In this document: positions 1 to 64,000 of the stretch, in pieces
Numbering within the stretch: position 1 is the stretch's first letter
How the letters are laid out: each line of letters opens with the position of its first letter
Assembly: GCF_900105175.1 (NCBI RefSeq)
Contig: NZ_LT629771.1
Location: forward strand, 5,350,501-5,414,500
Length of the DNA stretch: 64,000 bases
Direction: 5' to 3'
From: Jiangella sp. DSM 45060
Lineage (GTDB): Bacteria; Actinomycetota; Actinomycetes; Jiangellales; Jiangellaceae
Made by a program: the position numbers and the translations under genes
The notes under the pieces: model-generated
Told to the model about the DNA's origin: nothing
Seen by the model: only the letters and a program-made list of their open reading frames with translations
Database searches by the model: none

Positions 1-2409
1 CACCAGCAGCGCCGCCTGCGGAGCCGGCGCCGCGCGGTCGCCCAGCCCGGCCGCGAACAGGTCGGTCAGCTCGCGCGCGTCGTCGGCCCGCCCGGCCCGC
101 ACCAGCGCGTCGACGTGTGCCGGCGCCAGCTCGGTGGCCCACAGCCAGATCCCCTTGCGCACGACCATCGCCATGGCCGGCTCGGTGACCCGCAGCGCGT
201 CGGCGACGGCGTCGTCGGCGAGGAACAGCCGGCCCAACGCGCCGGCCGGCCCCGTCTGCACGTCGACCAGCCCGCGCCGCACCGCCTCGGCGACGACCAC
301 CCGGAACTGGTCGGCGGCGTCGTCGCGGCGGCCGCCGGCGAGGTCGAGCAGGCCGAGGATCATCCGCGCCTCGAGCAGCGCCTCCGGCAGCGTGTCGGCG
401 GACCCGGCCAGCTCGGTGACCCGCGCCGACAGCCCGTCCCAGGCGCCGCCGTGCCAGTCCAGGTTGGCCCGCGTGATCAGCGCCGAGTTCACCAGCCGCT
501 GGTAGCCGGTCGCGGCGAGCAGGTCGACGGCGCCGTCCAGCTGCCGCCCGGCGACGTCGTCGCGGCCCCAGCCGATGGCGGTGTGCCCGACGTTCATCCG
601 GCAGCGGCCGAGCTGGCGGCGGTCGAACAGGCTGTCCGCCGCGGCGGCGTCGATCTCCTCGGCGGCGGCCCAGCCGGCGGCGTCGCCCATCATCAGCAGC
701 GCGCTGGCGCGGTCGACCGCGAGCCACGTCTGCTCCTCCGCCGGGACCTGCGGGAACAGTGTCGTCGCGCGGTCGAGCCAGTCGCGGTGCCGGGTGACCG
801 GCCAGACCTGCCCGCGCGGATGCGACAGCGAGATCATCGCCCGCACCGCCAGTTCCGGGCGGCCGGCCAGCTCGCCGGCGGCGGTCTCGACCTGCTCGAT
901 GCCGGTGTCGAAGTCGCCCAGCTGCAGCCACAGCCGTCCGAGCAGCAGCCGGATCTCGCCGCGGCGGTCGGCCGGCAGCTCCGGGCGGTCCAGCGCGGCG
1001 GCCAGCGTCGCGGCGACCACCACGGCCAACTCGCCGAGCGCCGCGACGCCCCAGGTGGCGGCCTGGCCGAGCTTGTGCGCCAGCCGGGCCTCCCGGTCCG
1101 GCGGATGCGCGGCGGCGGTCAGCAGGTCGTTCAGCAGGACGACGGCGGCGCGGTCCTCGCCGGACTCCAGCGCGAGGTCGGCGGCGGCCTCGGCGTGCCG
1201 GCTCCACGCGGCGACGTCGCCGGCCTCGCGGAAGTGCCGGCTCAGCCGCAGCACCGGCGGCGTCGGCAGCTCCTGCAGCGCGGCGGCGGCCTGGCCGTGC
1301 AGCAGCCGCCGCTCGGACACCGGCAGCGCCTCCTCCATGGCCCGCGACGCCAGCACGTGCCGGCCGACGAACCGGCCCGGCGACGCCTCGCGCAGGAGCC
1401 CCGACGTGAGCGCCGCGGCCAGCCCGGCCCGCGCGTCGTCCTCGTCCAGCCCGGCGACCCGCGCCAGCAGGACGCCGTCGGCCGGTTCGGCGAGGACGGC
1501 GGCGGCCTCCAGGACGCGGCGGGCCGGCGGCGGCAGCCGGTCGACCCGCTCCAGCACGGAGTCGCGCACCGTCGGCGGCACCTGCAGGTCGTCGACGGCG
1601 CGCCGGGACCACTCGCCGCCGCGGCGGACGATGTCGCCGCGCTCGCGCAGCAGCGACAGGCTCTCCTCCAGCGCCAGCGGCACGCCCGCGGTGCGGCGGT
1701 GCAGGAACGAGACGAACTCGGCCGAGACGTCGTCGGTGGCGAACATCGACGCGACCAGCGCGGTCGTCTCGCCGACCGTCAGCGGCTCCAGCGCCAGCTC
1801 CAGGCGGCGCAGCCCGGCCGGCGGGCGCGCCGTCAGCCGCAGCAGCGGCGACGCGGCCGGGACGTCGGTGCCGCGGTACGTCACGACCAGGCTGAGGTCG
1901 TGCGCCGTCGCCGCGACCAGCAGCGGCAGGAACTCCAGCGTCGCGGCGTCGGCCCAGTGCGCGTCCTCCAGCACCAGCACCTCGACGCCGGACCGCTCGA
2001 CCAGCTCGGCCAGCGCGCGGAACAGCCGGTGCCGGGTGGAGCTGGGATCCTCCAGCGGCTCCAGCGCGGGCGGCAGGTGCTCGGCCCACTCCGGGAACAG
2101 CGGCCGCAGCGCCCCCGCCAGCGGGCTGAGCGGAACGCCGTCGACCGGCAGCCGGTGCAGCGCGTCGACCAGCGGGCCCAGCGGGAACGGCTCGGCCAGC
2201 GGCGGGCAGGCCGCCACCAGCGTCGTCGCCGGATCCAGCGGCGCCAGCGCCTCCTGCACCAGGCGGGTCTTGCCGATGCCGGCCTCGCCCTCGACCAGCG
2301 CGAACACCGGCTCGCGCGGCCCGGTGAGCGCGGTCGTGAGTGCGGAGAGCTCGCGCTCACGGCCCACGAAGGCGACGGGCTGCGCGGCGCCGGTGTGCTG
2401 ACCTACCAC
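1..2409 (-). CDS. LuxR-family (LAL-type) ATPase transcriptional regulator, C-terminus cut off
   Basis: Large STAND-type ATPase regulator, about 803 codons visible, with the 3' end outside the window. The GTG start is preceded by GGGAGGA four bases upstream. The N-terminus has the usual 'FVGRERE' entry, a Walker A motif (GEAGIGKT, about residue 40) and a Walker B-like stretch (VLVLEDAHWAD). A long alpha-helical, TPR-like region follows, rich in Ala, Leu and Arg. Members of this family end in a LuxR-type helix-turn-helix of about 60 residues and run to roughly 900-950 residues, so the missing part is probably just that DNA-binding domain. The HTH itself is not visible, so the LuxR label rests on the family architecture. 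Ligand and target are unknown. The gene lies downstream of csp on the same strand but behind a strong hairpin, so it is probably transcribed separately. Confidence 0.8.
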   Translation of the reverse strand, partial: MVGQHTGAAQPVAFVGRERELSALTTALTGPREPVFALVEGEAGIGKTRLVQEALAPLDPATTLVAACPPLAEPFPLGPLVDALHRLPVDGVPLSPLAGALRPLFPEWAEHLPPALEPLEDPSSTRHRLFRALAELVERSGVEVLVLEDAHWADAATLEFLPLLVAATAHDLSLVVTYRGTDVPAASPLLRLTARPPAGLRRLELALEPLTVGETTALVASMFATDDVSAEFVSFLHRRTAGVPLALEESLSLLRERGDIVRRGGEWSRRAVDDLQVPPTVRDSVLERVDRLPPPARRVLEAAAVLAEPADGVLLARVAGLDEDDARAGLAAALTSGLLREASPGRFVGRHVLASRAMEEALPVSERRLLHGQAAAALQELPTPPVLRLSRHFREAGDVAAWSRHAEAAADLALESGEDRAAVVLLNDLLTAAAHPPDREARLAHKLGQAATWGVAALGELAVVVAATLAAALDRPELPADRRGEIRLLLGRLWLQLGDFDTGIEQVETAAGELAGRPELAVRAMISLSHPRGQVWPVTRHRDWLDRATTLFPQVPAEEQTWLAVDRASALLMMGDAAGWAAAEEIDAAAADSLFDRRQLGRCRMNVGHTAIGWGRDDVAGRQLDGAVDLLAATGYQRLVNSALITRANLDWHGGAWDGLSARVTELAGSADTLPEALLEARMILGLLDLAGGRRDDAADQFRVVVAEAVRRGLVDVQTGPAGALGRLFLADDAVADALRVTEPAMAMVVRKGIWLWATELAPAHVDALVRAGRADDARELTDLFAAGLGDRAAPAPQAALLV

Positions 2410-2508
2410 CGATCCTCCCGCCGCCGGTCACCACTGCTCGTCCGCCCCACCGCTTCCGGTCAGCGTAGAGCAGCGGTGGCCGCGTGCGGCACGAGGCCGA
2501 GCGCGCGA

Positions 2509-2540
2509 CGAGGGGCCGGCACAGGTGTGCCGGCCCCTCG
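2509..2540 (-). terminator. Strong hairpin terminator after the cold-shock gene
   Basis: Perfect 14-bp stem (CGAGGGGCCGGCAC and its complement) around a 4-base loop, about 40 bases past the csp stop codon. There is no T-run, as is common for high-GC actinobacterial terminators. It also insulates the downstream LuxR-type gene from csp transcription. Confidence 0.8.
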
Positions 2541-2578
2541 GGGTGTTCAACGGTTCGCAGGCGGCGCCTGCGGCCGGA

Positions 2579-2779
2579 TCAGAGCGCGCGGACGCGCGTG
2601 GCCTGCGGGCCCTTCGGACCCTGCGCCAGCTCGAACTCGACGCGCTGGTTCTCCTCGAGGCTGCGGAAGCCCTCGCTGTCGATCTCGGAGTGGTGGACGA
2701 ACACGTCCGGTCCGTCCTCGCGGGCGATGAAGCCGAAGCCCTTCTCCGCGTTGAACCACTTGACAGTTCCCTGAGTCAT
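2579..2779 (-). CDS. Cold-shock protein (CspA family)
   Basis: Complete 66-residue single OB-fold cold-shock domain, the standard family length. RNP-1 (KGFGFI) and RNP-2 (VFVHHS) are intact, as is the N-terminal TVKWFN motif. These proteins bind single-stranded RNA and DNA, melt secondary structure and act as RNA chaperones or antiterminators in the cytoplasm. The ATG is preceded by AAGGAG at good spacing. It is monocistronic: about 270 non-coding bases lie upstream and a strong hairpin downstream. Many actinobacterial paralogues of this type are abundant constitutively rather than cold-induced; the sequence does not say which applies here. Confidence 0.97.
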
Positions 2780-3050
2780 TTCTGCTCCTTACAGGGCTGG
2801 AAACGGGCGCCACACTGTGCGGTCGACCCTGGCCGGTCATCGACGACGCAACTTCTCCAGCAAACCTGAAGGCAAGCAGCGCGCCCGCAACTGAAGTCCT
2901 TGCGAGCGTGCAGACACACGAACACAAAACTACGGCCGGCAGGTAGAACCCACCCGGCGTCGAATCCATTCCCGTCATGCCGCCCGGGCTGACGGCCGCG
3001 GGTTCGTCACTGGTGGTTTCATGGTCCGGAGGACGTCGAGGAGGGGGATC
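2780..3050. other. Non-coding divergent region between csp and a marR gene
   Basis: About 270 bases between divergent genes, locally less GC-rich than the coding flanks. It must hold the csp promoter and leader (minus strand) and the marR promoter (plus strand). I could not pick a convincing -35/-10 pair for either. No ORF with coding character is present. Confidence 0.6.
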
Positions 3051-3533
3051 GTGACCGAGCAGCTCCACACCAGCGGAGCCCTGGGCCGCAGCGTCGGCGC
3101 CGTCGAGCCGGCCCGCGAGTTCGCCGACGCGCTCATGGCATTCCTGTCGGCGTCACGGCGCACGCGCGGCCGGCTGCAACCACTGTTCGACGACATCACC
3201 GTCCCGCAGCTGGTGCTGCTCGACGCCATCGAGGAGTGCGGCCGCGACGGCGTCGGCGCGGTCGCGGAGCTGACCGGCCTCAGCCAGCCGACCGTCACCC
3301 GCAGCGCCGGCGCCCTCGTCCGCGACGGCCTGGTCCAGTACAACAGGGTCGACGGCGACGGCCGGCGGCGCGTGCTGGAGCTGACCGAGCGGGGCAGCAC
3401 CCTGCTCACCGCCAAGCGCGGCGTCGTCGCGGGCCACCTGGCCGGCGCGTGGGAGAACCTCTCCCCCGCCGAGCAGGCGCTGGTGGTGCCGCTGCTGCTG
3501 CACCTCACCGAACTGGTCGACAAGCTGTTCTGA
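3051..3533 (+). CDS. MarR-family transcriptional regulator
   Basis: Winged-helix regulator of 160 residues. The centre has the typical MarR pattern: VPQLVLLDAI, then a recognition helix region (TGLSQPTVTRSAGALVRDGL) and a wing with DGDGRRRVLELT. The GTG start is chosen because GAGGAGGGGG lies just upstream; an in-frame ATG ten codons earlier has no ribosome site and would put this Shine-Dalgarno inside the gene. Such proteins are dimeric repressors that release DNA on binding small aromatic or phenolic ligands or on oxidation. The next gene is convergent, so no obvious target gene is adjacent, and the target and ligand are unknown. Confidence 0.85.
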   Translation: MTEQLHTSGALGRSVGAVEPAREFADALMAFLSASRRTRGRLQPLFDDITVPQLVLLDAIEECGRDGVGAVAELTGLSQPTVTRSAGALVRDGLVQYNRVDGDGRRRVLELTERGSTLLTAKRGVVAGHLAGAWENLSPAEQALVVPLLLHLTELVDKLF

Positions 3534-3541
3534 GCCCGGCG

Positions 3542-4120
3542 TCACCAGCGGCGGCGCACCGTGCCCTTCGGGCCGGCGACCAGGCTGGCCGCCGGCACGT
3601 CGTCGGCCACGATCGCCCCGGCCGCGACCACGGCGTCGCGGCCGATGCTGACGCCGGGCAGGATCGTCGCGCCGGCGCCGATCCACACGTTCGGCGCCAC
3701 GTCGATCGGCGCGCCGGTGAGGTACTGGCGCCGCTCGCCGGGGTCGACCGGGTGGCCCATCGTGATGAAGGTGGCCTTGGGGCCGACCATGACGCCCTCG
3801 CCCAGCCTGATGCCGGCGAAGTCGAGGAACGTGCAGCCCTGGTTGACGAAGACCCGCTCGGCGAGGTCCAGGCGCAGGCCGTGGTCGGTGTAGAACGGCG
3901 GGTAGATGGTGACCCGATCCGGCAGCGGACGGCCCAGGATCTGCTCGAACAGCGCTGCCTTGCCCGCGTCGTCGTCGAACGGGAGCACGTTGAGGCGCGA
4001 GGTCAGCTCGGTGACCCGCAGCACCCGCTCGCTCATGGCCCGGAACTCGGGGCCCAGCACCCGCTCGCCGGTGGCCAGGAGCTCTGGATCGTGGATCGGC
4101 ATGAAGCGGTCGCGGCTCAC
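3542..4120 (-). CDS. Maltose/galactoside O-acetyltransferase-like LbH acetyltransferase
   Basis: Left-handed beta-helix acetyltransferase of the LacA/Maa/NodL type. The N-terminal helical 'Mac' segment leads into hexapeptide repeats (for example VFVNQGCTFLDFAGIRLG and PNVWIGAGATILPGVSIG). The catalytic-His region ITMGHPVDPGERR is present, as is the conserved VVAAGAIVADDVPA C-terminal coil. The family transfers acetyl from acetyl-CoA to a sugar hydroxyl. The start is uncertain: GTG at 4120 or ATG at 4102 both fit the family length (about 185-192 residues) but neither has a clear Shine-Dalgarno. The open frame runs on to 4249, but that extension looks non-coding. Converges on the marR gene with an 8-base gap. 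Confidence 0.85.
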   Translation of the reverse strand: MSRDRFMPIHDPELLATGERVLGPEFRAMSERVLRVTELTSRLNVLPFDDDAGKAALFEQILGRPLPDRVTIYPPFYTDHGLRLDLAERVFVNQGCTFLDFAGIRLGEGVMVGPKATFITMGHPVDPGERRQYLTGAPIDVAPNVWIGAGATILPGVSIGRDAVVAAGAIVADDVPAASLVAGPKGTVRRRW

Positions 4121-4170
4121 CCGACGATTGTCGCCCACGCCACGCCGGGGGCTGGCCTTTCGAGTGTTCC

Positions 4171-4179
4171 TGCTATATA
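4171..4179 (+). promoter_or_regulatory. Candidate extended -10 promoter element
   Basis: TGCTATATA is a TG-N-TATATA extended -10 in an otherwise GC-rich divergent gap, about 90 bases before the small membrane protein gene. No good -35 is seen. The TATATA core is symmetrical and could equally serve the divergent acetyltransferase gene. Confidence 0.35.
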
Positions 4180-4268
4180 AATCGGCGTAGCCTGGAGGTG
4201 ACGAACCGATCGCACTGGGTACGTCGGTCGGTGAGTACCGCAGCCGCAATGACGCGGAGGTGAGTCAC

Positions 4269-4574
4269 ATGAGCTACGGGTCGGCACACCTCGTGCACGC
4301 GATGCTCGACGGGTTGCGCTATGTCCTGTGGGTCGTCGTCAGCGGGTTCGCCGTGGTGGGCGCCGCGTTCTACGGCGGGGCCGGAGTGGCCGCCGTCTGG
4401 CAGAAGTCGGGACCGCCCGCACGCCGGCGCAACGACGACGTCGCCCGCGAGGCAGCCGAGGGCATCGCCGAGATCGAGGCCTTCCTGGCGACGCAGCGAC
4501 CGGTCGACGAGCCGCCGGAGCCACCGCCGGCGCCACGCCGCAAGCGCCCGCCGACGTCCGGGGACGCTGTGTAG
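4269..4574 (+). CDS. Small single-pass membrane protein of unknown function
   Basis: 101-residue protein, not recognised. One hydrophobic segment (about residues 16-38, LWVVVSGFAVVGAAFYGGAG) is followed by a hydrophilic cytoplasmic-type tail. The tail has a short charged helix (VAREAAEGIAEIEAF) and a Pro/Arg-rich end. The ATG is chosen because GGAGG lies 8 bases upstream; a GTG three codons earlier overlaps that site. It ends 17 bases before the methyltransferase gene, so the two are probably co-transcribed, but there is no functional hint. Confidence 0.65.
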   Translation: MSYGSAHLVHAMLDGLRYVLWVVVSGFAVVGAAFYGGAGVAAVWQKSGPPARRRNDDVAREAAEGIAEIEAFLATQRPVDEPPEPPPAPRRKRPPTSGDAV

Positions 4575-4591
4575 GGTGCGATCATTCGGCC

Positions 4592-5332
4592 ATGACCGAG
4601 GAGTACCGGTTCTATGGTGACCTCGCCGCGTGGTGGCCGCTGATCTCACCGCCCGACGACTACGCCGACGAGGCCGCCGTCATCGCGTCGGCACTCGAAT
4701 CCGCCGACCTCCCGGTCCGCGACGTGCTCGAACTGGGCAGCGGCGGCGGGCACAACGCCGTCCACCTGAAGCGCCGGTTCACGCTGACGCTGGCGGACCT
4801 GTCGCCGCGCATGCTGGCGGTGTCGCGCGAGCTGAACCCCGAGTGCGAGCACGTCGAGGGCGACATGCGCGACCTGCGCCTGGGCCGCGCGTTCGACGCG
4901 GTGTTCGTGCACGACGCGGTCGGCTACCTGCTCACCGAGGAGGACCTCGCCGCCACGGTCGCGACGGCGTTCGCGCACTGCCGGCCGGGCGGCGCCGCGG
5001 TGTTCGTGCCGGACCACACGACGGAGACGTTCGCGGAGCGCACCGAGCACGGCGGCGGCGACGGCGACGACGGCCGCGGCGCGCGGTTCCTCGGCTGGAC
5101 GTGGGATCCGGACCCCGGCGACACCTGGGTGCGCACGGAGTATGTGCTGCTGCTGCGCGAGAAGGACGGCAGCACCGAGACCGTGCACGAGACGCACCGG
5201 ATCGGGCTGTTCGGCCGCGACGTGTGGCACCGGCTGCTGGCCGCCGCCGGGTTCGAGCCGATGGTGCTGACCCGCCGCGACGGCCCCGACGACGAGCCGC
5301 GCGACCTGCTCATCGGGCACCGTCCGGGCTGA
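4592..5332 (+). CDS. Class I SAM-dependent methyltransferase
   Basis: 246-residue Rossmann-fold methyltransferase. Motif I is VLELGSGGGHNAVHL (about residues 45-60). A motif II acid lies in LADLS, motif post-I in HVEGDMRDLRLG, and motif IV in FDAVFVHDAVGYLL. The C-terminal half has the beta-strand pairs of the methyltransferase type 11/25 group. The substrate is unknown and there is no biosynthetic context. A long reading frame extends upstream of the ATG but is a shadow of the small membrane protein gene. The 3' end overlaps the convergent GntR gene by 23 bases, which may cause transcriptional interference. Confidence 0.88.
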   Translation: MTEEYRFYGDLAAWWPLISPPDDYADEAAVIASALESADLPVRDVLELGSGGGHNAVHLKRRFTLTLADLSPRMLAVSRELNPECEHVEGDMRDLRLGRAFDAVFVHDAVGYLLTEEDLAATVATAFAHCRPGGAAVFVPDHTTETFAERTEHGGGDGDDGRGARFLGWTWDPDPGDTWVRTEYVLLLREKDGSTETVHETHRIGLFGRDVWHRLLAAAGFEPMVLTRRDGPDDEPRDLLIGHRPG

Positions 5333-5972
5333 CCAGCGCCCGTTCGTAGGCCGCGACGGAGTGGCGGACGTGCGCCCGCGACACCCGCTCGGCCCGGGCC
5401 GCGTCGCCGGCGGCGATGGCGGCCATGATCGCCTCGTGCTCGCGCAGCGTGCGCACGATGCCGCCGGACGGCCGGCCCGACCACGCGAGCCGTATCTGCC
5501 CGGACAGGTTCTCCGTGACCCTGGCCAGGCGGGCGTTGCCGGACGCGCGCCAGATGGCCCGGTGGAACTCGACGTCGAGGTCGCGCAGGCCGGCGAGGTC
5601 GCCGTCGCCGCCGTGCTCGCGCTGCCGTGCCAGCAGCGGGGCGAGGACGGTGCGGACGAACTCGGCGGACGACGGCGCGCGGGCCGCCCGCCGCGCCGCG
5701 ATGCCGTCGAGCATCTCGCGCAGCTCGTAGATCTCCAGCAGGTCGCGCAGCCCCACCTGCGGCACGTAGAAGCCGCGGTTCGGGACGGCGACGAGGAAGC
5801 CGTCGCGTTCGAGCGCGGCCAGCGCCGACTTGATCGGCGTGGCCGACAGCCCGAGCCGCTCGGACAGCAACCGCACGATGAGCTTCGTGCCGGGTGGCAG
5901 CTCACCGCCCACGATCAGCGCGCGGATGTCGGTGTAGGCGGACTGCGCCAGGGTCCGCGCGTCGTTGGGCAC
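5310..5972 (-). CDS. GntR-family regulator, FCD (FadR-like) type
   Basis: 220-residue regulator with an N-terminal winged helix (LIVRLLSERLGLSATPIKSALAAL) and a C-terminal helical FCD ligand domain. The FCD metal/ligand pattern is visible: D in LRDLDVEFHRAI, and two later His (REHEAIMAAI, RAHVRHSVAAY). The GTG start has no strong ribosome site. It follows the FAD oxidase gene on the same strand after 27 bases, so the pair may be one transcript. FCD regulators normally respond to organic acids; which one is unknown here. Confidence 0.88.
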   Translation of the reverse strand: MPNDARTLAQSAYTDIRALIVGGELPPGTKLIVRLLSERLGLSATPIKSALAALERDGFLVAVPNRGFYVPQVGLRDLLEIYELREMLDGIAARRAARAPSSAEFVRTVLAPLLARQREHGGDGDLAGLRDLDVEFHRAIWRASGNARLARVTENLSGQIRLAWSGRPSGGIVRTLREHEAIMAAIAAGDAARAERVSRAHVRHSVAAYERALVSPDGAR

Positions 5973-5999
5973 ACGGCATCATGGCACCGGCCCCGGACA

Positions 6000-7319
6000 C
6001 TAGCTCCCAGCTGGGACGATGTTGTGGTTGAGGTGGAAGACGTTCTCGGGGTCGTAGGCGGCCTTCACGGCGGTGAGCCGGTCCAGCTTGGCCGGACGGT
6101 ACGCGCGGCGCACGCCGTCGGCGCCCTCGTCGCTGAGCGCGTTGACGTAGGCGCCGCTGGAGAACGGCGCGATCGCGGCGGCGGTCCGGCGCGCGACGGC
6201 CATGCGCTCGGCGTCCTCGGCGGCGTCGTCCCACCGGGCGGCGGCGACGTACTCGAAGAGGGCGTCGCGCTGGCTGAACGCGGAATCGTCGTCGGGGACG
6301 TCGGCGATGGCGCCGCCGTAGGCCTGCAGGCCGATGCCCATCTCGGCGTCGCCGTGCGCGACCATCGCGTCGATCGCCTCGTCCGGCAGGCCGCGCACGT
6401 AGTGGCCCTTCCAGTAGCGGCGGTACGCGTGGCCCTCCGGCGAGTCCTCGCGGGTCTGCAGCTCGAGGTAGGACAGCTCGCCGACGTTCTCCGTCACGGG
6501 CACGCCGAGCGAGCGCAGCCGCGGCAGCAGGTCCGCCGCCCGCTCCGTCGGACCGGCCCACACGTACCCGACGGTGGCCAGCCCGCGGCCCATCGACGCG
6601 GCGAAGGTGGCCTCACGGGGCGCGTCGGCGCTGAGGTCGCGCCAGCCGCGCAGCACCGCGGCGGCCTGCTCCAGCGGGTAGGTCAGCTCGGCGACGTAGG
6701 CGCGGGTGCCGGTGGCGTGCAGCTGGAACTCGAACTCGGTGACGATGCCGAAGTTGCCGCCGCCGCCGCGCAGCGCCCAGAACAGCTCCGGGTGCTCGTC
6801 GCGGGTGACCCGCAGCTGGTCGCCGTCGGCCGTCACCAGCTCGTAGGACACGACGTTGTCGCAGCTCAGGCCGTACTGACGGGCCAGCCAGCCCATGCCG
6901 CCGCCGAGCGTGAGCCCGCCGACGCCGGTGTGCGAGACGTTGCCGGCGGTGGTGGCCAGGCCGTGCCGCTGCGCCTCGGCGTCGAGCGCGCCGAGCAGCG
7001 CCCCGCCCTGGACGCGGGCCCGCCGCGTGGCCGGGTCGACGGTGACCGCGCCCATCGGCGTGAGGTCGATCATCAGGCCGTCCTCGGGCACCGACAGGCC
7101 CAGAACGCTGTGTCCGCCGCAGCGCACGCCGATCTCCAGGCCCAGCTCGCGGCCGAGCCGGACCGCGGCGGCGACGTCGTCCGCGCCGGCGCAGCGGACG
7201 ATCATCCGCGGCCGGCGGTCGACCATGGCGTTCCAGACCGCGCGCATGCGGTCGTACTGCCCGTCGCCCGGCAGGACCAGGCGGTCGCCGAGCCGTTCGC
7301 GAAGCTGTGCTGTCGTCAT
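6000..7319 (-). CDS. FAD-linked oxidoreductase, berberine-bridge-enzyme/6-hydroxynicotine-oxidase type
   Basis: 439-residue flavoprotein with an N-terminal PCMH-type FAD-binding domain and a C-terminal BBE segment (YDPENVFHLNHNI). RCGGHSVLGLS contains the His that carries the 8-alpha covalent FAD link in this family. The second anchor, the Cys of bicovalent members, is absent (TAGNVSHTGVGG), so a monocovalent FAD is expected. The family oxidises sugars, alkaloids or secondary-metabolite alcohols with O2; the substrate here is unknown. No signal peptide is seen. It is divergent from a MocR regulator with only 47 bases between the starts, which suggests direct control by that regulator. A paralogue lies at 31328-32638. 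Confidence 0.88.
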   Translation of the reverse strand: MTTAQLRERLGDRLVLPGDGQYDRMRAVWNAMVDRRPRMIVRCAGADDVAAAVRLGRELGLEIGVRCGGHSVLGLSVPEDGLMIDLTPMGAVTVDPATRRARVQGGALLGALDAEAQRHGLATTAGNVSHTGVGGLTLGGGMGWLARQYGLSCDNVVSYELVTADGDQLRVTRDEHPELFWALRGGGGNFGIVTEFEFQLHATGTRAYVAELTYPLEQAAAVLRGWRDLSADAPREATFAASMGRGLATVGYVWAGPTERAADLLPRLRSLGVPVTENVGELSYLELQTREDSPEGHAYRRYWKGHYVRGLPDEAIDAMVAHGDAEMGIGLQAYGGAIADVPDDDSAFSQRDALFEYVAAARWDDAAEDAERMAVARRTAAAIAPFSSGAYVNALSDEGADGVRRAYRPAKLDRLTAVKAAYDPENVFHLNHNIVPAGS

Positions 7320-7366
7320 GTGCCGAGCATCACAGCCGGACCGGCCGCGCGATAAGGTCCAATGAC

Positions 7367-8779
7367 ATGGCCGGACCCCGGACCAATTCCACCGGCGAGA
7401 GCCTGCTCGTCGCGCTCGACCGCGAGTGCGGCGAACCGCTGCACCGGCAGCTCGCGGCGGCCGTGCGCGACGGCGTCCGGTCCGGCCGGCTGCGCCGCGG
7501 CACCATCCTCCCGCCCACCCGCCGCCTCGCCGGTGAGCTGGGCGTGTCCCGCGGTGTCGTCGTCGAGGCCTACCAGCAGCTGGTCGCCGAGGGCTACCTC
7601 ACCAGCCGGACCGGGGGGTACACCGAGGTCGCCGCGGCGCCGGCGGCCCAGCCCGCGCCGTCCACCCGGCCGCAGCCGCCCGCGCCGGCCGTCGACTTCG
7701 GCTACGGCCGCTACGACGTCTCGAACTTCCCGCGCGCGGCGTGGCTGCGCTCCGTCCGCCGGGCGTTCACGCAGGCGCCGAACGAGCGGTTCGGGTACCT
7801 GACCGGCCGCGGCGTGCCTGAGCTGCACGAGGCGCTGGCCGACTACCTCAACCGCGTCCGCGGCACCGCGGCGTTCCCCGGCACCATCGTCGTCAGCAAT
7901 GGGTACGCGCAGGGCATCGCGCTGCTGGCGCAGGTGCTGGCCGCCCGCGGCGCGCGCCGCATCGCCGTCGAGGACCCGTCCGCCGACGACGACCTGCGGC
8001 CGCTGGCCGGCCGGCTGGGCCTGGACGTCGTCGGGGTGCCGGTCGACGACGACGGCCTGCGCACCGACCTGCTGGCCGGCCTCGACGCCGACGCGCTGGT
8101 GCTGACGCCGACGCACCAGTGGCCGACCGGCGCGGTGCTGTCAGCGCCGCGCCGGGCCGAGGTGCTGCGGTGGGCGGAGGCGCGCGGCGCGCTGGTGATC
8201 GAGGACGACTACGACGCCGAGTACCGCTACGACCGCCTGCCGGTGGGCGCGATGCAGGGGCTGGCGCCGGATCTCGTGGCCTACTCCGGGACGGCCAGCA
8301 AGACGCTGGCGCCGGGGCTGCGGCTGGGGTGGCTGGTGCTGCCGCGCTCGTGGGTCGACGACGTCGCCGAGGCGAAGCTGCTCGCCGACCGCGGCTCGCC
8401 GGTGCTCGACCAGCTGGCCTTCGCCGACTTCCTCGCGCACGGCGAGTTCGACCGGCACCTGCGCCGCATGCGGCCGGTGTACCGGCAGCGCCGCGACGCA
8501 CTGCTGGCGGCGCTGGCGGCCCGGCTGCCGGAACTGGAGCCCGCGGGCGTCTCGGCGGGGCTGCACCTGGTGGCCTGGCTGCCGGACGACGTCGACGAGG
8601 CGGCGCTGGTGGCCGCCGCGGCCCGGCAGGGCGTGCGCGTGAATGGCGTCACACCGTACCGCCTTTCTCCAGCCGATCGGGGTGGATTGATCTTCGGATA
8701 TTCCGCACTGAACGAACGCGCAGTCGCGGACGGAGTCGCGAGGCTGGCCACCGCGTTCGCGCAGCTGCGCCGGACCTGA
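7367..8779 (+). CDS. MocR-type GntR regulator with PLP aminotransferase-like domain
   Basis: 470-residue PdxR/MocR protein. The N-terminal GntR winged helix (GTILPPTRRLAGELGVSRGVVVEAYQQL, about residues 40-70) is joined by a Pro/Ala linker to a fold-type-I aminotransferase domain. The PLP Schiff-base Lys is in SGTASKTLAPGLRLGW, and the cofactor Asp/Tyr region is EDDYDAEYRYDR. The ATG chosen lies four bases downstream of another, out-of-frame ATG. There is no Shine-Dalgarno, and GATAAG 10 bases before the start could be a -10 giving a nearly leaderless mRNA. MocR proteins often control the divergent neighbour, here the FAD oxidase. The effector, often PLP or an amine/aldehyde adduct, is unknown. 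Confidence 0.9.
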   Translation: MAGPRTNSTGESLLVALDRECGEPLHRQLAAAVRDGVRSGRLRRGTILPPTRRLAGELGVSRGVVVEAYQQLVAEGYLTSRTGGYTEVAAAPAAQPAPSTRPQPPAPAVDFGYGRYDVSNFPRAAWLRSVRRAFTQAPNERFGYLTGRGVPELHEALADYLNRVRGTAAFPGTIVVSNGYAQGIALLAQVLAARGARRIAVEDPSADDDLRPLAGRLGLDVVGVPVDDDGLRTDLLAGLDADALVLTPTHQWPTGAVLSAPRRAEVLRWAEARGALVIEDDYDAEYRYDRLPVGAMQGLAPDLVAYSGTASKTLAPGLRLGWLVLPRSWVDDVAEAKLLADRGSPVLDQLAFADFLAHGEFDRHLRRMRPVYRQRRDALLAALAARLPELEPAGVSAGLHLVAWLPDDVDEAALVAAAARQGVRVNGVTPYRLSPADRGGLIFGYSALNERAVADGVARLATAFAQLRRT

Positions 8780-8910
8780 CGCCTGACCGCCCGGCCAACC
8801 GGCCGCCGCCACCCGTCTGGCTGGAAGATCCGCTGGTCGCGGCCGCGTCGGCAGGTTTTTCTGGATCCAGATGCGCGAAACGGGGTCGATGGGTTACTGT
8901 TGTTTCAGAG

Positions 8911-8955
8911 CCGCCCTGCCGTTTTGCCCCCCAAATTGGCAGGGTGGCCCTTTCT
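8911..8955 (+). terminator. Probable terminator downstream of the MocR gene
   Basis: CCGCCCTGCC pairs with GGCAGGGTGG (8911-8920 with 8938-8947; ten pairs, one a G-U) around a 17-base loop, followed by a pyrimidine-rich CCCTTTCTTT stretch. The larger loop and distance (130 bases after the stop) lower confidence. Confidence 0.45.
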
Positions 8956-8997
8956 TTGCCCGGAACCTTTTCCGCGGCCGTCAAACCTCCTGTCGCG

Positions 8998-9011
8998 GTG
9001 ACGTCTGTCAC
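8998..9011. promoter_or_regulatory. Candidate CRP/FNR-type operator
   Basis: GTGACGTCTGTCAC fits the GTGA-N6-TCAC consensus of CRP-family regulators (including actinobacterial Crp/GlxR). It lies about 107 bases before the marR start. One short palindrome in a GC-rich genome can arise by chance. Confidence 0.4.
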
Positions 9012-9052
9012 ACCTTTTTCCGGACTTTCTTCCCTCGCTGCTTTCGGTCGTT

Positions 9053-9083
9053 TTGGTCACCGCTCCGGGCCATGCGCTATCCT
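9053..9083 (+). promoter_or_regulatory. Weak sigma-70-type promoter before marR
   Basis: TTGGTC and TATCCT are separated by 19 bases, about 34 bases before the marR ATG. The spacing is long and the -35 only half matches, so this is tentative. Confidence 0.25.
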
Positions 9084-9117
9084 GTGAACCACCGACATAG
9101 TGAAGGTGCATCACGAT

Positions 9118-9609
9118 ATGACGACCCCGCCGGAACACGCCGAGGCGCTCGGACGCATCCTCGAGCTGGTCATCGTGGTCAGCGACGACCTGACCCGCAC
9201 GCTGTCCGCGCAGGGCCTCACCGACGCCCGCGCCCACCTGCTCTGGGAACTGCACCACCGCGGGCCGTCGACGCAGCGGATGCTCGCCGACGCGCTGCGG
9301 GTCAGTCCGCGCAACATCACCGGGCTGGTCGACGCGCTGGTCGCCACCGGCTACGTCACCCGCGAGCCGCATCCCACCGACCGCCGGGCCACCCTGGTCA
9401 CGTTCACCGAGCACGGCGCGGCCACGACCGCGGCCATGGAGCGCGACCAGCAGGTGTTCGCCAACATCCTCTTCGACGGCATGCCCGACGACCGCTTGGC
9501 CGCGCTGATGGAGGGGCTCGACGACGTGCTGGCGCGACTGAAGGCGCACGGCCTGACCGTCGACGCCACGCGCGAGGCCACCGACCCCGGGACCGAGGAC
9601 GGACGATGA
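9118..9609 (+). CDS. MarR-family transcriptional regulator
   Basis: 163-residue winged-helix regulator. The recognition region is ADALRVSPRNITGLVDALVATGYV and the wing DRRATLVTFTEHG. The ATG at 9118 is preferred because GAAGG sits about 10 bases upstream; an in-frame GTG six codons earlier is possible. The start region contains GTGA-N7-TCAC, which may be an autoregulatory site. It overlaps the next gene as ATGA, so the membrane PH-like protein is translationally coupled and likely functionally linked. Ligand unknown. Confidence 0.85.
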   Translation: MTTPPEHAEALGRILELVIVVSDDLTRTLSAQGLTDARAHLLWELHHRGPSTQRMLADALRVSPRNITGLVDALVATGYVTREPHPTDRRATLVTFTEHGAATTAAMERDQQVFANILFDGMPDDRLAALMEGLDDVLARLKAHGLTVDATREATDPGTEDGR

Positions 9610-10130
9610 CCGAGACGACCGAGCCGGCCGACGGCGCCACCCTCTTCCAGAAGGCGGCCGCCTTCGAGTCGGGCGTGTGGCGCAGCCTCTACATCTGGCT
9701 GGCGCGGCGGCCGCGGGTACCGGAGCCGGGAGCGACGCCGTTCGGCTACTACGAGCCGGTCTCGCTGATCATCTGGGTGTTCATCATCGGCTCGGCCATC
9801 GAGGTGGTGGTCGTCCACTTCATCATCCCGTGGCCGATCGTGCAGATCATCGCGCTGGTCATCGGCGTCTGGGGGCTGATCTGGATGATCGGCTACGCCG
9901 CCGCGCTGCGGGTGCACCCGCACGCCGTCGGCCCGACCGGGCTGTGGGTACGCAACGGCTCCACCGTCGACGTCGCGCTGCGGTGGTCCGACATCGACGC
10001 GATCCGCATCCAGAAGCGCACGCTGCCCGAGTCGAAGACCGTTCAGGTGGCCGACGGCGACGACGGCAACGTGCTGCAGGTGGCGGTGTTGAGCCAGCTC
10101 AACGTCCACCTCGTGCTGTTCGAGCCGTGA
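9606..10130 (+). CDS. Membrane protein with PH-like domain, interrupted before its C-terminus
   Basis: 174-residue product with two adjacent transmembrane segments (VSLIIWVFIIGSAIEVVVV and IVQIIALVIGVWGLIWMIGY, about residues 55-100), then a soluble beta-rich part (VALRWSDIDAIRI, LQVAVLSQLNVHLVLFEP). This resembles bacterial PH-like membrane proteins. The frame stops at TGA right after LVLFEP, where homologous beta-sheets would need further strands. The following 105 bases encode such a continuation in the -1 frame (see next entry). The start overlaps the marR stop as ATGA. Either a true frameshift, a programmed shift or a sequencing error is possible. Confidence 0.7.
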   Translation: MTETTEPADGATLFQKAAAFESGVWRSLYIWLARRPRVPEPGATPFGYYEPVSLIIWVFIIGSAIEVVVVHFIIPWPIVQIIALVIGVWGLIWMIGYAAALRVHPHAVGPTGLWVRNGSTVDVALRWSDIDAIRIQKRTLPESKTVQVADGDDGNVLQVAVLSQLNVHLVLFEP

Positions 10131-10234
10131 CGGTCCAGCTGCTCGACGGCCCGGTGACCTTCACCGAGCTGCGCTTCTACGCCGACGACCCGAAGGAGCT
10201 GGTGGTGCGCGCCCGCGAGCGGCTCAGGGCGTAG
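10127..10234 (+). CDS. Out-of-frame C-terminal continuation of the PH-like membrane protein
   Basis: 35 codons beginning at a GTG that overlaps the preceding TGA as GTGA. They encode a beta strand and a helix (VTFTELRFYADDPKELVVRA) that read as the natural end of the PH-like domain. It is too short to fold alone. It is either made by translational coupling as a separate peptide, or it is the real C-terminus of the preceding gene separated by a -1 frameshift. No slippery heptamer is evident at the junction. Which applies cannot be decided from the sequence. Confidence 0.5.
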   Translation: MTVQLLDGPVTFTELRFYADDPKELVVRARERLRA

Positions 10235-10262
10235 CCGGCGCCAGGCCTCCCCCGCGATGGGC

Positions 10263-11249
10263 TCAGAAGACCACGACGATCTTCCCGCGGGCCCGGCCCT
10301 CCTCGGAGTACCGCAGCGCCTCGGGCAGCTCGGCGAACGGGTAGCTGCGGTCGATGACGGGGACCACCCGGCCGTCGTCGAGGTACTCCGTCAGGGCCAG
10401 CAGGTTCGCCCGCCGGTTCCCGCTGCCGACGACGTCGGTCATCGTCATGCGCTGCGACACGAACGGGTTCAGGAGGAGCGCGCCGAACGCGTGCCCGGCC
10501 GGCTGCACCCAGCGCCCGGCGGGCCCGCCGACGACGACCAGGGTGCCGTCGCGCGCGAGGATCCGCCGGAACGCCCACGCCGAGTGCCCGCCCGCCGTGT
10601 CGACGACGACGTCGAACGTCCGGCCGCCGCGGGTGACGTCGCCGGCCGTGCGGTCGACGACGTCGGCGGCGCCGAGCCCGCGGACGAGTGCGGCGCTGCG
10701 CCCGCTGCACACGCCGGTGACCTCGGCGCCCATCGCGACGGCCAGCTGGACGGCGAACGTGCCGACCCCGCCCGACGCGCCGTTGACCAGCACCCGCAGA
10801 CCGGCCCGCACCCGGCCGTCGTCGCGGACCGCCAGCAGCGCCGTCATGGCGGCCAGCGGGACCGCGGCCGCCTGCTCGAACGAGAGGGCGGCCGGCAGCG
10901 GCGCGAGGTCGGCCGCACGCACGCAGGCGTACTCGCCGAAACCGCCGCCCGCGACCAGTGCGAACACGCCGTCACCCGGGGCGAAGCCGGTGACGTCCCG
11001 GCCGACGGCGGCGACCTCGCCGGCGACGTCGGCGCCGAGGATCTCGATGCCCGGCCGGCGCAGCCCGAGCGTGCCCGGCAGCAGGCGGGACAGCCGCGGC
11101 TCGCCACGGACGTGGTGCCAGTCGTACGGCTGCGCCGAGGTGGCGCGGACCCGGACCAGCACCTCGTCGTCGCCCGGCACCGGCGTCGGGACGTCCGCCA
11201 GCTCGAGGCCGGCCGGTGAACCGTAGGAGCGCATGACGTACGCCTTCAT
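10263..11249 (-). CDS. MDR-family NADPH:quinone reductase / zinc-type alcohol dehydrogenase-like oxidoreductase
   Basis: 328-residue medium-chain reductase. The GroES-like N-domain (VLVRVRATSAQPYDWHHVRG) is followed by a Rossmann domain whose nucleotide motif is VLVNGASGGVGTFAVQLA. Zinc-ligand Cys residues are absent, pointing to the QOR/CAA43 group that reduces quinones or enones with NADPH. AGGAGG lies just before the ATG. Upstream is a textbook -35/-10 pair overlaid by a tandem palindrome, so it is almost certainly repressed by a TetR-type regulator. The TetR gene at 12306-13007 on the same strand is the obvious candidate. Induction by a toxic electrophile is inferred from the family. Confidence 0.9.
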   Translation of the reverse strand: MKAYVMRSYGSPAGLELADVPTPVPGDDEVLVRVRATSAQPYDWHHVRGEPRLSRLLPGTLGLRRPGIEILGADVAGEVAAVGRDVTGFAPGDGVFALVAGGGFGEYACVRAADLAPLPAALSFEQAAAVPLAAMTALLAVRDDGRVRAGLRVLVNGASGGVGTFAVQLAVAMGAEVTGVCSGRSAALVRGLGAADVVDRTAGDVTRGGRTFDVVVDTAGGHSAWAFRRILARDGTLVVVGGPAGRWVQPAGHAFGALLLNPFVSQRMTMTDVVGSGNRRANLLALTEYLDDGRVVPVIDRSYPFAELPEALRYSEEGRARGKIVVVF

Positions 11250-11272
11250 CGCACCCTCCTGGGCCTGCGATT

Positions 11273-11303
11273 CTTACGTCGTAAGGTAACCGTACGGCGT
11301 AAG
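11273..11303 (-). promoter_or_regulatory. Tandem TetR-type operator
   Basis: CTTACGTCGTAAG (11273-11285) is a perfect palindrome. An adjacent degenerate copy, GTACGGCGTAAG, ends at 11303. Both share the CGTAAG half-site. The pair covers the -10 and spacer of the MDR gene promoter, so bound repressor would block RNA polymerase directly. Confidence 0.75.
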
Positions 11304-11311
11304 GCTGTAAA
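11283..11311 (-). promoter_or_regulatory. Sigma-70-type promoter of the MDR oxidoreductase gene
   Basis: On the minus strand, -35 TTTACA (11306-11311) and -10 TACCTT (11283-11288) lie exactly 17 bases apart, about 34 bases before the start codon. The -10 lies inside the first TetR palindrome. Confidence 0.65.
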
Positions 11312-11335
11312 GACCCAGGCACAGGTGGTGAACGA

Positions 11336-12301
11336 TCAGTCGACCTGGATCCGCTCGAGCGTCGCGAGCGGACCGATCACGGTCGCGTCCTGGACGATCG
11401 GCGGCTCGTCCTCGGTGGTGAGACGGTGCCCGGCGCTCAGCCGCATGGTGTCGGTGCCGGCGGGAACCGTGCCGATCACGAGGTGCGCGTCGCCGCCGGC
11501 CGCGGCGTCGGCGACGAGCTCCAACGGGTACTCCACCTCGTCGACGAACACGCTCGCGCCCTCGACGACGGCTGCCACCTGCACGCCGTCGTGGGCGTCG
11601 TCACCGACGGGGAGGAGGGTGCCAGGACGCGTCACGAAGCGGCCCTCGACCCACACCTCGCCCTCGGGCGCCCATCCGCGCTCGGGCAGGTACCCGACCA
11701 GCCGCAGCTCGGCCAGGACCGCCGCCTGCACCATCGGGTACCAGCCCGCCGGCGGCTCGATCGCCGCCTCCAAGGTCCCCGCCCAGGGGACCGTCTCGAT
11801 GAACGGAGACCCGCCGACGAGATCGGCCGTCACCACCGGGACCACGGCATCACGACCCTCGAAGGTGAGCACCAGCTCGGCGTCGCCGCCGTCGCCGGGC
11901 AGGACGGCGACCTGCGCCCCGGCGCCCGCGGGATCGAGCTCGACCGGGACCTCGGTGTCGCCCGCCCGCAGCATCACCTGCGTGCGGCCCGGCGCCCAGT
12001 CACCGACGTAGCCGCCGTCGGACACCGAGACCTCGACGAGGACGGCGCCATCCGGCGCGCGGACGGTCTCACCGTCGACGAACGCCTCATCCCGCACGCC
12101 GAGCGCCTCGACGAGGTAGACGCCGTCGGGCATGCGCACCGCCACCCGCTCGTCCAGCAGGTCGACGCCGGAGGAGAAGGCGGCGTCCCCCACCGGGATC
12201 GTCGCGCCCGCGGGCGCACAGCCGGCGAGCAGAGCAGCGGAGACGAACAGGACGACGCCGGCGGCCTCGCGACGGCGGCGGCCTGGAGAGAGCGGGCTCA
12301 T
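11336..12301 (-). CDS. Predicted lipoprotein of unknown function
   Basis: 321-residue protein with an Arg-rich n-region, a hydrophobic core and a lipobox (ALLAGC, Cys about residue 28), so it is expected to be exported and lipid-anchored. The mature part is acidic and beta-rich with repeated DG-turn strands (MPDGVYLVEALG, ADGAVLVEVSVSD-like). I do not recognise the family. It follows the TetR stop by only 4 bases and is surely co-transcribed. The ATG overlaps no ribosome site of note, so translation is probably coupled to TetR. Confidence 0.75.
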   Translation of the reverse strand: MSPLSPGRRRREAAGVVLFVSAALLAGCAPAGATIPVGDAAFSSGVDLLDERVAVRMPDGVYLVEALGVRDEAFVDGETVRAPDGAVLVEVSVSDGGYVGDWAPGRTQVMLRAGDTEVPVELDPAGAGAQVAVLPGDGGDAELVLTFEGRDAVVPVVTADLVGGSPFIETVPWAGTLEAAIEPPAGWYPMVQAAVLAELRLVGYLPERGWAPEGEVWVEGRFVTRPGTLLPVGDDAHDGVQVAAVVEGASVFVDEVEYPLELVADAAAGGDAHLVIGTVPAGTDTMRLSAGHRLTTEDEPPIVQDATVIGPLATLERIQVD

Positions 12302-12305
12302 GTCC

Positions 12306-13007
12306 TCATGATCCCGAACGGTCGCGCAGCCGGTCGAGGCCGTCGAGGACGAGATCGAGGCCGAACTCGAACTCGGCCTGGTCGTCGCACCAGCCCAGCG
12401 TCGAGCCGGGGTCGTCGTGCGCGATCTCGGCCAGCATGCCGGCCAGGTGCGGCAACTGCTCGGCCAGCCCGGCCAGGTCCTCGGGCGCGGCGGCGCCGTC
12501 ACCGGGGTCGAACAGTTCCTGGCTGAAGCCGAGCGCCCGGCTGCCCAGCGCGTGCAGCGCGTGGTGGCCGAGGTCGTAGGAGAACCCGCCGTCGCGCATG
12601 AGGCCGAGCAGGCGGTCGTGGTAGCGCAGGATCTCGGGGCTCATCGCCGCGCGGGTCTCGAGCACCGACGGCGCCCACGGGTGGCGCAGCAGCACCTGGC
12701 GGGCGGTGAGGATGCGGCGCCTGACGGCGTCCTTCCACCGCGCACCCTCCGACCCCACCTCGAGCGCGTCGACCGCCTCGTTGATCTCCCGCGCGACGAC
12801 GTCGGCGATGCCGTCGAGGACCTCGTCCTTGTTGGCCACGTGGTAGTACAGCGACATCGCCTCGGCGCCCAGCACCTCGGCCAGCCGCCGCATGGTCAGC
12901 GCCCCCAGACCCGCGTCGTCGGCGATGCGCACCGCCGCGCGGAGGACGCGGTCGCGGCTCAGCGGGGCCCGGACCGGGCCCGCTTCGGCATCGGCCGCCA
13001 CGTGCAT
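12306..13007 (-). CDS. TetR-family transcriptional regulator (TetR_C domain)
   Basis: 233-residue repressor. The N-terminal HTH (AAVRIADDAGLGALTMRRLA then LGAEAMSLYYHVANKDEVLD, about residues 25-65) is the form found in the tetracycline-repressor-like class with a TetR_C ligand domain. The C-terminal half is all-helical. ATG at 13007 has GAGGTG next to it and clears the upstream marR stop by 25 bases; an upstream in-frame start at 13064 would overlap marR and seems less likely. It probably forms a transcript with the marR gene above and the lipoprotein below. It is the best candidate to bind the tandem operator before the MDR gene. Confidence 0.85.
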   Translation of the reverse strand: MHVAADAEAGPVRAPLSRDRVLRAAVRIADDAGLGALTMRRLAEVLGAEAMSLYYHVANKDEVLDGIADVVAREINEAVDALEVGSEGARWKDAVRRRILTARQVLLRHPWAPSVLETRAAMSPEILRYHDRLLGLMRDGGFSYDLGHHALHALGSRALGFSQELFDPGDGAAAPEDLAGLAEQLPHLAGMLAEIAHDDPGSTLGWCDDQAEFEFGLDLVLDGLDRLRDRSGS

Positions 13008-13032
13008 CACCTCGGCCGACCATCGTACAAAG

Positions 13033-13530
13033 TCAGGCCCGCTCCCCGTCGGTCCCGAGGGCATCGGTGGCCCGCCGCCCCGCGTCGAGCGTGCGGCGCA
13101 GGAAGCCGGCGATGACCTCCAACTCGGCCGTGCTGTGGTCGTCGAGGATGTCGCTCATCGCGTCGTTCATCCCTGCCAGCAGGCCGAACATCTCACCGGT
13201 GCGGTCACGCAGCGCGCGCACGAGCACCGCCCGCCGGTTCCCGGGATCGCGCTCGCGCACGACCCACCCGGCCCGCTCGAGCCGGTCGAGCACCCCAGTG
13301 ACGGTGGCCGGGTGCAGGCCGGAGCGCCGAGCCAGCGCCGTCGGCGTCAGCGGCCCTTCGGTGAAGACCAGGTTGAAGCACTCGAAGTCGGCGTCCTTGA
13401 GCTCCAGCCGCGCGCCGACCCGGCGATTGAGCAGCGACAACTGCAGCGCGACGGCGTTGAGCGAGCGGCGCACGTCCGCCTGCGCCGGTCCGCGATTGAC
13501 GCCGCCACCACTCGAAGATACGGTTTCCAT
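13033..13530 (-). CDS. MarR-family transcriptional regulator
   Basis: 165-residue winged-helix protein with recognition region ALARRSGLHPATVTGVLDRL and wing RDPGNRRAVLVRALRD. It is divergent from a DoxX gene, with an AT-rich gap of 79 bases holding two palindromes. This is the classic layout of a redox- or phenolic-responsive MarR repressing itself and DoxX. The ATG lies within the first palindrome, so a bound dimer would also hinder its own initiation. It probably leads the transcript continuing into TetR and the lipoprotein. Confidence 0.87.
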   Translation of the reverse strand: METVSSSGGGVNRGPAQADVRRSLNAVALQLSLLNRRVGARLELKDADFECFNLVFTEGPLTPTALARRSGLHPATVTGVLDRLERAGWVVRERDPGNRRAVLVRALRDRTGEMFGLLAGMNDAMSDILDDHSTAELEVIAGFLRRTLDAGRRATDALGTDGERA

Positions 13531-13555
13531 ATTATTTGAGTTCCATATCGTATGG
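13518..13555. promoter_or_regulatory. Two palindromic operators in the marR/doxX divergent promoter
   Basis: ATACGGTTTCCATAT (13518-13532) is an imperfect inverted repeat, and CCATATCGTATGG (13543-13555) has perfect 5-bp arms. They share the half-site CCATAT, 16 bases apart, and sit in the only AT-rich patch nearby. TTGAGT (13536-13541) may be the doxX -35, which would put the second site in its spacer. Confidence 0.6.
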
Positions 13556-13609
13556 GTTCTGTATCGACAGCGTAGTCGCGCGAGCCCACGCGATCAGGAG
13601 GTTCCCGCC

Positions 13610-14119
13610 GTGAACGTCATCGTCTGGATTGCCCAGTCCTTCCTCGCCCTGTTCTTCTTCCTCGTCGGCCTGCCGAAGCTGGCCGGCCGCGGCATCGATC
13701 GCTGGACCGGCTTCGAGGTCGTGCCCCGCCCGCTGACCGTGCTCATCGGGGCCGCGGAGATCGCCGCCGCCGTCGCGCTGATCGTGCCGATGGTCGTCGG
13801 AGTCGCGGAGTGGACCACGCCGCTCGCGGCGATCGGTGTCGCGGTGATCTCGCTGCAGGCCTGCGGGTTCCACCTGCGCGCGGCCGAGCGGCTGCCAGCG
13901 CTGGAGACTGCGCTGTGGGCCGCGCTCGCCGGCACGATCGCGATCGGCCGCTGGGGCGAACTGTCCGGCGGGCCGTCCGTGCCCGACGGCGTACTGGCGC
14001 CGGTGCTGGTGGTCCTGGTGGCCGCGATCGTGGTGATCCTGGTGCGGTTGTTCAGCGGACCGGCCGCGGCACACGACGGTGCCGACGACCGCAGTGGCGT
14101 CGGCGCGGTCAGTCGCTGA
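13610..14119 (+). CDS. DoxX-family membrane protein
   Basis: 169-residue integral membrane protein with four predicted helices. The family's N-terminal pattern is present (AQSFLALFFFLVGLPKLAGR). DoxX-type proteins are linked to quinone or thiosulfate metabolism and oxidative-stress complexes, but many are uncharacterised. The GTG start is set by AGGAGG eight bases upstream; the longer frame to 13067 is a shadow of the marR gene. Controlled in all likelihood by the divergent MarR. The 3' end overlaps a convergent membrane-protein gene by 11 bases. Confidence 0.85.
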   Translation: MNVIVWIAQSFLALFFFLVGLPKLAGRGIDRWTGFEVVPRPLTVLIGAAEIAAAVALIVPMVVGVAEWTTPLAAIGVAVISLQACGFHLRAAERLPALETALWAALAGTIAIGRWGELSGGPSVPDGVLAPVLVVLVAAIVVILVRLFSGPAAAHDGADDRSGVGAVSR

Positions 14120-14597
14120 CCGCGGCGGCGTCCACCCCGCGCCGCAGCAGACCGACGACGACGGCGCGGCAGCCACCGGCCAGGGCGAGCCCGAGCCCGG
14201 CCGCGAGCAGCGGCAACCCGACGCCGAACGGCATGCCGGCCAGGTAGTCGAGCGTCGACCGCTCGTCCACGTGCGAGAAGCTCGCCGCGACGACCGCCAG
14301 CGCGAGGAAGCCCGCACCGGCCACCGCGCCGACCGCCCACATCGCGGCTGCCATGCTGCGCCCGGCCCACATGCTCGCCACCACGGCGACCGCCAGGAAG
14401 GCCGGCGCCAGCAGCGTCCAGCCGCCACCGCCGCTGAGGCTCGCGTACGCCCACCCGGAGTACGACCACTGGTAGCCGTCCTGGTGGAACCACGGCAGCA
14501 GGTACCCGGCGCCAGCGATCAGCGCACCGGCCAGCAGCGCGGCGTCGGGCACCGGACGCAGGCTATCCCCGGACCCGGACTCGGACACGGACTCCAT
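14109..14597 (-). CDS. Four-helix membrane protein of unknown function
   Basis: 162-residue protein with four hydrophobic segments (LLAGALIAGAGYLLPWF, LLAPAFLAVAVVASMWAG, AAAMWAVGAVAGAGFLALAV, GVGLPLLAAGLGLALAGG). Between segments 1 and 2 there is a Trp/Tyr-rich extracytoplasmic-type loop (HQDGYQWSYSGWAY). Not recognised; it resembles the many small actinobacterial membrane proteins without known role. It converges on doxX with a slight overlap. Read downstream of the giant PHP/GLUG gene? No: it lies beyond that gene's 3' end on the same strand (30-base gap), so read-through co-expression is possible. Confidence 0.7.
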   Translation of the reverse strand: MESVSESGSGDSLRPVPDAALLAGALIAGAGYLLPWFHQDGYQWSYSGWAYASLSGGGGWTLLAPAFLAVAVVASMWAGRSMAAAMWAVGAVAGAGFLALAVVAASFSHVDERSTLDYLAGMPFGVGLPLLAAGLGLALAGGCRAVVVGLLRRGVDAAAVSD

Positions 14598-14627
14598 GAG
14601 GCCGCAGCGTAGCCGCGCGGACAGCCG

Positions 14628-17600
14628 CTACCCTGCGGCGTCCACCCCCTGGAGCACGGGCCGCCCCAGCGACGCGGAGAACGTCCAGACCGAGTCGAAG
14701 TCCCAGCCCATGGCCGCGTACGTCGCCTGGGTCGCGGCCTCGGCGGCGGTGCGGGTGGCGCCGTTCAGGGTGTCCGGCCCGGTGGCCGGCACCGACTGCG
14801 TCCGCGCGTCCACCGTCTCCGACGCGGCGTTGCCGATCAGCGTCGCGGTGTTCCCGGCCAGGACGCGGGCGACGACGCGGTGGGCGTAGCCGGTGGCGAC
14901 GACGCGGGAGTTGAGCGCCATGCTGTCGCGCAGCGTCGTCCCGGTGTAGGCGTAACCGCTGATCCCGCCCGCGTTGGCGTTGCCGACGACCTCGACGTGG
15001 CCGGTGGCGTAGGTGCGCTCGGTCAGCGAGCCGGCGCCGGTGATGCCGGCCACCCCACCGGCCTGGCGTCCGGCGACGGCGTAGACGGCGGCGGTCGAGT
15101 AGCTGTCGCGCAGCTGCCCGTACGAGTACCCGACGACGCCGCCGACGGTCGAGCCGCCGACCATGAGGCCGGACGTCGTCACCCGCTCGACGACGCCGCG
15201 GCTGGTGTCGGCCAGGATCCCGACGTTAGCGCCGGCGGTCTCGACCGCGGCGCCGTCGACGGCCAGGTCGTGCACGCGCCCGCCCGCCGCGATCAGCGGG
15301 AACAGCCCGCCCGACGACGACGTGAACCCGGTCAGCCGGTGCCCCGCGCCGTCGAGCGAGCCGGAGAATCCGGTCCGTGCGACGGCGAGCCCGGGATGCC
15401 CGCTCAGGTCGAGGTCGGCGGCCAGCCGGTACGCCGCCGACGGGAACGCGGTGAGCTGCCCGAGGTCCGCGGCGGATGACACCAGGTAGGCGCCGTCGGT
15501 GTCGCGCGGCAGCGACGGAGTCCCCGGCTCCCCCGTGCCCGGCGGCACGTCCTCCGGCACCGACCGCAGCACCGGCCGGTGCCCGTCCGCGGACCAGGCC
15601 CAGACGGCGTCGAGGTCCCAGCCGAGCGTGTCGCGGAAGAACGCCGGGTCCCGCACCTGCGCGGCCGTCGCCGTGGCGCCGGCGAGGTTGTCCGCGGCCG
15701 GCGGGTCGAGCACGGCGGGCACGTCGGCGACGACGCCCTCGGCCGCCCAGTTGTCCGACAACGACGCGGTGTTGCCGGCCAGCACCCGGCCGAGCACGCG
15801 GTGCGCCCAGCTCGGCGCGGTCACTGACGGGTTCAGGGCGACGGAGTCGCGCAGCACGGTGCCGGTGTAGCCGTAGCCCGCGACGCCGCCGGCGTTGCGG
15901 GTCGACGCGCCCACCGGCCCGGCGGCGTAGACCCGTTCCGTCGTCGACCCGGCCAGCGCCACCCCCACGACGCCGCCGGCCTCGGTGCCGTAGCTCTGCA
16001 CGCGCGCCGTGGAGTACGCGTCGCGCAGCACGCCCGCGTTGTCGCCGACGATGCCGCCGGCCCGCGAACCGGCCGTGACCAGCCCGGTGGTGTAGACGCG
16101 CTCGACGGTGCCGGTGTTGGTGTCGGCCAGGATGCCGCCCCGCGCGGTCGCCGTCGCGACGTCGGCGGCGACGATCGCGAGGTCGTGCACGGTGCCCGCG
16201 TTGCCGCCGATCAGCCCGCCGGTCGTGCTGGTGAGCCCGGTCAGCGTGTGCCCGTCGCCGTCCAGGTCGCCGGAGAACGCCTCGACCCGCGCGACGACGC
16301 CGGTGAGGTCGAGGTCGGTGGTCAGCCGGTACGACGCGGCCGGGTCGGTCCCGATCTTGGCGAGGTCGTCGGCGGAGTCCAGCAGGTACGGGTCCTCGGC
16401 GGTCCCCGAACCGGCCAGCCCTTCCTGCAGGACCACGGCCGGACGCAGCTCCTCGTTCTTGCGCGGGCTGTCCCAGAAGTGCACCCGCACCGTGTCGTGC
16501 GCGCCCGCGGTCAGCGGCGGGTCGAACGCGACCCACTGCTCGGCGCCGCGCTCGTCGAGGTCCACCTCGACCACGCGGGCGTCCAGCACCTCGCCGCCGG
16601 GGCCGGAGCGGACCGCCTCGACGGTGACCGCGCGCGGCGCGCCCGGGTAACTGATCAGCCCGACCCCGTCGAGCGCCGCATGGCTGACGTCCCACGATCC
16701 CGACGGCCGCGCCAGCACGGCCTGGTCGACCAGCCGGCCGTCCATCGCGTACGTCGACAGCTCCAGGCCGCGCCGGGTCGCCTGCAGCGCCGTCCCCTGC
16801 TGGGCGGAGGCGCCGAGCGCGAGGAACGTGACGCCGTCGACCTCGGTGCGGGAGTGGACCTGGTCGTGGCCGCCGACGTAGAGGTCGACGCCGAGCCGGC
16901 TGAACAGCTCCGCGACCTGCTGCCGCCGCGCGTTCTGGCCCGGCCGGGGCGTCCCCGCGCTGCCGAAGAACGACTCGTGCCCGACGACGACGGTCCACGG
17001 CTTGCTCGCGGCGTGGACATCATCGACCAACCAGTCCAGCTGGGCGTCGAGGTCCTGCGTGGTGTTGAGGACGACGACGTGCACGTCGCCGCGGTCGAAC
17101 GAGTACGCCGTCTCGCCGATCGGCCCGCCGCCGGGCAGCGCGTACATGCTGGACGTGATCGCGTTGCGGTCCGGCGAGACCAGGTTGTACTCCAGGTCGC
17201 CGTCGCTCTCGGCGTCGCCCACCACAGGCGCGACCTGCAGGTCCAGGCCCGCGTAGACATGGTCGAAGACGTCCTCCCAGTACTCCCGGTGCACGCCGCG
17301 GGCGACGAGGTCGCCGGTCTGCACGACGGTGTCGCCGCCGGGCGCCCGGTCCCGGATCGCGTCCAGCGCGCCGCGCCAGTGCCCGGAGCCGAGCAGGTAG
17401 ATCGGCCGGTTCTGCTTCCCACCGGCGACGAACGAGCCGCGCACGTCCGACCACGCGGCCTCGTCCGTCGCCCGCGGCGCCGCGCCGTCCACCGCGACGC
17501 CGAAGCGGTACTCGTAGCGGGTGGTGTCGCGCAGGCCGGTCAGCGCGAACTCGTGGCTGCGCAGCGGCTGGCCGGTGACGGTGTCCTGGTAGACCTCGCC

Positions 17601-19241
17601 GGGCTTGCCGATGGTGTTCAGCTCGTACGTCGTGTCGCCGGTGGACGTCAGCACCGGGGCGCTGCGCCAGGTGCGGTGCCCGGCCGGGCGGACCTGCGCG
17701 TACACCGTGCCGACGGTCGCGTCGGTGCTGACGGCGATACCCGCGGTCCCGGGCTCGGCGCCGACGGTCGCGACGCTGCCGAAGAACTGGAAGACGCCGG
17801 CCGGGTCGGCACGTTCCTGGTCGACCTGGAGGCGCAGCAGCTCCGAACCGATGTTGCCGGCGCCGTCGGCGGCCTTCACGACGACGACGTGGTCGGAGTA
17901 GCCGCGCACGGTGAACGTGCCGTCCTCGACCGGCACCACGCCGTTGTCGTCCCACACGTCGTAGGTGACGGCGGGGGTCTCGCCGCTGTCGTCGGTCGCG
18001 GTCGCCGTGGGCAGCGCGACGGTGTCGCCGTAGGCCACCGTCGTGGGCGCGGCCGGGTCGACCTCGATGACCGGCGCGTAGTCGGCGCCGCGGGTGGTCT
18101 CGCCGACCCAGACCGGCGCGGACACGATGACGTCGCCGTCGGCCTGCGTGGCCACGATGTAGAAGTAGTCGCCGTCGGCAGCGGGCAGCTCCGGCGTCAC
18201 CCGCACCGACCGGCCGGACACCGCGGGCGCCTCGTACGCCACCGCGCCGTCGTTCGTGCGCACCCGCACGGACGTGAACGCGTCGGCGTCGTCGGGGTCG
18301 GTGAGCCCGATGTCGAGCGCGACCGAGGTGGTGTCCGCCGGCAGGATCGAGCCCATCAGCCGCCCGTTCGCGCCGAACTCGAGCCTGGTGTTCACGTCCT
18401 GCGTCGAGTACATGCTGCGCTCGCGCATCGCCCGGTAGACGCCGTCGCGGCTCTTCTCCGCGGCCCACACGCCGGTGATCGACTCGTCACCGGTCACCCA
18501 GTTGGCGCTGTGCTCGTCGCCGTTCCACACCGGCGCCAGGTGCCAGCCCTTGTCCAGCGCGATCTGGAACTGGGCCAGGTTGGTCGCGTTCTTCACCTCG
18601 ATGAGGTCGATGCGGTCGTCGACCTCGGGGTCGAGGTGCGCGAAGGCGGCGAAGTCGCCCTTGCCGGCCGGGTCCGGGTGGTTGAACTGCGCGATCGCCT
18701 CGGGGTCCTGCTTCAGCCGGGCGTAGAACGTCGGCAGGTCGTACTTGAGGTCGCCGGTCGCGGCGCCGAACGACAGCGAGTCGCCTTCGCTTCGCGCCGT
18801 CGTGAACCAGTCGGTGTTGAACAGGTTCATGTGGCCCGAGGTGTCGTACCAGGTGATCTCCTCGGCCGGGAGCGTCACCAGGTCGTCCTGCTCGGCGTTG
18901 AACGCGTCGGACTCCTCGTGCAGGTAGCGCCACTCGTCCGACACGGCGTCGCGCCAGTCGGCGGTGAAGTCGTCGCTGTTGCGCCGGTCGTAGAGCACGT
19001 CGTGCTCGGACACCGTGAAGAAGTCGGCGTCGCTGTTCTCGGCGACGTGCTCGAACGCGTCACGCGGCGTCTCGACGCCGTCGCTGACCTCGGTGTGCGC
19101 GTGGAACTCGCCGGTGTACCAGGTCCGCCCCAGGTAGGACGGCCGCTCCTCCTCCGCCCGTGCCGGTAGGGCGGCCGCGGAGACGGCCAGCACCAGCGCG
19201 GCGGCCAGCGGGACGGGGACGGATCGGGCGGAGAGCGACAC
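14628..19241 (-). CDS. Giant secreted PHP-domain / metallophosphoesterase-like / GLUG-repeat protein
   Basis: 1537-residue exported protein. The GTG start is chosen because GAGGAG lies just upstream and a clean signal peptide (AALVLAVSAAALPARA) follows. Domains in order: a CehA/McbA-type PHP domain (GEFHAHTEVSDG about residue 45, then SEHD and FNHPDP); an Ig/fibronectin-like middle; a calcineurin-type phosphoesterase domain (QTGDL about 640, GHESFFG, GGHDQVHS about 790); then two copies of a GLUG-repeat beta-helix module (about 950-1200 and 1250-1530). The phosphoesterase site is degenerate: the leading D-x-H is GSGHW and the GNHE motif reads GDAE. The PHP ligands look intact. Substrate binding by the GLUG repeats and a surface or extracellular location are inferences. 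No sortase signal or terminal anchor is visible. Confidence 0.85.
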   Translation of the reverse strand: MSLSARSVPVPLAAALVLAVSAAALPARAEEERPSYLGRTWYTGEFHAHTEVSDGVETPRDAFEHVAENSDADFFTVSEHDVLYDRRNSDDFTADWRDAVSDEWRYLHEESDAFNAEQDDLVTLPAEEITWYDTSGHMNLFNTDWFTTARSEGDSLSFGAATGDLKYDLPTFYARLKQDPEAIAQFNHPDPAGKGDFAAFAHLDPEVDDRIDLIEVKNATNLAQFQIALDKGWHLAPVWNGDEHSANWVTGDESITGVWAAEKSRDGVYRAMRERSMYSTQDVNTRLEFGANGRLMGSILPADTTSVALDIGLTDPDDADAFTSVRVRTNDGAVAYEAPAVSGRSVRVTPELPAADGDYFYIVATQADGDVIVSAPVWVGETTRGADYAPVIEVDPAAPTTVAYGDTVALPTATATDDSGETPAVTYDVWDDNGVVPVEDGTFTVRGYSDHVVVVKAADGAGNIGSELLRLQVDQERADPAGVFQFFGSVATVGAEPGTAGIAVSTDATVGTVYAQVRPAGHRTWRSAPVLTSTGDTTYELNTIGKPGEVYQDTVTGQPLRSHEFALTGLRDTTRYEYRFGVAVDGAAPRATDEAAWSDVRGSFVAGGKQNRPIYLLGSGHWRGALDAIRDRAPGGDTVVQTGDLVARGVHREYWEDVFDHVYAGLDLQVAPVVGDAESDGDLEYNLVSPDRNAITSSMYALPGGGPIGETAYSFDRGDVHVVVLNTTQDLDAQLDWLVDDVHAASKPWTVVVGHESFFGSAGTPRPGQNARRQQVAELFSRLGVDLYVGGHDQVHSRTEVDGVTFLALGASAQQGTALQATRRGLELSTYAMDGRLVDQAVLARPSGSWDVSHAALDGVGLISYPGAPRAVTVEAVRSGPGGEVLDARVVEVDLDERGAEQWVAFDPPLTAGAHDTVRVHFWDSPRKNEELRPAVVLQEGLAGSGTAEDPYLLDSADDLAKIGTDPAASYRLTTDLDLTGVVARVEAFSGDLDGDGHTLTGLTSTTGGLIGGNAGTVHDLAIVAADVATATARGGILADTNTGTVERVYTTGLVTAGSRAGGIVGDNAGVLRDAYSTARVQSYGTEAGGVVGVALAGSTTERVYAAGPVGASTRNAGGVAGYGYTGTVLRDSVALNPSVTAPSWAHRVLGRVLAGNTASLSDNWAAEGVVADVPAVLDPPAADNLAGATATAAQVRDPAFFRDTLGWDLDAVWAWSADGHRPVLRSVPEDVPPGTGEPGTPSLPRDTDGAYLVSSAADLGQLTAFPSAAYRLAADLDLSGHPGLAVARTGFSGSLDGAGHRLTGFTSSSGGLFPLIAAGGRVHDLAVDGAAVETAGANVGILADTSRGVVERVTTSGLMVGGSTVGGVVGYSYGQLRDSYSTAAVYAVAGRQAGGVAGITGAGSLTERTYATGHVEVVGNANAGGISGYAYTGTTLRDSMALNSRVVATGYAHRVVARVLAGNTATLIGNAASETVDARTQSVPATGPDTLNGATRTAAEAATQATYAAMGWDFDSVWTFSASLGRPVLQGVDAAG

Positions 19242-19565
19242 CTGCGACTCCTCGGGACGGACGGCGCGAAACGGCACGAGACCGTCCGCCACCGTGCCCG
19301 GCCCACATGACCGGCGCCTGGTGTCCGCGACGACGGCAGGTGACCAGCCGGTGAACTACCGGCCGGTAGACCCCCGGCCCGGCCGGTGATCGACAACTCC
19401 GAAAAGTGTCCGAATTGTGGGCCAACATTTCGGACGCGTAACGATTCCGGGCCGTCACGCAGCGTGTCGATCATGTCAAGAAGCGACGAAGGCGCAGCTC
19501 AATGCGGCTGACCCTACTCATGGAATGCAGCTACGAGATCGTCACGGCATGGCCGGCATAGCTCA

Positions 19566-19580
19566 AGAGGTCCAACCTCT
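19566..19580. promoter_or_regulatory. GntR-type operator, copy 1
   Basis: AGAGGTCCAACCTCT is a perfect AGAGGT-N3-ACCTCT palindrome. Together with copy 2 (centres 35 bases apart) it brackets the presumed promoter of the M19/Dpp operon. The GGT-N3-ACC core is typical of GntR regulators with a FadR-like helix. The UTRA-type GntR at the end of the operon is the natural binder. Confidence 0.65.
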
Positions 19581-19600
19581 CGTTATGGTGTGCCCTCAAT

Positions 19601-19615
19601 AGAGGTTGGACCACT
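19601..19615. promoter_or_regulatory. GntR-type operator, copy 2
   Basis: AGAGGTTGGACCACT matches AGAGGT-N3-ACCTCT at 11 of 12 arm positions and ends just before the ribosome site of the first operon gene. As arms of one larger structure, this and copy 1 also form a 12-bp inverted repeat. Confidence 0.6.
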
Positions 19616-19626
19616 TGGAGAAGCCG

Positions 19627-20829
19627 ATGCAGAAACCAGGCGTGCGCTACCGGGGCTACCGCAGTTTCGACTACCTCGAACCGCACACCGACTTCCGCGT
19701 CTTCGACCTCGCCCAGGAGATCGGCCGCGTACCGGCGTACGACCTCGGGCTGGACGAGGAGCAGACGCGGCGGGTGACGGAGATCCTCGGCCGTGAGCAC
19801 GTCATCTCCCTGCACGAGCACCCGAAGATCCTCACGACGGACCCGACGCTGCTGAAGGAGTACAACGGCACCGGCCGCAACGCCTTCGGGTTCGAGGGGA
19901 TCGCCCGGTCGGGCATGACCGCGTTCTTCGACAACTTCATGAACGGCACCAACACCGTCACGTCGGAGCACGGGTGGAAGTGGAACGACGTCGTCTTCGA
20001 CCTCGGCCTGCGCTTCGCCGACGTCGCGCAGCAGGACCACGTCGTCCTCGCGCGCACCGTCGCGGACCTGGAGAAGGCCAAGGCCGAGGGGCGCATCGCG
20101 ATGATCGCCGGGCTCGAGGCCGCGACCGCGATCGAGAACGAGCTGGACCGCCTCGACATCCTCTACGGGCTCGGCGTGCGGCAGATGGGCATCGCCTACT
20201 CGATGGCCAACCAGCTCGGCGCCGGGCTGGCCGAGCCGCAGGACGGCGGGCTCACGCTGTTCGGCGGCCGCGCCGTCGAGCGGATGAACACGCTCGGCAT
20301 CGCCATCGACATCTCGCACTCGTCGGACCGCACCAGCCGCGACGTCATCGAGCGATCGTCGGTGCCGGTGTTCATCACGCACGCCGGCGCGCGCACGGTC
20401 TGGCCGACCAACCGGATGAAGCCCGACGACGTCATCGTCGCCTGCGCCGAGCGGGGCGGCGTCATCGGCATCGAGGCGGCGCCGCACACGACGCTGTCCG
20501 AGCAGCACCCGGAGCACTCGCTGGAGTCGGTCATGGACCACTTCCAGTACTGCGTCGACCTGGTCGGCATCGACCACGTCGCGTTCGGGCCCGACACCAA
20601 CTTCGGCGACCACGTCGGGCTGCACGACTCGTTCACCGGGCATCTCAGCATCGCCGGCGCGCACGGGCACGTGGACCATCCGCGGGTCCCGTACGTCGCC
20701 GGCGTCGAGAACCCGGCGGAGAACTTCACCAACATCGTCGGCTGGCTGGTCAAGCACGACTGGTCCGACGACGACATCAGCAAGGTCATCGGTCTGAACA
20801 TCCTGCGCGTACTCAAGGAGGTCTGGTGA
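19627..20829 (+). CDS. Peptidase M19 family dipeptidase, paralogue 1
   Basis: 400-residue membrane-dipeptidase (renal dipeptidase) family protein, somewhat longer than the usual 320-370. Candidate binuclear-zinc ligands are visible in order: His in ISLHEH, the bridging Glu in IAGLEAA, His in ISHSSD, His in ITHAGAR and Asp in FGPDT. No signal peptide is present, so it acts in the cytoplasm. M19 enzymes cleave dipeptides and tolerate a D-residue at the C-terminal position. ATG is chosen because GGAG lies 6 bases upstream; a TTG frame extends to 19606 but overlaps the operator. First gene of the operon; its stop overlaps the receptor gene as GTGA. About two-thirds of positions look identical to the second M19 at the operon's end. 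Confidence 0.9.
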   Translation: MQKPGVRYRGYRSFDYLEPHTDFRVFDLAQEIGRVPAYDLGLDEEQTRRVTEILGREHVISLHEHPKILTTDPTLLKEYNGTGRNAFGFEGIARSGMTAFFDNFMNGTNTVTSEHGWKWNDVVFDLGLRFADVAQQDHVVLARTVADLEKAKAEGRIAMIAGLEAATAIENELDRLDILYGLGVRQMGIAYSMANQLGAGLAEPQDGGLTLFGGRAVERMNTLGIAIDISHSSDRTSRDVIERSSVPVFITHAGARTVWPTNRMKPDDVIVACAERGGVIGIEAAPHTTLSEQHPEHSLESVMDHFQYCVDLVGIDHVAFGPDTNFGDHVGLHDSFTGHLSIAGAHGHVDHPRVPYVAGVENPAENFTNIVGWLVKHDWSDDDISKVIGLNILRVLKEVW

Positions 20830-22475
20830 AGGGCACGATCGGACACATCCGCAAGGCCGGCGCGGCACTCGCCGTCGCGGCACTCGTCGCGACCGCGGGC
20901 TGCTCGCTCAACGAGGGCGGCGGCGAGTCCGCCGGCGGCTCGAACGACGGTTCGGGCGAGCAGGCCGGTGGCGCCACGCTGCGCATCGGCACGACGACGG
21001 ACATGGAGAACTTCAACCCGCTGCAGTCGCTCTCGAAGACCGACAGCTGGATCCTCAACGCCACCTACCCGACGCTGCTGCGCATCGACGGCAACGCCCA
21101 GAAGGTGCCGGAGCTGGCCGAGGAGTACACCACCGAGGCCGACGGCAGCGTCGTCGTGTTCCACCTGCGTGACGACTTCGAGTGGTCCGACGGCACGCCG
21201 GTGACGGCGAAGGACGTCGCGTTCACCGCCCAGGCGATCATGGACTACCAGCTGGGCAACGTCGCGGCGAAGCTCACCTGGGTCACCGGCATCGAGGTGC
21301 GCGACGACCAGACCGTCGCGTTCACGCTGAGCGAGCCGTACGCCCCGTTCGCCGAGGGCGTCGGGTTCTGGATGCGGATCGTGCCCGAGCACATCTTCAG
21401 CCAGGTCGGCGACGTCTCGCAGTTCGCCAACGACGCCGACTGGGTCGGCGCCGGCGCGTACATCCTCGACTCCGCCACCAAGGGCCAGCGGTACACCCTG
21501 AAGGCGAACGAGAACTACCCGTACGCCCCCGAGGGCGGCGCCGCCGTCGAGACCGTCGAGTACGTCGTCTACCCCGACGTCAACACGATGATCCTGGCGC
21601 TGCGCAACGGCGACATCGACCTCATGGGCACGCCGGTCCCGGTGTCCGCGGTGGCCTCGCTGGAGACCGAGGAGAACATCGAGGTCGAGACGGTCGGCTC
21701 GCTCGGCTTCGCGCACCTCACCTACAACATGCAGAACCCGGTGCTGGCCGACCAGGCGGTGCGGCAGGCGCTGTCGATGGTCGTCGACAGCAAGTCGATC
21801 ATCGAGACGATCCTGCAGGGCGACGGCCAGGAGATGGTCGGCCCGATCTCGCCGATCTTCGCCGACTACGACAACACCGACCTCGAGGCGTACCCGTTCG
21901 ACCCCGAGGGCGCCCGCGCGCTGCTCGAGGGCGCCGGCTACACCGACGCCAACGGCGACGGCATCCTCGACGACCTGGCCTTCGAGATGGTCTGCGACCA
22001 GTCCAACGCCAACCTCACCCGGGTGGCCGAGGTGGTCCGCGACGACGCCGCCGAGGCGGGCATCCAGATCGACCTCGCCTGCATCGAGCGGAACACGTTC
22101 CTCAGCCGGACCCGCGGCGGCGAGTACGACATCGACCTGTCGCAGTGGGGCGTCTTCGACAACCCGATGGACCAGCTGCGCAGCACCTACCTGTCGTCCA
22201 ACCCGGGCGGGATCAACTACAACCTGGTCGCCGATCCGGAGCTGGACGCCCTGGTGAACGACGCCGCGGTGACGGCCGACCCGGACCAGTTCGTGGAGAA
22301 GATCAAGGGCATCGACGCCTACGTGCACGACCAGGCGCTGCTGACCCCGCTGTACGTGGAGAACTTCCGCTTCGCGTACCGCGGTGACCGGTTCACCGGC
22401 TTCGACCCGTCGCCGTCGGACCTGCTCGGCATGGTCACCGGCTACTCGCTGTCCCAGGTCACGACGGTCGACTGA
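20826..22475 (+). CDS. ABC transporter substrate-binding lipoprotein, peptide/nickel (SBP_bac_5) family
   Basis: 549-residue receptor with a lipobox (VATAGC, Cys about residue 26), then a Gly/Ser-rich linker and the family-5 fold: LRIGTTTDMENFNPLQS, FHLRDDFEWSDGTPVTAKDV, and QAVRQALSMVVDSKSI. The length suits Dpp/Opp receptors. It captures the operon's substrate outside the cell and hands it to the two permeases downstream. The GTG overlaps the M19 stop, with AAGGAGG in front. Substrate is unknown; association with two dipeptidases suggests a small peptide or amide-linked compound. Confidence 0.93.
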   Translation: MKGTIGHIRKAGAALAVAALVATAGCSLNEGGGESAGGSNDGSGEQAGGATLRIGTTTDMENFNPLQSLSKTDSWILNATYPTLLRIDGNAQKVPELAEEYTTEADGSVVVFHLRDDFEWSDGTPVTAKDVAFTAQAIMDYQLGNVAAKLTWVTGIEVRDDQTVAFTLSEPYAPFAEGVGFWMRIVPEHIFSQVGDVSQFANDADWVGAGAYILDSATKGQRYTLKANENYPYAPEGGAAVETVEYVVYPDVNTMILALRNGDIDLMGTPVPVSAVASLETEENIEVETVGSLGFAHLTYNMQNPVLADQAVRQALSMVVDSKSIIETILQGDGQEMVGPISPIFADYDNTDLEAYPFDPEGARALLEGAGYTDANGDGILDDLAFEMVCDQSNANLTRVAEVVRDDAAEAGIQIDLACIERNTFLSRTRGGEYDIDLSQWGVFDNPMDQLRSTYLSSNPGGINYNLVADPELDALVNDAAVTADPDQFVEKIKGIDAYVHDQALLTPLYVENFRFAYRGDRFTGFDPSPSDLLGMVTGYSLSQVTTVD

Positions 22476-22518
22476 CCGTCCGTCCACGTCCACTCATCGG
22501 GAGGGTGGGTAGCACACC

Positions 22519-23472
22519 GTGTTGAGGTATGCCGCGAGTCGGCTGTTCCGCGCGATCCTGACCATCTGGATCGCCGTGACGGTGACGTTCTTCCTGCTGC
22601 GGCTGCTGCCGGCGGACCCCACCCTCCTGGTGGTGGAGGGCGACATGACCCCGGAGATGCAGGACGCGCTCCGGAGTCAGTACGGCCTGGACAAGCCGAT
22701 CCTCCAGCAGTACGTGCTCTACCTGGGCCAGCTGGTCCAGGGCAATCTCGGTGTCTCGTTCCGGCAGCTGGTGCCGGTCAGCGAGCTGCTGCTGAACCGG
22801 CTGCCGTGGACGCTGCTGCTGGCCGGCTCGGCGTTCGTGCTGACACTGCTGATCGGCATCCCGCTCGGCGTGAAGGCGGCCGTCGGCCGCGGCGGCATGG
22901 TCGACCGCGCCGTGCAGTTCTTCGGCATCACGTCGAACGCGCTGTTCATCCCCAGCGTCGCGATCCTGCTGCTGGTGGTGTTCGGGTCGAACCTCGGCTG
23001 GTTCCCGATCGGGCAGGCCATCGACCCGGACACCCGCGGGCTGGCCGCGTACGTCTCACTGCTGCACCATCTGGCGCTGCCGTTGTTCTCGCTGGTGCTG
23101 GTCCAGCTCGGGCCGTACGCGCTGACGCTGCGGACGAACATGGTCGAGGTGCTCGGTGAGGACTACATCACCAGCGCCCGCTCGCGCGGGCTCACCCACC
23201 GCCGGGTGGTGTGGCGGCACGCGCTGCGCAACGCGGTGCTGCCGGCGCTGATGCTGATGGGCCTGCAGCTCGGCACGCTGATCGGCGGCGCCGTGCTGAC
23301 CGAGACGGTGTTCGCCTATCCGGGCGTCGGCCGGCTGATCTTCGAGTCGGTGCAGCAGCTGGACTTCCCGGTGCTGCAGGGCGCGTTCGTCATCCTCGCG
23401 GTGACGGTGGTGCTGGCGAACCTGCTCACCGACCTGCTCTCGATGGTTCTCAACCCAAGGATCCGCACATGA
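22519..23472 (+). CDS. ABC transporter permease, DppB/OppB type
   Basis: 317-residue membrane protein with six predicted helices. The DppB N-terminus is present (LFRAILTIWIAVTVTFFLLR, then LPADPT), as is the EAA-loop that contacts the ATPase (SARSRGLTHRRVVWRHALRN). It forms the translocation pore with the next gene's product. GTG start with GAGGGTGG about 10 bases upstream. Ends as an ATGA overlap with the partner permease gene. Confidence 0.93.
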   Translation: MLRYAASRLFRAILTIWIAVTVTFFLLRLLPADPTLLVVEGDMTPEMQDALRSQYGLDKPILQQYVLYLGQLVQGNLGVSFRQLVPVSELLLNRLPWTLLLAGSAFVLTLLIGIPLGVKAAVGRGGMVDRAVQFFGITSNALFIPSVAILLLVVFGSNLGWFPIGQAIDPDTRGLAAYVSLLHHLALPLFSLVLVQLGPYALTLRTNMVEVLGEDYITSARSRGLTHRRVVWRHALRNAVLPALMLMGLQLGTLIGGAVLTETVFAYPGVGRLIFESVQQLDFPVLQGAFVILAVTVVLANLLTDLLSMVLNPRIRT

Positions 23473-24356
23473 GCACCGAGCCGCAGTCCCTCGTCGCCGA
23501 CCCCCAGGCGGCGGTGCTGACCAGCACCCGGCGCCGTCGATCCGGAGGCTTCTTCTCCGCGCCGTCCGGCTGGCTGTCCGTGGGCGTGCTGGCGCTGTTC
23601 GCGCTGGTCGCGATCTTCGGGCCGCTGTTCGTGGACTCTCCCAGCGGCCTGGGCACCGACATCCTGCAGCCGCCGTCCGCGTCGCACTGGTTCGGCACCG
23701 ACGACCTCGGCCAGGACGTGTTCGCCCAGGTCGTGTGGGGCACCCGGATCAGCCTGCTGGTCGGGGCGGTGGCGTCGCTGATCGCGATCTGCATCGGCAC
23801 GCTGCTGGGCCTGGCCGCCGCCTACGTGAAGCGGCTGGACCCCGTCGTCACCACCGCCACCGACGTCATGCTGTCGCTGCCGATGCTGCCGCTGATGATC
23901 CTGGTGACGGCGCTGGCCGGGCCGAGCGTCGTCACGCTGATCACCGTCATCGGGCTGCTGTCGTGGCCCGAGGTGACCCGGATGATCCGGGCGAACGGGC
24001 TGGTCGTCGCCGCGATGCCGTACATCGACGGCGCCCGCGTGCTCGGCGCCGGCGCGTCGCGCATCATCTCCCGCGAGATCCTGCCCGCGGTCATGCCGCT
24101 GGTCGTCGTCAACGTGCTGCTCACCGCGGCCCGCGCGGTCATCGCCGAGGCCGGGCTGTCGTTCCTCGGCATGGGCGACCCGTCGTCGTGGTCGTGGGGC
24201 CGCATCCTGCTCAACGCGCAGCGCTCCGGGACCATCGCGTCGGCCTGGTGGCAGACGCTGTTCCCGTCGCTGGCGATCCTGCTGCTCGTGCTGGCCGCGA
24301 CCATCGCCGGCATCCGCTACAACGACTCGCGCGACCCGCGCACCCGAGGAGTGTGA
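23469..24356 (+). CDS. ABC transporter permease, DppC/OppC type
   Basis: 295-residue partner permease. Its hallmark sequences are SHWFGTDDLGQDVFAQVVWG, the EAA-loop IDGARVLGAGASRIISREIL, and SFLGMGDPSSWSWGRIL near the C-terminus. Six membrane segments are expected after a cytoplasmic Arg-rich N-tail (TRRRRSGG). ATGA overlap with DppB; the next gene begins four bases after the stop. Confidence 0.93.
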   Translation: MSTEPQSLVADPQAAVLTSTRRRRSGGFFSAPSGWLSVGVLALFALVAIFGPLFVDSPSGLGTDILQPPSASHWFGTDDLGQDVFAQVVWGTRISLLVGAVASLIAICIGTLLGLAAAYVKRLDPVVTTATDVMLSLPMLPLMILVTALAGPSVVTLITVIGLLSWPEVTRMIRANGLVVAAMPYIDGARVLGAGASRIISREILPAVMPLVVVNVLLTAARAVIAEAGLSFLGMGDPSSWSWGRILLNAQRSGTIASAWWQTLFPSLAILLLVLAATIAGIRYNDSRDPRTRGV

Positions 24357-24359
24357 CCC

Positions 24360-25535
24360 GTGCACCTGCCCGACTCGTTCTACCTCGGTGCGCTCGACCG
24401 CGTGGTCGAGCGGCTCGGCGCCGACGGCCACGACGGCCTCCTGGTCACCCATCCCGCCGACGTCGCCTACCTCGTGGGGTTCTGCTACGCGGTCACCGAG
24501 CGCCCGGTGTACCTGTGGATCGGCGCCGACCACGACCGGTTCGTGCTCGTGCCCGAGCTGGACCGCGAGTACGCCGAGCAGCAGCGCATCCACGCGCCCG
24601 TCCAGACCTACTTCGAGTACCCCGGCGTCACCAGCCCCGAGGAGATCCTGGGACAGTTGCTGCGCCACCGTGGCCTCGGCTCGGCCCGCATCGCCTACAC
24701 GTCGTCGATCTCGGTCGGGACGTTCGACCGGCTGCGCGGCGAGCTGCCGGACGCCACCTGGACGACGACGGACGTCGTCGCCGGGCTGCGGCTGACCAAG
24801 GCGCCGGAGGAGATCGCGCTGCACCGGCAGGCCGCGGACATCTGCGACTCCATGCTGGCCGCCGGCCGCGCCTACATCGAGGACGCCATCGCCGCGGGCG
24901 GCGAGCTGCCCCGCGAGGGCGAGATCGCCCGGCACGTCATCGGCCACGGCACCGACCTCGTCTACCAGCGCTACGACCACGTGGTGTTCACGACGAAGCT
25001 GGCCGGCGGGCTTGTTTACGCCGGGCCGAACGCCGCCAACCCGCACGGCCTGCCCAGCAGCCGCCGGCTCCAGCGCGGCGACACGCTGATCCTGTCGCTC
25101 GGCGCGGCCGTGCTGAGCCGGTTCGTCGAGAGCGAGCGGACGTTCGTCATCGGCGAGCCGAGCGCGGACCAGCGCCGCTACTTCGAGACCGCCCGCACCG
25201 CGCAGCACGTCGGCACCGAGGCCATGCGCGTGGGCCGCACCTGCGCCGACGTCAACGCCGAGTGCCTCGGCGTCATCCGCGACGACGGGCTGGGCGAGTA
25301 CCTGCGGCACCGTCAGGGCCACGGCATCGGCGTGCAGCAGCACGAGGCGCCGTGGGTCGAGGACGGCGACCCGACGCCGCTGGCTCCCGGCATGGTGCTG
25401 TCCAGCGAGCCGGGCGTCTACGTCCCCGGCCACGGCGGCTACCGCATCTCCGACACCGTGCTGGTCACCGACGACGGTCCCGAGCGGCTCACCACCTACC
25501 CGCGCACCCTCGAGGAGAACGTGATCCCGGCATGA
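24360..25535 (+). CDS. M24-family 'pita-bread' hydrolase, creatinase-like (metal ligands lost)
   Basis: 391-residue protein with a creatinase/prolidase N-domain followed by a pita-bread domain. The five metal ligands of true M24 aminopeptidases are largely replaced. The first two Asp positions read ILSLG and ESERT, and the last Glu reads RISDTV, while His (RQGHGIG) and one Glu (SSEPG) remain. Creatinase, a metal-free amidinohydrolase of this family, shows the same Asp-to-Ser (ILSLN) and LERT pattern, as far as I recall it. So it is more likely a metal-independent C-N hydrolase than a prolidase. It is cytoplasmic. Substrate unknown; it presumably acts on the imported compound. ATGA overlap with the next gene. 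Confidence 0.8.
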   Translation: MHLPDSFYLGALDRVVERLGADGHDGLLVTHPADVAYLVGFCYAVTERPVYLWIGADHDRFVLVPELDREYAEQQRIHAPVQTYFEYPGVTSPEEILGQLLRHRGLGSARIAYTSSISVGTFDRLRGELPDATWTTTDVVAGLRLTKAPEEIALHRQAADICDSMLAAGRAYIEDAIAAGGELPREGEIARHVIGHGTDLVYQRYDHVVFTTKLAGGLVYAGPNAANPHGLPSSRRLQRGDTLILSLGAAVLSRFVESERTFVIGEPSADQRRYFETARTAQHVGTEAMRVGRTCADVNAECLGVIRDDGLGEYLRHRQGHGIGVQQHEAPWVEDGDPTPLAPGMVLSSEPGVYVPGHGGYRISDTVLVTDDGPERLTTYPRTLEENVIPA

Positions 25536-26398
25536 CGACCTCCCGCATCCACACCGAGACCATCAACGGCGCGCGCCTCGTCATCGAGGAGCTCGGGCCG
25601 CAGGACGCGCCGGCGATCGTCGTCCACCACGGCGCGCCCGGCCTGGGCTCGCGGGCCGAGCCGCTGCGCTCGTTCGGCCCGTTCGCCGACGCCTACCGCA
25701 TCGTGACGTTCGACGCCCGCGGCTCCGGCTCGTCCTCCGACGACGGCCCGTTCAGCCACGAACAGTGGGTCGCCGACATCGAGGAGATCCGCACCCGGCT
25801 CGACCTCGGCGACATCGTCATGGCCGGCGGCTCCTACGGCGGCTTCCTGGCGATGGAGTACACGCTGGCGCACCCGGAGCGGGTCCGCGCGCTTGTGCTG
25901 CGCGACACCGCCGCCGACACCTCGCACGACCACCTCGCAGTCGAGCGGGCCCGCGACTTCGACGTCGTCCCGATCGACCCGTGGGCGATCGAGCGCATCG
26001 GCACCGGCGGCTTCGCCGACAACACCGAGTTCGAGCGGTACTGGCGGGCCATCCTGCCGCTCTACGACCACAAGTACGACCCCGCCGCGGTCGAGCGGAA
26101 GGCGGCCAACACCCAGTACCACTACGCGACGCACAACGCGGCGTTCGGCGTGAACATGCCGAAGTACGACCTCACCGGGCGGCTGCCGGAGATCGACTGC
26201 CCGGTGCTGGTCACCGTCGGGCGGCACGACTGGCGCACGCCGGTGCCGGCGTCGGAGCTGATCGCGAGCACCGTCGCGGACGGCCGGCTGGTCGTGTTCG
26301 AACACTCCGGCCACTCGCCGCAGCTGGAGGAGCCGGAGCTGTTCCAGGCGACGGTGCGCGGCTTCCTGCGCGACGTCGGAGTCACCCCTCATGGCTGA
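25532..26398 (+). CDS. Alpha/beta hydrolase, proline-iminopeptidase-like
   Basis: 288-residue hydrolase. The oxyanion region is HHGAPGLGS, the nucleophile elbow GGSYGGFLA (Ser about residue 97), the acid near VGRHDWRTP and the His in HSGHSPQ. It groups with proline iminopeptidases and related small-amide or ester hydrolases. No signal peptide. Stop-start overlaps on both sides (ATGA before, 8 bases with the ATPase gene after) put it firmly in the operon, so it likely performs a step in breaking down the imported compound. Confidence 0.88.
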   Translation: MTTSRIHTETINGARLVIEELGPQDAPAIVVHHGAPGLGSRAEPLRSFGPFADAYRIVTFDARGSGSSSDDGPFSHEQWVADIEEIRTRLDLGDIVMAGGSYGGFLAMEYTLAHPERVRALVLRDTAADTSHDHLAVERARDFDVVPIDPWAIERIGTGGFADNTEFERYWRAILPLYDHKYDPAAVERKAANTQYHYATHNAAFGVNMPKYDLTGRLPEIDCPVLVTVGRHDWRTPVPASELIASTVADGRLVVFEHSGHSPQLEEPELFQATVRGFLRDVGVTPHG

Positions 26399-27419
26399 GA
26401 CGATGGTCGCACCGCCGCGCAAGCCCGCCGAGGGCGCGCCGGTCCTGAGCGTGCGCGACCTCAGCGTCGAGTTCGACACCCGCGACGGCGTCCGGCCGGT
26501 CGTGCAGAACGTCAGCCTCGACGTGTACGCCGGGCGCACGCTGGCGGTGCTGGGCGAGTCCGGCTCCGGCAAGTCGGTCACCGCGCGCTCCGTCATGGGC
26601 CTCATCGACCCGCCCGGGCGCATCACCGGCGGCCAGGTGCTGTTCGACGGCAGGGACCTGGTCACGGTCTCCGCCGAGGAGCGGCGGCTGGTCAGCGGCG
26701 AGCAGATCGCGATCGTCTTCCAGGACGCGTTGTCCGCGCTCAACCCGGTCTTCTCCGTCGGCGAGCAGATCGCCGAGCTGCTGCGCACCCGGCGCGGGCT
26801 GAGCCGGCGCGAGGCCGCCGCCGGCGCCGTCGACCTGATGGCGCGGGTGCGCATCCCGGCGGCGCAGCGGCGGGCCAAGGAGTACCCGCACCAGTTCTCC
26901 GGCGGCATGCGCCAGCGCGCGATGATCGCCATGGCGCTGGCCCTCGAACCGAGGGTCCTCATCGCCGACGAGCCCACCACGGCGCTCGACGTCACCGTCC
27001 AGGCGCAGATCATGGACCTGCTGCTGGACCTGCAGGACGAGACCGGCATGGGGATGATCCTCATCACCCACGACCTCGGCGTCGTCGCCGAGACCGCCGA
27101 CACGCTGGCCGTCATGTACGCGGGACGCATCGTCGAGCGCGGCCGCGTCGACGACGTGTTCGCCAGGCCCGCGCACCCGTACACCCGCGGCCTGCTGCAC
27201 TCGATCCCGCGGCTGGACCGCGAGGACGAGGCGCTGTGGGCGATCCCGGGCTCGCCGCCCACCGTGCTCAGCCGGGTCGCCGGGTGCGCGTTCGCGAGCC
27301 GCTGCGACGTCGCGATCGACCTGTGCACGACGTCGCGCCCGGACCTCACGCAGGTGCTCCCGGCCGGCCGGGCCAGCGCCTGCCACCGTCACGAGGAGGT
27401 GCTCCATGGCCGCGTCTGA
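26391..27419 (+). CDS. ABC transporter ATPase, DppD/OppD type
   Basis: 342-residue ATPase. Walker A is GESGSGKS, the signature QFSGGMRQR, Walker B LIADEPTTALD and the switch His is in LITHDLG. The C-terminal oligopeptide-transporter extension has four Cys (around CAFASRC and DLC, then ACH), a pattern known to hold an Fe-S cluster in some DppD proteins. It pairs with the next ATPase to energise import. Overlaps both neighbours. Confidence 0.95.
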   Translation: MAETMVAPPRKPAEGAPVLSVRDLSVEFDTRDGVRPVVQNVSLDVYAGRTLAVLGESGSGKSVTARSVMGLIDPPGRITGGQVLFDGRDLVTVSAEERRLVSGEQIAIVFQDALSALNPVFSVGEQIAELLRTRRGLSRREAAAGAVDLMARVRIPAAQRRAKEYPHQFSGGMRQRAMIAMALALEPRVLIADEPTTALDVTVQAQIMDLLLDLQDETGMGMILITHDLGVVAETADTLAVMYAGRIVERGRVDDVFARPAHPYTRGLLHSIPRLDREDEALWAIPGSPPTVLSRVAGCAFASRCDVAIDLCTTSRPDLTQVLPAGRASACHRHEEVLHGRV

Positions 27420-28410
27420 GCCGGTGCTCTCGGTCGAGAACCTGACCCGGCACTTCGCCGGTCGCCGCGCCGTCCTGCCCGGACGCCCGGCACCGGCCGT
27501 CCGCGCCGTCGACGGCGTCAGCTTCCAGCTGCACGCCGGCGAGACGCTCGGCATCGTCGGCGAGTCCGGCTGCGGGAAGTCCACGCTGGCCCGGATGATC
27601 GTTGGGCTGGAGACGCCGACGTCGGGCGTCGTCCGGTTCCGCGGCACCGACGTCCACGCCGTCCGCGGCCGCCAGGCCCGCGAGCTGCGCCGCCGCGTGC
27701 AGATCGTGCTGCAGGACCCGTACACATCGCTGAACCCGCGGCGCACCGTCCGCGAGCTGCTGCGCCAGCCGTTCGAGATCCACCGCGACCTGCTGCCGCG
27801 CAAGCAGCAGGCGGCCCGCGTCGCCGAGCTGGTCGAGCTGGTCGGCCTGGACCCGGACCACCTCGACCGGTACCCGTTCCAGTTCTCCGGCGGGCAGCGC
27901 CAGCGCATCGGCATCGCCCGCGCGCTCGCGCTCTCCCCCGACGTCATCGTCTGCGACGAGCCGGTGTCGGCGCTGGACGTGTCGATCCAGGCGCAGGTCG
28001 TGAACCTGTTCCAGCGGCTGCAGCGCGAGCTCGGACTGGCCTATGTGTTCATCGCGCACGACCTGTCCGTCGTCCGGCACATCTCCGACCGCGTCGGCGT
28101 GATGTACCTCGGCAAGCTGGCCGAGCTGGGCTCGCGCCGCGACGTCTACGACGCGCCGCGGCACCCCTACACGTCGGCACTGCTGTCCGCCGTGCCGATG
28201 CCGGACCCGCAGCTGCGGGGCCGGCGCACCCGCCGGCTGCTCGAGGGCGACCCCCCGAGCCCGGTGGACCCGCCGTCCGGCTGCCGGTTCCGCACCCGCT
28301 GCTGGAAGGCGACCGACGAGTGCGCGACCGTCGAGCCGCTGCTCGCCGGCGACGACCGGCACCGTCAGGCGTTCGCCTGCCACCACCCGATGCCTGTCCA
28401 GACCGCATGA
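27406..28410 (+). CDS. ABC transporter ATPase, DppF/OppF type
   Basis: 334-residue partner ATPase with Walker A GESGCGKS, signature QFSGGQRQR, Walker B VCDEPVSALD and IAHDLS. The C-terminal Cys-containing extension (CRFRTRC, DEC) matches the partner. The ATG has GAGGTG upstream within the DppD gene. Completes a five-component importer. Confidence 0.95.
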   Translation: MAASEPVLSVENLTRHFAGRRAVLPGRPAPAVRAVDGVSFQLHAGETLGIVGESGCGKSTLARMIVGLETPTSGVVRFRGTDVHAVRGRQARELRRRVQIVLQDPYTSLNPRRTVRELLRQPFEIHRDLLPRKQQAARVAELVELVGLDPDHLDRYPFQFSGGQRQRIGIARALALSPDVIVCDEPVSALDVSIQAQVVNLFQRLQRELGLAYVFIAHDLSVVRHISDRVGVMYLGKLAELGSRRDVYDAPRHPYTSALLSAVPMPDPQLRGRRTRRLLEGDPPSPVDPPSGCRFRTRCWKATDECATVEPLLAGDDRHRQAFACHHPMPVQTA

Positions 28411-28424
28411 ACACGAGGAGCACA

Positions 28425-29648
28425 GTGACCACGTCCCCCGCCCCCGCGTACGACGGCTACCGCGCGTACTCGTACCTGAAGGCCGGCGCCGACTACCAGG
28501 ACTTCCGGCTGGCCGCCGAGATCGGCCGCGTCCCCGCCTACGACGGCGGTCTGACGGAGGACGAGCGGGCCCGGGTGGCCCGGCTGCTGGCCGAGAACGT
28601 CGTGATCTCGCTGCACGAGCACGCCGTCGTCCTGCCGGAGGACCCGGACGAGATCCGCCGCTACAACCGCACCGGCCGGCAGCGCACCGGCTACGAGGGC
28701 CTCGCCCACTCCGGGCTGACCGCCGTGGTCGACAACTTCATGGCCGGCGCGTCCTGCGTCACCAGCCAGCACGGCTGGAAATGGGACGACATGATCTACG
28801 CGCTCGGCTTCCGGCTGGCCGACCTCGCCAAGCAGGACTTCGTCGTGCACGCGACCACCGTGCAGGACATCCGCGACGCCAAGGCGGCCGGCAAGGTCGC
28901 GCTGATCGCCGGTCTCGAGTGCGCCACGATGATCGAGAACGAGCTGGACCGCATCGACATGCTGTACGGGTTCGGCGTGCGCCAGCTGGGCATCGCCTAC
29001 TCGCAGGCCAACCTGCTCGGGTCCGGGCTGTCGGAGCGCTCCGACGCCGGCCTGACGCACTTCGGCCGGCGCGCCGTCGAGCGGATGAACAAGCTCGGCA
29101 TGGCCATCGACATCTCGCATTGCGGCGACCGCACCGGCCTCGACGTCATCGAAGCGTCGTCCGTCCCGGTGATGATCACCCACGCCGGCGCCCGCGCCGT
29201 CTGGCCGATCCCGCGGCTCAAGCCGGACGACGTCATCAAGGCCTGCGCGGAGCGCGGCGGGATCATCGGCATCGAGGCCGCGCCGCACACCACGCTGTCC
29301 GAGGCGCACCCGGAGCACTCGCTGGAGTCCTTCATGGACCACTTCCAGTACTGCGTCGACCTCGTCGGCATCGACCACGTGACGTTCGGCCCGGACACCA
29401 TGTTCGGTGACCACGTGGCGGTGCACCGGACGTACGCCGGCAACTACGCCCACAAGGACGAGAACCGCATCGAGCACCCGCTGGTCGACTACGTCGCCGG
29501 CGTGGAGAATCCGGGCGAAAGCTTCCATAACATCACCGGGTGGCTGCTGCAGCACGGCTACTCTGATGCGGACATCGCGAAGGTGCTCGGGGGCAACACC
29601 ATGCGGGTGCTGGAGGCGGTGTGGCGCTCCACCGATGACGGCCGATGA
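28425..29648 (+). CDS. Peptidase M19 family dipeptidase, paralogue 2
   Basis: 407-residue M19 protein closely related to the first one in this operon: both share HGWKW, IAGLE, ITHAGAR and a long C-terminal block (PHTTLSE, HPEHSLES, MDHFQYCVDLVGIDHV). All presumed zinc ligands are kept (SLHEH, GLECA, ISHCGD, THAGA, GPDT). GTG is preferred because GAGGAG lies 4 bases upstream; an ATG at 28407 overlaps the DppF stop as ATGA and would add six residues. Divergence in the middle (SQANLLGSGLSERSD against SMANQLGAGLAEPQD) suggests different substrate stereochemistry or side chain rather than plain redundancy. Confidence 0.9.
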   Translation: MTTSPAPAYDGYRAYSYLKAGADYQDFRLAAEIGRVPAYDGGLTEDERARVARLLAENVVISLHEHAVVLPEDPDEIRRYNRTGRQRTGYEGLAHSGLTAVVDNFMAGASCVTSQHGWKWDDMIYALGFRLADLAKQDFVVHATTVQDIRDAKAAGKVALIAGLECATMIENELDRIDMLYGFGVRQLGIAYSQANLLGSGLSERSDAGLTHFGRRAVERMNKLGMAIDISHCGDRTGLDVIEASSVPVMITHAGARAVWPIPRLKPDDVIKACAERGGIIGIEAAPHTTLSEAHPEHSLESFMDHFQYCVDLVGIDHVTFGPDTMFGDHVAVHRTYAGNYAHKDENRIEHPLVDYVAGVENPGESFHNITGWLLQHGYSDADIAKVLGGNTMRVLEAVWRSTDDGR

Positions 29649-29673
29649 ACACGCACGAGGGTGGTAGTCGATC

Positions 29674-30393
29674 ATGAGGCGGGACTCCGCGGCGCAGAGC
29701 GCCCTGTTGCGGCTGCGTCACCTGATCGCGACCGAGTTCGCGCCGGGTGACCGGCTGCCGCCGGAGAAGGAGCTGGCCGAGACGCTGGAGGTGTCGCGGA
29801 CGACGGTGCGCGAGGCGCTGGTCGTGCTGGCCGCCGAGGACATCGTCACCCGCCAGTGGGGCGCCGGCACGTTCGTGAGCCAGCCGCCGAAGGTGGCGTC
29901 GCTGAACATGTCGTCGATCGAGTCCTACCGCGACCGCGTCGGCGCCAGCGGCCGCGTCGTCACGCTCCTGGACGCGTCCTGCGAGCTGATGCCGTCGCCG
30001 GCCGCCGCGGCGGCGGCGCTGCAGCTGGAGCCCGGCGCGAAGGCGTGGCACGTGCGCCGGCTGTTCGCCGTCGACGGCGCCCCGTCGGCGCTGATGAGCG
30101 AGATCGTCCCGGCCCGGCTGTTCGGCCGGCCGCTCGACCCCAGCCCCATGCTGCGCATCGAGACGTCGCTGTACGAGCTGCTCAACCGGCACACCGCAGG
30201 CGCCGCCATGCACGCGTCGACGGAGCTGGAAGCGGTCTGCGTCCACGGCGACGACGCCCGCGCGCTCGACCTCGCCGACGGCGCCCCGGCGCTGCGGGCG
30301 ACCCAGACCACGTTCGCCCGCCGCGGCGAGCCGGTCGCCCACGGCGTGTCGTTCCAGCGCACCGACCTGGTGCGCATGCGCATCACCAGGTGA
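29674..30393 (+). CDS. GntR-family regulator, UTRA (HutC-like) type; likely operon repressor
   Basis: 239-residue regulator. The winged helix is LPPEKELAETLEVSRTTVREAL and the UTRA effector domain is typical (AWHVRRLFAVDGAPSALMSE, ALRATQTTFARRGEPVAHGV). Last gene of the M19/Dpp operon after a 25-base gap. GGGTGG precedes the ATG. It probably binds the AGAGGT-N3-ACCTCT pair at the operon front and is released by the imported compound or a breakdown product. This link is inferred from position and operator type. Confidence 0.9.
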   Translation: MRRDSAAQSALLRLRHLIATEFAPGDRLPPEKELAETLEVSRTTVREALVVLAAEDIVTRQWGAGTFVSQPPKVASLNMSSIESYRDRVGASGRVVTLLDASCELMPSPAAAAAALQLEPGAKAWHVRRLFAVDGAPSALMSEIVPARLFGRPLDPSPMLRIETSLYELLNRHTAGAAMHASTELEAVCVHGDDARALDLADGAPALRATQTTFARRGEPVAHGVSFQRTDLVRMRITR

Positions 30394-30474
30394 GCACACT
30401 TTCCCGCTCCGACAGGCGCAGATCGGGCCTTGGCCCTATGCTCGTGCCGCCGATCTCACCGCGGGAGGATCATC

Positions 30475-31323
30475 GTGGCTGGACGCAGCAGGAAGAAGAA
30501 GGAGGTCGTCCGGGTCGAGTCCGCCCCGGAAGCCACGACCGAGCACTCTGACGACCGACCCACCTGGACACCCACGCCCGAGGCGAAACAGCAGGCCACG
30601 AAGTTCCGGCTGATCGCCGCCGGGCTCTGGTTGCTGGCCATCGCCGGCGAGGCGTTCGCCATCTTCTGGGTGCTCCGCCAGGACCCCGTCAACATGGTCC
30701 TGCTGATCGCCATGATCGTCGTGATCGGCGCGCTCGCCATCGGCGGGTCGCTGCTGTGGAAGCGGGCCAACCGGCTCGATCCGGCGTCGAAGAGCGAACC
30801 GACCCGGTTCTTCGTCCAGAACCAGCTCGGCGCGATCATCACCGTCATCGCGTTCCTGCCGCTGATCGTGCTGATCTTCGCCAACAAGGACATGGACGGC
30901 AAGCAGAAGGGCATCGCCGGCGGCATCGCGGTGGCCGTCGCCGCCGTGGCGGTGTACTTCGGCATCGACTTCGACTCGCCCTCGGTCGAGCAGTACACCG
31001 AGGAATCGAACATCATCGAGCAGCTGACCGGCGAGGACCTCGTCTACTGGACCAAGTCCGGCACCGTCTTCCACGTCTGCGAAGAGGTGCCCGACGTCAA
31101 CCGCGAGTCGCAGGACGGCCGCATCTACGAGGGCACGGTCGCCGACGCCCACGCCGCCGGCAAGTCGCGGCTGGTCAGCTACTGGCAGCGCGAGGCGGTC
31201 AACTACTGCGGGTACACCCAGGAACAGGTCGACGCGGTCGAGGCCGGCACCTCCGGCTCCGGCGACGACGCGACCCCCGAGGACGACGCGACGGCGCCCG
31301 CCGAGGACGCCGCCACGCCGTAG
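30475..31323 (+). CDS. Membrane protein of unknown function with acidic tail
   Basis: 282-residue protein, not recognised. A basic cytoplasmic N-terminus (SRKKKEVV) is followed by four hydrophobic segments between about residues 45 and 170. A soluble region comes next with two Cys (FHVCEEVPD, AVNYCGYTQ) that could form a disulfide outside the cell. The tail is a low-complexity acidic run of DDATPE-type repeats. GTG start set by GGGAGGA six bases upstream. It stands alone behind the GntR gene with an 81-base gap that contains only a tight GGGCC-TT-GGCCC inverted repeat. Confidence 0.7.
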   Translation: MAGRSRKKKEVVRVESAPEATTEHSDDRPTWTPTPEAKQQATKFRLIAAGLWLLAIAGEAFAIFWVLRQDPVNMVLLIAMIVVIGALAIGGSLLWKRANRLDPASKSEPTRFFVQNQLGAIITVIAFLPLIVLIFANKDMDGKQKGIAGGIAVAVAAVAVYFGIDFDSPSVEQYTEESNIIEQLTGEDLVYWTKSGTVFHVCEEVPDVNRESQDGRIYEGTVADAHAAGKSRLVSYWQREAVNYCGYTQEQVDAVEAGTSGSGDDATPEDDATAPAEDAATP

Positions 31324-31327
31324 CCGG

Positions 31328-32638
31328 TCAGGCGACCGGAAAGGCCTGCCGGAACAGCTGCTCCGGGTCGTAGCTCGCCTTGACGGCGGCCAGCCGGCGG
31401 CTGGTCTCCGGCGGGTACAGCTCGGCCACGTCGGCCGGGTCGAGCGAGCTCATCAGGTTGCCGTAGGCGCCGCCGGTGTGCGGGGCGAGCGTCGCCCAGT
31501 AGGCGTCGAACGCCGCGCGCGCCTCCGGCGCCGGTGACAGCGCGGCGGCCGAGAGGAAGGCCTCGCTGTCGCGGTGGGCGAACGCCGTCTCGGTGCCGGC
31601 CACCCGGGCGACGGCGCCGCCGAGGGCGCGCACCTGGCCGACCACGGGCGGGCCGGCGGTGAGCCCGGCCAGGTACCGGTCGATCAGCTCGTCGCTGAGG
31701 TCGGTGGTCAGGCGGTTGCGTACCAGCGGCCGCGCACCGCCCGGCGGCACCGGGGGCGGCGGGGCGAGGATCTCGCCGTACGGCCGTACCCGCAGGTCCA
31801 GCACCGACGCGTCGCCGAGGCGGAGCAGCGGCTCGACCACGTTCTCGGCCGCCGCGGCGTCGCCGTGCGCCACGCAGACGCCGACCACCAGCGAGTGCGG
31901 CGCGAAGCCCTCCGGCAGCAGCACCACCATCGACGTCAGCTCGTCCGGCGCCGCCCGCATGGCGTCGCGCCAGCCGCGCAGGACGGTGGCCGCGTCACCG
32001 CGCGGATAGCCGATGTGGCCGAAGTACACCTCCGGCACCGGCTGGGCAATCACCTCGAACGCGGTGACGACGGCGAAGGCGCCGCCACCGCCGCGCAGCG
32101 CCCAGAACAGGTCGGCGTTCTCGGCGGCGCTGGCCCGCAGCACCCGCCCGTCGGCGGTGACGACCTCGGCCGCGACCACGGAGTCGATGGTGAGGCCGAA
32201 CCGGCGCACCATCCAGCCGATGCCGCCGCCGAGGATCAGCCCGCCGACGCCGACCTCAGTGGTGTCGCCGGAGGAGATCACCAGGCCGTGCGGCTTCAGC
32301 GCCTCGGTGACGGCGGCCCAGCGGGCCCCGGCGCCGATGCGGACCAGGCGGCGGTCCGCGTCGAGCACCTCGACGCCGTCGAGCGGGCCGAGGTCGAGCA
32401 CGATGCCGCCATCGTTGGTGGCGAACCCGGGGAAGCCGTGCCCGCCACTGCGCACCGACAGCAGCAGGTCGTGCTCGCGGGCCGCGGCGACGGCGCGGCG
32501 GACGTCGTCGATGCTGTGCGCCCGGACGATCAGGGCCGGGCTGCCTTGACGTTGGTAGGTGTTGCGGTGGGTGTCGTACGCGTCGTCGCCGGGGCGGATC
32601 AGCTCGCCGTCGACGACCAGTGTGGAAACGTCGCTCAT
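31328..32638 (-). CDS. FAD-linked oxidoreductase, berberine-bridge-enzyme type (second copy)
   Basis: 436-residue relative of the oxidase at 6000-7319. RSGGHGFPGF carries the covalent-FAD His, and the second anchoring Cys is again absent (SSGDTTEVGVGG). The C-terminal BBE motif is SYDPEQLFRQAF. It sits 42 bases behind the ECF sigma gene on the same strand and may be part of that sigma factor's output. Converges with the membrane protein gene 5 bases away. Substrate unknown. Confidence 0.88.
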   Translation of the reverse strand: MSDVSTLVVDGELIRPGDDAYDTHRNTYQRQGSPALIVRAHSIDDVRRAVAAAREHDLLLSVRSGGHGFPGFATNDGGIVLDLGPLDGVEVLDADRRLVRIGAGARWAAVTEALKPHGLVISSGDTTEVGVGGLILGGGIGWMVRRFGLTIDSVVAAEVVTADGRVLRASAAENADLFWALRGGGGAFAVVTAFEVIAQPVPEVYFGHIGYPRGDAATVLRGWRDAMRAAPDELTSMVVLLPEGFAPHSLVVGVCVAHGDAAAAENVVEPLLRLGDASVLDLRVRPYGEILAPPPPVPPGGARPLVRNRLTTDLSDELIDRYLAGLTAGPPVVGQVRALGGAVARVAGTETAFAHRDSEAFLSAAALSPAPEARAAFDAYWATLAPHTGGAYGNLMSSLDPADVAELYPPETSRRLAAVKASYDPEQLFRQAFPVA

Positions 32639-32680
32639 ACCGGGTCGACGAACGACCGGCCGTCCAGGGGACGACCGGCG

Positions 32681-33838
32681 TCAGAGTTCTTCCAGCCGCC
32701 GGGTCAGGAACCGCCGCTCCGGCGTCGTCGTGGCGAGATCGAGCGCGCGCCGGTACGCCGTGCCGGCCTCGGCGTCGCGGCCCAGCCGGCGCAGCAGCTC
32801 GCCGCGAGTGGAGTGGAAGTACAGGTAGCCGTCGAGGTCGAGGCGGTCGACGGCGCTCAGCGCGGCCGCAGGGTCGCCGGCCTGGGCCAGCGCCACGGCC
32901 CGGTTCAGCTCGACCACGGGCGAGCCGGTCAGCTCGGCCAGCCGGCGGTACAGCCCGGCCACCCGCGGCCAGTCGATCCGCTCGCGGGTCTGCAGCGACG
33001 CGATGGCCGCCTGCAGCACGTACGGCCCGCCCCCGCCCAGCTCGATCGCGCGGTTCAGCTCCGCCCGGCCGGCCGCCAGCAGCGACCGGTCCCACAGGCT
33101 GCGGTCCTGGTCCTCGAGCAGCACGAGGTCGTCGCCGTCGAACCGGGCCGCCTGGCGGGCCTGGTGGATCAGCATGAGCGCGACCAGCCCGTGCACCTCG
33201 GGCTGGTCGTCCAGCAGCGCGGCCAGCACCCGGCCCAGCCGGATCGCCTCGGCGCCGAGGTCGACCCGGCCGCTGTAGCCCTCGTTGTAGATCAGGTAGA
33301 TGATCGCCAGCACGGCATCGAGGCGATCCGGCAGCAGCCGCTCGTCGGGCACCGCGAACGGGATGCCGGCCGCCTTGATCTTGGCCTTGGCCCGGGTCAG
33401 CCGGCGCTTCATCGTCTCCTCGGAGACCAGGAAGGCGCGCGCGATGTCCGCGGTCTCGAGGCCGCCGAGCGCGCGCAGCGTCAACGCCACCTGCCCTTCC
33501 AGCGCCAGCGCCGGGTGGCAGCAGGTGAAGATCAGCTCGAGCCGTTCGTCCTTGATCACGGTGTCGTCGACCTCGTCCATGGTGGCCTCCGGTGCCGGCA
33601 GGAGGTGCAGCTTGCCGGCCAGCGTCCGCTCGCGGCGGATGCGGTCGATGGCCCGGTTGCGCGCCGTCGTCACCAGCCACGCGGCCGGATTGTCCGGCGG
33701 GCCGGTCTCGGGCCAGCGCGCGGCGGCGATCGCGAACGCCTCCTGCGCGGCCTCCTCCGCGCGGTCGAGGTCGCCGAGGTACCCGGCGAGCGAGGCCAGC
33801 ACCCGGCCCCACTCGTCGCGGAAGACCTGCTCGAGCAT
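32681..33838 (-). CDS. ECF sigma factor with C-terminal TPR-like extension (ECF42-type)
   Basis: 385-residue protein: sigma-70 region 2 (AEEAAQEAFAIAAARWP, then TTARNRAIDRIRRE) and region 4 (ALGGLETADIARAFLVSEETMKRRLTRAKAKI). These are followed by about 200 residues with helical TPR/DUF6596-like content ending in RRLEEL. This length and the preceding YCII gene define the ECF42-type group, which has no classic anti-sigma factor; the C-terminal extension is thought to control activity. ATG lies 2 bases past the YCII stop, so translation is coupled. A longer frame running to 34213 is a shadow of the YCII gene. Confidence 0.9.
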   Translation of the reverse strand: MLEQVFRDEWGRVLASLAGYLGDLDRAEEAAQEAFAIAAARWPETGPPDNPAAWLVTTARNRAIDRIRRERTLAGKLHLLPAPEATMDEVDDTVIKDERLELIFTCCHPALALEGQVALTLRALGGLETADIARAFLVSEETMKRRLTRAKAKIKAAGIPFAVPDERLLPDRLDAVLAIIYLIYNEGYSGRVDLGAEAIRLGRVLAALLDDQPEVHGLVALMLIHQARQAARFDGDDLVLLEDQDRSLWDRSLLAAGRAELNRAIELGGGGPYVLQAAIASLQTRERIDWPRVAGLYRRLAELTGSPVVELNRAVALAQAGDPAAALSAVDRLDLDGYLYFHSTRGELLRRLGRDAEAGTAYRRALDLATTTPERRFLTRRLEEL

Positions 33839-33840
33839 GG

Positions 33841-34182
33841 TCAGCGCAGCGCCACCAGCGGACGCACCTCGACCACGCCGCCGTGGCGGGCCACCGGGAC
33901 GGATTCGGCCAGCGCGATGGCTTCGTCGAGGTTCGCCGCCTCGATGATGCAGATGCCGCCGAGCACCTCTTTGGTGTCGGCGAACGGGCCGTCGGTCAGC
34001 AGCGTCCGTCCGGCCGCCACCCGCACGGTGGTGGCCGTCTCGGGCGGCTGCAACTGCGCGCCGGTGAGGAACCGGCGGTCGTCGCGCAGGGCCTCGTACT
34101 CGACCTGTGCCGCGGCCTGCTCGGACTCGGACAGCTCGGCCTCGTGGCCGCGATCGGCGTAGAACATCAGGGCGTACTGCAT
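33841..34182 (-). CDS. YCII/DGPF-domain protein paired with the ECF sigma factor
   Basis: 113-residue ferredoxin-like YCII-fold protein carrying the DGPF motif (LLTDGPFADTKEVLGG) and the usual start MQYALMFYAD. Such proteins are the regular partner and often the target of ECF42-type sigma factors. Their biochemical role is unknown. GGAGG precedes the ATG. Leads a likely YCII - sigma - FAD oxidase transcript. The 70-base gap behind it contains CGTC (minus strand, 34217-34220), which could be an ECF-type -10, but no matching -35 is certain. Confidence 0.9.
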   Translation of the reverse strand: MQYALMFYADRGHEAELSESEQAAAQVEYEALRDDRRFLTGAQLQPPETATTVRVAAGRTLLTDGPFADTKEVLGGICIIEAANLDEAIALAESVPVARHGGVVEVRPLVALR

Positions 34183-34252
34183 GGAAACCTCCGAAGGCGC
34201 GCGCTCTCACCACTATGACGAGACAGCCACCCGGAATGGGACGCGGACGCGA

Positions 34253-36196
34253 CTATTGCTTCAGGATGCGCACCTCTCGCGGACCGAGGACCAGCTCGTC
34301 GCCCCGCCAGACCACCTGGCGCTCCTCGCCGCGGTGGTTGAGGAGGAAGGTCGCGTCACCGCGGACGATCGCCTCGACGCCGTCGGCGCAGCGGTCCAGC
34401 ACGCCGTCGACGCCGGCGGCGGCGAGCAGGGCGCCGGTCACCCGGCCGAGGCCGTCCGCGTCGGGATGGGTGGCGACGTACCAGGCGGTGCCGGCGCCTG
34501 CGGTGTTGCGGGTGACGGCCGGCCAGCCGGCGACGTCGCCGGCGGCGAAGGTGGCCAGGACGTCGGCGCCCTCGGCGTGGGTGTACTCGCTCCACAACCG
34601 GCCGGTGAGCGGGCCCAGCTCACCGTCGACGGGGATGTCCGGCGGCTCGGCGCCCGGCGGGCCGGCCAGCGGCGCGAACTCCTCGACCCGGACGCCCAGC
34701 GTGGCGGCCAGCGGGCCGAGGTAGCCGGACGAGTGGACGTGCAGCGACTCGTCGAGGACGCCGGACTGGAAGGTGACCGCCAGCGTCCCGCCGGACGCCG
34801 CGTACGCGTGCAGCCCGTCGAGCGCGGCGGCGTCAGCGGCGAACAGCACCGGCGCCACGACCAGCGAGTACGCGGAGAGATCGGCGCCGGGCCGGACGAA
34901 GTCGACCGTCACCGACCGGTCCCAGAACGCCCGGTACCAGTCGGTGACGATGCCGAGGTAACTCAGCGCCGTCGGCCGGGACGGCTGCTCCAGCGCCCAC
35001 CAGGAGGTCCAGTCGAACACGATCGCGACGCGGGCCGGCACCGGCTGCCGCTCGACCCAGCCGAGCTCGCCCAGTTCGGCGCCGAGCGCCTCGACCTCGC
35101 GGTAGACCCGGGTGTCCGGCCCGCCGTGCGGCACCATCGCGGAGTGGAAGGTCTCGGCACCGCTGGCCGCCTGCCGCCACTGGAAGTACATGATGCCGTC
35201 GGCGCCACGGGCCAGCGCCTGCATCGACAGCACCCGGTTGCCGCCCGGCGGCTTCGGCGCGTTGCGCAGCCGCCAGTTCACCGCGCTCGGCGCCTGCTCC
35301 ATCAGCACCCACGGCCGGTCGCCGGCCAGTGAGCGCATGAGGTCGCGGCCCAGCGCGGCGGTCGCCGGCGAGTCCGGGTCGGCCGGGTCGGGGTAGCTGT
35401 CGTCGGAGACGAGATCGACCTCCTCGGCCCACCGCCAGTAGTCCAGCCCCCGGAACGGGCCCATGAAGTTGGTGGTGACGGGCACGCCCGGGCTGAGCTC
35501 GCGCAGGATCGCCGCCTCGGCACGGTGCAGGTCGAGCAGCGCGTCGGAGCTGAACCGGTCGAAGTCGAGCACCTGGGTCGGGTTGAGCAGCGTCGGCGCG
35601 GCGCGCGGCGGCTCGATCTCGTCGAAGTTCGCGTACCGCTGCGACCAGAAGGCCGTCCCCCACGCCGCGTTCAGCGCGTCGACGGTGCCGTACCGCGCGC
35701 GCAGCCACGCCCGGAACGCGACGGCGGCGTGCTCGCCGTAGCAGCGGCTCACGTGGCAGCCGAACTCGTTGTTGACGTGCCAGGCGACCAGCGCCGGGTG
35801 CGACCCGTAGCGCTCGGCCAGCGCCCGCACCAGCCGCCCGGCCAGCCGCCGGTAGCTGGGTGAGTGCGGGCTGTAGTGCTGCCGGCTGCCGCCGCCGAGC
35901 CGCACGCCGTCGGCCGTCACCGGCGCGATGTCCGGGTAGCCGCGCAGCGCCCACGGCGGCGGCGACGCCGTGGCGGTCGCGAGGTCGACGCCGATGCCGC
36001 CCGCGTGCAGCCGGCCGAGCACGTCGTCGAGCCACTCGAACTCGAACCGGCCGTCCTCCGGCTCGAGCTGCGCCCAGGAGAACACCCCGACGGTGGCGAC
36101 GGTGACGCCCGCGCGGCGCATGAGCCGCACGTCCTCGTCCCAGACCTCGCGGGGCCACTGCTCCGGGTTGTAGTCGCCGCCGAACCAGAGCGTCAT
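34253..36196 (-). CDS. Beta-galactosidase, glycoside hydrolase family 42
   Basis: 647-residue GH42 enzyme with the three family domains. The (beta/alpha)8 barrel starts at LWFGGDYNPEQWP. The acid/base Glu is in HVNNEFG and the nucleophile Glu in VLMEQAPSAVNW. A trimerisation-type domain (from about 380) and a small C-terminal beta domain (to about 645) follow. There is no signal peptide, so it works on imported beta-galactosides or beta-galacto-oligosaccharides. No sugar transporter is adjacent on this strand. Divergent from a LacI repressor over an 18-bp palindrome. Confidence 0.95.
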   Translation of the reverse strand: MTLWFGGDYNPEQWPREVWDEDVRLMRRAGVTVATVGVFSWAQLEPEDGRFEFEWLDDVLGRLHAGGIGVDLATATASPPPWALRGYPDIAPVTADGVRLGGGSRQHYSPHSPSYRRLAGRLVRALAERYGSHPALVAWHVNNEFGCHVSRCYGEHAAVAFRAWLRARYGTVDALNAAWGTAFWSQRYANFDEIEPPRAAPTLLNPTQVLDFDRFSSDALLDLHRAEAAILRELSPGVPVTTNFMGPFRGLDYWRWAEEVDLVSDDSYPDPADPDSPATAALGRDLMRSLAGDRPWVLMEQAPSAVNWRLRNAPKPPGGNRVLSMQALARGADGIMYFQWRQAASGAETFHSAMVPHGGPDTRVYREVEALGAELGELGWVERQPVPARVAIVFDWTSWWALEQPSRPTALSYLGIVTDWYRAFWDRSVTVDFVRPGADLSAYSLVVAPVLFAADAAALDGLHAYAASGGTLAVTFQSGVLDESLHVHSSGYLGPLAATLGVRVEEFAPLAGPPGAEPPDIPVDGELGPLTGRLWSEYTHAEGADVLATFAAGDVAGWPAVTRNTAGAGTAWYVATHPDADGLGRVTGALLAAAGVDGVLDRCADGVEAIVRGDATFLLNHRGEERQVVWRGDELVLGPREVRILKQ

Positions 36197-36213
36197 CGGG
36201 TGCTCCCTCTCGT

Positions 36214-36231
36214 TCCGTGAACGTTCACGGA
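36214..36231. promoter_or_regulatory. LacI-family operator between GH42 and lacI
   Basis: TCCGTGAACGTTCACGGA is a perfect 18-bp palindrome with the central CG of LacI/GalR sites. It begins 17 bases before the beta-galactosidase start and lies about 43 bases before lacI, so it can control both. Confidence 0.85.
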
Positions 36232-36274
36232 GACGCTACGCTGACCCTCGAACGCGGGTCAAGGAAGGGGACCG

Positions 36275-37267
36275 ATGGCCGTCGGGCGCATCACCATCGA
36301 GGACGTCGCGGCCGCGGCCGGCGTCTCCCGGCAGACGGTCACCCGGGCCATGAACGGCCTGCCCGAGATCAGCGCGCGCACGCGCGACCACGTGCTGCGC
36401 ACCGCCGCCGAGCTGGGCTATCGGCCCAGTCGGTTCGCCAGCAACCTGGCCGCCCGGCGCAAGGCCCGCTCCGTCGGGCTGGTGCTCGGCTCGCTGCGCA
36501 ACCCCTACTACACCGAGCTGGCCGCCGAGCTGCTCGACGTCGTGACACCGCGCGGCTGGCAGCTGCTGATGACCTCGCACGAGCAGGGCGACGACGTCGA
36601 GCTGGTGGCCGCGCTGAGCGGCCAGACCGACGCGATCGTCGGCTACTTCACCGGCCCCGAGACCGCGCTGGTGGCGGCGGCCCGCGGCGTTCCGCTGGTG
36701 CAGGTGGAGCGGACGGCCACCGTGCCCGGCATGCATGCGGTGATCCTCGACTTCGAGGGCGCCATCGAGTCGCTGCTGGACGAGTTGCGCGGGCGCGGCG
36801 CCCGGCGCTTCGGCCTGATCGAGTCCGGCCGGCCCGACGGCGACTACCGGCCGACCCGCCGGCGGCGGGCGTACGAGCGGTTCGCCGGGCCCGGCTCCGC
36901 CGCCCGGGTCGTCGTCGCCGACGAGTCGATCAGGGGCGGCGCCGACGGCCTGGCTCGGCTGCGCAGCGAGCACCCGGACGTCGACACCGTGCTGGCGTTC
37001 AACGACCTCATGGCGATGGGCGCCATCCAGCGGGCCCAGCTCGACGGCGTCGCGGTGCCCGCCGACCTCCGCGTTGTCGGCGTCGACGGACTCTCCCTCG
37101 GCGCGGTCATGACCCCCTCGCTGTCGACGCTGTCGATCGACCGGCGCGCGCTGGCCACCGAGGCCGCCGACATCGTCGGCACGCTGCTCGACCGCGCGGA
37201 GCCGCCGCCACACCCGTCCGTCGTGCGGACGGTGACGCCGCGGCCGCTCTGGCGCGAGTCAGCCTGA
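36275..37267 (+). CDS. LacI-family transcriptional repressor
   Basis: 330-residue LacI/GalR protein. HTH TIEDVAAAAGVSRQTVTRAM and hinge helix SNLAARRKARSVG are followed by a periplasmic-binding-like ligand domain. The recognition helix (SRQTVTR) suits the GTGAACGTTCAC core seen in the divergent gap. Presumed to repress the beta-galactosidase gene and itself until a galactoside-derived inducer binds. AAGG-type ribosome site before the ATG. Ends 48 bases before a GntR gene on the same strand, which has its own promoter. Confidence 0.93.
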   Translation: MAVGRITIEDVAAAAGVSRQTVTRAMNGLPEISARTRDHVLRTAAELGYRPSRFASNLAARRKARSVGLVLGSLRNPYYTELAAELLDVVTPRGWQLLMTSHEQGDDVELVAALSGQTDAIVGYFTGPETALVAAARGVPLVQVERTATVPGMHAVILDFEGAIESLLDELRGRGARRFGLIESGRPDGDYRPTRRRRAYERFAGPGSAARVVVADESIRGGADGLARLRSEHPDVDTVLAFNDLMAMGAIQRAQLDGVAVPADLRVVGVDGLSLGAVMTPSLSTLSIDRRALATEAADIVGTLLDRAEPPPHPSVVRTVTPRPLWRESA

Positions 37268-37279
37268 CGGAGTCGAGGG

Positions 37280-37309
37280 TTGACGACCTAACTGTTTGGG
37301 TGTTGTATA
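37280..37309 (+). promoter_or_regulatory. Promoter of a probably leaderless gntR mRNA
   Basis: -35 TTGACG (37280-37285) and -10 TGTATA (37304-37309) lie 18 bases apart. The -10 ends five bases before the ATG, which puts the start of transcription on or next to the initiation codon. No Shine-Dalgarno is present. A near-palindrome, GTTGTATAAC (37302-37311), overlaps the -10 and may be the autoregulatory site. Confidence 0.65.
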
Positions 37310-37314
37310 ACGCC

Positions 37315-38343
37315 ATGACAGAGCGAGCGGCCGATGCGAGCGGCCACGAGCCGTGGGAGAGACTGCGCGTCGACCACGGATCCGGCGTCCCGATGTGGGT
37401 GCAGCTGAAGACCCAGCTCGAGTACGTCATCGCCACCGGCGCGGTGCCCACCGGCACCCGGCTGCCGTCCGTCCGCGCGCTCTCCGGGCACCTCGGCGTC
37501 GCCATCGACACCATCCGCCAGGCCTACGACGAGCTCGGCAAGACCGGGCTGGTGGTGACGCAGCGCGGGGCCGGCACGTTCACCACGCTGCCGGAGTCGG
37601 TCGGCAGCGACGCCGCCAGCCCGGACATGACGTGGGCGCGGGCCGACACCGCCGTCGCCGACCTCGTCCGCGCCGGTGCACCGCCGCACGAGGCGGCCCG
37701 CGCCATGGCGCAGCGGCTGGCGCTGCTGCGGCGAGGCATCGACGTGGTCTTCGTGGGCGTCGCCGCGTCGTCGGCGCGGTATGCGTCGCTGATCTCGGCG
37801 CAGGCCGCGTCCGACTTCGGGCCCGTGCGGCCGGTGGCGCTCGAGGACCTGCGGACCGGACCGGGCGAACCGAGCCTGGGTGAGGCGACCTACGCGATCA
37901 GCCTGGCCTTCCACGCCCGCGAGGTCGAGCGGCTGCTCGCCGACCGCCCGGTGCGGGTCCTGACGCTGATGTCCAGGCTCGAGGAGGGCCTGCTGACCGG
38001 CCTGCCGCAGCACGACGGACGGCCGCCGGTCATGGTCGCGCGGCCCGAGACGCGGCCGATCTACGCGGACCTGCTGACGGCGCAGCGGCCCGACCTGACC
38101 GACCTGCCGTTCGCCAACGACTCCGACCCGGACGCCGTCGCAGCCGCGCTGCGGCAGACCGACGTGGTGCTGCACACGTCGGCCGCTGCCGGCCTGGTGC
38201 GCTCGCTCGCGCGCCCCGGACACACCCTGGTCGAACTGACGCACGTCCCGCACGAGAAGTCCCTGCACCAGCTGATCCAGGTCCTGAGAACAGACCGTGA
38301 ACTGATGCTCGACCTGCAACGCCTGCACATCAGCACGTCCTGA
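37315..38343 (+). CDS. GntR-family regulator with atypical C-terminal domain
   Basis: 342-residue protein. The winged helix (LPSVRALSGHLGVAIDTIRQAYDEL, about residues 50-75) is of the YtrA/MocR sort. The following 250 residues are not UTRA or FCD and not an aminotransferase. They alternate beta and alpha segments (VVFVGVAASSARYASLI, VRVLTLMSR, TDVVLHTSAAAGLVRSL) in a way that recalls a periplasmic-binding or Rossmann-like sensor. Leads the neighbouring importer/amidase cluster by 88 bases and is its likely regulator. The longer frame to 36217 is a shadow of lacI. Confidence 0.8.
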   Translation: MTERAADASGHEPWERLRVDHGSGVPMWVQLKTQLEYVIATGAVPTGTRLPSVRALSGHLGVAIDTIRQAYDELGKTGLVVTQRGAGTFTTLPESVGSDAASPDMTWARADTAVADLVRAGAPPHEAARAMAQRLALLRRGIDVVFVGVAASSARYASLISAQAASDFGPVRPVALEDLRTGPGEPSLGEATYAISLAFHAREVERLLADRPVRVLTLMSRLEEGLLTGLPQHDGRPPVMVARPETRPIYADLLTAQRPDLTDLPFANDSDPDAVAAALRQTDVVLHTSAAAGLVRSLARPGHTLVELTHVPHEKSLHQLIQVLRTDRELMLDLQRLHISTS

Positions 38344-38431
38344 CGCATCGGAACCCCTGCCGCGTCCCGCCGCCACGGCCGGACGGCGGCCCGGTCGACG
38401 CTGCCCGCGAGCAGCGAGAACGGAGCACACC

Positions 38432-39718
38432 ATGCGCGCCACCCATGTCCTCGCCGCCGTCGTCGCCGCCGGACTGGCCGCGACCGCCTGCGGCTCGTCG
38501 GACGACTCCGGCGACTCCGAAGCCAGCACCTCCGACGAGATCACGCTCTCGCTGACCTGGTGGGGCAACCCGGCCCGTGCCGAGGCCACGCAGGAGGCGG
38601 TCGCCCTCTTCGAGGAGCGCAACCCGCACATCACCGTCGAGGTCGGCCCGGCGTCGTTCAGCGGCTACTACGACAAGCTGAACACCCAGTTCGCCTCCGG
38701 CGCCGCGCCGGACGTCTTCCAGGACGACCAGGTCACGACGTACGCCGACCAGGGCCTGCTGCTCGACCTCGGCGCTTACGACGACGTCCTGGACACGTCC
38801 GAGATCGACGACGGGTTCCTCGAGCAGGCGCGGGTCGACGGCACGCTCTACGAGGTGCCCGCGGGCAGCAGCCCGATGGCGCTCGTCCTGCGGCCCGCCG
38901 CGTTCGACGCCGCCGGGCTGGAGCCGCCCACGGCCGAGACGACCTGGGACGAGTTCGCCGCGCTCGCCACTGACCTGCAGGCCTCGCTCGACGACGGCAC
39001 CTGGGCACTGGCCGACAGCAGCGCGCTGCCCAACCACTTCCAGGTCTTCCTGCGCCAGCGCGACCTCGACTGGTTCAGCACCGACGGCTCGGCCCTGGGC
39101 TTCGACGCCGACGACCTCGCCGACTGGTGGAGCTACTGGGCCGACCTGCGCGACGCCGGCGCGGTGCCGCCCGCGGACGTGACGGTGGCCAGCGCCGGCG
39201 GCGACGTCACCGAGTCGCCCGTGGCGAAGAACCAGGTCGCCATGAGCATCTACGGCACCAGCATCACGCTGCCGAACGACGACTGGACGTACGGCCCGCT
39301 GCCCGACGAGGCCGGCCACCCCGGCGTGTACCTGATGCGCTCGAACAGCTGGGCCGTCAACGCCGAGACCGAGCACCCGGACGAGGCCGTCGCACTGGTC
39401 GACTTCCTCGTCAACGACCCCGACGCCGGTGAGATCCTCGGGCTGACCCGCGGCGTGCCGCCGAACCCGACCATCGCCGCCGCCGTCAAGCCCGGGCTGG
39501 ACGCCAAGGAACAGCAGATCGTCGAGTACGTCGAGTACCTGGGCCAGGACGGCAACAGCCGGCCGGCACCCGCCCCGGACCCGGCCGGCACCCGTAACAT
39601 CCGCTCGGAGATGTTCGACCGCTACTCCCAGGAGGTGCTGTTCGGCCAGCGCGACCCCGGCGAGGCGGCCGAGGAGTTCGTCGCCGAGGCGCAGCAGCTC
39701 ATCGACTCGACGCACTGA
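38432..39718 (+). CDS. Sugar-type ABC transporter substrate-binding lipoprotein (CUT1)
   Basis: 428-residue extracellular solute-binding family 1 protein. A lipobox (LAATAC, Cys about residue 20) is followed by a DSS-rich linker and the family pattern LTWWGNPARAEATQEAVALFEE. The binding-lobe segments FASGAAPDVFQDD and VYLMRSNSWAVNAET are also present. Captures the substrate for the two permeases downstream. AACGGAG precedes the ATG. The fold says carbohydrate or related polyol, but the neighbours are amide hydrolases, so an amino-sugar or glycosylated amide is possible. Confidence 0.92.
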   Translation: MRATHVLAAVVAAGLAATACGSSDDSGDSEASTSDEITLSLTWWGNPARAEATQEAVALFEERNPHITVEVGPASFSGYYDKLNTQFASGAAPDVFQDDQVTTYADQGLLLDLGAYDDVLDTSEIDDGFLEQARVDGTLYEVPAGSSPMALVLRPAAFDAAGLEPPTAETTWDEFAALATDLQASLDDGTWALADSSALPNHFQVFLRQRDLDWFSTDGSALGFDADDLADWWSYWADLRDAGAVPPADVTVASAGGDVTESPVAKNQVAMSIYGTSITLPNDDWTYGPLPDEAGHPGVYLMRSNSWAVNAETEHPDEAVALVDFLVNDPDAGEILGLTRGVPPNPTIAAAVKPGLDAKEQQIVEYVEYLGQDGNSRPAPAPDPAGTRNIRSEMFDRYSQEVLFGQRDPGEAAEEFVAEAQQLIDSTH

Positions 39719-39721
39719 GCC

Positions 39722-40696
39722 ATGACGGGTCTCCACGTGCTCTCCCGCCCGGACGCCGGCGCCGCGCCCGTCCGGGCGGGAGATCCGGGCTCCCCGGCGC
39801 CACGCCGCCGCGCCGCGCGGGACTTCACCTGGTCCCGGTCGGGGTATCTCTTCCTCACGCCGTGGTTCGTCGGCGTCGCGGGCCTGGTGCTGGTGCCGCT
39901 GGCATTCTCGCTCTACCTCTCGTTCACCGACTACAACCTGCTCAGCTCGCCGGAGTGGGTCGGGCTGGACAACTACCGCCAGCTGTTCGGGGAGGACGAC
40001 CGGTACCTGCACTCGCTGCGGCTCACCGTCGGCTACGTCCTGCTGGCCGTCCCACTGCAGCTGGCGGCGGCGCTGGCGGCCGCCCTGCTGCTGGCGCCGC
40101 GGCGTCGGGGTCAGGGCGTCTACCGCGCGCTCTTCTACCTGCCGTCGCTGCTGGGCGCGAGCGTCGCGGTGTCGATCACCTGGCGCGCGCTGTTCGACTA
40201 CGGCGGCGGGGCGACCAGCTTCCTGGCGACGTTCGGCATCGAGGAGCGCTCGTGGGTGAACAACCCGTCGTCGGTGCTCTGGGTGATCATCGCGCTGGAG
40301 ATCTGGCGCTTCGGCGCGCCGATGGTCATCTTCATCGCCGGACTGCAGCAGATCCCTGCCGAGCTGTACGAGGCGGCTGCGCTGGACGGCGCCGGCGCGA
40401 TCCGCACGTTCACCCGGATCACCGTGCCGATGCTCAGCCCGATCATCTTCTTCAACCTGGTGCTCGGCGTGATCTCGGCGTTCCAGACGTTCACGCCGGC
40501 GCAACTGGTCGGTGACGGGCGCGGCGGACCGGCCGACTCGACCCTGTTCTACGCGGTCAACCTGTACCAGCAGGCCTTCGAGTACCAGCGCATGGGCTAC
40601 GCCTCGGCCATCGCCTGGGTGATGCTCGCCCTCCTGGGCGTCGTGGCCGGCCTGCTGTTCTGGACCTCGCGCAAGTGGGTGCACTATGGCCGCTGA
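39722..40696 (+). CDS. Sugar-type ABC transporter permease (MalF-like)
   Basis: 324-residue CUT1 permease with a Pro/Arg-rich cytoplasmic N-tail, six helices and the EAA loop YEAAALDGAGAIRTFTRITV. Starts 3 bases after the receptor gene and overlaps the partner permease gene by 11 bases. No cognate ATPase gene follows. Confidence 0.93.
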   Translation: MTGLHVLSRPDAGAAPVRAGDPGSPAPRRRAARDFTWSRSGYLFLTPWFVGVAGLVLVPLAFSLYLSFTDYNLLSSPEWVGLDNYRQLFGEDDRYLHSLRLTVGYVLLAVPLQLAAALAAALLLAPRRRGQGVYRALFYLPSLLGASVAVSITWRALFDYGGGATSFLATFGIEERSWVNNPSSVLWVIIALEIWRFGAPMVIFIAGLQQIPAELYEAAALDGAGAIRTFTRITVPMLSPIIFFNLVLGVISAFQTFTPAQLVGDGRGGPADSTLFYAVNLYQQAFEYQRMGYASAIAWVMLALLGVVAGLLFWTSRKWVHYGR

Positions 40697-41567
40697 CCAG
40701 ACGACCGCCGCCCCACCCGTCGCGCGGCGGCCGCGCCCGCGCCGCGCCGGAGCGCTGTGGCCGCACGCCGTCGCCGGCCTGTGCCTCGCCGCGCTGCTCT
40801 ACCCGGTGCTCTGGCTGATCCTGACGTCGTTCAAGCCGACCAGCGAGATCATCGCCGGCGCCTCGTTCTGGCCGCGGACCTGGACGCTGGACAACTTCGT
40901 GCAGGGCTGGGACGGCGCCGGGGTGGAGTCGTTCGGCACCTTCTTCCTGAACTCGGCCATCATCGCGACCGCCGCGGTGGTCGGCAACGTCGTCAGTTGC
41001 ACGCTGGCGGCCTACGCGTTCGGGCGACTGGCCTTCCGCGGCCGGGCGGCGCTGTTCGCCGTCGTGATCGCCATCCTGTTCCTGCCGAAGGAAGTGCTGC
41101 TGATCCCGCAGTACACGATCTTCCACCAGCTCGGCTGGACCGACAGCTTCCTGCCGCTGATCGTGCCGCAGTTCCTCGCCCTGGACGCGTTCTTCGTCTT
41201 CCTCTCGGTCCAGTTCCTGCGCGGGCTGCCGCGCGAGCTGGACGAGGCCGCGGTCCTCGACGGGTGCGGGCCGTGGCGGCGGCTGTGGCACGTCACGCTG
41301 CCGCTGATCCGCCCGGCGATCGCGACCACCGCGATCTTCACCTTCATCTGGACGTGGAACGACTACATGCCGCAGCTGATCTACCTGAACAGCCCGGAGA
41401 ACTACACACTCTCCGTCGGGCTGCGGATGTTCCTCGACGCCACGTCCGGCTCCGAGCTCGGCCCGATGTCGGCGATGTCGCTGCTCTCTCTGCTGCCGTT
41501 GTTCGTCCTGTTCGTCGTGTTCCAACGCCGCCTGGTCAAGGGCATCACCATGACCGGGCTCAAGTGA
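40686..41567 (+). CDS. Sugar-type ABC transporter permease (MalG-like)
   Basis: 293-residue CUT1 permease with six helices and EAA loop DEAAVLDGCGPWRRLWHVTL. Its cytoplasmic loop should dock a MsiK-type ATPase encoded elsewhere, because none is found in this cluster. Followed after 15 bases by the C26 hydrolase gene. Confidence 0.93.
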   Translation: MAADQTTAAPPVARRPRPRRAGALWPHAVAGLCLAALLYPVLWLILTSFKPTSEIIAGASFWPRTWTLDNFVQGWDGAGVESFGTFFLNSAIIATAAVVGNVVSCTLAAYAFGRLAFRGRAALFAVVIAILFLPKEVLLIPQYTIFHQLGWTDSFLPLIVPQFLALDAFFVFLSVQFLRGLPRELDEAAVLDGCGPWRRLWHVTLPLIRPAIATTAIFTFIWTWNDYMPQLIYLNSPENYTLSVGLRMFLDATSGSELGPMSAMSLLSLLPLFVLFVVFQRRLVKGITMTGLK

Positions 41568-41582
41568 CCGGAGGTCTCGCCG

Positions 41583-42281
41583 ATGCCCGCTCCCCTGATC
41601 GTCGTCACCGCAGGCCACAAGACCCCACCGGAGCCCTACGAGAAGGCGGTCGAGCGGGCCGGGGCGCGGCCGCTGGTCCTGACGCCGTCGGGGGCGGTCC
41701 CGCCGTTGCCGGACGACGCAGCGGGGTTGGTCCTGGCCGGTGGCGCCTCCGTCGAACCGGCCCGGTACGGCTCCGGTATCGAGCCCGGGGTGACGCCCAC
41801 GATGGACCCGCCTCGCGACGCCCTGGAGTGGGCGATGATCGACCAGGCGCTGGAGCGCGGCCTGCCGATCCTGGCCATCTGCCGCGGGCTGCAGGTCGTC
41901 AACGTCTACTACGGCGGCTCGCTGCACCAGGAGCTCGCGCGCACCTCCTACGCGCCGGTCCACCGCCCTGACCAGGCCCGCAATCACGTCGCCCACCCGG
42001 TGCGCGCCCACGGCGGGCGGCTCGCGGAGCTGCTCGGCCCGGACCAGATCTGGGTCAACAGCATCCACCGCCAGGGCGTCAAGCGCCTCGGCACCGGCCT
42101 GCTCGCCACCGTCTTCGCCGACGACGGCCTGATCGAGGGCGTCGAGACCCCCGACGGGCAGGTGCTGGCGGTCCAGTGGCACCCCGAGGAACTGGTCGCG
42201 CACGATCCGGCCGCGCGTGCCCTCTTCACCGATCTCGTCGAACGTTCTCGCCGCCGCACCACGATCGGAGTGACGTCATGA
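41583..42281 (+). CDS. Class-I glutamine-amidotransferase-like C26 hydrolase (gamma-glutamyl-GABA hydrolase type)
   Basis: 232-residue PuuD-like protein. Nucleophile Cys is in LAICRGLQVVN and the catalytic His/Glu pair in VQWHPEEL. A conserved NSIHRQGVK segment lies in between. The family hydrolyses gamma-glutamyl amides such as gamma-Glu-GABA in the cytoplasm. Here it follows a sugar-type importer, so the substrate may be a gamma-glutamyl or other amide conjugate. CGGAGG lies before the ATG. ATGA overlap with the next gene. Confidence 0.9.
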   Translation: MPAPLIVVTAGHKTPPEPYEKAVERAGARPLVLTPSGAVPPLPDDAAGLVLAGGASVEPARYGSGIEPGVTPTMDPPRDALEWAMIDQALERGLPILAICRGLQVVNVYYGGSLHQELARTSYAPVHRPDQARNHVAHPVRAHGGRLAELLGPDQIWVNSIHRQGVKRLGTGLLATVFADDGLIEGVETPDGQVLAVQWHPEELVAHDPAARALFTDLVERSRRRTTIGVTS

Positions 42282-43858
42282 CCGCACGACGCGCCCTCGC
42301 CACCCTGACCGCCGCCACCGCCCTGACCGCTGCCGCCGTCTGCGCCGCCACCACCCCGTCACAGGCCTCCAGCTCCGGCTACGCCACCGGGCCGTCGACG
42401 GTCGACGGCCGGCCGGTGCTCTGGAAGAACCGCGACCACTGGTCGACGCCGGACGGCTGGAAGGTGCTGCCGTACGCCTACCCGGCCGACGGCGCCAGCT
42501 TCGGCTCCGGCGACCGCTACACCGCTCGGTTCGACTACACCGGCATCACCGCACTGGGGTCCTCGGGGCTCGACGCGATCACCGGCGAGCAGATCCCGTG
42601 GGCCGGCAGCAACGTGCGCGGACTCGGCCTGGTTCAGGTGTCCGGGCACACGCTCACGTCGGCCTTCGCGACCGACCACGGTTTCCCCGTCTCGCAGGAC
42701 CTCGCCAACGGCATGACCGGCGGCTACCTCAACCACGTCCTGCTCTCCCGCGCCGAGCACGTCGACGAGGTCGAGCAGATCCTCCGCGACACCAACGACG
42801 GCGGCGGCTTCAACGCCAGCACCGCCCGCAACACGTCGACGATCATCACCGTCTCCGACCGCTGGGGCAACGTCGCGACGTTCGAGATCGACGGCGACAG
42901 CTTCACCCGCGACAACGTCACCGAGGAACACCACCCGGACGCGAACGGCGACTACACCTCGCCGCACGATGACGACAAGGACCGCCCGAACCCGGCCGAC
43001 GGCGCCTACGGCGGCTTCGACTGGCGCACCAACTTCGGCAAGGTCGACTGGACGAAGCCGACCGGCTTCCCGTTCTTCCTCGACGAGCAGGTCACGACCG
43101 TCGACGCGAACGGCGACGTCGTCAACTCCGGCAGCACGCCCGACGGCATCCACGACTGGGAGTACTCCTCCAGCGCCGTCTACCGGCACACCCGCGTGGG
43201 CATCCGCATGGACGATCCGCACGACAAGAGCTACCGCTACTTCATCCAGCAGCAGGTGCCGTCGCACGGCATCCCCACCGAGCACACCGTCGAGTCGCTG
43301 TCGCGCTGCATCGGCGACCTGCCGTACAGCGGCGAGAAGCCGACCGGCTTCCACGTCAACCGGTTCGTCTCGACCTTCGGTTTCGTCGGCGTCGGCTCGA
43401 AGCCCGGCGACCCGTACGACGGCAAGCTGGCCACGATCTGGGTCGCGCTGGGCGAACCCGCCGTCAGCGTGTTCGTGCCGGTCTTCCCGTACGCCGGCAC
43501 CGTGCCCGACGAGCTCGCCGACATGTACCTCGCCAGCAACGACAAGCGGCACCTCGTCTACGACTACACCGACGACGACGCGTGCGGCTACAGCTGCGGA
43601 CGCAACATCGACCACTCCATCGACGTCGACGCGCTCGTCGGGCCGGGCGGCTACTACGGCGAGGGCGGCATCCAGGAGTACACGTTCGGCATCGAGGACT
43701 GGGCCTTCGACCAGTACGAGGCGTTCATGGCCGACCTGCGCACCGGCGGCCGGACCGACGCCGAGCTGCGCGCCGACCTCATCGCCTGGCAGGAGTCGAT
43801 GGCGGCGACCATCAAGGCGCACTACGTCGCCGGCACGATCCCGACGGACACCCCCTAG
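42278..43858 (+). CDS. Secreted Ntn-hydrolase-like protein (C69/C45-type fold), possible Ser nucleophile
   Basis: 526-residue protein with an Ala/Thr-rich signal peptide (ALTAAAVCAATTPSQA). The start of the mature part reads SSSGYATGPSTVDGRPVLWKN, then RD, which matches the 'nucleophile - loop - DG..LLGKNRD' opening of penicillin-V-acylase/acyl-amidase Ntn hydrolases. These normally begin with Cys. Signal cleavage after SQA would expose Ser instead, so a Ser-type Ntn nucleophile is possible. Other marks are FATDHGFPVSQDLANG and the FEIDGDSF strand. Last gene of the GntR-led importer cluster. It would cut an amide outside the cell before import. Ends where the convergent GntR gene ends, with no gap. 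Confidence 0.7.
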   Translation: MTARRALATLTAATALTAAAVCAATTPSQASSSGYATGPSTVDGRPVLWKNRDHWSTPDGWKVLPYAYPADGASFGSGDRYTARFDYTGITALGSSGLDAITGEQIPWAGSNVRGLGLVQVSGHTLTSAFATDHGFPVSQDLANGMTGGYLNHVLLSRAEHVDEVEQILRDTNDGGGFNASTARNTSTIITVSDRWGNVATFEIDGDSFTRDNVTEEHHPDANGDYTSPHDDDKDRPNPADGAYGGFDWRTNFGKVDWTKPTGFPFFLDEQVTTVDANGDVVNSGSTPDGIHDWEYSSSAVYRHTRVGIRMDDPHDKSYRYFIQQQVPSHGIPTEHTVESLSRCIGDLPYSGEKPTGFHVNRFVSTFGFVGVGSKPGDPYDGKLATIWVALGEPAVSVFVPVFPYAGTVPDELADMYLASNDKRHLVYDYTDDDACGYSCGRNIDHSIDVDALVGPGGYYGEGGIQEYTFGIEDWAFDQYEAFMADLRTGGRTDAELRADLIAWQESMAATIKAHYVAGTIPTDTP

Positions 43859-44620
43859 TCAGCGCGGGAAGGCGCTGGCGGTGAGGTAGAGCGCGTCGGG
43901 ACGGAAGACCAGGCGGCCGAGGGCGATGATGCGCTCGTCGTCGCCGAACAGCCGGCAGTGCACCACCAGCAGCGGCGCGCCGGGCGCCACCTCGAGCTCG
44001 GCGGCGAGGTCGCCGGTGGCGGCGACGGCCGTGACGGCGTGGTCGCTGCGCACCAGCGGGACGTGCTCGACGTCGCGGAAGAACGTGGTGACGCCGTCGG
44101 TCAGCGAGTTGATGCGCACCTCGTGGCCGTTCAACGTGACCGGCAGGGTGTGCTCGACCAGCGCCGCGGCCACGCCGTCGACGTCGTAGGAGCGGCTGAC
44201 CCGGAACACCGGCTCGCCCGCGGCCAGGCCGAGCAGCGGGCCGCTCTCGTCGTCGGCGGCCTCGCGCTGCACGCTGACCATGCGCACGTTGTGCCCGGCG
44301 CTGGCGCCGCCGAGGATGCTCGACACCGAGCAGATGTAGTCGATCGGGTACGCGATGGCGTCGTCGAGCGTGAACCGCTGCGGCGCCGTGATCAGCGTGC
44401 CGACGCGCCGCCGCCGCTCGATCTCGCCGGCCGCCTCGAGCGTGGCCAGCGCCTCGCGCAGCGTGCCGCGCGACGTGCCGAGCTGCTCGCTCAGTTCCTT
44501 CTCCGGCGGCAGGCGGTCGCCACCGCGGGCGCGCTCCTCGGCGATCAGCGCGCGCAGCCTCGAGGTGACGGTGTCGACCCGCGGCCGGCGGACCGCGTCG
44601 GACGTGCTCGAAAGCGTCAT
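43859..44620 (-). CDS. GntR-family regulator, UTRA type, of the sulfate-ester operon
   Basis: 253-residue regulator. HTH LPPEKELSEQLGTSRGTLREALATL and a UTRA domain (EPVFRVSRSYDVDGVAAALVEH, PLLVVHCRLFGDDERI). ATG at 44620 is taken as start; the frame stays open to 44731 but that region contains an operator. Divergent from the importer operon with a TGGT-N3-ACCA palindrome in front of each. It most likely represses both until a sulfate-ester-derived signal binds. Confidence 0.9.
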   Translation of the reverse strand: MTLSSTSDAVRRPRVDTVTSRLRALIAEERARGGDRLPPEKELSEQLGTSRGTLREALATLEAAGEIERRRRVGTLITAPQRFTLDDAIAYPIDYICSVSSILGGASAGHNVRMVSVQREAADDESGPLLGLAAGEPVFRVSRSYDVDGVAAALVEHTLPVTLNGHEVRINSLTDGVTTFFRDVEHVPLVRSDHAVTAVAATGDLAAELEVAPGAPLLVVHCRLFGDDERIIALGRLVFRPDALYLTASAFPR

Positions 44621-44641
44621 CAGACCATGATCCTCTCGTGA

Positions 44642-44654
44642 ATGGTTCGACCAT
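44642..44654. promoter_or_regulatory. GntR operator near the regulator's own start
   Basis: ATGGTTCGACCAT, a TGGT-N3-ACCA palindrome with perfect 5-bp arms, 22 bases before the gntR start. Matches the copy at 44756-44768 in 11 of 13 positions apart from the ends. Confidence 0.65.
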
Positions 44655-44755
44655 ATAGCCATGATCCCTGCGGCACAACCCCATTGCTGCGGCTTGACGG
44701 CCAGATCAAGGCAGCGTAAAAAGGTCCACAACTTTCCCCGGTCTTAATCGCCTTA

Positions 44756-44768
44756 TTGGTTCAACCAA
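44756..44768. promoter_or_regulatory. GntR operator just before the importer operon
   Basis: TTGGTTCAACCAA, a perfect palindrome, abuts the AAAGGAG ribosome site of the leader ORF. Bound regulator would block transcription start or elongation there. Confidence 0.7.
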
Positions 44769-44778
44769 AGGAGCGTTC

Positions 44779-44814
44779 ATGATCGCCACGCACGCGCCGC
44801 GGAGGGCGTCGTGA
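44779..44814 (+). CDS. 11-residue leader ORF (MIATHAPRRAS), translationally coupled to the permease
   Basis: ATG with AAAGGAG five bases upstream, eleven codons, and a TGA that overlaps the permease GTG as GTGA. The permease has its own weaker site (GGAGGG) inside this ORF. A good ribosome site on such a short frame suggests a regulatory leader or a coupling device, not a functional peptide. It contains tandem Arg codons but no Cys, Met or other sulfur-linked residue cluster. Alternatively this ATG could be a chance frame and translation begins at the GTG only. Confidence 0.5.
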   Translation: MIATHAPRRAS

Positions 44815-45638
44815 CGGGAGCAGGCGCCGACGCCGGCCGGTACGGCCCCGCGCTGCGGCTGCGCCGGTTCGATCTCGGCGCGCGGCTGGGCCGGCTGGGC
44901 CTCGGCGCCGCCGGGTTCGCCGTCGTCGGCGTGGCCTGGCACCTGATGGCCGTCGGCGAGGTGTTCGGCACCGGTCTGCTGCCCACGCCGGTCGAGGTCG
45001 GCCGGGTGATCGTCGACGGGCTCGGCAACGGGCTGCTCGACGACCTGCTGATCAGCTTCCGCCGCGTGCTGATCGGCGTCGGGCTGGGCCTGGCCATCGC
45101 CGCGCCGATCGGGTTCGTGCTCGGCTGGTTCGGCATCGCCCGGGCGATGTTCAACCCGCTGGTGAACTTCCTCCGGGCGCTGCCGCCCATCGCGCTGGTG
45201 CCGCTGGTCATCGTCTACTTCGGCATCGGCGAGCTGTCGCGCGGCATCGTCCTGGTCTGGGCCGCGTTCTTCGCGACCATCGTCATCGTCTACGAAGGCG
45301 TGGCCGCCATGGAGGAGAAGTACGTGCGCGCCGCCCAGACGCTCGGCGCGACCCGGTTCGAGATCCTCACCAAGGTCGTGTTCCCGCTCTCGGTGCCGCA
45401 CATCATGACGGCGGCCCGGGTCTCGCTCGGCATCGGCTGGGCGTCGCTGGTGGCGGCCGAGCTGGTCGCCGCGCAGCAGGGCCTCGGCGCCGTCATCCAG
45501 AACGCGAGCAACTTCCTCGACATCCCGACGGTCTACGCCGGGATCATCCTGATCGGCGTCTGTGCGCTGGTCATGGACAGCGGGATCCGGATGCTCTCGG
45601 CCTACGTCGTTCGCTGGCAGGACAGGGGAAGCCGATGA
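44811..45638 (+). CDS. ABC transporter permease, SsuC/TauC type
   Basis: 275-residue permease of the taurine/nitrate/sulfonate family with six helices and EAA loop VRAAQTLGATRFEILTKVVF. Begins with a cytoplasmic N-tail rich in Arg and Gly. First full gene of the sulfate-ester operon, coupled to the leader ORF above and to the ATPase gene by an ATGA overlap. Confidence 0.92.
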   Translation: MTGAGADAGRYGPALRLRRFDLGARLGRLGLGAAGFAVVGVAWHLMAVGEVFGTGLLPTPVEVGRVIVDGLGNGLLDDLLISFRRVLIGVGLGLAIAAPIGFVLGWFGIARAMFNPLVNFLRALPPIALVPLVIVYFGIGELSRGIVLVWAAFFATIVIVYEGVAAMEEKYVRAAQTLGATRFEILTKVVFPLSVPHIMTAARVSLGIGWASLVAAELVAAQQGLGAVIQNASNFLDIPTVYAGIILIGVCALVMDSGIRMLSAYVVRWQDRGSR

Positions 45639-46408
45639 CCCAGCCCACCACCACGACCCGCGGGCTGAGCGTCCGCGGCGTCAGCAAGGACTTCGGCAAC
45701 GTCAACGTCCTGCACGACATCGACCTCGACATCGCCGACGGCGAGTTCGTCGCCGTCGTCGGGCCCAGCGGCTCGGGCAAGAGCACGCTGCTCAACGCGA
45801 TCGCCGGCTTCGTCACCCCGGACCGCGGAGAGCTGCTGGTCAACGGCGAGCCGGTGCGCGGCCCGGGACCGTCGCGGTGCGTCGTGTTCCAGGAGTACGC
45901 GATCTTCCCGTGGCTGACTGTGCGCCGGAACATCGACTTCGGCACCCGGCTGCGCGCGTGGAAGGGCACCCGCCAGGAGCGCGCCCGCGTCACCCAGCGC
46001 TACCTGGACATGATGGGGCTCACCGACTTCGCCGACGCGCTGCCGAAGACGCTGTCCGGCGGCATGCGCCAGCGCGTCGCCATCGCCCGCGCGTACGCCG
46101 TCGATCCCGAGATCCTGCTGATGGACGAGCCGTTCGCGGCGCTCGACGCGCAGACCCGCGAGCAGATGCAGGAGGCGCTGGTCGACATCAACCAGCGCGA
46201 ACGGCGCACCGTCCTGTTCGTCACCCACCAGGTGGAAGAGGCGATCTTCCTGGCCGACCGAGTCGTCGTCATGAGCGCACGACCGGCGACCGTGCAGGAG
46301 ATCGTCGACGTCCCGTGGGGCGACCGGCGCACCCACGAGATCAAGACCGAGCCGGAGTTCGTCCGGCTGCGCCGGCACATCGAGACCCTACTGCGTTCGA
46401 GGAGATGA
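45635..46408 (+). CDS. ABC transporter ATPase, SsuB/TauB type
   Basis: 257-residue ATPase: Walker A GPSGSGKST, Q-loop FQEYAIFPWL, signature LSGGMRQR, Walker B LLMDEPFAALD, and switch THQVEEA. All motifs intact. Length is typical. Powers import with the permease and receptor on either side. Confidence 0.94.
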   Translation: MTQPTTTTRGLSVRGVSKDFGNVNVLHDIDLDIADGEFVAVVGPSGSGKSTLLNAIAGFVTPDRGELLVNGEPVRGPGPSRCVVFQEYAIFPWLTVRRNIDFGTRLRAWKGTRQERARVTQRYLDMMGLTDFADALPKTLSGGMRQRVAIARAYAVDPEILLMDEPFAALDAQTREQMQEALVDINQRERRTVLFVTHQVEEAIFLADRVVVMSARPATVQEIVDVPWGDRRTHEIKTEPEFVRLRRHIETLLRSRR

Positions 46409-46410
46409 TC

Positions 46411-47427
46411 ATGCGGACGACGACGCCTGCGGCCGTGGCCGGACTTGCCGCGCTCGGCCTGCTGCTCACCGCGTGTGGCGGTGACGACGGCGACAGCGCC
46501 AGCACCGAGGGCGGCGCCCAGACCGTCCGGATCGGCTACATCCCCGGCCCGGCGCCGGCCATGAACCTGCTGCTGGCCGACGAGCGCGGCTACTTCGCCG
46601 AGCAGGACCTCGAGGTCGAGCTGACCCCGTTCCAGACCGGTATCTCGCTGTCCAACGCGCTCACCGGCGGCAGCGTCGACGTCGGCGTCATGGGCGCCGT
46701 CGTCGCGAACTTCCCCGCCCGCGGCCAGGGCAAGCTGTTCCTGCTGAACAACCTCGAGGCCGACATCCAGCAGATCTGGGCGGCGCCCGGCTCCGGCATC
46801 GAGTCGGTGGCCGACCTCGCCGGCCAGCAGATCGCCACCACGACGGGGTCGGCGGCGCACCTGCTGCTGCACGTCGCGCTGGAGGCCGAGGGCGTCCCGG
46901 CCGGCGACGTCGAGATCGTCAACCTCGACATGCCCGCCGTCGCCAACACGTTCGTCACCGGCGGCGTGCCGGCCGCCGCGCTGTGGGCGCCGTTCGACGC
47001 GCAGGTCGAGGAGCAGCTCCCGGATGCGAACCTGATCGCCACGTCGGCCGACTACGAGGACGCCGCGATCGCCGGCGGCTGGGTCGCGAACAACGACTTC
47101 TACGACGACCACAAGGACGCCCTCGCCCGGCTGGCCGAGGTGTGGCTGCGCTCGAACGAGGACCTCACCGCCGACCGCGAGGCCGCCGTCGCCGAGGCCT
47201 GCCCCCGGCTGGAGGAGTTCATGACCGCCGAGGACTGCGCCGGCATCTATGACAAGACGCAGACCTACAGCAACGACGAGTGGGCCGCGCTCTACGAGGA
47301 CGGCACGGCGCTGGACTGGGTCGGCCGCATGGAGCAGGTGTTCGTCGACATCGGCGCGCTGCCCGAGTTCGTCGAGCCGGACCAGTTCTTCGACACCTCC
47401 GTCTACGCCGACGCCGTCGCGTCCTGA
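46411..47427 (+). CDS. ABC transporter substrate-binding lipoprotein, SsuA/NMT1 type
   Basis: 338-residue receptor with a lipobox (LLLTAC, Cys about residue 22) and the SsuA/THI5 fold (VRIGYIPGPAPAMNLLLADE, SNALTGGSVDVGVMG, IATTTGSAAHLLLHVAL). ATG at 46411 is preferred over 46405 because the GAGGAG ribosome site abuts the latter and leaves no spacer. Context with a choline-sulfatase points to a sulfate ester as ligand. Confidence 0.92.
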   Translation: MRTTTPAAVAGLAALGLLLTACGGDDGDSASTEGGAQTVRIGYIPGPAPAMNLLLADERGYFAEQDLEVELTPFQTGISLSNALTGGSVDVGVMGAVVANFPARGQGKLFLLNNLEADIQQIWAAPGSGIESVADLAGQQIATTTGSAAHLLLHVALEAEGVPAGDVEIVNLDMPAVANTFVTGGVPAAALWAPFDAQVEEQLPDANLIATSADYEDAAIAGGWVANNDFYDDHKDALARLAEVWLRSNEDLTADREAAVAEACPRLEEFMTAEDCAGIYDKTQTYSNDEWAALYEDGTALDWVGRMEQVFVDIGALPEFVEPDQFFDTSVYADAVAS

Positions 47428-47446
47428 CCGAAGGAGATCCACCGAC

Positions 47447-48982
47447 GTGACCGGGCAGCCCCCGAACGTCCTCATCGTCATGGTCGACCAGCTGACGGCG
47501 TTCGGCCTCGGCGCGTACGGCAACGACGAGGTCCTCACCCCGCACCTGGACGCGCTGGCCGGCCGCGGGGTGGTGTTCGAGAACGCGTACGCCAACTCGC
47601 CGCTGTGCGTGCCGTCGCGCGCGTCGATGATGACCGGGCGGCTGCCCAGCGGCGTCCCGTGCAACGACAACGCCGAGGAGTTCCCGGCGTCGGTGCCGAC
47701 GTTCGCGCACACCCTGCGCCGGGCCGGCTACCGCACCATCCTCGCGGGCAAGATGCACTTCGTCGGGCCGGACCAGCTGCACGGTTTCGAGGAGCGGCTG
47801 ACCACGGACATCTTCCCGGCCGACCTCACCTGGACGCGGCCGTGGGAGGACCTCGGCGACCCGCCGCGGCTGTCCGGGCGGCAGCGCAGCGGCGGGCGCG
47901 AGTACGTCGACATCCTCAACCGGTCCGGCCCGCAGCCGTGGACGTACCAGATGCACTACGACGAGGAGGTGCGGTTCCGGACGCTGCAGCGGCTGCGCGA
48001 GCTGGCGCTGGACACCGGGCCGCGGCGGGCTGAGCCCTGGCTGCTGGTGACGTCGATGACGCAGCCGCACGACCCGTACGCGGCGCCGGCGGAGTACTGG
48101 GATCGCTACGAGGGCCGGTCGATCCGGCTGCCCGACCGCTCCACCGTCGCCGCCGAACGGCACCCATTGGACGCCTGGGTGAACGCGTTCCACGGCGTCG
48201 ACCTGCACGACGTCACCGACGATCAGGTGTACCAGGCCCGCCGCGGCTACTACGCGATGATCAGCTACGTCGACGACGTCGTGGGTCAGCTGGTGGCCGA
48301 GCTGGGCCGGCTCGGCCTGTCCGACGACACCGTCGTCATGTTCACCAGCGACCACGGCGACCAGCTCGGCGAGCACGACATGTTCTTCAAGCGCACGCTG
48401 CGGGAGTGGTCGGTGCGCATCCCGCTGCTGGCCGCCGGGCCGGGCGTGGCCGCCGGTCACCGCGTCGCCGAGCCCGTCTCGCTGGCCGACCTGCATCCCA
48501 CGCTGGCCGACCTCGCCGGCGCCACCCTGCCCGGCTGCGTCACGGAGCGGTTCGACGGCGCCAGCCTCGCGCCGCAGCTGGCCGGCCGCGACGCCGAGCA
48601 CCCGGACGTCGTCCTGGAGAACTACGCCGAGGGCACCATCGCGCCGGTGCGGGCCGTCGTCCGCGGCCGGACCAAGCTGGTGCGCGCGCCGGGGCTGCCG
48701 GACCAGCTCTACGACCTCGGCGCCGACCCCGGCGAGGAGCACAACGTCGTCGACGATCCCGGCTACGCCGACGTGTCCGAGCGGATGCGCACCGACCTCT
48801 CCAAGACGTGGGACGCCGAGGAGGCCCGCCGGACGATCGTCACCAGCCAGCGCGTGCGGGCGTTCCTCGGCGAGGCGATGGCGCACGGCCGCCACCACGC
48901 CTGGGACCACGAGCCCGACGCCGGGCGTCCGTGGGTCCGCGGCGCCGACGACGACCCGTGGGACCCGCTGTTCGGCTTCTGA
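47447..48982 (+). CDS. betC: Choline-sulfatase-type sulfatase
   Basis: 511-residue type-I sulfatase. The maturation motif CVPSR (about residue 54) provides the Cys that a formylglycine-generating enzyme converts to the active residue. Metal and binding motifs are MVDQLTAFG at the N-terminus, GKMHFVGPDQLHGFEERLTT and SDHGDQLGEHD. The stretch HFVGPDQLHGFEERL and the C-terminal WDxxP-like tail (GRHHAWDHEPDAG) are those of BetC enzymes. It has no signal peptide, as expected for cytoplasmic BetC that releases choline and sulfate. AAGGAG lies upstream of the GTG. Arylsulfatase activity cannot be ruled out. No betA/betB is nearby. Confidence 0.85.
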   Translation: MTGQPPNVLIVMVDQLTAFGLGAYGNDEVLTPHLDALAGRGVVFENAYANSPLCVPSRASMMTGRLPSGVPCNDNAEEFPASVPTFAHTLRRAGYRTILAGKMHFVGPDQLHGFEERLTTDIFPADLTWTRPWEDLGDPPRLSGRQRSGGREYVDILNRSGPQPWTYQMHYDEEVRFRTLQRLRELALDTGPRRAEPWLLVTSMTQPHDPYAAPAEYWDRYEGRSIRLPDRSTVAAERHPLDAWVNAFHGVDLHDVTDDQVYQARRGYYAMISYVDDVVGQLVAELGRLGLSDDTVVMFTSDHGDQLGEHDMFFKRTLREWSVRIPLLAAGPGVAAGHRVAEPVSLADLHPTLADLAGATLPGCVTERFDGASLAPQLAGRDAEHPDVVLENYAEGTIAPVRAVVRGRTKLVRAPGLPDQLYDLGADPGEEHNVVDDPGYADVSERMRTDLSKTWDAEEARRTIVTSQRVRAFLGEAMAHGRHHAWDHEPDAGRPWVRGADDDPWDPLFGF

Positions 48983-48992
48983 CCGGCGGACG

Positions 48993-49814
48993 TCAGCCCT
49001 TGATCGCCCCCTGCGTGATGCCGTTGACGAAGCTGCGCTGGAAGATCAGGTACACGACTACGACCGGCGCGATGACGATGAGCGAGGCCGCCGAGAGCAA
49101 CGGCACGTCGGTGGAGAACTCGCCCACGAAGTAGCCGAGCCCGGCCGTCGCGGTGCGGCGGCCGGGGCTCTGCATGAGCACCAGCACGATGAGGAACTGG
49201 TTCCACGCCCACACGAAGAACAGCACCGCGAGCGTCGTGGTCGCCGGGATCGAGATCGGCAGCAACAGGTCCTTGAGCACCCGCAGGTCGCCGGCGCCGT
49301 CGATGCGGCCGGCCTCGACCAGCTCGCGCGGCACGGTGCTGAAGTGCGTGTGCATCCAGAACACGCCGAACGGCAGGAACAGCGCGATCTCGGCGAGCGC
49401 GATGCCCAGGTAGTTGTTCGTCAGGCCGACGCCGTCGAGGTTGTAGTAGAGCGCGATGACGACGAGCTCGGTCGGCAGCGTGAGACCCGCGACGAACGCG
49501 CCGGTGATGCGGCGGTGGCCGGCCGGACGCAGGACCGCCAGGCCGAAGCCGGCCAGTGTGGACAGCACGATCGTCGCCGGCACCACGAGGACGGCGATGA
49601 TCAGGCTCGACCGGATGAGGTCGGCGAAGTGACCCTGCTCCCACGCCTCGGCGAAGTTGTCGAGCGTCCAGTGCTCGGGCAGCGCGAACCCGCCCGCGCC
49701 GGCGCCGTCCTGGAACGCGGCGAGGACGATGCCGGCGAACGGAGTCAGGAACACCACCGCGAACGCGACCAGCACGGCGTGGCGCGCGATCAGCACGGGC
49801 AGCCGAGGTGTCAT
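48993..49814 (-). CDS. Sugar-type ABC transporter permease (MalG-like) of the uronate cluster
   Basis: 273-residue CUT1 permease with six helices and EAA loop VEAGRIDGAGDLRVLKDLLL. Last gene of the ManD - receptor - permease - permease unit. ATGA overlap with the partner permease gene. Converges on the sulfatase gene 10 bases away; the gap holds only a short CTGAC/GTCAG repeat. No ATPase is encoded nearby. Confidence 0.92.
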   Translation of the reverse strand: MTPRLPVLIARHAVLVAFAVVFLTPFAGIVLAAFQDGAGAGGFALPEHWTLDNFAEAWEQGHFADLIRSSLIIAVLVVPATIVLSTLAGFGLAVLRPAGHRRITGAFVAGLTLPTELVVIALYYNLDGVGLTNNYLGIALAEIALFLPFGVFWMHTHFSTVPRELVEAGRIDGAGDLRVLKDLLLPISIPATTTLAVLFFVWAWNQFLIVLVLMQSPGRRTATAGLGYFVGEFSTDVPLLSAASLIVIAPVVVVYLIFQRSFVNGITQGAIKG

Positions 49815-50740
49815 TCCTTCTCCCGGGTGAGACGGCGGATCGCGGTGACGAACGCCAGGATGAGGACGGTGAGGACGACGGCGAGCGCGGCGGCCCCGCC
49901 GACCTCGCCGTAGCTGAACGCCAGCCGGTAGACCAGCAGCCCGGGCACCGTCGTGGCGTTCTCGGGGCCACCGCCCGTGGTGACGTAGATGAGGTCGAAG
50001 CTCGCCAGCGCCGCGATCGTGGTGATGACGGCCGCGACGGAGATCTCGCCGCGCAGACCTGGCAGCGTCACGCTGGTGAACCGGCGGAACGCGCCGGCGC
50101 CGTCCATGGCCGCGGCCTCGTACAGCGAGGCGTCGATCTTCTGGGCGCCGCTGACGAACAGCATCATGCACAGACCGGTCATGCACCACGTGCCGATCAA
50201 GCCGATGGCGATCAGCGCCGTCGTGTGGCGGGCCAGCCAGGGCGACGCCAGCGCGTCGAGCCCGGCCGCGCGCAACGCCTGGTTGACCACACCGTCCTCG
50301 GCGTAGATCCACCGCCACGTCACGCCGACGGCCACCAGCGGGACCACCTGGGGCAGGAAGTAGATGACCCGGAAGGCGGTCATCCCGCGGGTGCCGCGGC
50401 CCATGAGCAGACCGGTCAGCAACAGCCCGACGATGATCGGCGCCGCCGCGAAGAACAGCACGAGGACCAGGCTGTGCAGGATCGACCCGAACAGGTCGGG
50501 GTCGGTGAAGACCTCGGCGTAGTTGTCGAAGCCGGTCCACTCGGCCGGGTTCAGCCCGTCCCACCGGTGCAGCGAGTAGTACACGGTGTTGAGCCCGGGC
50601 CAGAGGGAGAACGCCGCGTAGACGGCCGCGGCCGGCAGCACGTACAGGTACGCGCGGTGGCGGCCCCGGCGCCGGGTCCGCGGGGCGGACGGCCGGCGCC
50701 GGGCGACGTCTCGCCGCTCGTCGGTCAGCGCGGTGCTCAC
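49811..50740 (-). CDS. Sugar-type ABC transporter permease (MalF-like) of the uronate cluster
   Basis: 309-residue CUT1 permease. An Arg-rich N-tail (RRRPSAPRTRRRGRH) precedes six helices; EAA loop YEAAAMDGAGAFRRFTSVTL. The GTG overlaps the receptor stop as GTGA. The reading frame extends far upstream but that part is a shadow of the receptor gene. Confidence 0.92.
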   Translation of the reverse strand: MSTALTDERRDVARRRPSAPRTRRRGRHRAYLYVLPAAAVYAAFSLWPGLNTVYYSLHRWDGLNPAEWTGFDNYAEVFTDPDLFGSILHSLVLVLFFAAAPIIVGLLLTGLLMGRGTRGMTAFRVIYFLPQVVPLVAVGVTWRWIYAEDGVVNQALRAAGLDALASPWLARHTTALIAIGLIGTWCMTGLCMMLFVSGAQKIDASLYEAAAMDGAGAFRRFTSVTLPGLRGEISVAAVITTIAALASFDLIYVTTGGGPENATTVPGLLVYRLAFSYGEVGGAAALAVVLTVLILAFVTAIRRLTREKE

Positions 50741-52047
50741 GAGTGGTTGCGCTCCCAGTCGTCCTGCAGGGACGCGACGAAGTCCGCGGGGGCGACCGTC
50801 CCGCCGATGACGCCCTGCATGCCGGCGGTCAGGGAGTCGATCATCGAACTCGTGGCCCAGTTCGCGAACGGTGCGACGCCGCCGGCGGCGGTCACCTCCT
50901 CGTACGCGGCCTGGACGGTGCCGCCGAGGCCGGTCGCGGCGTCCGGCGCCGCGGTGACCGGCACGAACCCGCTCTCGGCCACGCCGGGCGCGGCCTCGGC
51001 GCTGGAGATGTAGTCGAGGAAGGCGGCCGCGACGTCCTTGTGCTCCGACGCGGCGGAGATCGAGTACGGGAACGCCGACCCCATCGCGACGGCCGGCTGG
51101 CCTGCGTCCGGGCCGGGCAGCAGGAAGAAGCCGGCGTCGTCGCCGAGAGCATCGGCGAACGCCTTGGCGTTCCAGTTGCCGGTGACGAAGTAGGCGGTCT
51201 CGCCGGCGGTGAACTCGGCGATCGCGTCGGCGTCGGCGACGGCCGCCGCGCCGTCGGCGAAGTAGCCGGCGTCGGCCCACGCCTTCACCTTCTCCGCCGC
51301 CTCGACGAACCCGTCATCGTCCGCGAGCGTGGCCCCGGGCTCGCCGTACACCCACGCGTTGAAGGTCTCGAGGTCGGCGAGGACGTTGGCCAGCGAACTC
51401 CACAGCTGGAAGCCGCCGATCCCGAGCGCGGGCAGGCTCAGCGGCGTCACGCCGCTCGCCCCGACGGCCGCGAGGTCGTCCTCGAACTCGGCCAGAGTGG
51501 CGGGCTCGTCGGTGACGCCGGCGGCCGCGGTGACGCTCTTGTTGTAGAAGACGCCGACCAGCTGGATGGCCCCGGGCATCGCGTAGAGGTTGCCGGTGCC
51601 GTACTGCGTGGCCTCCTCGTTCGACGCGAGGATGTCCAGCACGGAGCTCGGGAGGCGATCGCGCCAGCCGTAGGCCTCGGCGTACGTGTCGAGCGGCTCG
51701 ACCAGACCGGCCGGCACGATGGAGCGCATCGGGCCCGGGCTGTACTGCACGATGTCGGGGGCGTCGTCCGACGCGAGCGACAGCTTGAGGCTGGTCTGGT
51801 AGTCGGCGAACGGGGTCTGCACCAGCTCGATCGTGACGTTCGGGTGTGCCTGCGTGAAGCCGTCGACGAGCGGCGTGATCGGCGGGTCGCTGGCGTACGA
51901 CACCGTGAGGGTGACCGGATCGCTGGTGATCTCGGTGCTCACGTCCTCCTGCTCATCGGGCTGCTGCCGGGCCGTGCCGCCGGTCCCGCAGGCGGCCAGC
52001 AGGAACACCGCCGTCACCACGGCGGCCAAGGTGGTCGGACGCTTCAT
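50737..52047 (-). CDS. Sugar-type ABC transporter substrate-binding lipoprotein of the uronate cluster
   Basis: 436-residue family-1 receptor with lipobox (FLLAAC, Cys about 20), an acidic linker and the usual lobes (VTLTVSYASDPPITPLVDGF, DDAPDIVQYSPGPMRS, AYFVTGNWNAKAFADAL). ATG at 52047 has a GAGAGGAA site; the GTG seven codons earlier is less suited. Sits 28 bases behind the ManD gene, which suggests an aldonate, uronate or uronate oligomer as ligand. Confidence 0.92.
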   Translation of the reverse strand: MKRPTTLAAVVTAVFLLAACGTGGTARQQPDEQEDVSTEITSDPVTLTVSYASDPPITPLVDGFTQAHPNVTIELVQTPFADYQTSLKLSLASDDAPDIVQYSPGPMRSIVPAGLVEPLDTYAEAYGWRDRLPSSVLDILASNEEATQYGTGNLYAMPGAIQLVGVFYNKSVTAAAGVTDEPATLAEFEDDLAAVGASGVTPLSLPALGIGGFQLWSSLANVLADLETFNAWVYGEPGATLADDDGFVEAAEKVKAWADAGYFADGAAAVADADAIAEFTAGETAYFVTGNWNAKAFADALGDDAGFFLLPGPDAGQPAVAMGSAFPYSISAASEHKDVAAAFLDYISSAEAAPGVAESGFVPVTAAPDAATGLGGTVQAAYEEVTAAGGVAPFANWATSSMIDSLTAGMQGVIGGTVAPADFVASLQDDWERNHS

Positions 52048-52075
52048 TGCGACACGTTCCTCTCTCACGTGGGGT

Positions 52076-53380
52076 TCAGGGACGTTGCACCGCGCCGTCG
52101 CGACGGCGCACGCGGCTGTAGTGCCAGTTCACGGACGGCGACACGGGCGGGTACTCCCGCGCACGCGTGTCGTCGAGGTCGACGCCGAGGCCCGGCGCGT
52201 CGCTCGGCGCGATCGCGCCGTCGACGGACACGGGTGTGCCGGGGAAGATCTCGCGCGCCGCGTCGGAGAACTCGAAGTGCTCGTGGATGCCGAAGGCCGG
52301 CGACGCGATGTCCATGGCCAGGTTGGCGGCGTGCCCGACCGGCGACACGTCGCGTGGGCCGTGCCATGCCGTGCGCACGCCGTGCAGCTCGGCCAGCCCG
52401 GCCAGCCGCCACGCCGGCGTGATGCCGCCGAGCGCCGAGACGTGGCAGCGGACGTAGTCGACCAGCCGCGGCCCGACGATGTCGACGTAGTCGCGCATGC
52501 TGCTCAGCAGCTCGCCGAACGCGATCGGGACGGTGGTGCTGCGGCGCACCTCGGCCAGCCAGCCGAGGTCCTCCGGTGCCACCGGGTCCTCGACGAACAG
52601 CAGGTCGTACGGCTCCAGCGCGCGCAGCAGCCGGATCGCGTCGCGAGGTGCGAGGCGCTCGTGCACGTCGTGCAGGAACCGCACGCGGTCGCCGTAGCGC
52701 GCCACCAGCGTCTCGACGACGCCGGGGAGGAAGCGGACGTAGGCGTCGGGATCCCACGAGGTGTGCCGCCGGTCCTGCTGGGCGGCGCCGTAGGTGGACG
52801 TGCCGGGCACGGTGACCTGGCAGCGCACGTACCGGTAGCCGGCCTCGACGCAGTCCTCGATCTGGTCGGCGAGCTCCTCGACGTCGCGGCCCGACGCATG
52901 GGCGTACGCGTCGGCCACCGTCCGCACCCGGCCGCCGAGCAGCTGCCATACCGGCTGCCCGGCGAGCTTGCCCTTGATGTCCCAGAGCGCGAGGTCCAGG
53001 CCGGCGAGCGCACTGTGCAGCACCGGACCGCCGCGCCAGTAGCCGCTCAGGTTCGCGGTGTGCCAGAGGTCGGTGATGTCGTGCACCGAGCGGCCGGTGA
53101 CCAGCGGGGCGAGGTAGGTCTCCAGCGCCGTGGCCACGGCGAGGGCGCGTTGAGTGAACGTGGCGCAGCCGAGCCCGACCAGGCCGTCGACGGTGGTGCG
53201 CACCCGCACGACCACGAGGTTGACGCCGTCGGGCGCGGTGACGACGACCTCGATGCCGGCGATCCGGACGCCGTCGTCGTCCCACGGGGCAGGCGCGGTT
53301 CGCTCGTCGGGCACGTAGCCCGGAGCGATGCGCCGGCGGCCGTGAACGGCGTCGCCGGCCGGCGTCGTGGCGTGGCTCAC
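52076..53380 (-). CDS. Enolase-superfamily dehydratase, ManD/RspA type (D-mannonate dehydratase-like)
   Basis: 434-residue member of the mandelate racemase/enolase superfamily. Metal-site and catalytic motifs follow the ManD layout: Asp/His in FLHDVHERL, Glu in FVEDPV and in FGELLSS, and WHGPRDVSPVG. Near the end is HEHFEF. ManD members dehydrate D-mannonate or D-gluconate to 2-keto-3-deoxy sugar acids, though many are inactive or of low activity. The GTG is chosen because GAGGAGGAG lies just upstream. Leads the minus-strand half of the uronate cluster, sharing a regulatory gap with the glycosidase-led half. Confidence 0.87.
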   Translation of the reverse strand: MSHATTPAGDAVHGRRRIAPGYVPDERTAPAPWDDDGVRIAGIEVVVTAPDGVNLVVVRVRTTVDGLVGLGCATFTQRALAVATALETYLAPLVTGRSVHDITDLWHTANLSGYWRGGPVLHSALAGLDLALWDIKGKLAGQPVWQLLGGRVRTVADAYAHASGRDVEELADQIEDCVEAGYRYVRCQVTVPGTSTYGAAQQDRRHTSWDPDAYVRFLPGVVETLVARYGDRVRFLHDVHERLAPRDAIRLLRALEPYDLLFVEDPVAPEDLGWLAEVRRSTTVPIAFGELLSSMRDYVDIVGPRLVDYVRCHVSALGGITPAWRLAGLAELHGVRTAWHGPRDVSPVGHAANLAMDIASPAFGIHEHFEFSDAAREIFPGTPVSVDGAIAPSDAPGLGVDLDDTRAREYPPVSPSVNWHYSRVRRRDGAVQRP

Positions 53381-53422
53381 ATCTCCTCCTCGGCTGAGTG
53401 GGCTCACCGTAGACAAGGATTT

Positions 53423-53454
53423 CCAATGCGCCAAACATGTTGCCAATAGACCAA
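53423..53454. promoter_or_regulatory. Direct repeats CCAAT-N3-CCAA in the divergent uronate promoter
   Basis: CCAATGCGCCAA (53423-53434) and CCAATAGACCAA (53443-53454) are exactly 20 bases apart, two helical turns, in an AT-richer patch of the 146-base gap. They look like a tandem regulator site, and the clustered IclR protein is the likely binder. An AACATGTT palindrome lies between them. Confidence 0.5.
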
Positions 53455-53526
53455 CTACAGCCCACGTTGTTGCCGTCATGACATCTCAATTGCTGTGACC
53501 GCATCGCGACACCTAGCATCCCCGCC

Positions 53527-55458
53527 ATGGCATCTACGGACGGCCACCGCGTGACCGGCGGGCCCCTCACCTTCCACATCGACGAGAACGCCGGCCGGGC
53601 CTCGCTCTCGGCCGGCGACCTGCGCACCGCACCGCGGGGCCGGTTCTGGACGCTCTCGGTCCAGCACGGCGAACACCGCGACTGCGCCGTCCACTCGGAG
53701 GAGCAGCGCGGTCGCGTGACCGCCGGCCCGCACGGCGTCGAGATCGCCTACGCCACGGTGCGGGCCGCGTGCGGCGCGGACCTCGAGCTCGCCCTGGAGC
53801 TCCAGGTGGACGGTGACGGCGGCGAGCTCCGCTTCGAGGCGCGTGGTCGCGCGGGCGACGGCGTCCTCGTCCGCGAGACGGCGCTCCCAGTCATCGAGCT
53901 GGCCGCCGGCCACGACGCGGACGAAGTCCTCTACCGCGCCCAAGGACTGGGCCGCCGCATCCCCGAGCCGCGCACGCGGCTCTACCGGGCGCACACCGAA
54001 TACATGAACGACGACGGCGCCGGCGTCTTGGAGTCCGTCGCCTATCCCGGCGACCTGACCATGCCGTGGCAGGGCCTCGAGACCGGCGACGGCTTCCTCT
54101 ACCTGGGCCGGCACGACCCGGAGTTCGGCTCGGTCCTGCTGTGCGCCGGTGTCCCGCCGCGCGGCAGCGAAGGCGAGCTCTGGATGAGCGCGGTGACGCC
54201 CTCCGGCCGGGACGAGTTCCGCGCCGGCCCGGTCGTGGTGGCGCTGCTACCCGGCTGGAGAGACGGCGCCGCCCGCTACCGCGCCTGGGCGGAGCACTGG
54301 TACACCGGGCCGCATCCGGACACCGAGCCGATCGAGGGCTGGCAGCGCATCATCATGCGTCATCAGTTCGGCGAGGTGCGGTTCCGCTACGCCGACCTCG
54401 TCGACGTGTTCGAGGAGGGCCGCCGGCACGGCCTCGACGGCATCCTGCTGTTCGGCTGGTGGCGCGGCGGCTTCGACCGCGGCTATCCGGTCTACGAGCC
54501 CGACGACGAACTCGGCGGCCGGTCGGCGCTGGAGGAGGCGATCCGCGAGATCCGCGCCCGCGGCGGCTTCATCTCGCTCTACGCCAACGGCAACCTGATC
54601 GACCGCACCACCGGTTACGCGGCCGAGCACGCGCGGTCGGTGAGCAAGAAGGACGAGCGCGGCCTGGAACACGTGGCCGGCTACGCTTTCGCCGGCGAGT
54701 CGCGCACGCTGCGCCACTTCTCCGCCGGATCGTTCGTCATCGCCTGCCACGGCGCGCCCGAGTGGCGCCGGACCATGGCGGGCGTCGCCGAGACGCACGG
54801 CTCGCTCGGCACCGCGTCGATCTTCTTCGACCAGACGGCCTACCACCTGGCCGCCTGGCCGTGCTACGACGCAAGCCACGAGCACGGGCCACGCACCGGT
54901 GACGAAGCCCGCTTCCGCCGGCAGACCCTGGAGACCATCAGGGACGCCGCCGGGGCGGCGAGCGTCGGCTCGGAAGGGATGTCCGACTGCATGATCCCCG
55001 CGCTGAACTTCCACCACGGCTGGGGCTTCGCCTTCCAGGACGAGCCCGAGGCGTTCCCCGCCCTCTTCCGCACGGTCTATCCCGAGCCCGTCGTCAGCAA
55101 CCGGCTGCTGCACGACGAGCGCCCCGGCTGGGAGGACCAGCTGAACTACGCCTTCGTCCACAACCTGACCTTCGACGTCGCCATCCACCGCTGCCGGGCC
55201 ACGGTCGGCACGGTGCCGGCCTACGCGCAGCGGCTGGGGCGGTTGATCGAGCTGCGCCGGGCGCACCGCCCGTTCTTCGCCGGGGGCGTCTTCGAGCTCG
55301 TCGCCGGCGACGGCCCCGTCCTGCACGTGCGCTACCGCCTGGACGACGCGGCGCTGGACGTGGCCTGGAACCGCGGCGACGGTCCCGCCGAGTGGGACGG
55401 CGGCGTGGTCGCGCCGCACGAGGTCGCCGTCGCCGTGGCCGGGGTGACCGCCCGGTGA
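53527..55458 (+). CDS. Glycosidase-like protein, DUF6259-type
   Basis: 643-residue cytoplasmic protein. An N-terminal beta-sandwich (to about residue 250) leads into a barrel-like region with LFGWWRGGFDRGYPVYEP, FISLYANGNLIDRTT and IFFDQTAYHLAAWPCYD, then SVGSEGMSD, resembling GH36/GH31-like clan D sites. The Asp of FFDQTA and the Glu/Asp of GSEGMSD are plausible catalytic residues. A C-terminal beta domain ends the protein. I match it to the DUF6259 group from memory only; no activity is established. No signal peptide. It heads the plus-strand half of the uronate cluster and would split an imported glycoside or oligo-uronide. Confidence 0.7.
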   Translation: MASTDGHRVTGGPLTFHIDENAGRASLSAGDLRTAPRGRFWTLSVQHGEHRDCAVHSEEQRGRVTAGPHGVEIAYATVRAACGADLELALELQVDGDGGELRFEARGRAGDGVLVRETALPVIELAAGHDADEVLYRAQGLGRRIPEPRTRLYRAHTEYMNDDGAGVLESVAYPGDLTMPWQGLETGDGFLYLGRHDPEFGSVLLCAGVPPRGSEGELWMSAVTPSGRDEFRAGPVVVALLPGWRDGAARYRAWAEHWYTGPHPDTEPIEGWQRIIMRHQFGEVRFRYADLVDVFEEGRRHGLDGILLFGWWRGGFDRGYPVYEPDDELGGRSALEEAIREIRARGGFISLYANGNLIDRTTGYAAEHARSVSKKDERGLEHVAGYAFAGESRTLRHFSAGSFVIACHGAPEWRRTMAGVAETHGSLGTASIFFDQTAYHLAAWPCYDASHEHGPRTGDEARFRRQTLETIRDAAGAASVGSEGMSDCMIPALNFHHGWGFAFQDEPEAFPALFRTVYPEPVVSNRLLHDERPGWEDQLNYAFVHNLTFDVAIHRCRATVGTVPAYAQRLGRLIELRRAHRPFFAGGVFELVAGDGPVLHVRYRLDDAALDVAWNRGDGPAEWDGGVVAPHEVAVAVAGVTAR

Positions 55459-56291
55459 CCGGACAGCGCCCGGTCCTCGTCACCGGCGGCGCCGGGACGA
55501 TCGGCACCGGTTTCGCCGAGTCGGCGGCGGACGCCTACGACCTGACGCTCCTCGACCTGCCGGGACGGTTCACCGGCGGCCACACGGAGTTCGGACGGAT
55601 CGTCGAGGCCGATCTCACCGACCTCGCCGCGGTCAAGGATGCGTTCCACGGCATCGACACCGTCGTCCACCTCGGCGGCGAACGCCGTCCATCCGCTGTG
55701 TGGTCGCAACTGCTGCCGGCGAACATCGTCGGCACCTACAACGTCGTCGCGGCCGCGGTCGCCGCCGGCTGCCGCCGGGTCGTCTACGCGTCGTCGGTCC
55801 ACGCCGTGTCCGGTTACCCGGCCGGCGCCCAGATCCGCGAGACCGATCCGGTGCGCCCCGGCGACCTGTACGGCGTGTCGAAATGCTTCGGTGAGGCACT
55901 CGGCAACTTCGCCGCGAGCACCGAAGGGCTGTCGTTCGTCGCCTTGCGCATCGGGGCCTTCCAGGAGCCGGGCGATCTGGACGAGCCGGGCTCGGGCTGG
56001 AAGCTGCGCGACTTCTGCGCGCCCGCGGATCTGTACCGGCTGATGCGGCGGGTCATCGACGCCGAGGGCATCGGCTTCGAGATCTACAACGCCGTCAGCG
56101 GCAACACCTTCACGCGACTGCCGATGTACAAGGCGAGTCACGACCTCGGCTTCGAGCCCGAGTACGATGCCTTCGAGCTGGTGCCGCCATTCCGCGACGC
56201 CGTCCACTCCGTCGGCGGGCTCGACGACCTGGTCCCGCTCTCCGGCCTGCGCGACGACGTCGCCACGCCGCAACCGACGCCGAGGAGATGA
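55455..56291 (+). CDS. NAD-dependent uronate dehydrogenase-like SDR
   Basis: 278-residue extended short-chain dehydrogenase. The NAD motif is TGGAGTIGTG, the catalytic Tyr-Lys LYGVSKCFGEAL and the Ser is in VVYASSVHAVSGYP. VHLGGERRPS, the ILPANIVGTYN-like strand and LRIGAF are the marks of hexuronate dehydrogenase (Udh), which oxidises galacturonate or glucuronate to the aldaro-lactone. GTG start overlaps the glycosidase stop. A different sugar or sugar acid is possible, but the neighbours fit uronate. Confidence 0.82.
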   Translation: MTGQRPVLVTGGAGTIGTGFAESAADAYDLTLLDLPGRFTGGHTEFGRIVEADLTDLAAVKDAFHGIDTVVHLGGERRPSAVWSQLLPANIVGTYNVVAAAVAAGCRRVVYASSVHAVSGYPAGAQIRETDPVRPGDLYGVSKCFGEALGNFAASTEGLSFVALRIGAFQEPGDLDEPGSGWKLRDFCAPADLYRLMRRVIDAEGIGFEIYNAVSGNTFTRLPMYKASHDLGFEPEYDAFELVPPFRDAVHSVGGLDDLVPLSGLRDDVATPQPTPRR

Positions 56292-57070
56292 CCGTGGACG
56301 ATGGCCGGCACCGCGCCCTCGTCCGCGGCGTGCGGATCCTCGAGGCGGTGGCCGAGAGCCGCAGCGGTCTCACCGTCACCGAGATCGCGGAGCTCACCGG
56401 CGCCGACAAGAGCTCGGTGTCGCGGCTCGTCACCACCCTGGCGGACCTCGGCTTCCTGGCCCGTCTCGAGAACCGCAAGATCGTGCTCACCGGTCGTATC
56501 CTGAGCCTGTCGAAGGGCTTCCGGCAGCAGTACAACCTCAGCGAGATCGCCCGGCCGCACCTCGCCGAACTGCTCGGCCGCGTCAACGAGACCGTCATCC
56601 TGACCATCCGCGAGGGCAATTTCACCGTCAGCATCGACCAGCTCGACCCGGAGCATCCTTTCCGCATGGTCCCGCACGTGGGCAACACGGCGCCGCTCTA
56701 CGCCACGGCGGCCGGGCGGGCGATCCTGTTCGCGCTCCCGGTCTCCGAACAGCACCGGATCATCGACGAGCTGCGGGAGGCGCCGGTCGAGCACCCCGAG
56801 GTGCGCCTCGACCGCGACGGCTGGTCACGCGAGATCGAGCTCGCCCGCGCGCGCGGGTTCGTCTGGATCCCGCGCAGCGACGACGTCGAACGGATCGCCG
56901 CACTCGCTCTCGACCGCAACGGCGAGCCGCTCGCGGCGGTGTCCATCTACGGTCCGAAGTACCGGATGAACGAGCGCATCCCCGACCTCGGCCGCGAGGC
57001 CCGTGCCACGGCGGGGCGGATCTCCCGGGCCGCCTTCGGGATCCGCCCGGGTGAGGAGTTCATCGCGTGA
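56288..57070 (+). CDS. IclR-family transcriptional regulator
   Basis: 260-residue regulator. HTH LTVTEIAELTGADKSSVSRLVTTL and effector domain with LYATAAGRAILFAL and the C-terminal RNGEPLAAVSIYGPKYRM. IclR proteins commonly control uronate and aromatic-acid catabolism as repressors or activators. ATGA overlap with the dehydrogenase gene places it inside the operon, so it is autoregulated if it binds the divergent gap. The inducer is unknown. Confidence 0.92.
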   Translation: MTVDDGRHRALVRGVRILEAVAESRSGLTVTEIAELTGADKSSVSRLVTTLADLGFLARLENRKIVLTGRILSLSKGFRQQYNLSEIARPHLAELLGRVNETVILTIREGNFTVSIDQLDPEHPFRMVPHVGNTAPLYATAAGRAILFALPVSEQHRIIDELREAPVEHPEVRLDRDGWSREIELARARGFVWIPRSDDVERIAALALDRNGEPLAAVSIYGPKYRMNERIPDLGREARATAGRISRAAFGIRPGEEFIA

Positions 57071-57969
57071 CCGGCGGCCGATCGCTCCAGATCGGCCGCG
57101 GACCGCTGCACGCCACCGTCGACACGACGGGCGCGACGCTGGTCCACGCCGAGTCCGGCGGCCACCCCGTCCTCAGCGGTCCCGGCCGGGTCGCGCCCGA
57201 CCTGGGCCACCACGGCGCCGTACTCGCCCCCTGGCCGAACCGGACGGGCCGGGGCCGCTACGAGTTCGACGGCGCCCCGCACCAGCTGCCGATCAACGAC
57301 GCGGCCTACGGCCACGCGATCCACGGCTTCGCCTACGACCGCCCATGGACCGTCGACCGCCACACACCGGATGAGGTGTCGTTGCGCCTCGAACTGCGCG
57401 ACGAGCCGGGCTACCCGTTCCACGTCGGCCTCTCGGTCAGCTACCGCGCGACCTCCAGCAAGCTGCGGTGCCAGGCGCGATGGCGCAACCTCGGAGACGG
57501 CGAGGCGCCGTTCGGCCTCGGGTTCCACCCCTATCTGCTGCCCGGCCCGTCCGTCCTCGACGACTGGATCCTGGAGGTGCCGGCCCACACCGTCCTCGAC
57601 GTCGACCCCGCCACCGCACTGCCCACCCGGTTGCTGCGGACCGGCGGCACCGAGTTCGACTACCGGTCGCCCCGGCCCATCGGCACGGCGTCGTTCAGCC
57701 GCGCGTTCGGCGCACTGCGGCGCACGGCCGGCCGCGCCACCGTTCGAGTGACCGATCCGGCGCGGTTCACCCTGCTGGTCGAGTTCTCGGACGCGTTCGG
57801 CTGGGTGCAGGTCTTCACCGGAGACCTTCCCGATGCGCGTCACCGCCGCCGCGGGCTGGCCGTCGAGCCGCAGACCTGCCCGCCGAACGCCCTCGCCACG
57901 GGCCACGACCTGCTGCGGCTGCGCCCGGGCCAGGCCGGCGCCGGATGGTGGGAGCTGCGGGTGACGTAG
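57067..57969 (+). CDS. Aldose 1-epimerase (mutarotase) family protein
   Basis: 300-residue galactose-mutarotase-like protein. Motifs APWPNRTGRGRY, catalytic His in HAIHGFAYDRPW and FGLGFHPYLL, and Glu in LAVEPQTCPPNAL. Interconverts sugar anomers and so feeds the preceding dehydrogenase with the correct anomer. GTG overlaps the IclR stop. Last gene of the cluster. Confidence 0.92.
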   Translation: MTGGRSLQIGRGPLHATVDTTGATLVHAESGGHPVLSGPGRVAPDLGHHGAVLAPWPNRTGRGRYEFDGAPHQLPINDAAYGHAIHGFAYDRPWTVDRHTPDEVSLRLELRDEPGYPFHVGLSVSYRATSSKLRCQARWRNLGDGEAPFGLGFHPYLLPGPSVLDDWILEVPAHTVLDVDPATALPTRLLRTGGTEFDYRSPRPIGTASFSRAFGALRRTAGRATVRVTDPARFTLLVEFSDAFGWVQVFTGDLPDARHRRRGLAVEPQTCPPNALATGHDLLRLRPGQAGAGWWELRVT

Positions 57970-57984
57970 GCAGCGGAACCCTCG

Positions 57985-58389
57985 ATGTCACAGATGGCCG
58001 CTCCCAGGCGTCGTATGGGTATGGACCCGCACCAAGTACTCGGCGTGCGGCGGGGCGCGACCCCGCAGCAGGTGACGCAGGCGTTCCGCCGCGAGGTCCG
58101 CCGCGGCGGCCACCCCGACACCGGCGGCGACGCGCACGCCTTCCGGCGGCTGGTCGCCGCCCGTGACGCGCTGCTCACACCGCCGCCCACCGGCCCGGCG
58201 ACCCCGGCGCCGTCCGCGCCGCGGCCGCACCCCCGCCCGGCGCCTCAGCCGCGCCCGGCCGGGCCGTCCGCCCGGCCGACGCGGAAGGGGTCCGACTCGA
58301 GCGCCCTGCCACTGATCGTCCTGACCTTCGTCGCCTTCATCACGGTCCCGCACATCCTGCTCGCACTCGTGCTGGTCGTGGTCCCCTAA
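57985..58389 (+). CDS. Small J-domain (DnaJ-like) tail-anchored membrane protein
   Basis: 134-residue protein. An N-terminal mini J-domain (DPHQVLGVRRGATPQQVTQA) carries the HPD motif (GGHPDTGGD, about residue 44), which stimulates Hsp70 ATPase. A Pro/Arg-rich linker and one C-terminal membrane segment (LIVLTFVAFITVPHILLAL) follow. The start is unclear: ATGs at 57985, 57994 and 58021 are in frame and none has a clear ribosome site. Its stop codon overlaps the stop of the convergent CapA fusion (TAA and TAG share bases). Role unknown; it could recruit DnaK to the membrane. Confidence 0.7.
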   Translation: MSQMAAPRRRMGMDPHQVLGVRRGATPQQVTQAFRREVRRGGHPDTGGDAHAFRRLVAARDALLTPPPTGPATPAPSAPRPHPRPAPQPRPAGPSARPTRKGSDSSALPLIVLTFVAFITVPHILLALVLVVVP

Positions 58390-60149
58390 GACGTACTGAA
58401 GTGCTGGTAGTCGGGGTCGGAGAACAGGCCGCCCCACTCCCAGCCGGCCCGCTCGAAGGCCTCGCGCACCACGCCGCCGTCCTGGATGACGCCGGGGACG
58501 GGCGGGGCGCCCGCGCTACGGTCGACGTCGAGGTACGGGAGGGCGGCGGCCGGGCGGACGTCACCGTCGACGACGTAGGGGTTCTGCACCGGGTTGATGT
58601 CGATGGCCCGCCCGTAGGCGTGGTTGGACCACGTCGTCTGGCCGGCCACCCGGCGGCAGTTGTAGGCGGACGTGTTGTTGGCCGCCATCGACCGGTCGTC
58701 GTCGCCGCCGTACTCGTCGACCAGCAGCATCCGCTCGATCGGGAACCGCGCGGCGTACAGCTCGGCGAACACGTCGACGACGCCGTCGGCGACGTCGGCG
58801 TGCACGACCAGCTCGCCACGGCGCGCGCGGCCGTCGAACCCGACATGGGTGACGGTGACGTAGCGCAGGTCGGTCAGCGGGACCGGGCAGGCGACGGGGT
58901 CGTGGTTGCGCATGGCGAGACTCACCGACGGGCCGACCGGCTCGATCGACGACGTGAACGTGGGCAGGTCCGGCGCGGCGCCGTCGGGCGGCGGGGCCGC
59001 TGCCGCCGCGTCGGGGCCGGGCCCGGCCCCGAGGCCGGTGCAGCCGCGCAGCTCGTGCCAGGCGCGGACGGCGGCGGTGGCGGCGCTGCCGCCGAGCTGC
59101 ACCGGGCCGCCACCCTCGGGCGGGATGGCGCCGGGCCGCCACTCGTCGCCGACGATCTTGCCGTCGCGGACGTTCAGCAGCAGCACGCCCGACTCCGTGG
59201 TCCGGCCGTGGTACCAGTGGAAGTTCCCGAGCCCGTACGCGACGTAGGTGTCTCCCAGCAGCCCGGCGCCCGACGGCGTGTGCGCGTGCGCGCCGACGAC
59301 GATGTCCGCTCCGGCCGCCGCCAGCTTCGACGCGAGGCTCTGCTGCGGCTCGACCGGGCAAGCGTTGTACTCCTCGCCCCAATGCAGGTAGACGATCACG
59401 AGGTCGTTCTTCGCTGCCGACGCGCGCACCGCCTCGGCCAGCACCGCCGCGCCGTCACCGCGGGCCGAGGCCAGCCCGGGCCCGGTGCCGGGCGCGGCCG
59501 CCCAGGTGGGGTCGGCGCTCTCGAGGGGTGAGGCGTCGGCGGCGTGGACGGCGATGTCGGTGCCCTTGACGCGCACCCGGTGCGGCGCGAACGCCTGCCG
59601 GTCGGTGCGGCCCGCGCCGACGACCGGGACGGCGCCGGTCTCGCCCGCGGCGACGGTGTCGGCCACGCCCACCGCGCCGTAGTCGGCGCCGTGGTTGTTC
59701 GCGACGGACACGACGTCGACCCCGGAGCGGGCGAGTACGTCGAGCGCGCTGGGCGGGGTGCGGAACCAGAACCGGTTCGACGCGACCTCCAGTTCCTTCG
59801 CGGCCGGTTCGCCCCGTGTCGTCACGGCCGACTCGAGGTTGACCATCGCGAGGTCGGCGGCGCGCAGGACGTCGGACATCGGCCCGAGCGTGGCGTCGGC
59901 CGCCGCCGGGACGTCGGAGTAGGCGCCCTCGAAGTGGACGTCGCCGGCGAAGGCCAGCCGCAGCGTCTCGTCGTCGGCCACCGGGTCAGGGGTGGGCGAG
60001 GCGGTGGCCTCGGGCGACGGCGCCACGACTGGCGGCTCGGGCGCGCCCGTCGCCGCGACCGGCTCGGCGGGTGTGTCGGGCAGCGGCACACCGGCGAGAA
60101 CCCCGGCCGCGGCGAGGACCGCCACGAGAACGAGCCGGCGATTCGGCAT
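58386..60149 (-). CDS. Fusion of CapA-type metallophosphatase-like and VanY/M15-type peptidase domains
   Basis: 587-residue exported protein with a signal-like hydrophobic N-terminus (LVLVAVLAAAGVLAGVPLP). A Pro/Ala linker leads into a CapA/PgsA domain (LAFAGDVHFEGAYSD, NLESAVTTRG, SVANNHGADYG, VGAHAHTPSG). The C-terminal third is an M15 D-Ala-D-Ala carboxypeptidase-like domain (SNHAYGRAIDINP with the zinc His and Asp, then YQHFS). Both active-site sets look complete. CapA proteins are tied to poly-gamma-glutamate or capsule handling and M15 to peptidoglycan trimming. A cell-wall role is inferred. The ATG lies downstream of a long palindrome and a TAAGAT box, so its mRNA may be leaderless. 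Confidence 0.85.
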   Translation of the reverse strand: MPNRRLVLVAVLAAAGVLAGVPLPDTPAEPVAATGAPEPPVVAPSPEATASPTPDPVADDETLRLAFAGDVHFEGAYSDVPAAADATLGPMSDVLRAADLAMVNLESAVTTRGEPAAKELEVASNRFWFRTPPSALDVLARSGVDVVSVANNHGADYGAVGVADTVAAGETGAVPVVGAGRTDRQAFAPHRVRVKGTDIAVHAADASPLESADPTWAAAPGTGPGLASARGDGAAVLAEAVRASAAKNDLVIVYLHWGEEYNACPVEPQQSLASKLAAAGADIVVGAHAHTPSGAGLLGDTYVAYGLGNFHWYHGRTTESGVLLLNVRDGKIVGDEWRPGAIPPEGGGPVQLGGSAATAAVRAWHELRGCTGLGAGPGPDAAAAAPPPDGAAPDLPTFTSSIEPVGPSVSLAMRNHDPVACPVPLTDLRYVTVTHVGFDGRARRGELVVHADVADGVVDVFAELYAARFPIERMLLVDEYGGDDDRSMAANNTSAYNCRRVAGQTTWSNHAYGRAIDINPVQNPYVVDGDVRPAAALPYLDVDRSAGAPPVPGVIQDGGVVREAFERAGWEWGGLFSDPDYQHFSTS

Positions 60150-60164
60150 ATCCCGATCTTAAGA

Positions 60165-60194
60165 GCGACATCTCAGAAGATTCTGAGATGTCGC
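60165..60194. repeat. Perfect 14-bp inverted repeat: terminator or operator
   Basis: GCGACATCTCAGAA and its complement flank a 2-base centre. It lies 9 bases past the carboxylase stop (minus strand), fitting a terminator. It also sits just upstream of a TAAGAT -10-like box for the CapA fusion gene, fitting an operator. The AT content of the arms and the 2-base centre favour a protein-binding palindrome; both uses are possible. Confidence 0.6.
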
Positions 60195-60202
60195 GGCCGG
60201 AT

Positions 60203-64000
<3,798 letters not shown>

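Follow-up and report, generated by a model that had tools for sequence, protein, structure and literature searches.

Can a chain that carries two hydrolase-like domains have kept one of them as an enzyme and converted the other to a different use? This question is raised by a long gene of Jiangella sp. DSM 45060, whose genome (G000 in our numbering) is a single contig of 7,485,957 bases. The gene lies in the window, by which we mean the whole stretch of 64,000 nucleotides of contig NZ_LT629771.1 analysed in this work. The original prediction described one chain with a PHP domain, a degenerate phosphoesterase domain and two GLUG modules, and suggested that one of the domains may be a pseudo-enzyme. 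Profile matches and inspection of the motifs confirmed the combination. In our opinion it is fairly probable that the gene encodes a predicted secreted PHP hydrolase, whose metallophosphoesterase (MPE) domain has turned, in a group of genera including Jiangella, into a non-catalytic structural or binding module.

Gene and domain organization

The gene is covered by a single open frame (14628-19292, minus strand), and the residue numbers used here are counted from 19292, not from the GTG at 19241. This GTG, which had been given as the start, is likely to be the start codon, because GAGGAG stands 6 bases before it and the arrangement is kept in the three relatives examined. The product has 1537 residues, a mass of about 160 kDa, a pI of 4.5 and no cysteines, and, as judged from its N-terminus, is probably secreted. 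A PHP domain of the CehA/McbA type is followed by a beta-rich linker, a fibronectin-III (Fn3)-like domain, an MPE domain resembling purple acid phosphatases (PAPs) and two GLUG modules:

14628..19241, minus strand: whole gene, 1537 amino acids from the GTG at 19241; the open frame extends to 19292
19248..19253, minus strand: GAGGAG, probable ribosome-binding site; GAGGAG also precedes the aligned GTG in L070, L071 and L073
19155..19241, minus strand: signal-peptide-like N-terminus, a hydrophobic stretch with ARA at its end, judged by eye
18105..19121, minus strand: PHP domain of CehA/McbA type, residues 58-396, NCBIfam match
17808..18080, minus strand: beta-rich linker, residues 405-495, Ig-like from its strand pattern only, no family match
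17418..17801, minus strand: Fn3-like domain of PAP type, residues 498-625, from a Pfam PF16656 match (E 0.0039, which falls below the cut-off of that family) and a structural match
16743..17405, minus strand: MPE domain, degenerate, residues 630-850
15528..16421, minus strand: GLUG module 1, residues 958-1255, beta-solenoid
14643..15488, minus strand: GLUG module 2, residues 1269-1550, beta-solenoid, 51% identical to module 1

The domain originally called calcineurin-like does belong to the MPE family: Pfam Metallophos matches residues 648-810 (E 5.4e-9), the match starting at profile position 24, and at position 2 in the three intact relatives scanned. To this assignment the preceding Fn3-like domain has to be added, as the two domains together align to PAPs. 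The structure prediction that had been proposed as a check gave a good model of the GLUG modules and a poor one of the PHP-MPE part (residues 48-960, mean pLDDT 63.8). The Fn3-MPE part of the latter aligned to the sweet potato PAP 1xzw with a Z-score of 26.5, an rmsd of 3.8, 321 aligned residues and 18% identity (model residues 448-817, corresponding to query residues 495-864), and 13 of the 14 sequences returned by a PDB search with the MPE profile were PAPs. The succession of Fn3-like and MPE domains is thus an arrangement common to our protein and the plant PAPs (1xzw, 1kbp; Z about 26 over about 320 residues). Around the MPE site model confidence falls below 50, in the segments 615-632 and 645-681 of the model (query residues 662-679 and 692-728), and the fold may have substitute ligands elsewhere, or a one-metal remnant.

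The PAP fold of the Jiangella MPE domain is shared by the Plasmodium protein GAP50 (Z 18.5 over 221 residues), the organism and the setting of which are different. According to passages of the review PMC8949495, GAP50 serves as a membrane anchor, and a study cited there reported that it has acid phosphatase activity. By analogy, GAP50 can be taken as a precedent for a PAP fold in a non-phosphatase role, though not as a clean pseudo-enzyme.

Pfam Glug recognized one stretch only (27.4 bits, cut-off 20.5), yet the proposal of two tandem modules was correct, as can be seen from the identity between residues 958-1255 and 1269-1550. The C-terminal 600 residues model as two beta-solenoid modules with a mean pLDDT of 87.9. 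Their best structural match is 3n6z, a putative IgA1 protease (E 5.6e-9), followed by IgA1 proteases. By sequence, no PDB entry matched the profile of the GLUG modules (E up to 0.01). The modules have the beta-solenoid fold of the GLUG-type domain of IgA1 proteases (3n6z, 7uvk, 6xja). Unlike these enzymes, the Jiangella protein has no protease family match, and in its family the solenoid occurs in two or three copies, as counted in the homologues in which one frame extends to this part.

Active-site motifs of the MPE domain

After removal of duplicates, 23 proteins including the query were compared, 22 of which have the PHP domain. They fall into 13 proteins with an intact MPE domain (from Asanoa, Nocardioides, Nonomuraea, Microtetraspora, Cohnella and two further genomes) and ten with a degenerate one, the latter being all the proteins of Jiangella, Haloactinopolyspora and Actinopolymorpha. 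The motifs of the query are the following:

17376..17390, minus strand: remnant of motif I, GSGHW, residues 635-639; GDxQ plus 11 more residues in intact relatives
17304..17315, minus strand: motif II GDLV, residues 660-663, D661 kept
17208..17219, minus strand: motif III GDAE, residues 692-695, replacing GNHE
16977..16982, minus strand: motif IV GH, residues 771-772, H772 kept
16860..16874, minus strand: motif V GGHDQ, residues 807-811, replacing GxHDH; H809 kept, second His lost

The MPE domain contains GSGHW and GDAE just as the original prediction quoted them, and both motifs that it declared missing are missing. The degeneracy goes beyond this claim, since a third motif is also lost (GHDH has become GHDQ), and GSGHW marks the border of a deletion of 11 residues rather than a mere substitution. 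With Ala at position 694, Gln at position 811 and the motif I Asp gone, the domain has neither the His of GNHE nor the complete two-metal site of a catalytic phosphoesterase. A passage of PMC12999176 lists five PAP motifs (DxG, GDxxY, GNH[DE], VxxH and GHxH) with seven ligands. Compared with this set, even the intact members of our family are without the Tyr of motif II and a DxG-type motif I, and the query lacks in addition the Asp of motif I, both Asn and His of motif III and the second motif V His; its motifs read, after the motif I Asp lost with the deletion, GDLVA, GDAE, VVGH (kept) and GHDQ.

All 13 intact proteins have Asp and Gln in motif I, Asp in motif II, Asn, His and Glu in motif III, His in motif IV and two His in motif V. 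The catalytic His and one metal-ligand His are absent from all ten degenerate proteins: motif III has Asp followed by Ala, Gly or Thr, and motif V has Gln, Glu, Asp or Asn in place of its second His (in Haloactinopolyspora motif V was read in the second frame as GGHDN, its frame-one cells being meaningless because of a frameshift). The motif I Gln is also changed to Ala or deleted in all ten. The motif I Asp is kept in seven and replaced in three, namely in the query and in the proteins of two other Jiangella genomes, G004 and G001, with 11 residues deleted. About 20 residues that follow motif V are missing from these three as well, and a 13-residue loss preceding this one is shared by them with J. 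muralis, J. endophytica and G009. An alignment artefact or sequencing error as the source of the degenerate motifs can be rejected, because ten proteins of three genera share them and the motif I deletion is present in three Jiangella genomes.

By PAP chemistry, we take the motif III His to be the general acid. D661, H772 and H809 are kept in all proteins compared, and D693, in place of Asn, in all ten degenerate ones; together these residues correspond to the complete second metal site of PAPs, the first site being lost. Relative to a plant PAP, the degenerate domain could be described as having its first metal site destroyed and its second persisting with Asp for Asn.

Occurrence of the PHP-MPE combination

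A scan of contigs with residues 45-900 found 16 loci in eight genera (Jiangella, Haloactinopolyspora, Actinopolymorpha, Asanoa, Nocardioides, Microtetraspora, Nonomuraea and Cohnella). In a class-level search of 393 genomes, 51 had any match, ten (the own genome included) had a single match that covered positions 4-750 of 856 or more, and in one further genome only the second half matched. In a phylum draw of 396 genomes, searched with the Asanoa homologue, 61 had some match, and among the matches listed both domains were in one match only in the own genome. Judged from these counts, the combination is patchy, not common. Its constituent domains are known families; no paper on PHP combined with a PAP-like MPE domain was found among the best matches in the open-licence PMC literature, and the combination is without characterisation in the literature searched. 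The refuting case that the original prediction had allowed for, a common and characterised architecture, did not turn up in these searches.

In seven of the eight genera the GLUG solenoids follow the PHP and PAP-like domains; the Actinopolymorpha protein ends after the MPE domain. The homologue of Cohnella, a member of the Bacillota (L074:9884-16801), is about 50% identical and has C-terminal SLH domains in three stretches, which suggests cell-surface attachment in that organism. Two copies are interrupted, either in reality or by sequencing error: that of Nocardioides alcanivorans (L083:9800-16473) is split over two frames, one with PHP and the other with the remainder, and that of Haloactinopolyspora alba is frameshifted near residue 794 (L084, about 12180-12330).

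The chain was not found in four of the 12 Jiangella genomes (G002, G005, G007 and G011, some of which are many-contig drafts). In G009 (L055:8208-8357) the end of a peptide-binding-protein gene directly abuts residue 411, with neither PHP nor the intervening dipeptidase gene left; the loss of everything before residue 411 looks like a deletion running from the transporter gene. Not found in some relatives and truncated or frameshifted in others, the gene can be regarded as dispensable.

In the window, the gene is adjoined at 19606-25535 by divergent genes for an M19 dipeptidase, a peptide-binding protein, permeases and an M24 peptidase, which look like an operon for dipeptide uptake and cleavage. 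The families of nine window neighbours are dehydrogenase, TetR, MarR, M19, SBP_bac_5, permease and M24, two being without a match. The dipeptidase and dipeptide-transport genes are kept wholly or partly in G001, G004, G008, G009 and G010. Dipeptidase and transport genes were not found beside the gene in G003, G006 and the other genera, in stretches of 16-23 kb, with the exception of 38-42% permease matches near the edge of two Nocardioides stretches. Among the 17 stretches compared, the neighbours shared across genera are scattered matches of regulators, transport ATPases and short-chain dehydrogenases, large families as judged by eye, and one further match between wrong-strand frames. In these stretches the neighbouring genes gave no functional clue.

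The same genome encodes a 2179-residue protein (G000:C1:725497-732033; L058:5498-12034) with two GLUG modules, a PAP N domain, an intact MPE domain, a LamG-like domain and a second Metallophos stretch. Like the query, it combines two GLUG modules and a PAP-like MPE domain in one chain; it differs in the reversed order, intact MPE motifs, the extra Metallophos stretch and the lack of a PHP family match. Near full length, this paralogue was found only in G000, G003 and G018 among 15 genomes searched. The idea that it compensates for the lost MPE activity was rejected, as its presence does not track the loss.

Phylogeny of the degenerate proteins

To place the loss, we used a tree of the 22 PHP domains, which excludes MPE, the domain bearing the trait, and omits Jiang_G009 and the larger frame of Nocardioides alcanivorans, both without PHP. 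The nine degenerate proteins in it form one side of a branch with a support of 100/100. The degenerate trait needs one change on this tree, and 7.3 on average when the labels are shuffled. The root is the midpoint; we infer that the intact MPE domain is ancestral, i.e. that activity was lost rather than gained, because the intact motifs are those usual in the superfamily. The sharing of the losses by Actinopolymorpha suggests that the catalytic residues disappeared before the degenerate genera diverged. On the same tree Cohnella is placed with Asanoa (support 90/90), which points to a transfer of the gene between phyla.

The three carriers of the motif I deletion (the query, G004 and G001; MPE regions of the window, L056 and L057) are not a clade on the PHP tree, thus a strictly stepwise history of the Jiangella deletions was not borne out. 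The MPE domains of G004 and G001 are 92% identical, and 80-84% identical to those of J. muralis and J. endophytica. Because of this similarity and the disagreement of the deletions with the PHP tree, the deleted form of the domain may have been exchanged between Jiangella strains instead of being inherited stepwise.

Constraint on the MPE domain

Of the alignment columns that do not vary among the intact proteins, the number conserved in every degenerate protein compared was 54/125 in MPE, 123/165 in PHP, 32/45 in Fn3, 54/67 in GLUG1, 53/67 in GLUG2, 20/30 in the linker and 17/29 after MPE, the share being the lowest in MPE (Haloactinopolyspora was omitted throughout, Jiang_G009 for PHP and Actinopolymorpha after MPE; the larger frame of Nocardioides alcanivorans was left out for PHP, where the smaller one was used, and for the linker). 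The ratio of MPE to PHP distances was 1.97 times higher in seven Jiangella than in 12 intact proteins (column bootstrap 1.51-2.78). The equivalent values were 1.75 for the linker, 1.30 after MPE, 0.90 for Fn3, 0.84 for GLUG1 and 0.71 for GLUG2; these ratios omit Jiang_G009, Haloactinopolyspora, Actinopolymorpha and Nocardioides alcanivorans.

The dN/dS values come from eight Jiangella and five intact pairs, which share sequences and are not independent. In Jiangella, MPE had dN/dS of 0.33-0.56 in all eight pairs, PHP 0.13-0.25 in seven (G009 being without PHP), and the linker 0.33-0.90, at least equal to MPE in seven of the eight. In the five intact pairs the values were 0.08, 0.11, 0.26, 0.36 and 0.49 for MPE and 0.17-0.47 for PHP, thus in two of the five (0.36 and 0.49) MPE reaches the level of most Jiangella pairs. 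Selection on the Jiangella MPE domain, with dN/dS below 1, appears to be relaxed, not absent, and still purifying. By the column counts and distance ratios MPE is the most changed region, yet not the only one, as the linker is nearly as much affected. Taken together with the comparison of ten degenerate with 13 intact proteins and with the tree, this reduced constraint argues well for the pseudo-enzyme proposed originally, with the qualification about the linker.

Two other explanations deserve consideration at this point. It is conceivable that the MPE domain is not dead, but has a one-metal site formed by D661, D693, H772 and H809, used for structure or catalysis. All four residues are the same in the ten degenerate proteins (the last one in Haloactinopolyspora by way of the second frame), and the change from Asn to Asp keeps a possible ligand. 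However, the catalytic His is gone from all ten, other conserved columns near the motifs changed too, and the keeping of three columns would be expected in about 8% of cases at the background of 54/125 if columns are independent, which makes it weak evidence. We regard a one-metal site as unlikely, and it overlaps with our main reading if the metal is structural.

Alternatively, the domain might simply be decaying toward loss in a gene that is nearly dispensable as a whole. The faster change of MPE, its loop deletions, the relaxation of the linker and the relatives in which the gene was not found, truncated or frameshifted would all fit such a decay. Against this, MPE dN/dS stays within the above range in every Jiangella pair, the full-chain frame is open in the query and six other Jiangella proteins, and the losses held in common with Actinopolymorpha suggest that catalysis was lost early and the domain is still present. 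Decay therefore has, in our judgement, a similarly small chance of being the right explanation. We consider it rather improbable that the protein is a two-enzyme secreted chain, whose second enzyme has become, in a conversion traceable through living species, a one-metal, non-phosphatase binding domain positioning a polymeric substrate for PHP. The reading which we prefer is still that of a non-catalytic MPE module beside a working PHP hydrolase.

The PHP domain

The claim of an intact PHP site stood as far as residue conservation is concerned, and received no structural support. Positions H64, H66, D71, H97, E145, H154, H205, D259 and H261 do not vary among the 22 proteins with a PHP domain, the query included. 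Eight of these positions are also invariant, and the ninth nearly invariant, in an alignment of 16 diverse members, among them ten distant CehA-like proteins (23-28% identical). We take these positions (HxH, D, H, E, H, H, DxH) to be the PHP metal-ligand set. PHP is also the slowest-changing of the seven regions, in the degenerate and the intact group alike. In the structure model long stretches of PHP are unreliable: the listed segments with pLDDT below 50 cover 163 of its 339 residues, and the listed fold-search matches span only model residues 452-818, outside the PHP part. PDB sequence searches with the single protein (E up to 0.1) and with the PHP profile (E up to 0.01) found no match.

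The NCBIfam profile CehA_McbA (NF038032) matches residues 58-396 with 85.1 bits, above the cut-off of 80. Actinopolymorpha scored 80.9 bits, and the three intact homologues scanned scored 73.4, 75.2 and 77.1, below the cut-off; the edge of the CehA/McbA family therefore passes through this group of proteins. We infer that the domain is a metal-dependent hydrolase of the CehA/McbA type, as the Jiangella PHP passes the cut-off of these metallohydrolases (carbaryl/carbamate hydrolases) and has the ligand pattern of its distant relatives. Passages of the review PMC8292978 state that four His residues of a CehA are important for activity and that the characterised CehA enzymes act on carbamate pesticides. 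Unlike the enzymes described there, the Jiangella protein is a multidomain chain, predicted to be secreted. That PHP is also non-hydrolytic and the whole molecule a surface or adhesion protein, as the resemblance of the solenoids to part of IgA1 proteases and the SLH domains of the Cohnella homologue might suggest, is very unlikely in view of the nine conserved ligand positions and the slow change of PHP in both groups.

Possible function and significance

By analogy with its family, the PHP domain would be the working catalyst, most likely cutting an ester or phosphodiester bond. In the wider family the PAP-like MPE domain would be a second catalyst, which perhaps removed a phosphate exposed by the PHP cut; that the two once acted one after the other on a phosphodiester is an attractive possibility. 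The MPE domain of the Jiangella-Haloactinopolyspora-Actinopolymorpha group has lost both His and Asn of motif III and the second motif V His, and three Jiangella proteins have in addition lost the motif I Asp with its loop. Between the PHP head and the GLUG solenoids the domain may have been retained as a non-catalytic part, for structure or ligand binding, and the solenoids would serve as a binding or spacing stalk, holding or extending. A role of MPE in substrate binding, as proposed originally, is plausible. The same can be said of the suggestion that the protein acts on a large extracellular polymer or surface, to which the signal-like N-terminus, the IgA1 protease-like GLUG modules and the SLH domains of Cohnella point.

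The pairing of PHP with a PAP-like MPE domain, present in eight genera, is a domain combination without characterisation in the literature searched. As intact and degenerate MPE domains occur in the same chain beside an unchanged PHP domain, the route from enzyme to putative pseudo-enzyme can be read from these proteins and is testable. The motif V His, like the His and Asn of motif III, is missing throughout the group, and only some Jiangella have also lost the motif I Asp and further loops.
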